Source: Candidatus Poribacteria bacterium
GTDB taxonomy: Bacteria; Poribacteria; WGA-4E; WGA-3G
Length of the DNA stretch: 38,881 nt
Direction of reading: 5' to 3'
Assembly (NCBI GenBank): GCA_022827885.1
Contig: JAJEIP010000112.1
Location: forward strand, 1 to 38,881
Below, piece after piece: positions 1-38,881 of the stretch. Numbering within the stretch: position 1 is the first letter of the stretch; each line of letters starts with the position of its first letter. The translations under genes and the position numbers were made by a program. Under the pieces are notes generated by a model. That model was given only the letters and a program-made list of their open reading frames with translations, ran no database searches and was not told the DNA's origin.

Positions 1-307
1 CATCGCTGAAAGTGCCATCACCGTTATTCCGATAGAGCGCATTTTTCGGTAACACCGCGTCCGATGTTGGTCGCACCAAAGCACTGTTGGCTATATAAAG
101 ATCTAACTTCCCATCGTTGTCGTAGTCGCACCACGCCGCCCCCGAACCCACGAGCGCAGGCACCACACGCAAGTTGATACCACCGGCGTGCTCAAAATGG
201 ATGCCCGCTTGTTCAGTGACATCCACAAATCGAATATCAGATGCGTAACTGCTCAAAATAAACGTAAGACTCAAGACCGCAATAGTGTCTCGCAACCGAT
301 GGTGCAT
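1..307 (-). CDS. FG-GAP/VCBS repeat secreted protein, N-terminal fragment
   Basis: This is a partial gene reading off the left edge: an ATG at 307 opens a frame with no stop to position 1 (102 codons). The first ~23 residues form a signal peptide (basic start, then a hydrophobic stretch ending SSYA), so the product is exported. Next comes DVTEQAGIHFEHAGG and then a Ca-binding FG-GAP/VCBS blade, WCDYDNDGKLDLYIAN, followed by NALYRNNGDGTFSD. This order is typical of CRTAC1/ASPIC-UnbV-like propeller proteins. An AGAGGA Shine-Dalgarno lies just upstream of the ATG. The gene diverges from the HNH gene. The family's C-terminal part is outside the window, so the exact subfamily cannot be set. Confidence 0.8.
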   Translation of the reverse strand, partial: MHHRLRDTIAVLSLTFILSSYASDIRFVDVTEQAGIHFEHAGGINLRVVPALVGSGAAWCDYDNDGKLDLYIANSALVRPTSDAVLPKNALYRNNGDGTFSD

Positions 308-473
308 TCAAATTCCTCTCAGATGAGAACTGTTCCACGCTTTCGCTGGTGAGGTTTCCACCCTCGTCTACCTAACTCGTGTTGTATAAACATTATACAC
401 AAAACCGTGCGTCAGGTGTATCTTTATTTTTTCTCCGCTACCGCCATTGGTGATGTTTCCGAACTCCGCTACT

Positions 474-494
474 CTGACAACTGATAACCGATAA
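474..494. repeat. heptanucleotide tandem repeat, three units
   Basis: Three consecutive 7-mers CTGACAA, CTGATAA and CCGATAA lie in the gap between the VCBS gene and the HNH gene, with a degenerate fourth unit after them. The same heptad family recurs at 4389-4409 and 15045-15086. Confidence 0.6.
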
Positions 495-509
495 CTCTTA
501 CAATTTTAG

Positions 510-538
510 TTGCAATTATACGAAAAATGTGTTAAAAT
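510..538 (+). promoter_or_regulatory. sigma-70 type promoter for the HNH-rnpA-yidD-yidC block
   Basis: TTGCAA (510-515) and TAAAAT (533-538) are separated by exactly 17 bp, about 45 bp before the HNH start. It is the only convincing promoter ahead of the rnpA cluster. Confidence 0.55.
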
Positions 539-584
539 TCATAAGAGTTAATGTGGTTAAAGTTAGTTGTCTAAGTTAGAGGGC

Positions 585-1103
585 ATGCAAGTGGAAATAT
601 CTGTTTTGGTACTTAACGCCAGCTACGAAGCAATCAACGTTTGTAACCTCAGGCGCGCTATGAAAATGGTCTTTAAGGGCACTGCACAGACTGAAGAAGT
701 CTCTGATGTTGAGATTCATTCACCCAGTGCTGCGATGAAAGTCCCACATGTAATTCGGTTAGTAAACTACGTCCACGTCCCGCGCAGCGTCGTCAAATTT
801 TCACGGAGGAATGTTCTTGTCCGCGACCAGTATACATGTCAATACTGTCATAGCGAGTTCCCAGCAGCGCAACTCACGATGGACCATGTGATACCCCTCT
901 CTCGCGGCGGAGAAACGACATGGGAGAACGTTGTGACGGCCTGCAAAAAGTGTAATAACAAAAAGGGCAGTAAGATGCTCTATGAAACGCGATGGAAACT
1001 GCAGCGTCAGCCGAAAACACCATCAATTTTGACCTATTTGCAACTCAATCGTCACTTTCGCGGATGCCACCCATCGTGGAGAAAATATCTGTATATCAAC
1101 TAA
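585..1103 (+). CDS. HNH endonuclease family protein
   Basis: A 172-aa protein whose N-terminal part (VLVLNASYEAINVCNLRRAM) is the signature of the widespread small HNH nuclease family. The nuclease core is at about 80-128: zinc ligands C85xxC88 and C120xxC123, the catalytic DH pair at 100-101, and an Asn near 115 in the TWENVV motif. Three starts are possible: TTG 567, ATG 585 and GTG 591. The AGAGGG at 578-583 is 7 nt before the GTG but only 1 nt before the ATG. ATG 585 is listed, and GTG 591 is a serious alternative. The gene ends 3 nt before rnpA, so the two are probably cotranscribed. It occupies the position where rpmH is usually found. The substrate is unknown. Confidence 0.88.
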   Translation: MQVEISVLVLNASYEAINVCNLRRAMKMVFKGTAQTEEVSDVEIHSPSAAMKVPHVIRLVNYVHVPRSVVKFSRRNVLVRDQYTCQYCHSEFPAAQLTMDHVIPLSRGGETTWENVVTACKKCNNKKGSKMLYETRWKLQRQPKTPSILTYLQLNRHFRGCHPSWRKYLYIN

Positions 1104-1106
1104 ATT

Positions 1107-1442
1107 ATGCACGATCCGAAAAAACTAAAAAAACGTTGGGAATTCCAGCGTGCCTATCAGAAAGGCAATAAGTATTGGAATCGCTATTTTGTGATATACG
1201 TCTTCCGCAACCATTTCAATAACCTCCGATTAGGAATAACCGTCAGTAAAAAAGTCGGAAAAAGCGTTCAGCGGAATCGGGTCAAAAGACTCATTCGCGA
1301 ATCGTTTCGGCAGTTACGCCCACGAATAAAAACTGAATATGACATTGTCGTCGTCGGAAGGACATCAGCTTGTCGACTCACGTGTCAAGAAACAAAAGAT
1401 GGATTGTTGCACCTTTTTCGGAAAGCATCTATTTTAATCTAA
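1107..1442 (+). CDS. rnpA: ribonuclease P protein component
   Basis: A 111-aa basic protein, the usual RnpA length. It binds RNase P RNA and supports 5' maturation of pre-tRNA. The family signature is present as GNKYWNRYFVIYV, LGITVSKKVGKSVQRNRVKRLIRESFR and DIVVVGRTSA, in the expected order. The RNR motif lies at about 65-75. It starts 3 nt after the HNH stop, and translational coupling is likely because the SD is weak. The next gene, yidD, follows after 145 bp. The rnpA-yidD-yidC-jag-mnmE order is one of the most conserved bacterial neighbourhoods, which supports the call. Confidence 0.96.
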   Translation: MHDPKKLKKRWEFQRAYQKGNKYWNRYFVIYVFRNHFNNLRLGITVSKKVGKSVQRNRVKRLIRESFRQLRPRIKTEYDIVVVGRTSACRLTCQETKDGLLHLFRKASILI

Positions 1443-1587
1443 GTTGCTACTTCAAACATGGGCGTTATTTTTATCACGCTCTGAGTTCCTAAAGAGAGTC
1501 CCTCGGGTGTTCGTAGGCGTTGACCCGCGGATAAGAAAATTACCTGAAAGTCCGAGCGAGGCGACGGATGTGTAGAAGGATAGAGGT

Positions 1588-1869
1588 GTGCCACATTGTA
1601 AGCACTGCGAAGAAAATATAAATCAAGAGGGAAGCCAGCGGATACGCAGTAAATTGGATGGGACGGTGATACTTCTACAGCCCATCCGCTTTTATCGACG
1701 CTTTATTTCGCCGTTCTTACCACCGTCCTGCCGCTTTTATCCGACATGCTCACAATATGCCCTCCAAGCGTTAAAACGCTACGGTGTCTTCAAAGGGTGC
1801 TGGCTAACAATTAAACGACTTTCGAAATGTCACCCTTATCATCCCGGAGGCTTTGACCCTCTAAAATAG
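1588..1869 (+). CDS. yidD: membrane protein insertion efficiency factor YidD
   Basis: A 93-aa protein. YidD is a small, peripherally membrane-bound protein that assists YidC-dependent insertion. The diagnostic core runs from about residue 31: [27 protein letters not shown], then [26 protein letters not shown], with the conserved three Cys and HPGG. The first ~25 residues (with a CKHC) are an extension unlike typical YidD. However, the GTG at 1588 has AAGGA 7 nt upstream, and an in-frame TAG at 1573-1575 rules out an earlier start. A GTG at 1666 would give a conventional-length protein and cannot be excluded. Confidence 0.93.
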
Positions 1870-1934
1870 CAGGATAAACTTCACTAATTAATATATTTTT
1901 AAGAGACACCAAAGATGAGGAGCGTCTAATCTCA

Positions 1935-3758
1935 ATGGGAGTACGTTATATTCTTGCATTGGTTCTGATGATCGCAGTGATGATCGGATGGAGCCTATTT
2001 TTCGGCAAACGTTTTGCCCCGCAACCCGAGGAACCCACAACTACCGAGACCCCAGCAGCGCCCAGTCCAAGTGAGGCACAATCGGGCACTGCGACACACG
2101 GAACACTCGATGGAACCGATGCGTCTGTGAGTTCTGACCTTTGGACACCCGTTGAGGAAAGTCCAGATGACGCAAAAGTCAACGTCCAAACCGATAACTA
2201 CACTATTGTTTTTAACGAGAAACTCGCAATCCCTAAACAGTGGCAATTAAATCATTTTCCAGACAGGACGGACGCCGACAAAACCCCTTTAAACCTGATT
2301 CCTGAAGACGCACTCAACTGCCTCGCACTTCGGTTTGGCAATTCGCAGCTTCAACTCGATTCACTCCGTGTCAGGTGGAAGGCTGACAAACCCGAAGTTA
2401 ACATCACGAATGGACAAAATGCTGATACACTCATCTTCAGGGCACCAATCGGAGAAAAATTACGAGTCGCAAAGCAGTTCATCTTCAATCCGGACAACTA
2501 CTTCGTTGATATGACGCTAACCTTCCAAAATGTCTCTGATGAACCGCTGCTTATGGGGGGAACCGAACCCGCAAATGGATACCAACTTCAGTGGGGACGA
2601 GGTATGAATGCCGATCTGCTCCCACATGAAAAAAAGAGCGGCAAACGTGGGCGACGCGGCAGTGAAGGCGCAAAAGCGTATATCGGTGAAGACAAACCGA
2701 GGCGTGAACTCAAATCTGAGCGGGCGTTAGCCACGGTCCTCTGGGCTGGCATGGACAGCCAGTACTTCAGCGCATTGATGATTCCGGATCAGCAGCTGGC
2801 CGCTACCTATAAATTTATAGAGACACCACAGACAGATGTTACAACCGATATTGCTGTCACCGCACCAACAGAGACCGCCGCACTCGTCGTACCGAGTTTT
2901 TATCTCGCACCACAGGAAAAGAAAACGCATGTTTTTCGGCTCTATGTTGGTCCGAAGGACGATACAATCCTAAAAAGTATAGAGGCACCGAATGCACCTG
3001 AAAACCCAGTGCGCCTCTCGAAAATCATTGACTTCGGGTTCTTCTGGCCCCTCGCATGGGGAATGCTCTGGATATTTAAAGGGTTTCACAGTGTCGTTGG
3101 AAACTACGGTATCGCGATTATCCTCCTGACTGCTTTGGTGAAAATTATTTCTTACCCCTTCACACGCAAAGCACATAAATCTATGAAGGAGATGCAGAGA
3201 CTTCAGCCACAGTTGGTGGAATTGAAGGAGAAATACAGGGATGACCCGCAGAAACTCAATCGCGCCACGATGAGACTCTACAAGGAACACGGTGTCAACC
3301 CGTTAGGGGGTTGTATACCATGGCTTCCACAAATTCCTATTTTTTGGGCACTCTTCGCACTTCTTGGAAGCGCAGTGGAACTCCGTGGAGCACCCTTCCT
3401 TTTATGGATTGATGACCTGTCTGCTCCTGACACTTTAATCGAACTGCCTTTCACGATTCCATTGATTGTCACGCAAATAGATGCTGTCCGCCTATTACCT
3501 ATAATAAACGGCTTAACAACCTGGCTCCAACAGAAATTCGTCGGCAATATGGCACCAACAACGGACAACATGCAAGCGAAATTAATGCAGTTTATGCCCC
3601 TCATTTTTATCTTCATCTTTTATAACTGGGCATCTGGGTTTGTGTTGTATTGGTTGTGTAATAATGTCTTCACGATAGCACAACAATACTTACAAAACCG
3701 AACCGAGACTGACGAGGATCAATCCACACCAGCAGACAGGAAAAAAAGGAAAAATTAA
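1935..3758 (+). CDS. yidC: membrane protein insertase YidC/Oxa1
   Basis: A 607-aa inner-membrane insertase. The N-terminal signal anchor is at about 5-24. A low-complexity Pro/Thr/Ser/Glu linker (~28-75) leads into the large periplasmic beta-supersandwich domain. The conserved five-helix insertase core begins near residue 365 with FFWPLAWGMLWIFKGFH and continues with GNYGIAIILLTALVKIISYPFT, MKEMQRLQPQLVELKEKY, GGCIPWLPQIPIFWALF and the last helix YNWASGFVLYWLCNN. The basic tail (ADRKKRKN) fits ribosome contact. AGGAG at 1918-1922 is 12 nt before the ATG. Only 1 nt separates it from jag. Confidence 0.97.
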   Translation: MGVRYILALVLMIAVMIGWSLFFGKRFAPQPEEPTTTETPAAPSPSEAQSGTATHGTLDGTDASVSSDLWTPVEESPDDAKVNVQTDNYTIVFNEKLAIPKQWQLNHFPDRTDADKTPLNLIPEDALNCLALRFGNSQLQLDSLRVRWKADKPEVNITNGQNADTLIFRAPIGEKLRVAKQFIFNPDNYFVDMTLTFQNVSDEPLLMGGTEPANGYQLQWGRGMNADLLPHEKKSGKRGRRGSEGAKAYIGEDKPRRELKSERALATVLWAGMDSQYFSALMIPDQQLAATYKFIETPQTDVTTDIAVTAPTETAALVVPSFYLAPQEKKTHVFRLYVGPKDDTILKSIEAPNAPENPVRLSKIIDFGFFWPLAWGMLWIFKGFHSVVGNYGIAIILLTALVKIISYPFTRKAHKSMKEMQRLQPQLVELKEKYRDDPQKLNRATMRLYKEHGVNPLGGCIPWLPQIPIFWALFALLGSAVELRGAPFLLWIDDLSAPDTLIELPFTIPLIVTQIDAVRLLPIINGLTTWLQQKFVGNMAPTTDNMQAKLMQFMPLIFIFIFYNWASGFVLYWLCNNVFTIAQQYLQNRTETDEDQSTPADRKKRKN

Positions 3759-3759
3759 A

Positions 3760-4383
3760 ATGCAGCACTATATCGAAACCGAAGGCGATACTGTGGAAGA
3801 AGCAATTGAACACGCCCTCACCGAACTTGAAGCAACTCGCGATCAAGTCACGATTGACATCGTCAGCGAACCTACGAAAGGGATTTTAAACTTCGGTGCT
3901 AAACCCGCCAAGGTCCGCGCAACGCTCAAACAGGATGTCTCTTCCGCACCGGAGACGATTCTAAAGGAAATGCTCAACCGGATGGGAATCGACGCGGAGG
4001 TTGAATCGAGTTTTGTTGACGGAAGCATACACCTCAATATTGCCACCGACAGTCCTGCCCTGCTCATCGGGAAACACGGGCAAACCCTTGATGCAATCGA
4101 ACGTTTGCTTAATTGTATCGTCAACAAGGCCTCACTTGTAAAAAGACGCGTTTTCGTCAACACGGAGGGCTATCGAGAACGCCGGGAAGAACGACTCGTC
4201 GAAATGGCACACCAAGTCGCTGAAAAGGTCAGGTATACGGATCGGGAAGTCGTCTTGGCACCGATGTCCGCACGCGATCGTCGTATCATTCATGTTACCT
4301 TAAAGGGAGACGACGTTGTGTCTACCTACAGCCAAGGCGAGGGTGAAATGCGACGCGTCGTCGTCACAACACAACAACCTTAA
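3760..4383 (+). CDS. jag: Jag/KhpB RNA-binding protein (Jag_N-KH-R3H)
   Basis: A 207-aa protein of the Jag/SpoIIIJ-associated (KhpB) family. The Jag_N domain is at about 1-50 (ETEGDTVEEAIEHALTELE, GILNFGAKPAKV). The KH domain follows with its GxxG loop in LIGKHGQTLDAIERLLN. The C-terminal R3H domain ends ARDRRIIHVTLKGDDVVSTYSQGEGEMRRVVV. It starts 1 nt after the yidC stop and its purine-rich SD sits in the last yidC codons, so translation is probably coupled. KhpB proteins bind RNA and affect cell elongation and division in Gram-positives; the role here is unknown. Confidence 0.93.
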   Translation: MQHYIETEGDTVEEAIEHALTELEATRDQVTIDIVSEPTKGILNFGAKPAKVRATLKQDVSSAPETILKEMLNRMGIDAEVESSFVDGSIHLNIATDSPALLIGKHGQTLDAIERLLNCIVNKASLVKRRVFVNTEGYRERREERLVEMAHQVAEKVRYTDREVVLAPMSARDRRIIHVTLKGDDVVSTYSQGEGEMRRVVVTTQQP

Positions 4384-4388
4384 AGGCG

Positions 4389-4409
4389 TTACTGAAAACT
4401 GATAACTAT
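4389..4409. repeat. heptanucleotide repeat in the jag-mnmE gap
   Basis: Units TTACTGA, AAACTGA and a degenerate TAACTAT fill nearly the whole 29-bp space between jag and mnmE. They match the heptad family at 474 and 15045. Confidence 0.5.
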
Positions 4410-4412
4410 TCT

Positions 4413-5801
4413 ATGAAGTTCCACGATACGATTGCAGCCATCGCCACAGCACGCGGTGAAGCCGGCATCGGCATCGTCCGAGTGAGTGGGGACCTTGCCC
4501 GACCGATTGCTGCTGAATTGTTCCAATCACCGCGCGGTGTGTCTCCCAAAGAGCTATCAACGCATACACTTACTTATGGACACGTCATAGATACAAACGC
4601 ATCCGATGAAGTCATTGACGAAGTGCTACTCGGTATCATGCACGCACCGAACACATATACCGGTGAAGACATCGTCGAATTTAACTGCCACGGCGGAATC
4701 CTGACGCTCACGGCAGTGCTGGACCTGGTGGTAAAAAGCGGGGCACGGGTCGCCGAACCCGGAGAATTTACAAAACGTGCCTTTCTCAACGGAAGACTGG
4801 ATTTAGCACAAGCGGAGGCAGTTGCCGAACTCATCGCCTCGAAAACAGATCTCAGCCGAAAGATCGCTATAGACGCACTCGCCGGAAAACTCTCTGATAC
4901 TGTCAATTCTCTCAGCAATCGACTCGCTGACTTGCTCGCAGAAATTGAAGCTTCCATCGACTTCCCGGAGGAAGATCTGGATTTCATGAAGGTGGAAACG
5001 CAACTTGAAGCGGCGCGTGCTGTTCAGAACGACTTAACGACTCTCCTCGACACCGCCGACGAGGGTAGAATTATCGCGGAAGGGGTTAATGTCGCTATAC
5101 TCGGGAAACCCAACGTTGGCAAATCAAGCCTGCTCAATGCAATCGTTGGTGCGACACGTGCAATCGTTACAGATATACCCGGCACAACACGCGATACAAT
5201 TGAGGAAACGATTAATGTCAAGGGCATCCCGTTGAAACTTATTGACACCGCTGGAATTCGACAGACAGATGACATTGTAGAGCAACAAGGCGTTGAACGG
5301 AGCAAAGCGGTGATTGATAGGGCGGAGTTACTACTGTTGATGTTCGATGCTTCGCAACCCCTGAACAACGCAGATCTGGAACTCTTACAGATAGCGCAGT
5401 CAGCCAAAGCAATTCTTATTCTCAACAAGGTGGATCTACCAGTTGTGACACCCGCAACGGCATTGCTTGTGCACTGTCCTAAAAAACGGATTGTTGAGAC
5501 AGCGATTCCTGAGGACAAAGGACTTGATGCCCTAAAGTCTACGATCTGTAAAGAATTACTGGGAGGCGAATTAAGTGTCGGTGAATCCCCTATTGTGACA
5601 AACGCTCGCCACCAAGAAGCGCTCCGACGCGCGAATGAAGGACTCTATTATGCGATAGAGAGTCTCGAAAACGGTATGCCTCCTGATCTCGTTGCTGTTG
5701 ATCTGCGGATCACTTTAGACGGTCTTGGAGATATCGTTGGTAAGACGACAACTGAAGATATTTTGGATAGAATCTTCTCTCAGTTCTGCGTCGGAAAATA
5801 A
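4413..5801 (+). CDS. mnmE: tRNA modification GTPase MnmE
   Basis: A 462-aa protein. With MnmG it installs the cmnm5 group on wobble U34 of certain tRNAs. The N-terminal folate-binding domain ([22 protein letters not shown]) is followed by a helical domain. The inserted G domain has a P-loop GKPNVGKSS at about 230, G2 in [10 protein letters not shown]3 DTAG near 279 and NKVD near 338. The C-terminus FCVGK carries the family's conserved Cys. It closes the rnpA-yidD-yidC-jag-mnmE block. mnmG does not follow. Confidence 0.97.
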
Positions 5802-5830
5802 AAAAATGAGAACTTTTATCGTGATTAGGT

Positions 5831-5874
5831 GTGTCTATTTCCTGCAGGCGAGCAGAGGAAATCATTTTGGACAC
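5831..5874 (+). promoter_or_regulatory. nested inverted repeat upstream of the zinc-ribbon gene
   Basis: Outer arms GTGTC (5831-5835) and GACAC (5870-5874) enclose inner arms ATTTCCT (5837-5843) and AGGAAAT (5856-5862). The structure sits between the mnmE stop and the SD at 5883. It could be a terminator without a U tract or a leader element. No known riboswitch is recognised. Confidence 0.4.
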
Positions 5875-5895
5875 AACATCACAAAGGAGTGAGTC

Positions 5896-6096
5896 ATGTT
5901 GGGAGCAAAACAACAGTGGTGCCCGCGCTGTCAAAGGCACGTCCAAACTGAACAGAAGCAATCCTACATTGGCAGACAGAAAGAGCTCGTCAGGATTATT
6001 ATTACCTGTTTCAAGTGTCGAACAACGCTGTCGAGCAAAACAACCAGCGCAGCCGCGCTTGAGCAGAGCGGAGAAGAGGCACCAACGCCACAGTAG
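5896..6096 (+). CDS. small zinc-ribbon protein
   Basis: A 66-aa ORF with a strong Shine-Dalgarno (AAAGGAG at 5883-5889, 6 nt before the ATG), which decides the start. Two CxxC knuckles, C9-P-R-C12 and C38-F-K-C41, are about 25 residues apart and should form one zinc ribbon. The tail from about 46 is Ala/Ser/Glu-rich and probably disordered. No membrane segment is visible. It lies between mnmE and the Sec-type thioredoxin gene on the same strand. The function is unknown; a nucleic-acid or ribosome-associated zinc ribbon is possible, but nothing in the sequence decides it. Confidence 0.72.
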   Translation: MLGAKQQWCPRCQRHVQTEQKQSYIGRQKELVRIIITCFKCRTTLSSKTTSAAALEQSGEEAPTPQ

Positions 6097-6117
6097 GGCA
6101 AATGTGCAATAATACTG

Positions 6118-6145
6118 TTGAAATGAATGAAATCGTAAATAAAAT
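6118..6145 (+). promoter_or_regulatory. possible sigma-70 promoter for the thioredoxin-TPR gene
   Basis: TTGAAA (6118-6123) and TAAAAT (6140-6145) are 16 bp apart, 33 bp before the ATG of the Sec-type thioredoxin. Confidence 0.4.
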
Positions 6146-6178
6146 AAGACGTTATTCAACTAAAAAAGGAGAAGATTG

Positions 6179-7093
6179 ATGTTCAATTCTGTTTTTCGCC
6201 GCATATCACTCGGTGTTCTGCTGCTGATGGTAGGCACTGTCCCTGCACTCATCGCGAACGACGAAATTAAATGGGAAAAAACGCTTGAGGACAGCATGAC
6301 AAAAGCCGAAAAGACCGGCAAACCGATGATGATGGACTTCTATACCGATTGGTGAGGGTTCTGTAAGCGGCTGGATGCCGAAACGTTCACGGATGCACAC
6401 ATTATCGAGCTTTCTGAGAAGTTTGTTCCCGTCAAAGTGAATCCCGAAGATAAGAATTATCCACTCAATGAAGAGACACGGAGTCGGTACGGGGTCACTG
6501 CTTACCCAGCAGTCCTGTTCGTCAGTCCAGATGGAGGTCTCATCCAAAGGGCTTCAGGATTTCTCACACCGGAACAGTTTTCACCGATTATGCAAGATGC
6601 GTTGGCAAAAGAGGAAGTCTTTTCAGAGAAACTCGACGAACTCCAGAAGAAGCCGGACGATGCCAAACTCAACGCTCAAGTCGCGCTGACCTACATTGAA
6701 CGGAACCAGCTTGAAAAAGCAGTCTCGTTCAGTGAGAAAGCGTTTGAGCATGATCCGAAAAATCGCACGAAACTCCTCCCCGACCTACACAACCGATTGG
6801 GACTCGCTTACGGCGGATTGGTTGAAAAGGCGATGCTTGAAAACACCGAAGAAGCGGAGACGCACTTTCAAAAGGCTGTCTCTCACTTCAAAACCGTCAT
6901 AGATACGTACCCGAAAAGCAAGTCACATGAACCCGCCCAATACTATCTCGGCGTAACGTACGCCATCAAAGGAAATTTTGAAGATGCGATCGCCGTGCTT
7001 GAGAAGTTATCCCACCATGCTAAGGATAAGAACATAAGGCAAAACGCTGAGGCGATGCTGGAACGCGTCAAAGATTTGGCGAGTTCAAACTAA
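6179..7093 (+). CDS. secreted thioredoxin-TPR protein with in-frame TGA (candidate selenoprotein)
   Basis: The frame from ATG 6179 runs 58 codons to a TGA at 6353-6355 and continues in frame to TAA at 7093 (304 aa if the TGA is decoded). AGGAG at 6167-6171 is 7 nt before the ATG. Residues 1-26 are a signal peptide. The thioredoxin fold reads MMMDFYTDW-(TGA)-GFCKRLDAETF, so the TGA falls exactly where the first active-site Cys of W-C-x-x-C belongs, and the second (C62) is intact. The cis-Pro motif TAYPAVLFV and three or so TPR units (from ~150) follow. Codon and protein quality are the same on both sides. A SECIS-like hairpin begins 13 nt after the TGA. A gene caller would report only a truncated protein from GTG 6437. 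Alternatives are a nonsense mutation or a base error. Confidence 0.75.
6368..6380 (+). promoter_or_regulatory. bacterial SECIS-like hairpin after the in-frame TGA
   Basis: CGGC (6368-6371) pairs with GCCG (6377-6380) around a TGGAT loop whose two G are 18-19 nt after the TGA. A possible lower stem is TGT (6362-6364) with ACG (6383-6385). A small apical loop with G in its first two positions at this distance fits the bacterial SECIS consensus. The four-pair core is short. Confidence 0.5.
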
Positions 7094-7103
7094 CAATTTC
7101 TGG

Positions 7104-7127
7104 TAGGTGCGGTTCAAACCGCACCTA
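7104..7127. repeat. palindromic repeat, copy 1 (GGTGCGGTT type)
   Basis: Perfect 11-bp arms TAGGTGCGGTT and AACCGCACCTA surround a 2-nt centre between the converging thioredoxin and rluB-type genes, overlapping the stop of the latter. A second copy with 9-bp arms is at 17915-17935. It has no T run, so termination is uncertain. Confidence 0.7.
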
Positions 7128-7835
7128 TAACATCAACGCAGAGATCTCCTCTGCGGTTAGGCGTCGATACTGTCCAGACGGAAGAGTCCCTAACCGTAAA
7201 TTGCCGATTCGGACCCGCTTCAAACGGATGACTGGGTGTCCAACGGCTTTGAACATTAAACGTACCTGCCGTTTCTTTCCCTCGTGGATCACGACCTCAA
7301 ATTTCGCTGTCGCGTCATCTTTACTGACTCTTAAACGCTTGACCCGCGCCGGTGCCGTTCTTCCGCTCGGAATTGTGATCCCTTCACGCAGCCGTTGAAC
7401 CGCTTTGTCACAGGGCATCCCCTTCACCCATACGAGGTAAGCTTTCTCTACTTCATGGCTCGGATGTAGCAATCGATAGGCAAAGTTTCCGTCGTTTGTG
7501 AAGAGGAGGAGTCCTTCGGTCTCCAAATCCAAGCGTCCGACAGGATAGATGGTGTCGGACAAGTCCGAGACGAGATCCATGACGGTAGGTCTCCCGCGTT
7601 CATCGTGGCGCGTCGTTAGACACCCTCCGGGTTTGTTCAGCATTAGGTAGATGTGTTCTGTTAACGGTTCAACCTGTTTCCCCTCAAATTCAATAGTATC
7701 GATTCCCACTTTAATCGGGTGTCCCGGGACCAAAACGGGTTCGCCGTTGACAGTGACTAAACCGGCATGGATGCTCTTTTTTACTGACCGCCGCGAGGCG
7801 ATCCCTGAGGTAGCAATATACTTTTCGAGTCTCAT
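7125..7835 (-). CDS. 23S/16S rRNA pseudouridine synthase, RluB/RsuA family
   Basis: A 236-aa enzyme isomerising a uridine of rRNA to pseudouridine. The N-terminal S4 RNA-binding domain is at about 1-60 (MRLEKYIATSGIASRRSVKKSIHAGLVTVNG). The catalytic domain carries MLNKPGG and the RluB/RsuA active-site motif GRLDLETEGLLLFTNDG, whose first Asp is the nucleophile, and later HEGKKRQVRLMFKAVGHPV. The ATG at 7835 overlaps the stop of the upstream HAD gene as ATGA, so this start is preferred to one five codons earlier. It is last in the GDH-pdxJ-HAD-rluB operon. RluB, RluE, RluF and RsuA cannot be told apart here. Confidence 0.92.
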   Translation of the reverse strand: MRLEKYIATSGIASRRSVKKSIHAGLVTVNGEPVLVPGHPIKVGIDTIEFEGKQVEPLTEHIYLMLNKPGGCLTTRHDERGRPTVMDLVSDLSDTIYPVGRLDLETEGLLLFTNDGNFAYRLLHPSHEVEKAYLVWVKGMPCDKAVQRLREGITIPSGRTAPARVKRLRVSKDDATAKFEVVIHEGKKRQVRLMFKAVGHPVIRLKRVRIGNLRLGTLPSGQYRRLTAEEISALML

Positions 7836-8473
7836 TTCTCGATGTCCCAACCCTTTTCCGTTGCAATTTTCCGCAATTTTCGGTCCGGGTTGACGGCAAC
7901 TGGGTGTCCAAATAACGCCAGTTTATGGGCATCCGTGTGATGATTTCCGTATGCGTAGGAAGCACTCAGGTCAAATCCGTGTTCAGTCGCGAGCTGGTGA
8001 GCAAGTCTCGCTTTGTTTTCCGCAAAAGGATGCAATCCGATACGTTGTCCTGTAAATCTTCCATCAACGACCTCCAATTCGTGGGCGACCATCATATCGG
8101 TTTGAAAATGCTCATGAAACGGCTCAACGAGGAACGACAATGAACCCGACATGAGGATAACCGTTCGTCCTGCGGTGCGATGGACATGAATCAATTCGGA
8201 AATGTGAGGCGCGATACTCGCACGCAACCTCTCGACAAAACAGCGATGTGCAATCTCATGGATGTGATTCTGTTCTAAACCGCGGAGATAGATTTTGTTG
8301 GATTTTGCTACGGGTAAGGACTTAACCCGCAGAAAATTGGAGGTCCACGCAAGCAGATTCGGTATGGGAATCTCACCGTGGTTCAACAGATATGTTAAAA
8401 AAAACTGTTCTGAAGAGAGGCGGATGATCGTGCCATCTAAGTCGAAAATGGCACATATTTTAGATGCTGTCAT
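7832..8473 (-). CDS. HAD-superfamily subfamily IB hydrolase (SerB/CicA-like)
   Basis: A 213-aa predicted phosphatase. Motif I FDLDGTI (nucleophile and acid Asp) is at about 10-15, motif II MSGS near 110, and the motif III Lys is in ENKARLAHQL. Motif IV, normally GDxxxD, reads GNHHTD, so its first Asp is Asn. The ending GHPVAVNPDRKLRKIATEKGW is typical of the HAD-IB family. ATG 8473 overlaps the pdxJ TGA and its own TGA overlaps the rluB-type ATG (4-bp overlaps both sides), which implies translational coupling. The substrate is unknown; its place behind pdxJ makes pyridoxine 5'-phosphate worth considering, but that is only inference. Confidence 0.85.
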   Translation of the reverse strand: MTASKICAIFDLDGTIIRLSSEQFFLTYLLNHGEIPIPNLLAWTSNFLRVKSLPVAKSNKIYLRGLEQNHIHEIAHRCFVERLRASIAPHISELIHVHRTAGRTVILMSGSLSFLVEPFHEHFQTDMMVAHELEVVDGRFTGQRIGLHPFAENKARLAHQLATEHGFDLSASYAYGNHHTDAHKLALFGHPVAVNPDRKLRKIATEKGWDIEK

Positions 8474-9222
8474 GTCGTTTGTTGCCCTAACGCGTGTCGA
8501 TAGGCTTTAACAGCGGCTTCCATCCCGATATAGAGTGCATCTGCCATAAGATGGTGTCCGATGGAGACTTCGAGAAGTCCCGTTAATTTCTGCATCAACG
8601 GTAGGTTTTCAAGATTCAGATCATGTCCAGCGTTGATGCCGAGTCCTAAATCCACCGCTTTCATTGCTGCATTTTCCAATAATGCAAATTCATGTTCAAT
8701 GTCCGGCTGCGTCTGTGCCATCGCGTAGGGGGCGGTATAAAGTTCGATTCGATCCGCTCCGATGTCGCGTGTTCTTACTATCTGTTCTATATCTGTTCCA
8801 CTAAATAGACTCACACGGATATCAGCATTTTTCAACGTTTCGATGATCGGTTTCAGCATATCCCCATCTTTACGTATGTCCCAAACGGTGTGGCTTGTTA
8901 TTTCACCTACCACGACTGGAACAAGCGTGCATTGTGTCGGTTTTGTACGTAGCACTGTATCAATGAGGTCAGGTCTCGGATCGCCTTCGATATTGTATTC
9001 AATGTTGGGGGATTCTTGCGTATTGATTTCTATTAACCGTTCAGCGATGTCCTGTACATCTGCTGGGGTGATATGACGCTGATCCTCGCGCGGGTGCACG
9101 GTAATGCCTTGCGCGCCAGCAGCGACACAGGTATCGACAGCGGTGAGAACATCCGGAATATCACCGCCTCGGGAGTTTCGTAATGTTGCAATTTTATTTA
9201 CATTTACACTTAATGCTATCAT
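8470..9222 (-). CDS. pdxJ: pyridoxine 5'-phosphate synthase
   Basis: A 250-aa TIM-barrel enzyme of usual PdxJ length. It condenses 1-deoxyxylulose 5-phosphate with 3-amino-2-oxopropyl phosphate in DXP-dependent vitamin B6 synthesis. Diagnostic stretches are SVNVNKIATLRNSRG, GAQGITVHPREDQRHI, PTQCTLVPV, DRIELYTAPYA, LGLGINAGHDLNLENL and EVSIGHHLMADALYIG. GGAG lies 6 nt before the ATG. It follows the dehydrogenase by 20 bp and overlaps the HAD gene. Finding PdxJ implies the DXP-dependent route rather than PdxS/PdxT. Confidence 0.97.
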   Translation of the reverse strand: MIALSVNVNKIATLRNSRGGDIPDVLTAVDTCVAAGAQGITVHPREDQRHITPADVQDIAERLIEINTQESPNIEYNIEGDPRPDLIDTVLRTKPTQCTLVPVVVGEITSHTVWDIRKDGDMLKPIIETLKNADIRVSLFSGTDIEQIVRTRDIGADRIELYTAPYAMAQTQPDIEHEFALLENAAMKAVDLGLGINAGHDLNLENLPLMQKLTGLLEVSIGHHLMADALYIGMEAAVKAYRHALGQQTT

Positions 9223-9242
9223 TTTTTCTCCATCCGTTCCTT

Positions 9243-10664
9243 TTACGGAAAAATACCCAACTGCATATAGGATTTCGCGATTTTGTGGATGGCGTTGATA
9301 AACGCAGCCGTTCGGTAACCTATGACCTCGTTTTTGTTCCTGTGCTGCATACGGATTTCACGTGTCTCCTGATAGGCGTTTATCATCGTATCCTGAAGAC
9401 CAGAGTTCACCAAATCTTCCTCATCAGCACCATGTATTAACGCACGCTCTTCGTCTGAAAATGTATAACCAGTCGCCTTCTCAACAGCGCGACGCATCAC
9501 GTGTTGCGTTTGGTCCTCAAACCGTTTGCCGAGCCTCCCAAATTGGACATGCGACAGATTCCGAAGCCACTCAAAATAGGAAACGGTAACACCCCCCGCG
9601 TTGAGGAAAGTGTCCGGTATAATCATAATTCCCCGTTTTTGGAAAATTTCATCAGCAGCGGGTGTTGTGGGTCCATTTGCAGCTTCAGCGATAATGGCGG
9701 CTTTGATTCGGGGCGCGTTTTCTGCTGTCAGTTGATTCTCGAGCGCAGCGGGAATGAGAATATCACAGGCTAATTCCAGACCATCGTTCGGATTCTCAAT
9801 GCATTCAGCACCCGGATACCCGCGAATTGACCCGGTTTCCGCGCGATGTGTGGCAACTTTTTCGACATCAAATCCTCGTGGGTCATAGATGCCACCATTG
9901 CGTTCTATAATCCCAATGACGCGAGCATCCGCCTCCATCAGAAACTTCGCAGCATGGTAACCAACATTACCAAACCCTTGGACAATGACACTTTTTCCGT
10001 GTAGACCGACGGAGAGCCCAAGGGGTTTCATATCCTCTGCGAAACTGCATGCCTCTTCTAAACCGAAGGCAACACCGCGTCCGGTAGCCCCTTTCCGCCC
10101 TTGAATCCCGTTTTGTTCGATCGGTTTACCTGTTACGCACGCAATAGCATTGAGTTTGTCAGGTGCCATTGTAATATACGTATCCAAAATCCACGTCATT
10201 TCGGTTTCGCTGGTTCCAAAATCAGGTGCTGGCACATCTACCCCGGGTCCGATGTAATTCTTCTGGATCAACTCATACGTATAACGACGCGTAATGCGCT
10301 CCAATTCACTTTCGGAATACTCGCGTCTATCCAGTTGGATGCCACCCTTAGCCCCACCGAACGGCACATCTACAAGCGCGCACTTATAGGTCATCAATGC
10401 GGCAAGTGCCATTATCTCGTCTTCGTTGACGAGGGTACTGTAACGAATGCCACCTTTTGTCGGAAGGATATGATGGCTATGTTCCGCGCGCCATCCGTGA
10501 ATAGTTTGAATAGTCCCGTCGTCCCGCTTTATTGGAAATGTGAAGTGGCAGGAGTTATTACATATCTTTATCTGCTCCAAAAGCCCGCGCGGATAATCAG
10601 TGAATCGGGCAGCCTTGTCAAAATCCTTATTCACTTTCTGGAAAAACGAGAAACTTTCTGCCAT
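9243..10664 (-). CDS. Glu/Leu/Phe/Val dehydrogenase family protein
   Basis: A 473-aa NAD(P)-dependent amino-acid dehydrogenase, most like glutamate dehydrogenase. The N-terminal domain contains HHILPTKGGIRYS and the catalytic lysine segment VPFGGAKGGI, then VPAPDFGTSETEMTWILDTY. The Rossmann domain has GFGNVGYHAAKFL near 230, and AEAANGPTTPAAD and DTFLNAGGVTVSYFEW follow. An upstream TTG (10673) is possible, but the AGG 9 nt before ATG 10664 favours the latter. It heads an operon with pdxJ, and glnE lies on the same strand 1 kb upstream, which suggests a local nitrogen theme. Length and motifs suit glutamate as substrate, but leucine or valine cannot be excluded. Confidence 0.92.
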   Translation of the reverse strand: MAESFSFFQKVNKDFDKAARFTDYPRGLLEQIKICNNSCHFTFPIKRDDGTIQTIHGWRAEHSHHILPTKGGIRYSTLVNEDEIMALAALMTYKCALVDVPFGGAKGGIQLDRREYSESELERITRRYTYELIQKNYIGPGVDVPAPDFGTSETEMTWILDTYITMAPDKLNAIACVTGKPIEQNGIQGRKGATGRGVAFGLEEACSFAEDMKPLGLSVGLHGKSVIVQGFGNVGYHAAKFLMEADARVIGIIERNGGIYDPRGFDVEKVATHRAETGSIRGYPGAECIENPNDGLELACDILIPAALENQLTAENAPRIKAAIIAEAANGPTTPAADEIFQKRGIMIIPDTFLNAGGVTVSYFEWLRNLSHVQFGRLGKRFEDQTQHVMRRAVEKATGYTFSDEERALIHGADEEDLVNSGLQDTMINAYQETREIRMQHRNKNEVIGYRTAAFINAIHKIAKSYMQLGIFP

Positions 10665-10680
10665 AATGCTCAACCTAAAT

Positions 10681-10715
10681 GTAGGGACGGGCGAGGCGCA
10701 GAGACCTCGCCCTAC
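10681..10715. repeat. palindromic repeat (GTAGGG...CCTAC type)
   Basis: GGGCGAGG (10689-10696) and CCTCGCCC (10705-10712) form an 8-bp stem inside outer ends GTAGGG and CCCTAC. It lies between the NHL gene and the dehydrogenase gene. A related but weaker element is at 38756-38796. Confidence 0.65.
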
Positions 10716-10754
10716 AACAATATGATGTGAAAACTTCGTCTTAGGAAGCCAGTG

Positions 10755-11615
10755 CTACCGTTGCCGGATGAACTTTTGGAGACGGGCATCCGCTTGAACT
10801 TCACCGACATAGATATCGCCGCGCGAATCCAACCAGATACCGTGTGGGCATGCCATAAATTCACCGGGGACGCTACTGCCGCGTTCGCTGCCCCATTGGG
10901 AGACAACCTCGCCATCCAAGGTCATAATCGTGATACGTTGATCCAGTTCAGCGATATAGACGAGTTCATCTTCGCCGATGTAGATCGTGTCTGGATGCGC
11001 CAGACCTCCCCATTCTTCAATGTACTCACCATCGAGCGTAAAGAACTGAATACGATTGTTTTCTCTATCGGCGACCATGAGCCTATTGCGCGGATCAACT
11101 CTGACACAATGTGGGAGATCGAACTCACTGGGACCTGTGCCGGGCTGTCCCCACGATTTAATCAATTCACCATCAGCCGAATATTTGTGGACACGGGCGT
11201 TACCGTAGCCGTCGGTGATATACAGTTCGCCCTCAGGGCCGACTGCCAAATCTGTCGGTTTGTTGAAGGGTTCACCTTCCGCCCCGGGTTCATCTGGGGT
11301 ACCGAGCGTCATCAACAGTTCACCCTCCGTAGTGAACTTCCGCATAACGTGTGTATCCCGTTCCGTACAATAGATATTATCATCGGTATCGATAAAAATC
11401 CCGTGAGCGTCCTTAAGAATATCATCTCCCCAAGAATTGAGAAAGTTACCGTCCCGGTCAAAGACGACCATGGGATGCTCACTGCGACTGTAAACATAAA
11501 TGCGATCCTGTGAATCGACAGCAACAGCAGGAACCCAACCAAATTCCCAGCCCTCTGGAAGTGTCCACCAATTTTCTTGCACAGTATATTGATGTGTACC
11601 TTGTCCAAAAACCAT
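10755..11615 (-). CDS. NHL-repeat beta-propeller protein
   Basis: A 286-aa protein composed of NHL-type blades, a six-bladed propeller like that of peptidyl-alpha-hydroxyglycine alpha-amidating lyase. Repeating units are visible: GWVPAVAVDSQDRIYVYSR, DAHGIFIDTDDNIYCTER, KPTDLAVGPEGELYITDG, LPHCVRVDPRNRLMVADREN, HPDTIYIGEDELVYIAEL and CPHGIWLDSRGDIYVGEV. No signal peptide or membrane segment is seen, so it is probably cytoplasmic. GGGAG 7 nt before the ATG supports the start. Such proteins range from lyases to binding scaffolds; the catalytic or binding role cannot be assigned from sequence. Confidence 0.87.
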   Translation of the reverse strand: MVFGQGTHQYTVQENWWTLPEGWEFGWVPAVAVDSQDRIYVYSRSEHPMVVFDRDGNFLNSWGDDILKDAHGIFIDTDDNIYCTERDTHVMRKFTTEGELLMTLGTPDEPGAEGEPFNKPTDLAVGPEGELYITDGYGNARVHKYSADGELIKSWGQPGTGPSEFDLPHCVRVDPRNRLMVADRENNRIQFFTLDGEYIEEWGGLAHPDTIYIGEDELVYIAELDQRITIMTLDGEVVSQWGSERGSSVPGEFMACPHGIWLDSRGDIYVGEVQADARLQKFIRQR

Positions 11616-11716
11616 AAATTTTCTCCCTACTCCAAAATGAATTGGCAGCTATTTTAGCAAGTTCATCGCGATTTCTCAAGGTTTTTAATTCTTCCTTTGC
11701 CCAGGAGTTAAAAAAC

Positions 11717-14700
11717 TTATTTTACAAGAATCTCATTAAAGAGAGCACGGGTCATCTCGGTCCATTTTCCGTAATCCTGTAAAAACGCTTCCGCAGCGGG
11801 TTTATCGTCACTTCCTGTATATCCGAGACGGCGCGCCAGCTGTCCCAGTTCCGCGCGATTTTTCGGCAGCGCGTCCAACGCCCGATCGTGGACAATACGG
11901 AGGGCATTCTCGACGCGTCTCAGAAATTGATACGCTTCCGCGAATCCGTCACACTGCGCCTTTGTCAGCACGCCAATCTCGTGCAATCTCTCAATCGCGA
12001 GCGGTGTGTTTTGCACACGCACAGAAGTTTCCCTGCCGCCATGCACCAATTGAAGGGTTTGAACGGCGAATTCTATATCCACAAGTCCGCCGTAGCCTGA
12101 CTTGACATTAACTGTGGATGTCTGTGCTTTGCTACCCCTTCTCCGCCGAGTGGATGTCTTTCGAGTCGCTTGTGCTTCTTTCCGTTGGCGTGTATGCACA
12201 ATCTCGGCGATCTCCTCAGACGTTAAAGCATCCCCATAACAGAAGGCGTGGGCGATTTCCAAGAATTGGTTGCCAAGGTGTTCTATGTCTCCCGCGACGA
12301 CACGCGCACGTGTCAGCGCCTGACGTTCCCAAACCTCTGCAGTATTATCGTAATAATTCTGATATCCTGCCAATGGCAGTGCGATCGCACCCCCTGTTCC
12401 GTGTGGACGGAGCCGCAGATCAACCTCATAGATACTCACGCCACTGCCAGCAAGCCGATTTACTAACTCTAAACCGATAGCTGAAAAATACTCCACATTC
12501 GGCGTACCTTTTGTCGTCTCACCATCTGCCGAATAGACGTACATAACATCTAAGTCTGAACTGAAATTCAATTCACGTCCACCAAACTTACCCATTGCAA
12601 TGATCGCGAACGTTACGGGTGTTCCATCGGGCGCGAGTGGCGTGCCGTGTGCCTCGCGAAGTTCCGCCTCAATTTCTGGATAAATGGCTTGCAACGTCGC
12701 TTCGGCTAAATCAGAGAGTTCTTGCGTCGTATCCGGTAATGTCGCGTTTCCGAGAATATTTCGCAAGGCGATACGCCAGATCTCATCGTTTTTATAGCGC
12801 CTCAACATGGACAGCAGTCTGCTCTCCGGTGCTTCTTTGACCACTCGCAACGCCTCTGTTTGCTTCTCGGCGAGCGTTTTGGAACGTTCTATCAACGTAG
12901 GGACCGTCAGCAAATCAAAAAGTTCAGGACTCGCGATGAGCATATCTGCAAGATATAAACTCGTGCCACAGACCCGCGTCAGCACTTCAAGGGTCGAGGG
13001 CTTCTCAGCGAACATTGTGTAGTAGCTGCTCCGCGCCCCCACTTTATCTGTAAACGCCGAAAGGTAACGGAGTGCCATGTCCGGATTAGGGGAGTCCCGC
13101 AAAACATTTAGGAGTGTCGGCGCAAGTTTAAAGAAAGTCCGTCGCACACTCGGTGAGAATTGAATACCATCCCCACCGTTTGCAAGTTGTTTTAAGAGAC
13201 GCTGCGCGTTTCGGACGTTTTCAAAGCGGAACGTGCTCAAGAAATTTTCTAATTGATGCGGATCCTCTTCGGAGAGTAGCACGGCGATGTCAAGCCCATC
13301 TTCAGATTGAATTGAAGTCGTAGTGATTTTCTCAAAAGTGGCGCGCACCTGTTCGGTATGGGCGCGATAATCTTCCCGAAACGCCGCCAGCGCATCCGTT
13401 TCTGTGGTGTGTTGATACCCCACGCGCCGGGCGAGTTCCCGATCCTCCGTTTCTTTCTCCGGGATTAAATAACGCTGTTGATCCGCTTCGAGTTGGATGC
13501 AGTTTTCAACTGTCCGTAGAAACCTATAGGCAGCCATAAGCGCGTCGGCATCCTCCACGCTAAGGAGTCTGTTTTCTTTTAGTGCCGCAAGCACTTCCAA
13601 AGTATTGTGTGAACACAGGGACTTTCGCTTGGCACCGTGAATCATCTGAAGGCACTGGACGGTGAACTCAATATCCCGGATAGCACCCGGACCGAGTTTT
13701 ACATGTTTTTCCAGGGTCGCGCCTTCACTGACGAGCCTTTCCTCTATCCGTGCTTTAGTGCGTCGGATATCTGCCTTAATCTCGGTAAGTGTCACGCCAT
13801 CTAAATAACGCTGATAGACAAACGGCTGGATCATGCGAATGAACTCATCGCCAAATGCCATATCTCCAGCGACGGGGCGCGCTTTAATTAAAGCTTGACG
13901 TTCCCACAAGTCACCCCATCCTTCATAGTAACTCTCGTAACTCTCCATCGAACGGATGATAACACCTGCGCTACTTTCCGGACGCAAGCGGATGTCAACG
14001 CGAAAGACGTAGCCCTCTGGCGTTATCTCACTCATCGCCTTGATGAGAAATTCGCAAAGACGTGAGAAGTACTCGCTATTGTCAGTTCCCATATCGGTCC
14101 GTGCATCATCCGAATACACAAAAATAAGGTCAATGTCGGAACTGAAGTTGAGTTCATAGCCACCTAACTTTCCCATACCGATGATAGCGAAACGACACGG
14201 CGCAGTGCCTTCTTCATCGAGGGGTGTCCCGAACTTCGGTTTCATCACTTGGTCACGCCCGATTTCGTAGCAGTGTTGTAGTGCGGCTTCAGCCAAATTG
14301 CTCAACTCTAAAGTTGTTGTTTCAACATCTGCCACCTTAAGCAGATCGCGCAATCCGATACGAAGCGTTTCCCGGCGTTTGTATCGCCGCAGGATACGGA
14401 GTTTCTGCTCTACCGAAGCGAACCGCGAAATGGATTGCTTAAGTTCCTGATACATTATCTCCGAGGTTTTCTGTGTCTCCATCACATTCGGATCAATGAT
14501 GTCATAGAAATATTCAGGAGTGCGAATTAAAATTTCAGACAAATAGGTGGACGCACCGAAAGTTAAGATGACAGGACGTATGATATGCGGCGCATCTCGC
14601 AGTAGATGATAGAGCGATCTGCGATTAAAGGATGCCGCTGCAAAACGTGAAAAACGATTTAAAGCGGCTTCAGGGTTCGGTGCGTCTATGGAAGTTTTCA

Positions 14701-14881
14701 ACAAGCGGGTGACGAAGTCCGCAAAGCAGGTCTGGATGTCTGCGTCGTCGGTGGTGAGTTCTTGTAGGCTGCGCAATATAGATTCGTTGTCTACATGACC
14801 GGCTCTATCGGCAGCATTGGATAAAATTCGATGAATTTCTTCTCTCTGACGTTGTGGGAGCGACAATTCTGCGTAATTCAT
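11717..14881 (-). CDS. glnE: bifunctional glutamine synthetase adenylyltransferase/deadenylase
   Basis: A 1054-aa protein that adenylylates and deadenylylates glutamine synthetase in nitrogen control. Two nucleotidyltransferase domains are in tandem. The N-terminal one has GMGKLGGYELNFSSDIDLIFVYS. The C-terminal one has AMGKFGGRELNFSSDLDVMYVYS. The GlnE-specific RPEGSAG-like stretch appears as RLRPESSAGVIIRSMESYESYY and RLRPHGTGGAIALPL, and each is followed by the WERQAL(I/T)KARPVAGD type motif. A basic insert (TRKTSTRRRRGSKAQ) lies in the C-terminal half. The start at 14881 is preferred over one 29 codons earlier because GAGAGGAG lies just before this ATG. No glnA or glnB is in the window. 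Confidence 0.96.
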   Translation of the reverse strand: MNYAELSLPQRQREEIHRILSNAADRAGHVDNESILRSLQELTTDDADIQTCFADFVTRLLKTSIDAPNPEAALNRFSRFAAASFNRRSLYHLLRDAPHIIRPVILTFGASTYLSEILIRTPEYFYDIIDPNVMETQKTSEIMYQELKQSISRFASVEQKLRILRRYKRRETLRIGLRDLLKVADVETTTLELSNLAEAALQHCYEIGRDQVMKPKFGTPLDEEGTAPCRFAIIGMGKLGGYELNFSSDIDLIFVYSDDARTDMGTDNSEYFSRLCEFLIKAMSEITPEGYVFRVDIRLRPESSAGVIIRSMESYESYYEGWGDLWERQALIKARPVAGDMAFGDEFIRMIQPFVYQRYLDGVTLTEIKADIRRTKARIEERLVSEGATLEKHVKLGPGAIRDIEFTVQCLQMIHGAKRKSLCSHNTLEVLAALKENRLLSVEDADALMAAYRFLRTVENCIQLEADQQRYLIPEKETEDRELARRVGYQHTTETDALAAFREDYRAHTEQVRATFEKITTTSIQSEDGLDIAVLLSEEDPHQLENFLSTFRFENVRNAQRLLKQLANGGDGIQFSPSVRRTFFKLAPTLLNVLRDSPNPDMALRYLSAFTDKVGARSSYYTMFAEKPSTLEVLTRVCGTSLYLADMLIASPELFDLLTVPTLIERSKTLAEKQTEALRVVKEAPESRLLSMLRRYKNDEIWRIALRNILGNATLPDTTQELSDLAEATLQAIYPEIEAELREAHGTPLAPDGTPVTFAIIAMGKFGGRELNFSSDLDVMYVYSADGETTKGTPNVEYFSAIGLELVNRLAGSGVSIYEVDLRLRPHGTGGAIALPLAGYQNYYDNTAEVWERQALTRARVVAGDIEHLGNQFLEIAHAFCYGDALTSEEIAEIVHTRQRKEAQATRKTSTRRRRGSKAQTSTVNVKSGYGGLVDIEFAVQTLQLVHGGRETSVRVQNTPLAIERLHEIGVLTKAQCDGFAEAYQFLRRVENALRIVHDRALDALPKNRAELGQLARRLGYTGSDDKPAAEAFLQDYGKWTEMTRALFNEILVK

Positions 14882-14921
14882 TATGTTTTTCTCCTCTCTA
14901 TGCAACGCTATGATTAATCTT

Positions 14922-14950
14922 ATTTTACCACGCTTTTGCCCGCCGTTGCA
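14922..14950 (-). promoter_or_regulatory. promoter for glnE
   Basis: On the minus strand TTGCAA (14950-14945) and TAAAAT (14927-14922) are 17 bp apart, about 40 bp upstream of the glnE ATG. Confidence 0.5.
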
Positions 14951-14974
14951 AGCCAATTTCCTAAACACTTTTCC

Positions 14975-15001
14975 TGTAGGAGGGAACTCCGATTCCCGAC
15001 A
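14975..15001. repeat. imperfect palindrome between glnE and the isomerase gene
   Basis: GGGAA and TTCCC arms with a 6-nt centre lie inside outer TGT and ACA. It resembles a dispersed intergenic element, but no second copy was seen in this window. Confidence 0.4.
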
Positions 15002-15044
15002 ATATTAACACTCGGCGAAGAGGTTTTCGTTTAACAACACCCTC

Positions 15045-15086
15045 TTACTGACCACCGACTGCTGATTATTGACTACTGATTACTGA
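15045..15086. repeat. heptanucleotide tandem repeat, six units
   Basis: Six consecutive 7-mers (TTACTGA, CCACCGA, CTGCTGA, TTATTGA, CTACTGA, TTACTGA) keep exact register with no insertion, consensus NNNCTGA. It lies in the divergent glnE/isomerase space, just upstream of the isomerase promoter. Confidence 0.75.
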
Positions 15087-15105
15087 CCGCCACCTAAAAT
15101 CTTGC

Positions 15106-15134
15106 TTGCTATTAACACCGCGCTGTGCTAACAT
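15106..15134 (+). promoter_or_regulatory. promoter for the isomerase-enolase-SDR genes
   Basis: TTGCTA (15106-15111) and TAACAT (15129-15134) are separated by 17 bp. AAGGAGAG follows immediately before ATG 15166. Confidence 0.45.
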
Positions 15135-15165
15135 ATCGCGAAAGTTTCAAAGGAGAGATATAACT

Positions 15166-16041
15166 ATGTTTAAACTCGGCGTTATCAACGACGAAGTTTC
15201 ACAAGACTTTGCCACCGTTGTCAATTTTGTAAAAGAATTCAACCTACACTCTATCGAAATTCGCTCTGCCTGGGACAAACTCCCACATGAACTCACCGAT
15301 GCCGACATTGATGAGATAAAACGCTTGCTCGACGGCACCGACATCGAGATTATTGGCGTCGCATCCCCGTTCTTCAAATGCGATATGGACAACGCCGCGG
15401 AACGGAAAGAACACCTTGATATACTCAAAGGATCCATCCGGACGGCAAAGGCGTTTGATACCAATCTCATCCGAACCTTCGTCTTCTGGGACACTGGTGA
15501 AACCGAGGCGCGATGGGATGAAATTATCGCCTCCTACGATGAACCGCGCAGGATGATAGACGGTGAAGGCATTGTCCTCGGCATGGAAAACGAATCCACA
15601 ACCTCGCTCCGCACCGCCAAACTCACAGCGGAATTTATTGAGCAGATTGATTCTCCGAATATCCGCGGTATCTGGGATCCTGCCAATGAAGCACACGCAA
15701 AGGGTGGCGAAACCCCGTATCCCGATGCATACAACCGTATGAAACCGACAATGATCCACGCGCACCTCAAGGACGCGGGTCCAAACCCCGATACAGGCGA
15801 GATAGAATCCGTTCCGGTCGGCGACGGCATCATCGACTGGCAAGGTCAACTGCAAGCCCTTATTGACGACGGTTACGAAGGGCATCTGACTCTTGAAACG
15901 CATTGGCGACCCTCACTGAAAATTGACGAAGCCATCCTCAACCGTCCAGCAGGTCAGGCGTTTTCTGAAGCCGGTGAGGAAGCCTCCCGCATCTGTATTG
16001 AGAATTTACTGGCGATGATCGAGAACTTGAGGCAAAAATGA
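15166..16041 (+). CDS. sugar phosphate isomerase/epimerase (xylose isomerase-like TIM barrel)
   Basis: A 291-aa AP-endonuclease-2-type TIM barrel. Typical strands and metal ligands are recognisable: NLHSIEIRSAWDKLPHEL, IIGVASPFFKCD, LGMENESTTSLRTAKL (metal Glu), IRGIWDPANEA (Asp), MIHAHLKDAG (His), and GHLTLETHWRP (final Glu). AAGGAGAG 7-14 nt upstream fixes the ATG at 15166; the frame is open further upstream but the promoter lies there. Its stop overlaps the start of the enolase-superfamily gene by 4 bp (ATGA), so the two are translated together. It probably isomerises or epimerises a sugar or keto-sugar; the substrate cannot be named. Confidence 0.88.
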   Translation: MFKLGVINDEVSQDFATVVNFVKEFNLHSIEIRSAWDKLPHELTDADIDEIKRLLDGTDIEIIGVASPFFKCDMDNAAERKEHLDILKGSIRTAKAFDTNLIRTFVFWDTGETEARWDEIIASYDEPRRMIDGEGIVLGMENESTTSLRTAKLTAEFIEQIDSPNIRGIWDPANEAHAKGGETPYPDAYNRMKPTMIHAHLKDAGPNPDTGEIESVPVGDGIIDWQGQLQALIDDGYEGHLTLETHWRPSLKIDEAILNRPAGQAFSEAGEEASRICIENLLAMIENLRQK

Positions 16042-17120
16042 AGATTAAAGCAGTTCGGACAGCTCTCTACGACATTCCACCCGAAGTTGAACGCGTCGAT
16101 GCCATTCAAACTTTCGTCTCTATGGAGTTTCCCTTCGTTGAAATTGAAGACGCAGATGGTGTTGTAGGAACAGGGTTCTCTTACACGATCGGTAAGGGTG
16201 GGGAAGCGATTAAGCAGACGATGGATGCCTACCTCACACCGATCCTCCTCGAAGAGGATGCTGCCAACATCGACCGGATTTGGAATCGGATGTGGATGGA
16301 GACCCACTGGGTTGGCAGAGGGGGCATCGTCGGTTTAGGTATGGCAGCGGTCGACATCGCTCTCTGGGATCTCATGGCAAAGCGCGCAGGCGTGCCGCTC
16401 TACCAACTCCTCGGTGGGGCAAGATCCGCTGTCCCCGTCTACAATACAGATGGCGGCTGGCTACACCTCTCTGAAGACGAACTTGTTAGGCAATCCGTGG
16501 AATTTGTGGAACAAGGCTTCAAAGGTATCAAGATTAAGGTCGGACGGGACAGTCTCTATGAAGACGTGGCACGCATCTTCGCCGTCAGAAAGGCGATCGG
16601 GCAGGAACCCTATCTCATGATCGATGCCAATATGAAGTGGAACGCCCGCGAAGCCATTCAGCTCGCCTGTCGTGTCGAAGAAGCAGACCTCTTCTGGTTT
16701 GAAGAACCCATCGAGGCAGACGATGTTGCCAGTCATGTGACCCTGCGCGAGAAAACCACGATCCCGATCGCTATTGGTGAGACCATCTACAATAAATATG
16801 TCTTTAAGGAATACATCGCACAAGGCGCAGCCGATATTATACAAGTTGATGCGGTCCGCGTCGGTGGTATCTCCGAATGGATGAAGGTCGCACACATGGC
16901 GGAGTGCTTCGGGCTTTCCGTCTCACCACATTTCCTGATGGATTTGCACGTGCATCTCTCTGCCGCTGTGCCGCATTCGCTTTTTGTTGAATATATACCT
17001 TCGCTTGACCCGGTTATTGACGATACCTTGACGCTCAAAGATGGACACTTTTCGCCGCCTGAACGTCCGGGACACGGCATTCTGTTCAATAAAGAGAAGC
17101 TCGCGCCCTATATGATCTGA
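16038..17120 (+). CDS. mandelate racemase/muconate lactonizing enzyme family protein
   Basis: A 360-aa enolase-superfamily enzyme. The N-terminal capping domain ends near 120. The barrel has the Lys pair in GFKGIKIKVGRD, metal ligands in MIDANMKWNAREA (Asp), FWFEEPIEADD (Glu) and IAIGETI (Glu), and a later His in SVSPHFLMDLHVH. This combination is that of acid-sugar dehydratases and racemases of the MR subgroup. It is coupled to the TIM-barrel gene by an ATGA overlap and followed by an SDR gene 52 bp later, so the three probably form a sugar or sugar-acid degradation unit. The exact acid sugar is unknown. Confidence 0.92.
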   Translation: MKIKAVRTALYDIPPEVERVDAIQTFVSMEFPFVEIEDADGVVGTGFSYTIGKGGEAIKQTMDAYLTPILLEEDAANIDRIWNRMWMETHWVGRGGIVGLGMAAVDIALWDLMAKRAGVPLYQLLGGARSAVPVYNTDGGWLHLSEDELVRQSVEFVEQGFKGIKIKVGRDSLYEDVARIFAVRKAIGQEPYLMIDANMKWNAREAIQLACRVEEADLFWFEEPIEADDVASHVTLREKTTIPIAIGETIYNKYVFKEYIAQGAADIIQVDAVRVGGISEWMKVAHMAECFGLSVSPHFLMDLHVHLSAAVPHSLFVEYIPSLDPVIDDTLTLKDGHFSPPERPGHGILFNKEKLAPYMI

Positions 17121-17143
17121 ACCCTTTGATAAACCAACCATCT

Positions 17144-17172
17144 CATTTAACGCCTTGCGAGTAATTAAAAAT
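17144..17172. repeat. 29-bp dispersed repeat, copy 1
   Basis: The stretch starting CATTTAACGCCTTGCGAG recurs at 28645-28673 with about 4 mismatches. It lies directly before the SDR start codon. Confidence 0.45.
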
Positions 17173-17883
17173 ATGAAACTTGAAAACCGTATCGCAATTA
17201 TCACAGGCGGCGGACGCGGGATCGGTCATTCGGCCGCCTTAGCGTTTGCCAAAGAAGGCGCAGACATCGTTCTCGCCGCACGGACGGATACCGAAATAAA
17301 CGCTGTCGCCGAAGAGGTAAAACAGCTCGGCAGACGTGCACTCGCCATCAAGACCGATATCCAGTTGAAAACGGATGTTGATGCCATGGTCGCCCAAACG
17401 CTTGACACCTTCGGTAAGGTGGACATCCTCGTCAACAACGCAGGTATCGCCATCCATAACCCGATTCCGAAAATCCGAGAAGAAGATTGGGACCTCACAA
17501 TGGCAGTCAACCTCAAGGGTGTATTCCTCGGCACACAAGCCGTTTTCAGCCACATGTGTGAGCAGAAGTATGGACACATTGTCAATGTTTCCTCGGTCTC
17601 CGGCAAATCTGGGCACGTTAATGGCGGCGCGTATTGTGCCTCTAAATTCGCCGTCGTCGGTTTCACCGAGACAACCAACAATGAAGGGAGACCTCACGGT
17701 GTAAAAGCCTCGGTTGTCTGTCCTGGTCCCGTAGATACCAAAATGCGCCGCGATAACCATCCAGACGATGTGATCGAACATCTCACACTTCCAGAAGATG
17801 TCGCAGATCTGATTCTGTTTCTGGTGACACAGCCACCCCGCGCCCATACGCTTGAGACCGTTATCCGAACGCCTTTGATGTAA
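17173..17883 (+). CDS. short-chain dehydrogenase/reductase (SDR)
   Basis: A 236-aa classical SDR. The cofactor motif TGGGRGIG is at about 11-18, NNAG in ILVNNAGIAIHN near 90, the catalytic Ser in VNVSSVSG, and the YxxxK pair in AYCASKFAV. PGPVDTKM follows at the usual place. Start 17173 gives the standard N-terminus (MKLENRIAIITGG), and the six extra upstream codons belong to the dispersed repeat. No good SD is seen. It follows the enolase-superfamily gene on the same strand and probably oxidises or reduces the sugar derivative handled by that pair. The substrate is not predictable. Confidence 0.93.
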   Translation: MKLENRIAIITGGGRGIGHSAALAFAKEGADIVLAARTDTEINAVAEEVKQLGRRALAIKTDIQLKTDVDAMVAQTLDTFGKVDILVNNAGIAIHNPIPKIREEDWDLTMAVNLKGVFLGTQAVFSHMCEQKYGHIVNVSSVSGKSGHVNGGAYCASKFAVVGFTETTNNEGRPHGVKASVVCPGPVDTKMRRDNHPDDVIEHLTLPEDVADLILFLVTQPPRAHTLETVIRTPLM

Positions 17884-17914
17884 ATTTTTGAGTGTTAGTT
17901 TCCCTTTTGAGTCT

Positions 17915-17935
17915 GGTGCGGTTACAAACCGCACC
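17915..17935. repeat. palindromic repeat, copy 2 (GGTGCGGTT type)
   Basis: GGTGCGGTT and AACCGCACC arms (9 bp) flank ACA, in the 72-bp SDR-tatD gap. It is the same sequence family as 7104-7127. Confidence 0.7.
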
Positions 17936-17955
17936 TACCCAAATTATGGACAGCA

Positions 17956-18717
17956 ATGTTTATCGACTCTCACGCACACATCCAACTCTCCCAATTTAAC
18001 CGTGATCGCGAAGTAGTGCTAAAGCGCGCGGAGGAAGCCGATGTTTCCAATATCCTCGTCATAGGGTTCGACATGGAAACCAGCCTCGGTGCTGTTGAGT
18101 TGGCAGAGGAACATACACATATCTATGCTACCGTCGGGATGCATCCGCACGATGCGAAAGATCTGACCCTCGATGTGCTAAAGACTTTCCGAGAACTCGC
18201 CGCACATCCGAAAGTGATCGCACTCGGCGAAATGGGGTTGGACTATTACCGCAACCTCTCGCCGCGTCCCGCGCAAAAAGAGGCATTTGAAAAACAGTTG
18301 GACCTTGCCGAAGAGTTGCAGCTGCCGATTGTCATCCACAACCGAGATGCCTATATGGACATCCTCCCTATTTTGGAAGCACGGCAGGGGAGAATCCGAG
18401 GCGTGTTGCACTGCTTTACTGGGGATGTCGAATTAATGCACAGGAGTCTCGCCATCGGTTTTCATATCGGTATTGGAGGGATTGTAACATACCCGAATGC
18501 CAAAGATGTCCAAGCAGTCGCGCGGGAAGTACCTGAAGATAGACTGCTCATAGAAACTGATTGTCCGTGGCTAACACCACAATTTCGACGCGGCAAACGG
18601 AATGAATCTGCTTATGTCCGCGCCGTGGCCGAAAAGATTGCGGAACTCCGCAGCACCACTATAGAAACAATCGGTGAAACAACGACAAAGAACTTCCAAA
18701 AACTCTTTACACCTTAA
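17956..18717 (+). CDS. tatD: TatD family metal-dependent hydrolase (DNase)
   Basis: A 253-aa TIM-barrel metallohydrolase of the usual TatD/YcfH length. The metal motif DSHAHIQ is at 4-10, TVGMHPHDAKDL near 60, ALGEMGLDYYRNLSP near 93-107, LPIVIHNRDAY near 130, LHCFTGD near 155, and IETDCPWLTPQFRRGKRNES near 203. TatD proteins show 3'-5' exonuclease or DNase activity in several bacteria. It is separated from the SDR by a palindrome and followed closely by a lipoprotein gene. TatD and YcfH/YjjV paralogues are not separable here. Confidence 0.93.
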   Translation: MFIDSHAHIQLSQFNRDREVVLKRAEEADVSNILVIGFDMETSLGAVELAEEHTHIYATVGMHPHDAKDLTLDVLKTFRELAAHPKVIALGEMGLDYYRNLSPRPAQKEAFEKQLDLAEELQLPIVIHNRDAYMDILPILEARQGRIRGVLHCFTGDVELMHRSLAIGFHIGIGGIVTYPNAKDVQAVAREVPEDRLLIETDCPWLTPQFRRGKRNESAYVRAVAEKIAELRSTTIETIGETTTKNFQKLFTP

Positions 18718-18738
18718 CCCGCGTACATGAGGGTTCCC

Positions 18739-19551
18739 ATGCAACGAAATAACCGATTAGTCGCTACAATGCGCAAAAACCTAAAGAAAAAATCTCTCCG
18801 CTATCTTTTTCTACTCTTTCCGATGCTGGCTGTGTTTTCCGGCTGCGCGATAAAGCATACCTTTGAAATGGCAGGATTCATGAAGGATATGGTGGCACAA
18901 CTTAAGGAACGAGAAACGTTCTTGATAGAATCTGCGGAAAAGCCTTTAATGGAAAGCCAGGAAACACTCTTAACGCAACTTCTTGAAGAAAAGGAGGGTT
19001 TGGATACACTTTTGTCGAGTCAACCGTATTTGGCTTATCTGGAAGAGCAGACCGGCGCAGCCCATAAAGACTATCCGACCTATCTTGCCGCCGTTCCGAC
19101 CACCGAACAGAAATCCACCACCCTATTTGCGCTGAAAGAGATTCTTCCACCAGAGGCAACAGATGCGCAAATCCAAATCTGTGTGGACTTCTATTTTGAA
19201 CTCCATGAACTGATCGTGAAAGAACCGGACATCACCGCCGATTCAGAGGAGATGGACGCATTCATAAAGATACACCTGATTGATCCGTTAATGGATACGT
19301 ATCCATCAAAAATGTCCACTTCCGATGCGATTGAAGTCATGAAGATGGGTGCGGTACCGAGTGGTATGGCTCCACTGGACACAGAGGTATTTCGTAAAAT
19401 CTGGCTTGAGCAGCTGGAGACTTACGGTTCCCGGGAAGGACTGCTACGCTGTGCGATCTCGACCCCCGACGAATTTGCCCTCGTCCGTTCGTTTTTCGAG
19501 GATACCGCCGCCCTTGAAACATGGATTCGGCTTCCACCCAGACAGGAGTGA
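18739..19551 (+). CDS. predicted lipoprotein of unknown function
   Basis: A 270-aa protein. A basic N-terminus (MRKNLKKKSLR) leads into a hydrophobic stretch and a lipobox LAVFSGC, so it should be lipidated at Cys36 and held at the membrane outside the cytoplasm. GAGGG 5 nt before ATG 18739 favours that start over ATG 18727 or ATG 18769. The mature part is rich in acidic and helical segments (VAQLKERETFLIESAEKPLMESQETLLTQLLEEKE), with no domain I recognise. It ends 10 bp before the XylH-like permease gene and may share its transcript. Function unknown. Confidence 0.75.
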   Translation: MQRNNRLVATMRKNLKKKSLRYLFLLFPMLAVFSGCAIKHTFEMAGFMKDMVAQLKERETFLIESAEKPLMESQETLLTQLLEEKEGLDTLLSSQPYLAYLEEQTGAAHKDYPTYLAAVPTTEQKSTTLFALKEILPPEATDAQIQICVDFYFELHELIVKEPDITADSEEMDAFIKIHLIDPLMDTYPSKMSTSDAIEVMKMGAVPSGMAPLDTEVFRKIWLEQLETYGSREGLLRCAISTPDEFALVRSFFEDTAALETWIRLPPRQE

Positions 19552-19561
19552 TTCCTGACCT

Positions 19562-20677
19562 ATGAAGCATCTGAATCTCCGCATGTATGCGATGGTGCTT
19601 GCCCTTGTCTGTGTTTGGGTGATTTTCACACTCCTGACCGGCGGCACCTTCCTCAGCACTCGGAACCTGTCTAACCTCTCCCGCCAAGCAGCGGTCACCG
19701 CCATCCTCGCTGTCGGCATGACCTTGGTCATTGTTTCTGCGAATATCGATCTCTCTGTCGGCTACGGTGCCGGATTGCTCGGTGCCATTGCCGCGATTAT
19801 ACACGTCTGGTGGGGACAATCGATCTTCGTGACGCTCATCGCTGTCTTATGCGTCGGCATCCTGATGGGGCTGATGCAGGGTTACCTCGTGGCGTATCAG
19901 CGAATCCCTGCCTTTATCGTCACATTGGGCGGATTTTTGGCGTATCGCGGTTTAATGTTAGCCTTCACCAAAGGGGAGACCATCCTCCTTCCAGACAATT
20001 GGCTCAAAGCAATCGGGAACGCCTATCTTTCGTCAGGACTTGGATGGGGACTCATGGTCGTTGGATTGGGTATCAACGGATACCGCCTTTACCGGCAGCG
20101 AACCGCCCAGCTGCAATACAGTCCTGAGCAAACATCCTGGCGGACTTTCCTATTGAAGCTCATCGGGACATCCACACTCATTGTAGCGTTTATTGCTGTA
20201 ATGAATGCTCACAAGGGAATCCCATTTCCTGTGTGTATTCTATTCGGTTTAGCGTTTGTGTTCCATTTTATCGCCAACCACACCCGTTTCGGACGTTATG
20301 TGTATGCAGTCGGTGGAAACGCCGAAGCGGCGTACCTCTCCGGAATCAACGTCCGTGGAATTACGTTACGGGTGTTTGCAACGATGGGTGCGCTGATGGC
20401 GATCGCTGGTGTTGTGATGACAGCACGGGTCGGGAGTGCCAGTCCAGAAGCCGGACGCCTGTTAGAATTGGATGCCATCGCCGCGTGTGTGATTGGCGGT
20501 GCCAGTTTGATGGGTGGACGCGGGAGCATCTTCGGGGCAATTTTAGGCGCGTTCGTTATGGAAAGTCTCAACAACGGAATGAGCATGGCGAACATGGATG
20601 CTTCATGGCAAGACATCATCAAAGGGGTCGTGCTTGTCGCAGCGGTCGGATTTGATATGGCATCTCGGCGGCGATAA
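19562..20677 (+). CDS. xylH: sugar ABC transporter permease, XylH-like
   Basis: A 371-aa polytopic inner-membrane protein of the ribose/xylose permease family. The best resemblance is to XylH of the D-xylose transporter: NLSRQAAVTAILAVGMTLVIVSANIDLSVG, PAFIVTLGGFLAYRG, the long insert with a second hydrophobic region, FGRYVYAVGGNAEAAYLSGINV, the EAA-like ELDAIAACVIGGASLMGGRGSIFG, and LNNGMSM near the end. About 10 membrane helices are expected. No ATPase (XylG) or binding protein (XylF) gene is adjacent, which is unusual since these are normally one operon. Xylose specificity is inference, although a xylose-isomerase-like gene lies 4 kb upstream. Confidence 0.85.
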   Translation: MKHLNLRMYAMVLALVCVWVIFTLLTGGTFLSTRNLSNLSRQAAVTAILAVGMTLVIVSANIDLSVGYGAGLLGAIAAIIHVWWGQSIFVTLIAVLCVGILMGLMQGYLVAYQRIPAFIVTLGGFLAYRGLMLAFTKGETILLPDNWLKAIGNAYLSSGLGWGLMVVGLGINGYRLYRQRTAQLQYSPEQTSWRTFLLKLIGTSTLIVAFIAVMNAHKGIPFPVCILFGLAFVFHFIANHTRFGRYVYAVGGNAEAAYLSGINVRGITLRVFATMGALMAIAGVVMTARVGSASPEAGRLLELDAIAACVIGGASLMGGRGSIFGAILGAFVMESLNNGMSMANMDASWQDIIKGVVLVAAVGFDMASRRR

Positions 20678-20705
20678 AATATTTCCTACAACAAAGATCC
20701 TCCAT

Positions 20706-20766
20706 AAAATTCCGCTATTTACAGAAAAAAATTTAAACCCTTTCCCCCAAAATTCCGCTCTTTATA
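20706..20766 (+). repeat. 18-bp direct repeats upstream of the sigma-FtsZ gene
   Basis: AAAATTCCGCT is repeated at 20706-20716 and 20749-20759, and the match extends to 18 bp with 2 mismatches (to 20723 and 20766). The period is 43 bp and the second copy ends 24 bp before the ATG. It could be a tandem promoter or operator for the ECF-type gene. Confidence 0.5.
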
Positions 20767-20790
20767 ACAAACCTTATTGGAAATTCATCT

Positions 20791-22461
20791 ATGCGATACA
20801 ATTCATCAACCTACGCAGACCTAACAGATGAAGAACTCATTCAGCTTGTGCAAGATGGGGATGAGGTGGCATTTGCCCAACTCGCAGCCCGGCATAGTTC
20901 CAGAATTTGGCAATTCATTGTTTTGAACGCCCGCCAAATCCGCGACGCTGAAGAGATTTTTCAAGATATCTGGGTAGCAGTCTGGGAAAACATCAAAGGC
21001 TTACGCGAAATCAACAGTTTCGGTGCTTGGCTCAGGAAAATAGCATACACCACCTGTAGGAGATACTACACCACCAACTCGCACACAAGTGGTGAGATCC
21101 TTCAGAGCGCAGAGCAACTCGCTGAAACCATTGATCGGGATGTGCTTGCTCGGTTTCGAGAAACCGAACTCCGCGCCGCTGTAACGGAAGCAGTGCATCA
21201 CCTACCGGAGAAGGTTCGCGCCGTAGCCGTATTGTACTATTTAGAGATGTGGACCATCAAAGAAATTGCGACCGAGTTGGGTTTGGCGGTTGGCACTGTC
21301 AAGACAAAACTCAGCCAAATTCGGGCACTCTTACGCGAAGAATTTGGTGTTGAAGAAGTGAAGAGGGGAAACACTATGGCACATGGAAAGAAGGTATCCA
21401 AACCAGCACGTGACAAAATTAAGGTTTTCGGTATAGGTGACGCAGGTGGCAATGTGGTCAAACAGATGATTGCCTCCGGTTTGAGGGACATCGAATTTTA
21501 CGCTGTGAATACAGATGTGGAGGCACTCCGCACGTGCGATGGGGCAACACAGGTGCAGATCGGTGCTGAAACCACGCAAGGACTCGGCGCAAATGCGAAT
21601 CCCGAAATCGGCAGGAGGGCAGCCGAGGAAGATTTGGAAACACTTAACGCCATCGTTGCGGACGCTCGCATGATTTTCGTGACAGTAGGTATGGGCGGTG
21701 GAACGGGAACCGGTGCTGCTCCCTTAATCGCGTCCATCGCCCGAGAGCAGGACATTTTAACGATAGGTGTTGTGACACTTCCACTTGATTCTGAGGGACA
21801 ACGCCGCGCTGAACAAGCGGAGTACGGACTCCATGAACTCCGAGGAAACACCGATGCTGTTATCGTAATCCCGAATCAGCGACTGCTTGATACCGTGAAC
21901 ACAGAACCCTCAACGAGCGAAGTCTTCCGCATGAGTGATGAGACCCTGTTACTCGGCATTAAAACTGTCGCCGATATTATTGTGGACTCAGGTGAAGTTA
22001 GCGTTAATTTCGCCGATATAGAGAGTATCATGATGGATGCTGGCACGGTGTTGATGGGCATCGGACAAGCCTCCGGTGAAAATCGAGGGCGAATCGCTAT
22101 GGAAACCGCTATCGCTTCACCATTGCTGGATGGAAGAAACATCGGAAACGCAACTGGGCTGATTGTTAATATCAGTGCCCCGCAGGACTTTATGATGAAT
22201 GAATTAGATACGGCGATGAAGGTGCTCCAAGACGAAGCATTCGACGCGCAAATTATCTTTGGACTGACCTACAGAGACGACGATCCTGAGCCTGAAGGCA
22301 TGGTTTATGTTACCATCCTTGCCGCGGGGATTGAGCCGCAAAGTGAACCCAGTGTTACACCGTCCACCCAGCAGCGCGGAAACTCCCCTGGAGGAGACAC
22401 TCGCGTTTCATCTGCAGTCACGTCCGAATTTATTCATCAAATAAGTCTTGACTTACACTAA
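20791..22461 (+). CDS. ECF sigma factor fused to FtsZ
   Basis: One uninterrupted 556-codon frame. Residues ~1-190 are an ECF sigma factor: region 2 (LTDEELIQLVQDGDEVAFAQLAARH, AEEIFQDIWVAVWENI) and region 4 (LPEKVRAVAVLYYLEMWTIKEIATELGLAVGTVKTKLSQIRALL). Residues ~196-530 are a full FtsZ: IKVFGIGDAGGN, GLGANANPEIGRRAAEE, the tubulin signature GMGGGTGTGAAP, and MGIGQASGENRG. The T7 loop reads VNFADIESIM, with Asn for the first Asp of N-x-D-F-A-D. No C-terminal FtsA/ZipA-binding peptide is obvious. No stop separates the halves, but ATG 21376 has GAGGGG (21363-21368) 7 nt upstream, so FtsZ may also be made alone. No division gene is adjacent. Alternative: two genes merged by loss of a stop codon. 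Confidence 0.9.
   Translation: MRYNSSTYADLTDEELIQLVQDGDEVAFAQLAARHSSRIWQFIVLNARQIRDAEEIFQDIWVAVWENIKGLREINSFGAWLRKIAYTTCRRYYTTNSHTSGEILQSAEQLAETIDRDVLARFRETELRAAVTEAVHHLPEKVRAVAVLYYLEMWTIKEIATELGLAVGTVKTKLSQIRALLREEFGVEEVKRGNTMAHGKKVSKPARDKIKVFGIGDAGGNVVKQMIASGLRDIEFYAVNTDVEALRTCDGATQVQIGAETTQGLGANANPEIGRRAAEEDLETLNAIVADARMIFVTVGMGGGTGTGAAPLIASIAREQDILTIGVVTLPLDSEGQRRAEQAEYGLHELRGNTDAVIVIPNQRLLDTVNTEPSTSEVFRMSDETLLLGIKTVADIIVDSGEVSVNFADIESIMMDAGTVLMGIGQASGENRGRIAMETAIASPLLDGRNIGNATGLIVNISAPQDFMMNELDTAMKVLQDEAFDAQIIFGLTYRDDDPEPEGMVYVTILAAGIEPQSEPSVTPSTQQRGNSPGGDTRVSSAVTSEFIHQISLDLH
21363..21378 (+). promoter_or_regulatory. internal Shine-Dalgarno and ATG for stand-alone FtsZ
   Basis: GAGGGG (21363-21368), a 7-nt spacer and ATG (21376-21378, residue 196) lie at the sigma/FtsZ junction. 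The following residues begin exactly as an FtsZ N-terminus does, so internal initiation is plausible. Confidence 0.55.
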
Positions 22462-22549
22462 GTTGGATGAATTTTTGGAATTTACACGGGATCTCTTGTC
22501 TCGATTCTTCTCAACCGCACAAATCAATGTGAGGGGAAGGACGATGAGA

Positions 22550-23911
22550 CTATTTTGCCAGATCTCGTGCCTCTTTGAATTTTTCTTTGGCAAATTGTCC
22601 CCAGTCCTTGATCTTTTCGTTGCGGACAGTCGGATCCTTCCAGTCGCTACGTGCCAGTTTCATCGCTTCTTCTTCGGTGATGGGCATCTTCGTTAAAGCC
22701 GCAATCGCTGCTTCACGTTTCGCCGGGTCCTTACACTTCCGAATTGCCTTCCATGCGTTAACGAGATCCTTATGCGAATCAATAATTAAAACACCGAAGA
22801 GATCGTTGACGATATTCCATCGGGTCCCCCCTTTATCTGAGTTATATTGGAAAGGGGTTCCCTCCATCGCAAATGGATTTGGGACAATACAGCGTTCGCC
22901 TAATTTATCGTAAAGTGCTGGTAGCACACTCGCCCGGTTTAAACCGCCCTTCCATTTGGGTCCCTCCGAGTCGGTGTCGCGGAGCATCCAGAGTTTCTGT
23001 GCGTCTTCCGATAAAACAAACTCAAGAAACTTTTGGGCGACAGAGAGGTTCGGAGCACCTTTGAGGATGGCAATAGGATCAGCGGTGACCACCGCGCCAT
23101 CCGCTGGAACAACATATTGGATTTTGTCCGCACCGACAACAGCAATCTGACCGTATGCATAAAAATCAATTGCGAGTCCATAAATGACCTGTCCGGCGAC
23201 GACATCTGTTGGAATAGCGTTCGCACCGGCGGAGAAACCGCGAACATTACCCCCAAGTTTCGTCAGGAGTGCGAACCCTTCGTCCCATCCGAGTGTTTGA
23301 AGGATAATCTCATACACCATGTGTGCTGAGCCACTCTCTCTTGGGTCGGCGGCACCAATTTTACCGAGCAATGCCACATCACCCAAATCCCGCCATGTCT
23401 TGGCTTTCGGGAGACTCAGCATTTCACGTAGCTCCTCATTGTGCATGATGCCGAAACTCGATAACGCTGCACCGTACCACTGATATTCAGCATCGTAGAG
23501 CGGGATACCTTGAAACGATTGTGTCATCTGCGCAAGTTGTGCCTCGGGGAGCTTGTAGGCATTCAACCAACCGTTGTTTGAAAGGCGGAGATAATTGTCA
23601 GTGCCACCCCCAAAGAAAATATCGACACTAATACCGTCTGGCACGCGCTTAAACTCCGATTCGATGAACCGATAGTTGGAAGAGGTACCCCCCACATCGC
23701 GCCAGTCGGTTTTGACGGTTCTACCGGTTTGTTCCTCATACCATTTCTCAAAATTATTTCCAAACTCCGTTTCAATCCCCTCTGGGTGTGGTGAAATAAT
23801 GATAAGTTCGTCCTGTGCAAACAGAACAGCAGGTAGTGCCAAAAGACATAATACAATCCCCCACGTCACAAGATGTCCGCTGCAACGTCCGAGGGGTTTT
23901 AAATAGGACAT
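22550..23911 (-). CDS. ABC transporter substrate-binding protein (Fe3+/small solute type)
   Basis: A 453-aa periplasmic binding protein. Residues 1 to ~33 form a signal peptide ending VLFAQ. The mature protein opens with the family's DELIIISPHPEGIETEFGNNFEKWYEEQTG and continues with VDIFFGG, KTWRDLGD, GKIGAADPRESGSAH, NAIPTDVVAGQVIYGLAIDFYAY and AQKFLEFVLSEDAQKLW. This is the pattern of AfuA/FbpA-like ferric or 2-aminoethylphosphonate binding proteins (SBP_bac class). GGAG 10 nt before ATG 23911 favours this start over GTG 23920. It converges with the sigma-FtsZ gene and follows the M23 peptidase gene. No permease or ATPase gene is adjacent. The ligand is not determined. Confidence 0.88.
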   Translation of the reverse strand: MSYLKPLGRCSGHLVTWGIVLCLLALPAVLFAQDELIIISPHPEGIETEFGNNFEKWYEEQTGRTVKTDWRDVGGTSSNYRFIESEFKRVPDGISVDIFFGGGTDNYLRLSNNGWLNAYKLPEAQLAQMTQSFQGIPLYDAEYQWYGAALSSFGIMHNEELREMLSLPKAKTWRDLGDVALLGKIGAADPRESGSAHMVYEIILQTLGWDEGFALLTKLGGNVRGFSAGANAIPTDVVAGQVIYGLAIDFYAYGQIAVVGADKIQYVVPADGAVVTADPIAILKGAPNLSVAQKFLEFVLSEDAQKLWMLRDTDSEGPKWKGGLNRASVLPALYDKLGERCIVPNPFAMEGTPFQYNSDKGGTRWNIVNDLFGVLIIDSHKDLVNAWKAIRKCKDPAKREAAIAALTKMPITEEEAMKLARSDWKDPTVRNEKIKDWGQFAKEKFKEARDLAK

Positions 23912-23960
23912 ACTTTTCACGCTCCTTTTTCATACAAGTCGTAATGCTGAAGATATGCAA

Positions 23961-24932
23961 TTAGGGTGAAAATGTTGGTTGCTGATCTAAAATATATTTA
24001 ATCGGATTTACCCACTTCTCTGTTGCCACGTTATAAACGCTATAGTGTAGATGTGCACCCGTGCTACGACCGGTATTTCCGACGTAGCCGATAATCTGAC
24101 CGCGCGTCACTTTTTGTCCAACTTCCAGACCCTCCGCGTAATCTTGCAAATGTGCGTATAATGTTTTGAACTGGTTTCCTTCATGCTCAATCTCAACGGT
24201 CTCTCCCAAATAACCGCTCGTTTCAGCCTTCACAATTGTTCCATTCGCAGCAGTGATAACAGGAACCCCGGATCGGGTTTTAATATCCAACCCTTGGTGA
24301 AATTCGCGTTTCTTCGTCAACGGATGCATGCGCCACCCAAAACCGGAAGAATACCAATAACTGTATTTCTCTCCGTTTTCTTGTTGAAGTTTCACCGGTA
24401 GAATCGAAGGATATCCGTCAATTTGTTTTTCATGTTTACTGATATAGTCATAGAGGGATAGAATCTCATGCTTCAGGATACTCGGGTTTAGCAATTCTTG
24501 CCTTTCATTTGTATAATCCGAGCGACCATCGGTCGCTGAGGCATTTTCCTGTTGCGTATCTACTGGCACCTCGCTCCCTTCGGGCGCCAAAGAAACGCCA
24601 TTATCCCCACCGCCTTGCCCAAGGATCCCTAAAGCCTGCTGAATCTTTTCCGCCATCTGTCGAATATCTTTCATCTCTTCATTGACACCGGCGAGTTCCG
24701 ATTCGACCTGAAGGTTTGCCTGCCGTAATTTATCGTTTTCTTCCAGACTCATCTGTAACTTTTTTGCGGTCCCACCTTCATGTAGTTTCTGGAAAAATCC
24801 GTAGCCAATTCCACCGATTCCTGCTAATAATAAAACTAAAATGGTGAAGGCGAAAAGTAAAATATGCCCTTTGCTGATTGTATGCTGGCGAACCGAGTTT
24901 CCGCGAGACGACATAAAAACGAGGGTATACAT
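23961..24932 (-). CDS. M23 family metallopeptidase (envelope, membrane-anchored)
   Basis: A 323-aa protein. A single N-terminal membrane segment is at about 24-46 (ILLFAFTILVLLLAGIGGIGYGFF). A coiled coil follows at about 57-100, then a low-complexity Gly/Ser/Thr linker. The C-terminal LytM domain has the zinc motif HQGLDIKT (His and Asp) and the HxH in GAHLHYSV, both intact, so it should be an active peptidoglycan endopeptidase. The layout (membrane anchor, coiled coil, M23) resembles division and cell-shape endopeptidases. AGGGAGG upstream of ATG 24932 supports the start. Peptidoglycan is implied for this organism. Confidence 0.93.
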   Translation of the reverse strand: MYTLVFMSSRGNSVRQHTISKGHILLFAFTILVLLLAGIGGIGYGFFQKLHEGGTAKKLQMSLEENDKLRQANLQVESELAGVNEEMKDIRQMAEKIQQALGILGQGGGDNGVSLAPEGSEVPVDTQQENASATDGRSDYTNERQELLNPSILKHEILSLYDYISKHEKQIDGYPSILPVKLQQENGEKYSYWYSSGFGWRMHPLTKKREFHQGLDIKTRSGVPVITAANGTIVKAETSGYLGETVEIEHEGNQFKTLYAHLQDYAEGLEVGQKVTRGQIIGYVGNTGRSTGAHLHYSVYNVATEKWVNPIKYILDQQPTFSP

Positions 24933-24982
24933 CTAATCAATCCTCCCTTATGATTTAAAAATCTTTGGATTGTCCGAAAGTT

Positions 24983-25012
24983 ATAATACCGGACGAATCG
25001 AAATTTTCGCAA
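24983..25012 (-). promoter_or_regulatory. possible promoter/operator for the M23 peptidase gene
   Basis: On the minus strand TTGCGA (25012-25007) and TATTAT (24988-24983) are 18 bp apart. The inverted repeat GTCCG (24972-24976) / CGGAC (24990-24994) brackets the -10, as an operator might. Confidence 0.35.
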
Positions 25013-25030
25013 TGTTCCTATGAGACGCTT

Positions 25031-25165
25031 TTACAAGCGTGAGACAATCGCTGGCATTTTCCAAACAAGAACGATGATACCGGTAAGCAGAATGAGGTAC
25101 CACACAATTAATGTCCGAATACGCGTTCTTTTGAAAATATGATGGCGAGAACGTTTCAACTTCAT
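25031..25165 (-). CDS. small membrane protein (44 aa), tentative
   Basis: This ORF starts at ATG 25165 with a very basic N-terminus (MKLKRSRHHIFKRTRIR) and one hydrophobic segment (LIVWYLILLTGIIVLVW). The frame is open further upstream, through a Lys-rich stretch (PKKKKQKAF), back to a TGA at 25213-25211. An alternative reading begins at ATG 25214, has GAGGA before it, and would join this frame after one frameshift near the A-rich run. No clear SD precedes ATG 25165. It is a basic, single-pass small protein between a CBS protein and an M23 peptidase. Function unknown. Confidence 0.4.
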   Translation of the reverse strand: MKLKRSRHHIFKRTRIRTLIVWYLILLTGIIVLVWKMPAIVSRL

Positions 25166-25210
25166 AAATGCTTTTTGCTTTTTCTTCTTAGGTGTTGACA
25201 GAACGTTTCT

Positions 25211-25345
25211 TCATGTGTGAGCGTCCTCAACACGGTATCCTTGCCTATAAAACCGCATCATAAGATTTGCGTTGATGTAGAAAGGACGAAATTTCATACA
25301 TTCCATTCTAAAAGATTGACCTGACGTTGAAGGCAACATCTTCAC
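25211..25345 (-). CDS. small ORF (44 aa) overlapping the CBS gene stop, tentative
   Basis: GTG 25345 overlaps the TGA of the CBS/CorC gene (GTGA), and its own TGA overlaps ATG 25214 (ATGA). The protein contains SGQSFRMECMKFRPFYINAN and MMRFYRQGYRVEDAHT. There is no domain I recognise. Overlapping stop/start pairs on both sides hint at coupled translation but may be chance. Together with 25031-25165 it is what the 409-bp gap between the CBS and M23 genes (24933-25341) holds. Confidence 0.3.
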   Translation of the reverse strand: MKMLPSTSGQSFRMECMKFRPFYINANLMMRFYRQGYRVEDAHT

Positions 25346-26265
25346 CGCCGAGTTTTTCTCACAATCCGGATCCGAGAGATGCGATACTTGAAAACTTCCT
25401 CTATATTAAACTCAAGGGTTTCATATTCAATTGTTTCACCTTTCTCTGGCAATCGACCGAGTAACATGAGAATAAAGCCACCAATGGTATCACACTGATC
25501 TGTGGGAATTTGGGTGTCTAATGCCCTATTGACTTCGGGAATTAATACGCGTGCATCAATCCGCCACTCACCTCTTCCGATTTCCTCAATACGGGGCGTA
25601 TCCCGTTTGCGGTTTGCTGCTATCTCCCCTACGACCTTCTCTAAAACATCCACCAATTCTACAACGCCGATACAACTTCCGTGCTCGTTAACCACAACAG
25701 CGACGGGTATCTCTGATTGCTGCAGTTCACTCAATAAATCCATTGCAGGCTTCAGCGCGGGTACATAATAGGCTTCCCTCACAAATGGACCTAAGTCGTC
25801 CTCATGCTGCTCGCTTGTGAGCACTTCCGCAGCGTCAACCACGCCAATCAACCAATCAACGCGCTCATTATAGACAGGGATGTAACGATAGTTGGAGACG
25901 CGGCAGAATTTGGGAACTTCAGCGCATGACGCTCCTACTGTCAGGGGAACCATCTCTGACAAAGGCATCATTACCTCCTGCGCTGTCAATGTTCTCAAAT
26001 CGAAAACTGTCCGTAATAACCGGGCTTCGTGCTCGGAAAACGTCTCAATATTCTCCAGAATTAACTGCTTAATTTGTTCACGAGATAGTCTCGTCTTTCG
26101 TTTCGAGTTTCTGAAGAGTCCTTTTTTCTGCGGCTCCGTTTCCCGTTCCGCGTGAACAGCAAGGGCATTAGGTTGCGCTAACTTCACCTGCGTCCCGCGC
26201 TGCTCTCTAACAACAGGCATCTGACTGCTGTTTTCCTCTGAAATGTTTTTGTTAATTTCATCCAT
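25342..26265 (-). CDS. CBS-domain protein, CorC/HlyC (hemolysin-like) family
   Basis: A 307-aa protein without membrane helices. The N-terminus (to ~70) is polar and variable. A CBS pair follows from about 95 (LTAQEVMMPLSEMVPLTVGAS, VSNYRYIPVYNERVDWLIGVV, IPVAVVVNEHGSCIGVVEL). The C-terminal CorC_HlyC domain (~225-300) shows WRIDARVLIPEVNRALDTQIP, DTIGGFILMLLGRLPEKGETI and RISRIRIV. This is the soluble half of CorB/CorC Mg/Co efflux proteins, without the DUF21 membrane domain. The role may be regulation of metal efflux. It follows the PhyH gene by 93 bp on the same strand. Confidence 0.9.
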   Translation of the reverse strand: MDEINKNISEENSSQMPVVREQRGTQVKLAQPNALAVHAERETEPQKKGLFRNSKRKTRLSREQIKQLILENIETFSEHEARLLRTVFDLRTLTAQEVMMPLSEMVPLTVGASCAEVPKFCRVSNYRYIPVYNERVDWLIGVVDAAEVLTSEQHEDDLGPFVREAYYVPALKPAMDLLSELQQSEIPVAVVVNEHGSCIGVVELVDVLEKVVGEIAANRKRDTPRIEEIGRGEWRIDARVLIPEVNRALDTQIPTDQCDTIGGFILMLLGRLPEKGETIEYETLEFNIEEVFKYRISRIRIVRKTRR

Positions 26266-26358
26266 AGTTAATAACGGTATAGCCCTCCGCAGGATATGAG
26301 ATTTCGAATTCGGAATTCTGTGAACACCTTCGCGTATTTTCTGGTGGTTGAGAATTCT

Positions 26359-27180
26359 CTATGTTTGGGCAACGAGCGTCAGTTCTGTTTTGCCACTGAG
26401 TCCCGCAACAACCGGAAATGTTTTCTCCGCTGGCCTGCCATCTTTCGGTACATACCGGACTTGCGGTGAGAAGTATGCATACAACGCCGTGTTCCGAGGG
26501 TTCGGCGTAGTGTTCGGTCCAGAACCGTGTACCATTAAACTGTGGAAAAATAAGGCACTTCCCGCAGAAAGTGGGACATCCATCTGTTGTTCCGAGACCT
26601 CCTTCCGATCGGTAAGCTCTGCATCCTGCTGGCGTGCGATATGGCCCCACGACTGCATTCCCCATAGATGGCTTCTCGGAATTACCTTGAAACAACCGTT
26701 TTCGACTGTAGCGTCATTGAGGGCAATACTCACGGTAACAAGGTTCGGTGGTTCCATGGGCCAATACGCCGAATCTTGATGTAACCCGTGCGAAGATCCG
26801 TGAAACGCCGGTTTGAACATCAGTGTACTTCTAAAGAGCAACAGGTCGTCTATTCCAATAAGTTCTTGAACAACGCGAATGAGTTTCGGATGTTGTGCGA
26901 GGTCCCGAAATACTTCGGAGTACTGACGCGTGTTTTCTGCCTTCCGCAGCACAGGTAAATTATGCCCTTGTGTTTCATCTGTGGCGAACGGTTCCTGCTG
27001 GACGTGCCGGCGTGCGACCGCTGCCCGTTCCTTCTCAGGATCGGACTCCTGTCCTGCGGCAAACTGATGCAAACGATGGATCTCCGTTTGGCAGGTTTCC
27101 ACTTCTGCTGCAGATAACAGATTCTCAATAACGAGGTAACCTTCCTTTTCAAAAAACGCTTTCCGCTCCTTCAAATCCAT
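26359..27180 (-). CDS. phytanoyl-CoA dioxygenase (PhyH) family protein
   Basis: A 273-aa Fe(II)/2-oxoglutarate oxygenase. The facial triad is visible: H134-Q-D136 in SSHGLHQDSAYW and H218 in LMVHGSGPN, with R229 as the likely 2-oxoglutarate-binding Arg. The N-terminal EKEGYLVIENLLS is standard for the family. GGAGG 5 nt before ATG 27180 fixes the start, and this SD overlaps the last two Gly codons of the NRAMP-like gene, whose stop lies 1 nt upstream. The two are thus coupled. PhyH proteins hydroxylate many substrates (fatty acyls, ectoine, small natural products); the substrate here is unknown. Confidence 0.92.
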   Translation of the reverse strand: MDLKERKAFFEKEGYLVIENLLSAAEVETCQTEIHRLHQFAAGQESDPEKERAAVARRHVQQEPFATDETQGHNLPVLRKAENTRQYSEVFRDLAQHPKLIRVVQELIGIDDLLLFRSTLMFKPAFHGSSHGLHQDSAYWPMEPPNLVTVSIALNDATVENGCFKVIPRSHLWGMQSWGHIARQQDAELTDRKEVSEQQMDVPLSAGSALFFHSLMVHGSGPNTTPNPRNTALYAYFSPQVRYVPKDGRPAEKTFPVVAGLSGKTELTLVAQT

Positions 27181-27181
27181 G

Positions 27182-28606
27182 CTAACCTCCAATTAATTGT
27201 TTAATTTCCCAGACAATACTTGAAATCGCAAACCCGATATAGACACATGAAGCGATAACCATCATGAAAGTAGAAAGCCGTTTCGGTTTTGCGAAATCAG
27301 GTAGAAAGCGGTAGTTCATGTAGAGGGTCAGCGGCACATAAATCGCCATAGCGAAACCGCCCATGTACGCCGCATTAAAGAGAAATCCTAATTCACTGAC
27401 GTTTAACTGCTCCATAACGAAGGTGATGACACACCCACCGACAATCCAGATGCCTGCAATCAGGAGATACCACCAGCTTAAGTTTCGTCTTTGTGCCCCT
27501 CGGAAGTTGGTGTAGATGATATCGGAAACCGAACGCGCCACGCCATCAACGAGGGCAAGTTGCGTGCCAAAAAGCGTCGCAACACCAACCAATAAGAAGA
27601 TCCGCTGCCCCGCCACGCCCCAGATTTCGCCTAATATCTGTGCTTCGTCGTAGATGAGTTTGCCTTGTTCAGGGACAATGCCTTGGGGATGTAAAACCGC
27701 GAGCGCACCGAAAATAAAGAGCAGAATCGTGAATGTGTTGAGTGCCCAAAAGAACAGTATCTGATCTTTTTTCACATATTGCCACCATTCAGTGAAGCGT
27801 TTTCGGTTTTCCTCCGTCACCTCAAAAAGAAACCCTGTCGCGGGTACCTTTTCACTCCTGCCTCGAAGCGGGTTCTGGAGGCCTGGCAGCTGCGCACCCA
27901 TCCCGATGTTTTTGTCCCGTAGATAGAACGTGTAAAACAGATTTGCTGTTCCCCCTGCCCCCGCAAAAACTAACGCACTGAACAATTTTTTTACCGACAT
28001 ACCTGGGTCTATATATCCAACATTTATCAAACCAGAACCGAGTTTCTGCCATGTTTCCATTGAGCCGACAGCGATGGCAACCAGAATTAACCCAATTGTT
28101 ACAATGGCAACGAGTACCTCAACCGTCCGTTCAACGGATTGGTAAATCATCTTGGGTCCAAAAAGAATGGCCGCGACCCCAGAAAATGTCACTATTGTCC
28201 AAAAGGTATCAGAACCCCAACCACCAGGTCCAAGTATGAGTGCTTTGAGCGCAAGTCCCGATGTCCGTGCCCATCCGGGGGCTATCCAACCCACCACAGT
28301 CAGTAGGATGAACAGCGGCGCGAAACCTCGCCAGATACGGCTGTATCCCGTATACACTGTTTCACCTGTGGCGATCGTCCAGCGTCCGACTTCAAAGTTT
28401 ATCCAGAGTTGGAGGAATACACCGAGCACCGCCGCCCAGATCATGCTCCCGCCATATTCAGCGGCGATGAGAGGCCAAATCACACTCTCACCCGCACCAA
28501 TAGACAGACCGACTAAGATTGCACCGGGACCCGCAATTTTCCAAAAAGGTAACTGTTTCTCTGGCAATTCGACGATCCTGAAATCATCAAGCGGTTGATA
28601 AATCAT
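27182..28606 (-). CDS. NRAMP-like integral membrane transporter
   Basis: A 474-aa protein with about 11 hydrophobic segments. The first helix shows PFWKIAGPGAILVGLSIGAGES, which aligns with NRAMP helix 1 (GPGxxVxxxxxDPGN). The metal-binding DPGN is replaced by GAGE. Helix 6, normally carrying MPH, reads ALVFAGAGGTANLFY, so the main metal ligands are absent. It is therefore related to NRAMP by fold but probably not a Mn/Fe importer of the usual type. The gene is directly upstream of the PhyH oxygenase with coupled translation, so the transported compound may be linked to that oxygenase. Membership in another APC-fold family is possible. Confidence 0.78.
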   Translation of the reverse strand: MIYQPLDDFRIVELPEKQLPFWKIAGPGAILVGLSIGAGESVIWPLIAAEYGGSMIWAAVLGVFLQLWINFEVGRWTIATGETVYTGYSRIWRGFAPLFILLTVVGWIAPGWARTSGLALKALILGPGGWGSDTFWTIVTFSGVAAILFGPKMIYQSVERTVEVLVAIVTIGLILVAIAVGSMETWQKLGSGLINVGYIDPGMSVKKLFSALVFAGAGGTANLFYTFYLRDKNIGMGAQLPGLQNPLRGRSEKVPATGFLFEVTEENRKRFTEWWQYVKKDQILFFWALNTFTILLFIFGALAVLHPQGIVPEQGKLIYDEAQILGEIWGVAGQRIFLLVGVATLFGTQLALVDGVARSVSDIIYTNFRGAQRRNLSWWYLLIAGIWIVGGCVITFVMEQLNVSELGFLFNAAYMGGFAMAIYVPLTLYMNYRFLPDFAKPKRLSTFMMVIASCVYIGFAISSIVWEIKQLIGG

Positions 28607-28644
28607 TTTAATTTTACCTTGCGGTTCGGTCAGGCAGGTTTGAA

Positions 28645-28673
28645 CATTTAACGCCCTGCGAATTATTAAAAAG
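28645..28673. repeat. 29-bp dispersed repeat, copy 2
   Basis: The stretch starting CATTTAACGCCCTGCGAA matches 17144-17172 with about 4 mismatches. It overlaps the stop of the FAD/Fe-S gene. Confidence 0.45.
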
Positions 28674-31596
28674 CCGCCTCATGTAAGATTTCAATCGGGT
28701 GCTTCGGTTGCACACCCGTCCCATGTTCCAGTTGATGTCTACAAGAAAAGCCAGCAGCGCCTAGCGCAAAACTGCCTGGAGGTTTCTCGCGGACAGCCTC
28801 AAAAAGCCTCAATTCGCCAATTTGCATAGAGAGGTCATAGTGTGCCTTCTCGTATCCGAACGCACCCGCCATGCCACAACAACTCGAATCGATCACAGTG
28901 ACATTGTGTTCCGATGGCAAACTTAACATCTTCACGGTCGGCTGAGTACCGACCAGTGCTCGCTGATGACAATGTCCATGCAGCAATACATCGCGCGGTT
29001 CTACCGAGAATTCCAAGGGCAATTCACCCTTGTCAGCAAGTTGGACAAAAAATTCCTCGAACGAACACGTCGCTTCAGCGACACCTTTCGCGGCAGGCGT
29101 GCCGATCAGCTCGACGTAATCATCAGTGATAGCAGAGGTACAACTCGGTTCACACCCTACAATTGGAATTCCCGCGTCAGCATAACCGCGAAGTGCGTCA
29201 ATATTGTAACTCGCATTCGCAACGGCTCGGTCAAGCATTCCCTCGGAGATAAGGGGGCGTCCACAACACTTTTTTTTCGGCAGTAATACTTCAAAGCCAC
29301 ATGCTTCGAGCAATTCCACCGCAGCTTTGCCGATAGAGGGTTCGCTGTAATTCATAAAGGTATCGGAAAAAAGAACCACCTTTTTGTCCGATCTGCGTCG
29401 GGATTTCCGCTTTCGGAACCACTGTTCATGGGTAGGGCGCACGAAAGTAGGCATATCGCGCCGCCGATCAACACCGATGAGTTTCTCGGCAACCCATTTG
29501 GAAAACCCGTTGTTGACTGCCCAGTTCGAGAAAGGTGAGAACATTGATCCTAAAGGCGCGAGCGCACCGATTTCACCGAACAAACGTCGGTGTAAAGGTA
29601 AACCGTTTGCTTTATGGTAATGTGCAAGGACTTCGTACTTAATCTTCGCCATATCTACATTCGATGGGCATTCCGCCTTACACGCTTTGCATCCCAAACA
29701 TAAGTCTAATACTTCTTGGAGTCGTTCACCTGTGAGTTCCGTATGTGGCAACGCACCTGAAATAATTGATCGAAGCGCATTTGCACGACCACGTGTCGAG
29801 TGCTCCTCTTCGCGGGTGCCAATAAAAGAGGGACACATCGTGCCAGTCAGTGTTTTCCGACACGCACCGACACCGTTACACATTTCGATTGCCCCGCCAA
29901 ATCCGTCTTGACTGGAAAAATCGAAGTAAGTATCAACCTTAATAGTATTATAGTCTGTCCCGAAGCGGAGATTTTCTGTCATCAGTGGCGCATCAACGAT
30001 TTTACCCGGATTCATGATCCCGTTCGGATCAAACGCTTTTTTTACTTCAGCGAGGGCTTGATATATCTGCGGACCGAACATGCTCTCTATCCACTCACTA
30101 CGGACGAGACCATCACCATGTTCACCGCTCATTGCACCGTCTAATTCCATGAGCAGGTCTCGGACCTCGCGGGCGATATCGTGCATCTTCTGAATATCGG
30201 TTTCAGATTTGAGATTGACGATAGGACGGTTGTGCAATAATCCAACGCTCGCGTGCGCGTAGTAGGCAGCAGTCGTATCGTGTGATGTAACAATCTCGTC
30301 AAATCTGCGGACGTATTCCGGTAAATTCTCTATCGGCACCGCGGCATCTTCGACGAAACCAACCGGCTTCGCATCACCCTTCATCCCCATTAACAAACCA
30401 AGTCCTGCTTTCCGAGTCTCCCAGACGCGGGACTTCTCCTCACCGGTAAAACAGCGCACGAATGCATAACCGAAGCCAGTACTTTTCAGCGTTTTTTCCA
30501 GCCTGTCTAACTGCGACTCCAATTCCGCTTGAGTTTCACCGTAAAATTCAACAGCAAGCAGTGCGGCAGGTTCACCTTGTATAAAGGTCGTAAGCCGCGA
30601 AAATTCCAATGAAGCCCGCGCCATATCAAGGATAGTCTTATCTATAAGTTCTACGGCAGTCGGATTACATTCCAAGATAGGTTGCATCGCCTCCATGGAA
30701 CCGACAAGTGACTCGAAATGTACAACGCACAAAGCGGTCAATTTAGGAATCGGCACGAGGTTTATTGTCGCCTCAAGCGTCGTTGCAAGTGTCCCTTCAG
30801 AGCCGACGAGGATTTTCGTCAAGTTAAACGGATGGTCTTCGTCACAGCCATCACGACGATAAGGCGTAACCTCTTTTGAACCCGCATTTGGGACAAACTC
30901 ATCGAGATTGTAACCCGCAACGCGACGCAGGATACGAGGATAGCGTTTACGGATCTCAGCTTCGTTGTCTGCACACACTCGGCACAGTTCACGATAGATG
31001 TTTGCCTCTAATGTGTTACCCTGTTGTTTAGTCTCTAATTCTGCAATGGAAATGGGGGATGCTGTGATTTCATCAGCGTTGGAAAGCACTAAATCAAGCG
31101 ACATGACGTGATCAATAGTTTTACCGTAGATGAGGGAATGCGAACCCGCGGAGTTGTTTCCAATGGTGCCACCGACGTTCGCTCGGCTGCTCGTGGCGAC
31201 ATCAGGCGCATACATCAAACCGTGAGGTTTTAACTTATCGTTCAGTTCGTCTAAGACAATACCGGGTTGCACGCGCGCCCAACGCTCGGCGACATTTACC
31301 TCAAGAAGTTGGTTCATGTATTTGGACATGTCCAACACGATTGCCTTACCGACACTCTGTCCAGCGAGACTCGTGCCGCCACCGCGCGGAAGGATCGGAA
31401 TGTCGCGTGCTGCCGCGATTTGCACAGTCTTAATAACATCTTGGCTATCTTTCGGGATTACAACACCTATCGGCTGTATTTGGTAGAGGCTCGCGTCCGT
31501 GCTATAGAGTGCCTTAGAATACAAATCAAAGCGCACCTCTCCTGCAAGCGTATTGGATAATTGTTGTTCAAGGGTTTCCAATGTAGAAGGGTCCAT
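28666..31596 (-). CDS. FAD-binding and Fe-S oxidoreductase (GlcD-GlcF type fusion)
   Basis: A 976-aa fusion. The N-terminal PCMH-type FAD-binding domain (about 30-220) has ILPRGGGTSLAGQSVG and GTIGNNSAGSHS. The FAD-oxidase C-terminal domain runs to about 520 (SGEHGDGLVRSEW). A ferredoxin-type region follows with NGVGACRK and CLGCKACKAECPSNVDMAK. Two CCG domains close it, with CCGRPLISEGMLD and CCGMAGAFGYEKAHYD. The composition equals GlcD plus GlcF of glycolate oxidase, or the Dld-II/D-2-hydroxyglutarate dehydrogenase type. It would oxidise a 2-hydroxy acid and pass electrons to the quinone pool. ATG 31596 matches family N-termini; ATG 31623 adds nine codons without a good SD. The substrate is unresolved. 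Confidence 0.92.
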   Translation of the reverse strand: MDPSTLETLEQQLSNTLAGEVRFDLYSKALYSTDASLYQIQPIGVVIPKDSQDVIKTVQIAAARDIPILPRGGGTSLAGQSVGKAIVLDMSKYMNQLLEVNVAERWARVQPGIVLDELNDKLKPHGLMYAPDVATSSRANVGGTIGNNSAGSHSLIYGKTIDHVMSLDLVLSNADEITASPISIAELETKQQGNTLEANIYRELCRVCADNEAEIRKRYPRILRRVAGYNLDEFVPNAGSKEVTPYRRDGCDEDHPFNLTKILVGSEGTLATTLEATINLVPIPKLTALCVVHFESLVGSMEAMQPILECNPTAVELIDKTILDMARASLEFSRLTTFIQGEPAALLAVEFYGETQAELESQLDRLEKTLKSTGFGYAFVRCFTGEEKSRVWETRKAGLGLLMGMKGDAKPVGFVEDAAVPIENLPEYVRRFDEIVTSHDTTAAYYAHASVGLLHNRPIVNLKSETDIQKMHDIAREVRDLLMELDGAMSGEHGDGLVRSEWIESMFGPQIYQALAEVKKAFDPNGIMNPGKIVDAPLMTENLRFGTDYNTIKVDTYFDFSSQDGFGGAIEMCNGVGACRKTLTGTMCPSFIGTREEEHSTRGRANALRSIISGALPHTELTGERLQEVLDLCLGCKACKAECPSNVDMAKIKYEVLAHYHKANGLPLHRRLFGEIGALAPLGSMFSPFSNWAVNNGFSKWVAEKLIGVDRRRDMPTFVRPTHEQWFRKRKSRRRSDKKVVLFSDTFMNYSEPSIGKAAVELLEACGFEVLLPKKKCCGRPLISEGMLDRAVANASYNIDALRGYADAGIPIVGCEPSCTSAITDDYVELIGTPAAKGVAEATCSFEEFFVQLADKGELPLEFSVEPRDVLLHGHCHQRALVGTQPTVKMLSLPSEHNVTVIDSSCCGMAGAFGYEKAHYDLSMQIGELRLFEAVREKPPGSFALGAAGFSCRHQLEHGTGVQPKHPIEILHEAAF

Positions 31597-31671
31597 ATTT
31601 GTAGTCCAAAAAACTGTAAACATCGCGAGGGGTAATCGCGACCGTTCCTTTTTTATCCTCCCGAAAAAAAT

Positions 31672-31700
31672 TTGACATCGCTACCCGAGTAAAGTATAAT
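31672..31700 (+). promoter_or_regulatory. consensus sigma-70 promoter of tRNA-Leu
   Basis: TTGACA (31672-31677), 17 bp, TATAAT (31695-31700); the tRNA begins 12 bp after the -10. Confidence 0.85.
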
Positions 31701-31712
31701 TAACCATACAAT

Positions 31713-31796
31713 GCCCCTGTGGTGGAATTTGGTATACACAGCAGGTTGAGGGCCTGTGCCTTAATTGGCATACTGGTTCGAGTCCAGTCGGGGGCA
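31713..31796 (+). tRNA. tRNA-Leu (GAG)
   Basis: An 84-nt class II tRNA. The acceptor GCCCCTG pairs with CGGGGGC (one T-G), and A is the discriminator. Anticodon stem GCAGG/CCTGT encloses loop TTGAGGG, so the anticodon is GAG (31748-31750). A long variable arm (GCC...GGC) and a T arm CTGG-TTCGAGT-CCAG are present. The 3' CCA is not encoded. Confidence 0.93.
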
Positions 31797-31810
31797 TCTC
31801 CCCTTTCTTT
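31791..31810 (+). terminator. possible terminator overlapping the 3' end of tRNA-Leu
   Basis: GGGG (31791-31794), loop CATCT and CCCC (31800-31803) are followed by TTTCTTT. The hairpin uses the last bases of the tRNA, so it would compete with acceptor-stem pairing. Confidence 0.3.
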
Positions 31811-31821
31811 GATTCCAGATG

Positions 31822-32991
31822 CTAATTCCTGTCACTGACGGACGAAGCACCCTCAAGCAACTTCCGATATACCTGATAAGTCTGTTCCGCAATCGTCTCC
31901 CATGTGAAATCCTTGACGCGGCTAAGCCCACCTTCAACTAAATCGTTCCGAAGACGCGCATCGTGTGTGATGCGATGTATCCGTTCTGCCAAAGCCTCCA
32001 TATCGCCTTCAGGGAAGGTAAGTCCCGCGTTATCAATCACATGCGGAATTTCGCCGGAATTTGAACCGACGACCGGCACTTCGCATGCCATTGCTTCGAT
32101 AAGCACCCTCCCGAAAAATTCTACCCATCCCGGTGTTGTTCGAGATGGCAGCACCAGTGTATCCATACAATTAATATAGGCGGCTACCTCTTCAGGAGGT
32201 ACCGCGTCTATCCACACAATATGTCCAGAGATTCCAAGGGTTTCGGCAGTTTTTTGAAAACGCGGTTTATCTTCACCTTGTCCAACGATTAGCAGTTTAT
32301 ATGTGCGTGTCGTATCTCGGTTTACAAGCGACGCTACAGCCTCAAGCAGTGTGTCTACTCCTTTCATCTGAAGCAATCTACCCACGTAACCAACGACAAA
32401 ACAGTCGCTGAGCTGCAACGAAGTCTTCAACTTGCTGACATCCATTTTATAGAAATGCCGGACATCAACACCGTTCGGAAACGGGGTTTGCTGTCCGGTG
32501 TAACCGCGTTGCGTTAGGATCTTGCCAGCGTTTACACTCAATGGGAAAGCTCTATCTGTTTCTCGAAAAACACGGCGTTCAATCCACACAGGTAAAAAGC
32601 CAAACCGCTGTTTAGTCGGTATACTCAGGGATGTCCGAAAAATGAAACGACTGTTTGGACAATATTTGCGTTTCAACCGAACTACTTGTAAAGCATTAAG
32701 GCTCCAAGCCTCCTCTTCTAAGTGGATAATATCCGGTTGAAAATCTCGGAGGTGGGGCTTCACACCCTGGCGGTAGTAAAAGCGACTGCCGTATCCCGAG
32801 AATCGTATTGGACATGGAAATTCTTCACACGGCGTGTCCAACTCCGGTTCAAAGACAATATCTTGAAAACTTTCATACCAACGTGCAGGAACGACAACCC
32901 GTAATGTGACATCCGGACGTTCGGCGATGAGAGCGAACTTTCGTCGGTACGGCTTCATAATATAGGAATGAGAAAGGACTAAGATACGCAC
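31822..32991 (-). CDS. glycosyltransferase family 4 (GT-B fold)
   Basis: A 389-aa retaining GT-B glycosyltransferase. The N-terminal acceptor domain is MRILVLSHSYIMKPYRRKFALIAE. The C-terminal nucleotide-sugar domain begins near 205 with VGYVGRLLQMKGVDTLLEA and contains KLLIVGQGEDK. The E-x7-E motif of GT4 appears as EFFGRVLIEAMACEVPVVGSNSGEIPHVI. It probably builds an envelope polysaccharide or glycolipid in the cytoplasm. The gene stands alone, not in a polysaccharide cluster. It follows the coiled-coil gene by 14 bp on the same strand. Donor and acceptor are unknown. Confidence 0.92.
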   Translation of the reverse strand: MRILVLSHSYIMKPYRRKFALIAERPDVTLRVVVPARWYESFQDIVFEPELDTPCEEFPCPIRFSGYGSRFYYRQGVKPHLRDFQPDIIHLEEEAWSLNALQVVRLKRKYCPNSRFIFRTSLSIPTKQRFGFLPVWIERRVFRETDRAFPLSVNAGKILTQRGYTGQQTPFPNGVDVRHFYKMDVSKLKTSLQLSDCFVVGYVGRLLQMKGVDTLLEAVASLVNRDTTRTYKLLIVGQGEDKPRFQKTAETLGISGHIVWIDAVPPEEVAAYINCMDTLVLPSRTTPGWVEFFGRVLIEAMACEVPVVGSNSGEIPHVIDNAGLTFPEGDMEALAERIHRITHDARLRNDLVEGGLSRVKDFTWETIAEQTYQVYRKLLEGASSVSDRN

Positions 32992-33005
32992 GAGTAATTA
33001 AGTCC

Positions 33006-33407
33006 CTAAATACTCCCAAAGATTCTCGGGCTCACTGACTGTTCATCTTCAGAAACATCCGTATCTGATTCATCAGTGTCCGCCTCAAAAGTGATTTCCT
33101 CGTTTATATCTACTGAACTTTCATCTGAAGTAACGAGAACATCCATCAAACCCTCAAGTCTTTCGCGGATCTCTGATCGTTCATCCGAAACGGTTGCACG
33201 CTCTGAGTCAAGTTCCTCCCTAAGATTACTATTACGATCTTCAAGATCTTGAATCTGTGCATCGCGTTGCAGTAAATCACTGTTAAGCCGGGCAATTTCA
33301 GCCTCCAGTTCCAGTTTGTCTGCTCTTAATTCCTGAACGGTTGAAATCGCAAGTTCAACACGCTCCTCCAGCAGCGATACAATACTTTGTTCTAATGCGT
33401 CAGACAT
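33006..33407 (-). CDS. coiled-coil protein with acidic tail
   Basis: A 133-aa protein. GGAGGA lies just upstream of the ATG. Residues about 10-88 are a continuous heptad-rich coiled coil (VQELRADKLELEAEIARLNSDLLQRDAQIQDLEDR). The C-terminal third is very acidic (ITFEADTDESDTDVSEDEQ) and probably disordered. No Cys, signal or membrane segment is seen. The size and coiled coil recall small division-associated proteins such as ZapB, but the resemblance is only in style. It lies between an Ogg-type glycosylase and a glycosyltransferase, all on the minus strand. Function unknown. Confidence 0.75.
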   Translation of the reverse strand: MSDALEQSIVSLLEERVELAISTVQELRADKLELEAEIARLNSDLLQRDAQIQDLEDRNSNLREELDSERATVSDERSEIRERLEGLMDVLVTSDESSVDINEEITFEADTDESDTDVSEDEQSVSPRIFGSI

Positions 33408-33434
33408 ATTAATTCCTCCAAAATGGTATGTTTA

Positions 33435-34355
33435 TTAATTCGCGACGGATTTGCGATTCTCCACCGCAGCGGTAACACTCGTTTCAATCAGTGATAGATG
33501 CTCAGCATCCGCCCAATCTTGACATTCATGGACGTAATGAAAAAGGTACTGTTGGGCGTACCCCACGCTGTTCCCGAAGTAAACATGCGCGAACTCGCGT
33601 ATCTCAGGATACGTAGCACGCCTACGCAGATAAAGGGTCTCAAAGATTCGTTTTATCCAAACATCAATCGGTAGTGCTGCAAGATGCCCAAGCGAAAATA
33701 GGCAGATACAATCGGCGACTTTCTCGCCTATGCCTTTTCTGCGCATTAATTCGCGTTTTGCCTCAGGATAGGACATTTCCTTCACCGCAGTGAGTTCAAA
33801 TTCGCCACTCACAACTGCTATCGCAGCTTCTTGAAGATAACTCGACCGGTAGCCGGTGCCACACGCGAGAAGTTCTTTCTCTGTTGTAGCCTCGAGTGCT
33901 TCTGGACTCGGGAAACTATAATCCACGTAACCCCCAAACGTCAGCTGTTCACCAAAACGCTCGGAGAGCCTGCGGATAATCCCACGAATCCGAGATATAT
34001 TGTTGTTCTGAGATAAAATGAATGATGCCACTGTTTCCCAAAGTTCTTGGTTCAGAATGCGCATCCCCCAAAGTTTCTCAATCGCCCGATGCATATACGC
34101 ATCGTTGTCAACTTCAGCGAGAAGCTTTGGAACATCGCGATCAAGATCGAGATAGTGTCGGAGAAATGGGACGAAGGTAGTCTTATCCTCGGTGGTAGAA
34201 CTCTCCACACGCAAGGTGGTTCCTACTTGACAAATTTTGAGGATGCGCCCCTCCACGACACCGTAATAGGCATCATCTATTCGATTCCATCGAAACGACT
34301 GTCCGGATTCTAAGGTATATTTCAAACTGAAGTCTGTTGCATCCTGAATCTGCAT
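33435..34355 (-). CDS. ogg: 8-oxoguanine DNA glycosylase/AP lyase, Ogg-type
   Basis: A 306-aa enzyme that removes 8-oxoguanine from DNA and cleaves the AP site. The N-terminal domain shows ESGQSFRWNRID, the bacterial/archaeal/eukaryal OGG1 motif. The HhH-GPD domain has ILSQNNNISRIRGIIRRL and the active site MRRKGIGEKVADCICLFSLGHLAALPIDVWIKR, in which the Lys in GEKVADC is the nucleophile and the Asp in PIDVW assists. ATG 34355 is preferred because it matches family N-termini; the upstream TTG 34394 lacks a well-spaced SD. Ogg1-type enzymes in bacteria are less common than MutM, which makes this one mildly notable. Confidence 0.92.
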   Translation of the reverse strand: MQIQDATDFSLKYTLESGQSFRWNRIDDAYYGVVEGRILKICQVGTTLRVESSTTEDKTTFVPFLRHYLDLDRDVPKLLAEVDNDAYMHRAIEKLWGMRILNQELWETVASFILSQNNNISRIRGIIRRLSERFGEQLTFGGYVDYSFPSPEALEATTEKELLACGTGYRSSYLQEAAIAVVSGEFELTAVKEMSYPEAKRELMRRKGIGEKVADCICLFSLGHLAALPIDVWIKRIFETLYLRRRATYPEIREFAHVYFGNSVGYAQQYLFHYVHECQDWADAEHLSLIETSVTAAVENRKSVAN

Positions 34356-34415
34356 CGTGTGTTTTGTTGAGTTTTGGTGAGCACTTGTAAGCAATGCCCT
34401 TGATATTTACCAATT

Positions 34416-34444
34416 AGTATATAGCAAATTTCAAAAATTAGCAA
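34416..34444 (-). promoter_or_regulatory. promoter for the ogg-type gene
   Basis: On the minus strand TTGCTA (34444-34439) and TATACT (34421-34416) are 17 bp apart, about 60 bp upstream of ATG 34355. It is back to back with the ppiD promoter. Confidence 0.45.
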
Positions 34445-34491
34445 ATTTTTATTCTCCGTCCCAAAATCCACTCTATTTTCAGCGACCTGAT

Positions 34492-34520
34492 TTGACATTT
34501 CGTTGAGTTACGGGTATAAT
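34492..34520 (+). promoter_or_regulatory. consensus sigma-70 promoter for the ppiD-like gene
   Basis: TTGACA (34492-34497) and TATAAT (34515-34520) with a 17-bp spacer. The transcript would have a leader of about 50 nt. Confidence 0.75.
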
Positions 34521-34575
34521 ATTAACACCTTGGTCTGAAAGTAATAGAAACTAAACAGGAGAAACCTTGTAAAAC

Positions 34576-36534
34576 ATGATTATCTTTCTACGCGAAAAAT
34601 TTATTGCGCAACTCTTTATGTGGATAATCGCCATTGTGTTCCTGGCAGGGACAGTGTTCCTCTACAGCAACACGCAGGGCGGGGGTGAGGATCCAGAAGG
34701 AGAAGTCGTTCTCAGAATTAATAACTCAGAAGTCAAGCGAGGAGAGTTTGAAAGCGCCGTCGCTAATGCCTTGGAAACTCAGAGACGAAACCAGAGATTC
34801 GGCGCACTGGACCGAGAGGAAACGCAGAAGTCAGTCATTGAGCGATGGATACAACAAACTATACTTGGAAGTGTGGATATCGGCCCTGCTGAAATAGAAC
34901 GCTATATCCGAAGCGACACCACTCGAGTCGAGCAGTACAATCTTTACCAACAGTTCGGGGCAGCAGACCTCTATACGGAGAATGTTCGTTTACAACTCAG
35001 TTCCGCTGCACTCCGAGATAGTGTGCAATCACTTGAGTTGGTGACCGATACTGAAGCAGAACAAGCATATCGACTTGAATCAGACAAGGCAAAAGTTAAA
35101 TTTATTGAGTTTAAGCATAGTGATTATGCCGCAACGACTGAAGTGGATGAAGCAGAAGCAGAGGCGTACTTTGAGAAAAATCGGGATAACTATAAATCGG
35201 AAGAACAGGTGAATGTAAAGTTTATTAGGGTAAATCCTGCTGATCTCGTGTCAGACGAAGACATTGCTGCGCATTATGAGGAAAACCAAACGGAGTTTAC
35301 AACACCCGAAGTGGTTAAAGCACGCCATATCTTGAAAAAATTTCCTGATAACGCAACCGACGAACAAAAGGCGGAGACCAGAACCGCCGCAGAGGAACTC
35401 CTCAAAACTATCAACGCAGAGCTTGCAGCGGGTGCGGACTTTGCAGAACTCGCAAGGACCCATTCAGAAGGACCTTCCAGTGCTCAAGGTGGCGCGTTAA
35501 GGGGCGGAAACCCAAAACTTCCACCTGGAGACTACTTTGCACGTGGGGACATGGTCAAACCCTTTGAGGAAACAGCTTTTGACAGTCTCGAACCAGGAGA
35601 AGTCAGCGGTTTAGTCGAAACACAATTTGGGTTCCACATCATCAAGTTGGAAGAAAAGAGAGCACCGGAAGTTCAACCTTTCGACCAGGTCCAATACGAC
35701 ATCCGGCAAAAACTCGTTCAAGTCAGTGGTGTTGATGAGGCAAAAAAAGTTGCATCCGACCTTCTGTATGAAATCGAAATTCAGGACTATGACGCGGCGC
35801 TTGCCCTTGAAAGATACAAGGAACTTTCCTTCATTACGCTGGAAACAGGGTTCTTCAGTCGTGATGTTACAACTATTCCGCAGATTGGTGCAAGATGGGG
35901 GTATCAAGGGTTAATCGAAGAACTTTTTGATATGGAAGTGAACGTAATAAAGGTTATTGAGGCGAAAAAATCTAATGGAGAACAGATAGAAGCCTATTTT
36001 GTCGCCACCGTTCTTGAAAAAAAACCGGCAACTATTCCAGCGTTTTCAGAAATCAAACCGCAGGTCCTCAACGATCTGAAAACGGAAAAATCCAAGGAAC
36101 GTGCCTTTGAGGATGCACAAAACCTGCTCAATAAACGGGCAGATACCACATCACTGGATGCTTTATTGGAAAAGTATGACGCGCCTGAGAGTTTAGCAAC
36201 AGACCGACTTTCTGTCCAAGAAAGCAACCTGTTCGCGCTCAGTCCAAACAGCGATTATATTGCCGGTATGGGAAGTTCGACTGAAACGATGTTCGCCGCA
36301 TTTCAAATGGAAGTTGATGAGATTGGGGGTCCCTTCAAAGGGAGCAATTCTGTTTATATTGTCCAACTCGTTGAGAGAGAAGAACCTGACATTGAAACGT
36401 TCCAAATGGACCCGGCTGAAAAAGCACGGCATCGTCAGGCTCTCATTCAAGCAAAAAAACGGGAAACATATTTGAATTGGTTCGCCGCACGCAAAAAGGC
36501 GAGTGAACTCTGGATCCATCCAGATTATCGCTAA
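34576..36534 (+). CDS. ppiD: PpiD-like peptidyl-prolyl isomerase (membrane-anchored parvulin)
   Basis: A 652-aa periplasmic folding factor. An N-terminal membrane anchor (FIAQLFMWIIAIVFLAGTVFLYS) and a SurA_N-like helical segment (RINNSEVKRGEFESAVANAL) precede the parvulin domain at about 245-358 (VVKARHILKKFPDN, LARTHSEGPSSAQGGALRGG, PFEETAFDSLEPGEVSGLVETQFGFHIIKL). A long C-terminal region of SurA/PpiD type follows. AGGAG is 14 nt upstream of the ATG, a long spacing. Its stop overlaps the mqnC stop by 4 bp in the converging orientation. PpiD or PrsA/SurA-like names are both possible, but the membrane anchor favours PpiD. Confidence 0.88.
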   Translation: MIIFLREKFIAQLFMWIIAIVFLAGTVFLYSNTQGGGEDPEGEVVLRINNSEVKRGEFESAVANALETQRRNQRFGALDREETQKSVIERWIQQTILGSVDIGPAEIERYIRSDTTRVEQYNLYQQFGAADLYTENVRLQLSSAALRDSVQSLELVTDTEAEQAYRLESDKAKVKFIEFKHSDYAATTEVDEAEAEAYFEKNRDNYKSEEQVNVKFIRVNPADLVSDEDIAAHYEENQTEFTTPEVVKARHILKKFPDNATDEQKAETRTAAEELLKTINAELAAGADFAELARTHSEGPSSAQGGALRGGNPKLPPGDYFARGDMVKPFEETAFDSLEPGEVSGLVETQFGFHIIKLEEKRAPEVQPFDQVQYDIRQKLVQVSGVDEAKKVASDLLYEIEIQDYDAALALERYKELSFITLETGFFSRDVTTIPQIGARWGYQGLIEELFDMEVNVIKVIEAKKSNGEQIEAYFVATVLEKKPATIPAFSEIKPQVLNDLKTEKSKERAFEDAQNLLNKRADTTSLDALLEKYDAPESLATDRLSVQESNLFALSPNSDYIAGMGSSTETMFAAFQMEVDEIGGPFKGSNSVYIVQLVEREEPDIETFQMDPAEKARHRQALIQAKKRETYLNWFAARKKASELWIHPDYR

Positions 36535-37598
36535 TTCAGGAGTTCGTAGAAAAAATTGCGGCGTTTGGGAATATAACCTAACTCGGCTATCGTGCGTTCG
36601 ATTTCCTCAATCGGCATGCAATAGACCGTTCCCGCTTTGCTGACAACGTTCTCCTCTATCATTGTGCCTCCCATATCATTCGCACCGAATTTAAGCGATA
36701 ATTGTCCGATCTTCGGACCTTGGGTGACCCATGAAGATTGAAAGTTGTCGAAGTTATCCAGAAACAATCGCGAAATAGCGAGTGTTTTGAGGTATTCAAA
36801 ACTCCCCGCCGGTGGTATATGATCCATGCGGGTATTAGCGGGTTGTAACGACCAACAGATAAACGCTGTGAATCCACCTGTCTCATCTTGCAAATCACGT
36901 AATCTGACGAGGTGCTCAACACGTTCGCCGTAACTCTCTACATGCCCGTACATCATCGTCGCGCTCGACTTCAGTCCGACCAAATGTCCCTGACGCATGA
37001 CCTCCAGCCACTCGTCTGCGGTGCATTTTTTAGGACTAATCTCATTACGGGCATGATCAGTGAGAATCTCAGCACCGCCCCCAGGGATCGAATCAAGCCC
37101 AGCGTCTCGCAACCGGAGAAGCATCTCTCGCAGCGACATACGGTTTATCTTGGCAAACCAATCCAACTCTGGTGGCGAAAACCCGTGGATATGAATGCGG
37201 TAATTTGCTTTGATCCAACGCAGGAGATCTTCGTACCAGTCAAGTTTGAGCTTCGGATGCAATCCACCTTGCATGAGAATCAATTCCCCGCCGAGATCCA
37301 GTGTTTCCTGTATCTTTTTCCCCAGTTCTTCGCGTTCCATAACATAAGCGTCAGGGTCTCGACGATGGCGGTAAAAAGCACAGAAATCGCAGTCCACATA
37401 ACACCAATTGGTATAGTTAATATTTCGGTCAACAATATACGTGACGTAACCTTCCGGATGGTTGCGTTGTCGGACAATATCCGCAGCGTGCCCCAGAGAA
37501 AGTAGATCGTGGCTCTTGAAAAGCGTCAGACAATCATCAAAATCTAACCGTTCGCCCGAAAGTGATTTCTCAAGGATAGGTTGGATGTTTGTATCCAT
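36531..37598 (-). CDS. mqnC: cyclic dehypoxanthinyl futalosine synthase
   Basis: A 355-aa radical SAM enzyme. It cyclises dehypoxanthine futalosine in the futalosine route to menaquinone. The cluster ligands are C66-x3-C70-x2-C73 in NYTNWCYVDCDFCAFYR. The MqnC-type stretches MQGGLHPKLKLDWYEDLLRWIK, HGFSPPELDW and SIPGGGAEIL are present, and the C-terminal half has GANDMGGTMIEENV. AAGGGAAC precedes the ATG. It is alone here; mqnA, mqnB, mqnD and mqnE are not in the window. MqnE and CofH are related but differ in these motifs. Confidence 0.9.
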   Translation of the reverse strand: MDTNIQPILEKSLSGERLDFDDCLTLFKSHDLLSLGHAADIVRQRNHPEGYVTYIVDRNINYTNWCYVDCDFCAFYRHRRDPDAYVMEREELGKKIQETLDLGGELILMQGGLHPKLKLDWYEDLLRWIKANYRIHIHGFSPPELDWFAKINRMSLREMLLRLRDAGLDSIPGGGAEILTDHARNEISPKKCTADEWLEVMRQGHLVGLKSSATMMYGHVESYGERVEHLVRLRDLQDETGGFTAFICWSLQPANTRMDHIPPAGSFEYLKTLAISRLFLDNFDNFQSSWVTQGPKIGQLSLKFGANDMGGTMIEENVVSKAGTVYCMPIEEIERTIAELGYIPKRRNFFYELLN

Positions 37599-37651
37599 TT
37601 ACGAGTTCCCTTAATTCTATAAAACAGACTGATACCAAATCTAATGTTGCA

Positions 37652-37680
37652 ATTCTAACACTTTATAATCTGTTTGTCAA
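37652..37680 (-). promoter_or_regulatory. promoter for mqnC
   Basis: Minus-strand TTGACA (37680-37675) and TAGAAT (37657-37652) are separated by 17 bp, about 55 bp upstream of ATG 37598. It is divergent from the rpoZ promoter. Confidence 0.7.
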
Positions 37681-37698
37681 CTTTTCTGCCATTTTAAT

Positions 37699-37726
37699 TT
37701 GACTTTTGCGGAAAATTCAGTATAAT
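37699..37726 (+). promoter_or_regulatory. promoter for rpoZ
   Basis: TTGACT (37699-37704) and TATAAT (37721-37726) with a 16-bp spacer. GAGGAGAG precedes the rpoZ ATG. Confidence 0.7.
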
Positions 37727-37772
37727 TGTAACACGTTTGTTCTGAATCTGTATTTAACGAGGAGAGACGAAA

Positions 37773-38117
37773 ATGAGCGAAGTCGTTTACAATGAGGACT
37801 TGGTGAAACGCGTATCAAATAAATACCTTGCAGTGAATGTTGCCGCAAAACGCGCCAGAGATATAAACGCAAACGGTTTGCCTATTGCGCCTTCAAGCAC
37901 TGCAGATAAAAGGAAGAAACCTGTCGCCGTTGCCACACAAGAGTTAGTTGAGGGGAAACTTCACTTTGAAAAAAGCGAGGTCAAAGCACCCGCTCAGAAT
38001 ACACCCTCGATTTTTACCGACTCGCAGGATTCAGACGACGGGAGTGATATATTTGATGAAGAACTTCTCACACGCGAAGGCGATGCTGACCCAGAAGAGC
38101 GTGAGGAAGGTCTCTAA
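37773..38117 (+). CDS. rpoZ: RNA polymerase omega subunit
   Basis: A 114-aa protein. The omega core occupies about 8-66: DLVKRVSNKYLAVNVAAKRARDIN, then RKKPVAVATQELVEGKLHFE, the two conserved stretches that contact beta-prime and help RNA polymerase assembly. The remaining ~45 residues form an acidic, probably disordered tail (DSQDSDDGSDIFDEELL, DADPEEREEGL), longer than in many omegas. GAGGAGAG is correctly placed before the ATG. Its usual neighbour gmk is not adjacent; the tRNA cluster follows. Confidence 0.9.
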   Translation: MSEVVYNEDLVKRVSNKYLAVNVAAKRARDINANGLPIAPSSTADKRKKPVAVATQELVEGKLHFEKSEVKAPAQNTPSIFTDSQDSDDGSDIFDEELLTREGDADPEEREEGL

Positions 38118-38180
38118 ATCTCATCGATGGCGAAAATTGTGCCTACCCAAACAACCTCTCGTCGAAAAAATTAAAGGCAC

Positions 38181-38209
38181 TTGACAATTCCCAATAAAGT
38201 GGGTATAAT
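38181..38209 (+). promoter_or_regulatory. consensus promoter of the tRNA-rpmG cluster
   Basis: TTGACA (38181-38186) and TATAAT (38204-38209) are 17 bp apart; tRNA-Thr begins 7 bp downstream. Confidence 0.85.
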
Positions 38210-38216
38210 TAAAAGT

Positions 38217-38291
38217 GCTGCTGACGTGGCTCAATGGTAGAGCAAGTGATTTGTAATCACTAGGTTGGAGGTTCGATTCCTCTCGTCAGCT
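38217..38291 (+). tRNA. tRNA-Thr (TGT)
   Basis: 75 nt. The acceptor GCTGACG/CGTCAGC and a GAGG-TTCGATT-CCTC T arm are present. Anticodon stem AGTGA/TCACT encloses loop TTTGTAA, giving anticodon TGT. CCA is not encoded and T residues follow. Confidence 0.93.
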
Positions 38292-38299
38292 TTTTTAAT

Positions 38300-38381
38300 G
38301 GGGGTATGCTAGAGCGGTCAAATAGGGCAGACTGTAAATCTGTTGGCTATGCCTACGGTGGTTCGAATCCATCTGCCCCCA
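38300..38381 (+). tRNA. tRNA-Tyr (GTA)
   Basis: 82 nt, class II. The acceptor GGGGGTA pairs with TGCCCCC. Anticodon stem GCAGA/TCTGT has loop CTGTAAA, giving anticodon GTA. A long variable arm (TGGCTATGCCTAC) is present. Discriminator A, no encoded CCA. Confidence 0.93.
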
Positions 38382-38400
38382 TCTCTTTTTAGTATGTTCT

Positions 38401-38473
38401 GCGGGAGTAGCTCAGCTGGTAGAGCATTGGCCTTCCAAGCCATGTGTCGCGGGTTCGATTCCCGTCTCCCGCT
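38401..38473 (+). tRNA. tRNA-Gly (TCC)
   Basis: 73 nt. Acceptor GCGGGAG/CTCCCGC; anticodon loop CTTCCAA with anticodon TCC; T arm CGGG-TTCGATT-CCCG. Discriminator T. Confidence 0.94.
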
Positions 38474-38493
38474 TGTTGGTGTTTTTTATCTTT

Positions 38494-38569
<76 letters not shown>

Positions 38570-38594
38570 CCTTATCGAAAGTAGAGGGTTTATT

Positions 38595-38747
38595 ATGCCC
38601 AGAGACATTGTGATATTAGCGTGTGATACATGTAGCCAACGGAATTATGTAACGACTCGGAACCGTCGGACAAATCAGAATCGGTACGAACGCAAGAAAT
38701 ACTGTCGTTTCTGTCGAAAGCATACATCCCACAAGGAAACACGATAA
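38595..38747 (+). CDS. rpmG: 50S ribosomal protein L33 (zinc-binding form)
   Basis: A 50-aa protein, the normal L33 length and too short for most ORF calling. [13 protein letters not shown] opens it, TTRNRRTN follows, and [19 protein letters not shown] closes it. The zinc pairs are C10-x2-C13 and C37-x2-C40, so this is the Cys-containing (C+) form. It sits between tRNA-Thr and tRNA-Trp; in many bacteria this place is followed by secE-nusG, beyond the right edge. Confidence is high despite the size. Confidence 0.93.
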
Positions 38748-38755
38748 CTTTTTGG

Positions 38756-38796
38756 GTAGGGACGTGGACAACATCGCGAGGTGTGCCGTCTCCTAC
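38756..38796. repeat. imperfect palindrome between rpmG and tRNA-Trp
   Basis: GTAGGGACG at the left and CGTCTCCTAC at the right form imperfect complementary ends. It resembles the element at 10681-10715, which starts with the same GTAGGGACG. Confidence 0.4.
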
Positions 38797-38807
38797 GCAA
38801 AACTTGC

Positions 38808-38881
38808 AGGCCAGTAGCTCCAACGGCTAGAGCGTCGGTCTCCAAAACCGAATGTTGGGGGTTCGAATCCCTCCTGGCCTG
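38808..38881 (+). tRNA. tRNA-Trp (CCA)
   Basis: 74 nt, ending at the window edge with the discriminator G. Acceptor AGGCCAG/CTGGCCT; anticodon stem TCGGT/ACCGA with loop CTCCAAA, giving anticodon CCA; T arm GGGGG-TTCGAAT-CCCTC. This is the usual tRNA upstream of secE. Confidence 0.93.

Follow-up and report, generated by a model that had tools for sequence, protein, structure and literature searches.

The window, that is, the whole stretch of 38,881 nucleotides that was analysed, carries a single open reading frame of 556 amino acids in which an ECF sigma factor runs into FtsZ without a stop codon at the junction. The gene and its surroundings contain the following features.

19562..20677, forward strand: ORF resembling an ABC-type sugar permease, named by eye; upstream marker of the slot (synteny)
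20732..20739, forward strand: predicted -35 element TTTAAACC of the sigma-fusion family promoter (exact match, upstream alignment, family count)
20758..20764, forward strand: predicted -10 element CTCTTTA, 18 nt past the -35 element (upstream alignment, exact match, family count)
20791..22461, forward strand: sigma-FtsZ fusion gene, 556 aa (ORF, Pfam, NCBIfam)
20908..21081, forward strand: sigma-70 region 2, aa 40-97 (Pfam PF04542, Sigma70_r2)
21175..21333, forward strand: sigma-70 region 4, aa 129-181 (Pfam PF08281, Sigma70_r4_2)
21340..21405, forward strand: linker, aa 184-205, low model confidence (pLDDT <50)
21361..21369, forward strand: Shine-Dalgarno-like aagagggga in the linker, -8.1 kcal/mol with the anti-Shine-Dalgarno sequence (pairing energy)
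21376..21378, forward strand: internal ATG, probable start of a sigma-free FtsZ (conserved linker Met, Shine-Dalgarno)
21415..22335, forward strand: FtsZ domain, aa 209-515 (Pfam PF00091 and PF12327; Foldseek)
21694..21723, forward strand: tubulin signature GGGTGTGAAP (translation)
22000..22017, forward strand: T7 loop, SVNFAD instead of the canonical N.D..D (alignment with canonical copies)
22426..22458, forward strand: DnaE scar, EFIHQISLDLH where relatives have EFVHLHNHSEYSMLDGA... (joint alignment)
22550..23920, reverse strand: ORF resembling an extracellular solute-binding protein, named by eye; downstream marker of the slot (synteny)

The sigma half (aa 1-190) has no sigma-70 regions other than 2 and 4, and past sigma4 the frame continues into a C-terminal domain. 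It scores 79.3 bits against TIGR02937 (cut-off 42.9), and both Pfam regions exceed their cut-offs. The FtsZ half scores 322.6 bits against the NCBIfam ftsZ equivalog (cut-off 295.2), with the Tubulin/FtsZ GTPase domain at aa 209-369 and FtsZ_C at aa 418-515. The predicted structure, a model of middling confidence (mean pLDDT 69.4), consists of helical sigma domains, the linker at 184-205 and an FtsZ fold; its top Foldseek match among solved structures is the FtsZ 1rlu (TM-score 0.91 by target length).

The original prediction spoke of a complete FtsZ. This describes the GTPase core, the C-terminal domain and the fold, all of which are shared with canonical FtsZ (TIGR00065), and the tubulin signature that it named is intact. 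It is too strong in two respects: the catalytic T7 motif N.D..D, matched in 14 of 14 canonical copies compared, reads SVNFAD, and the protein lacks the partner-binding peptide with which the canonical copy ends (...DWEIPAFLRVQKRR). The window FtsZ also differs from canonical FtsZ in sitting behind a sigma factor and in belonging to fusion clades that are separate from it.

A second ftsZ does exist in the same genome (G000; 5.13 Mb in 148 contigs). Its three FtsZ genes are the canonical one, which adjoins an FtsA-like ORF (by eye), the window fusion, and a 407-aa sigma-FtsZ that holds the GTPase half alone and whose sigma is 61.7% identical to that of the window. DnaE is matched once and DnaN three times, and one of the DnaN genes, the third, is fused to an ECF sigma. 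The sigma domain gave 49 matches in this genome (L056-L083); many belong to frames about 900-1050 aa long that show a transmembrane-like stretch past sigma4.

Distribution and exchange of cargo

Sigma-FtsZ orthologues of the window gene lie in frame at the same slot in 28 of the 38 genomes of the genus, including chromosome-sized contigs in G010, G018 and G005. The solute-binding gene lies downstream, on the opposite strand, in every one of the 28, and the permease lies upstream in 27; the contig of the remaining gene (G033) begins 198 bases before it. The predicted in-frame fusion is thus borne out, but the original prediction missed the continuation into DnaE, the cargo swaps and the shared promoter.

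The sigma family is present in 37 of the 38 genomes of the genus, G013 being without any member. Across the order, matches at E 1e-32 occur in 56 of 72 genomes, every one of them in the window's own family, and the 14 genomes of other families gave no match at this threshold. We also scanned 84,980 species genomes with a pattern made from an alignment of 11 sigma domains of the fusion family and kept the best 80 of 105 sigma relatives; all 79 loci obtained from these are titled Poribacteria. So far, a set of sigma factors with exchangeable division and replication cargo has been seen only in Poribacteria. The host bacteria are a sponge-dwelling group.

Within the genus we count 88 family members (sigma identity at least 56%), of which 65 carry FtsZ (28 of them the window's group), 14 WD40, eight DnaN and one PurC. 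All 88 genes lie in frames of at least 398 aa, so none of the 88 linkers contains a stop. Architectures were assigned by domain searches of the fetched loci, with Pfam on examples; L145, a repeat of L090, was left out throughout.

The FtsZ cargo comes in several forms. In 22 of the 28 window orthologues the frame continues into DnaE, mostly reaching 1344-1433 aa (1745 in G003; the frame of G030 is broken inside DnaE), and the same triple architecture occurs at eight loci of genus g19. Sigma-FtsZ without DnaE is found in the window genome, G008, G023, G028 and G034 and at five g19 loci; in G015 FtsZ is interrupted by a frameshift, and DnaE occupies the next frame. A 995-aa frame of G029 includes a DnaE copy for which a matching sigma was not found, perhaps on account of the contig end. 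The short form with the GTPase half only is present in 36 of the 38 genus genomes (30 domain-checked and six by matches spanning both parts) and missing from G004 and G013. The long frame of G003 (L049:2912-8149) has about 340 extra residues.

There are two kinds of sigma-DnaN: in eight genomes the partner belongs to the window's sigma family, and in G000, G010, G026, G033 and G061 (as seen by domain) to a different ECF subfamily. DnaN lies in frames of 575-617 aa in 33 of the 38 genus genomes, and the sigma part was checked in 13 genomes. The two fusions scanned with Pfam keep all three clamp domains of canonical DnaN and differ from it in being fused to a sigma; the 473-aa frame of G024 has a DnaN cargo without the first clamp domain. 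Further fusions are sigma-WD40, sigma-PurC (SAICAR synthetase, G023) and sigma-DnaE without FtsZ (G071). In the window genome, the DnaN fusion with the other ECF subfamily (L051:1845-3578, contig C33) precedes sigma-FtsZ-short by about 3.3 kb, two permease-like genes occupying the interval; it is probably a separate joining event.

The window's slot itself has changed its content. In three species (G022, G024 and G035) it holds sigma-DnaN, and the sigma of the G035 fusion is 80.5% identical to the window's. The linker of the DnaN fusions (...SEPSREKIR or ...SEPSRDKIK) resembles that of the FtsZ fusions (...SKPARDKIK), as if DnaN had replaced FtsZ behind a kept linker. G023 and G028 each possess both an FtsZ fusion and a DnaN fusion. 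In G023 the slot contains sigma-PurC (L047:5356-6846) and then sigma-FtsZ, in tandem.

Several other joinings and paralogues were noticed. In g18, DnaN and FtsZ are joined directly and sigma-free (L446:2926-5007 in G063, 693 aa; L447:1738-3633 in G062, cut at the contig end), the G063 gene lying just upstream of a same-strand NtrC-like regulator (by eye). Sigma-free FtsZ GTPase halves of 212-222 aa (L448:2706-3344 and L449:3272-3940) adjoin repeated genes for proteins of about 270 aa. Extra DnaE paralogues of g18 and g19 (L461-L465) are distinct from both canonical and fused DnaE, and in G079 (L196:2114-3040) a sigma is in frame with an apparent partial second sigma region 2 (by eye).

History of the fusion

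The end of the window gene preserves traces of DnaE. At the joint between FtsZ and DnaE, relatives read TSEFVHLHNHSEYSMLDGA and the window reads TSEFIHQISLDLH-stop; in the DNA, the start of DnaE is followed directly by aataagtcttga, a sequence like that at the 3' end of L035, an intact relative. In G034 a stop falls within the DnaE start, and G023 ends just past TSEFVH. A separate internal start for DnaE was rejected, as the sequences inspected contain no Met at the joint.

We built an FtsZ tree of 104 rows (IQ-TREE, midpoint root, without the second ORF of L142 and domain matches below 80 bits). The window copy with G008, and also G034 and G015, are nested among DnaE-bearing genes; the pair G023-G028 forms the first branch within the genus, and the DnaE-bearing g19 genes lie outside. 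Hence the triple fusion appears to be the older state, and the window copy is most simply read as a shortened descendant of sigma-FtsZ-DnaE.

In the same tree the canonical FtsZ of the sampled families forms one group (99/94). The window's group (28 rows) and its g19 counterparts (13 rows) are each a clade supported at 100/100, and the short forms are a third clade of 36 rows (100/98), including two sigma-free g19 short forms. A branch with support 97/86 separates the two long-fusion groups from the remainder, a split open to some doubt because several g19 rows have long branches. In a DnaE tree (85 rows, FastTree), the fused DnaE of both genera fall together (0.983) inside the family, on branches that place them only weakly relative to the canonical copies (0.32-0.36). 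Taken together, the groupings in the two trees suggest that the long fusion most likely had one origin, predating the split of the two genera.

An origin from phages or plasmids was rejected. No viral contig matched the peptide patterns, and among the matching records none of 44 from phages and none of 333 from plasmids reaches a query coverage of 80%. Among the plasmids, the match of greatest extent (aa 89-531) is to an ordinary ftsZ, the alignment extending upstream of that gene.

Shared promoter and internal start

Upstream regions of the family align on TTTTTTAAACC and CTCTTTA. Leaving out fusions with fewer than 120 bases upstream, a motif of the type TTTAAACC-N18-CTCTTTA, with TTTAAAC(C/T) and a CTC-type -10, stands before 97 of 101 family genes, and its spacing is 18 in 96 of the 97. 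With its AAC, the -35 element resembles ECF promoters.

The motif is closely tied to the family. The window has one exact site, before the fusion gene, with none expected in shuffles, and 112 of the 121 distinct sites in the fetched loci precede a family ORF. Of the nine others, seven are copies of a single recurrent sequence (GCGGTTTAAACCG...) that no ORF start follows, an eighth falls across the start of a different ORF, and the ninth is found some 0.6 kb upstream of a sigma-FtsZ-short. Scanning of the window's own genome covers about 8% of it. On two contigs apart from the window (388.9 kb) the sole site with at most one mismatch precedes sigma-FtsZ-short, and with up to two mismatches there are five sites against 3.4 expected. 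A weight-matrix scan of 497 kb (overlaps included, the window as such left out) recovered the sigma-FtsZ-short site and one weak hit before another ECF ORF, which scores 17.3 when 95% of family sites exceed 25.9. Canonical ftsZ, dnaE or dnaN do not appear to be driven by the same promoter: none of the 121 sites precedes one of them, and many fetched loci hold these genes. The natural reading is that the sigmas of the family would activate their own genes and those of their sisters.

The sequence also supports well the suggestion, made for the window alone, that FtsZ may still be produced from the internal start at 21376. A Met is found at a near-constant position after the sigma in FtsZ, DnaE and WD40 fusions, mostly with purine-rich AGAGGGGA-like DNA before it. 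We computed pairing energies against the 16S tail. At the linker ATG they reach -7 kcal/mol or better in 25 of 30 FtsZ-DnaE, 10 of 11 FtsZ-long and 34 of 34 FtsZ-short genes (69 of 75 FtsZ fusions), in 10 of 15 WD40 fusions, in 3 of 3 others and in the one DnaE fusion (1/1). As a control, 3.1% of 1637 other internal Met codons do so.

When DnaN is the cargo, the site has moved. In the eight DnaN fusions of the window's sigma family the linker Met is missing (six) or weakly preceded (two), with none at -7 kcal/mol, and all eight have a strong site at the DnaN start (-8.0 to -11.6 kcal/mol). Counting DnaN at this start, a strong ribosome-binding site and an ATG mark the cargo in 91 of 102 fusions. 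The start of the sigma is weakly preceded: -7 kcal/mol or better is reached in 3% of the 102.

AGA and AGG account for 106 of the 112 Arg codons in the six codons before the linker Met, compared with 25% of Arg codons gene-wide. Shuffling synonymous codons yields median p values of 0.066, 0.131 and 0.11 for the three FtsZ groups and 0.29 for WD40, the related genes not being independent. The shuffles thus give only weak evidence of selection on ribosome-binding-site codons, because the residues themselves call for purines.

Standalone, unfused sigmas of 162-204 aa stop at the matching position (e.g., ...EFGVEPE-stop). The simplest story for the origin of the fusions is that a sigma gene merged into one frame with a next gene that had its own ribosome-binding site.

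Selection and possible function

Median pairwise dN/dS (pairs with 0.05<dS<1.5) is 0.095 for sigma, 0.18 for FtsZ and 0.092 for DnaE in the window's group, 0.147 for sigma and 0.169 for FtsZ in the short group, 0.111 for sigma and 0.256 for DnaN in the DnaN group, and 0.161 for sigma and 0.199 for WD40 in the WD40 group. The canonical copies give 0.097 (FtsZ), 0.069 (DnaE) and 0.068 (DnaN). All tested fusion domains are constrained by purifying selection, the cargo less so than the canonical copy. The original prediction had offered a recent loss of a stop codon as one explanation of the merged frame; a fusion common to two genera, with purifying selection on its domains, contradicts this.

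Functional motifs are retained to different degrees. The fused DnaE of the genus keep on average 93.5% of 263 canonical-invariant columns, and PDxDxDF is intact in 19 of 21 genes. Compared with canonical DnaE, the cargo keeps PHP, the polymerase core and the fingers; differences are its fusion to a sigma and its end, which in whole-gene cargo falls at canonical position ~803-884 and hence leaves out the rest of the DnaE protein. Among the FtsZ cargoes of the genus, GGGTG is present in all 28 long forms and in 30 of the 34 short ones. N.D..D is found in 22 of the 28 long cargoes (the window copy being an exception) and in 19 of the 22 FtsZ-DnaE cargoes. The short forms have no T7 loop, and their T3, T4 and T6 motifs are often changed.

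Extended ECF sigmas are an established class. In the part of the literature covered by the review PMC8999054, known ECF groups have C-terminal domains that act as sensors; the order of sigma2, sigma4 and an in-frame C-terminal domain is shared with the fusions described here, and a WD40 version, another likeness, exists within the window's own sigma family. Unlike in those described there, the cargo here is FtsZ, DnaE, DnaN or PurC, it is exchanged at one locus, and it has an internal ribosome-binding site and start. An extended ECF sigma would be expected to have no anti-sigma gene alongside; the two genes flanking the window fusion resemble, by eye, a permease and a solute-binding protein. 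As the original prediction supposed, a sigma-FtsZ fusion does not seem to have been described before: our literature searches found none, and the word FtsZ is absent from the main text of both PMC8999054 and PMC8103513.

FtsZ and DnaN work as assemblies of like subunits, polymers or rings, which a fused copy could enter and bring the sigma along. Since most cargo belongs to division or replication and FtsZ and DnaN form such assemblies, we favour tethering or sensing: a self-activating ECF sigma whose exchangeable cargo would be a built-in sensor of, or tether to, the division or replication machinery. We give this reading an even chance of being right. A link of transcription to polymer state or division, already suggested for the window gene, remains the leading idea and fits the recurrence of FtsZ, DnaN and DnaE as cargo.

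The mechanism might work in four steps. The sigma would transcribe its own and sister genes from the shared promoter, creating a positive loop. Two proteins would be made, the full fusion and the sigma-free cargo from the internal start. The cargo (FtsZ with its GTP-binding signature, or the clamp) could then dock on the cell's own FtsZ polymer or replisome, and the state of division or replication would decide whether the sigma is held there or let go. Finally, sigma-free cargo may compete for docking sites and so tune the loop. The third and fourth steps are inferred solely from the nature of the cargo.

Parts of the family fit this poorly. The missing T7 loop of FtsZ-short and the changed T7 of the window copy weigh against a sensor or tether; an FtsZ reduced to its GTPase half could sit only at a filament end. 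PurC and WD40 do not suit a pure division or replication sensor and argue for a wider sensor idea.

One could also argue that the fusions are expression cassettes. The sigma would then be a self-activating driver, what matters would be the extra cargo (FtsZ-like, DnaN, DnaE core, PurC) made from the internal start, perhaps under stress, and the joining would be neutral read-through. That the internal ribosome-binding site and ATG track the cargo after a swap, that the sigma start has a weak Shine-Dalgarno (the 3% given above) and that one promoter motif is common to the family all agree with this. However, neutral linkers should acquire stops or frameshifts, and the frame is intact in 88 of 88 genus members; moreover, the truncated cargo of FtsZ-short and DnaE could hardly replace the full proteins. 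We consider this explanation unlikely, although it is the one that survives best beside our own.

Somewhat more doubtful still is an enzyme turned ligand sensor. On this view the cargo would recognise DNA or a nucleotide (GTP in the case of FtsZ, ATP or intermediates in that of PurC) and alter the activity of the sigma through a conformational change, without involving the cell's polymer or replisome. The sensor role of C-terminal domains in the ECF groups treated in PMC8999054 is a precedent. The retention of GGGTG also speaks for such a sensor, but the frequent changes of T3, T4 and T6 in FtsZ-short speak against it. Nor is DnaN known to have a small ligand.

We think it improbable that the cargo is a decoy or guard, in which case it would lure inhibitors of FtsZ, DnaN or DnaE that phages or competitors produce, and an inhibitor, once bound, would activate the sigma. 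FtsZ, DnaN and DnaE are known kinds of inhibitor target, the cargo varies at one slot, and its dN/dS lies above that of canonical copies. However, PurC and WD40 are not obvious targets, and the sampled DNA shows no targets beyond the genes of the family itself.

An assembly or annotation artefact or a decaying pseudogene, suggested by the broken frames of G015 (in FtsZ) and G030 (in DnaE) and by the metagenome-assembled status of the source records named, is already refuted by the same fusion in 28 genus assemblies, some on chromosome-sized contigs, by its synteny, by dN/dS of 0.09-0.26 and by the conserved promoter motif.

Weighed against all these rivals together, tethering or sensing stands about level. 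A bolder version is that the fusions are self-transcribing cassettes that acquire and swap copies of core proteins of division and replication as interlocking probes, reporting the state of the Z-ring and replisome directly to RNA polymerase, with a sigma-free competitor made from the same message. We put this forward tentatively and would not be surprised to see it fail.

It has long been asked how bacterial gene expression is coupled to replication and division. In this one bacterial family, FtsZ, the replicative polymerase and the sliding clamp have become joined to a transcription initiation factor; this seems to have happened more than once, and two sigma subfamilies are involved. Given the swap of cargo at one locus, the promoter motif that the family shares and the two products predicted, the link could be tested directly in a laboratory host, and sigma-cargo fusions could yield portable sensors of division or replication state. 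If the cargo does act as a probe of the cell cycle, then the fusion would wire transcription to the cell cycle in these bacteria.
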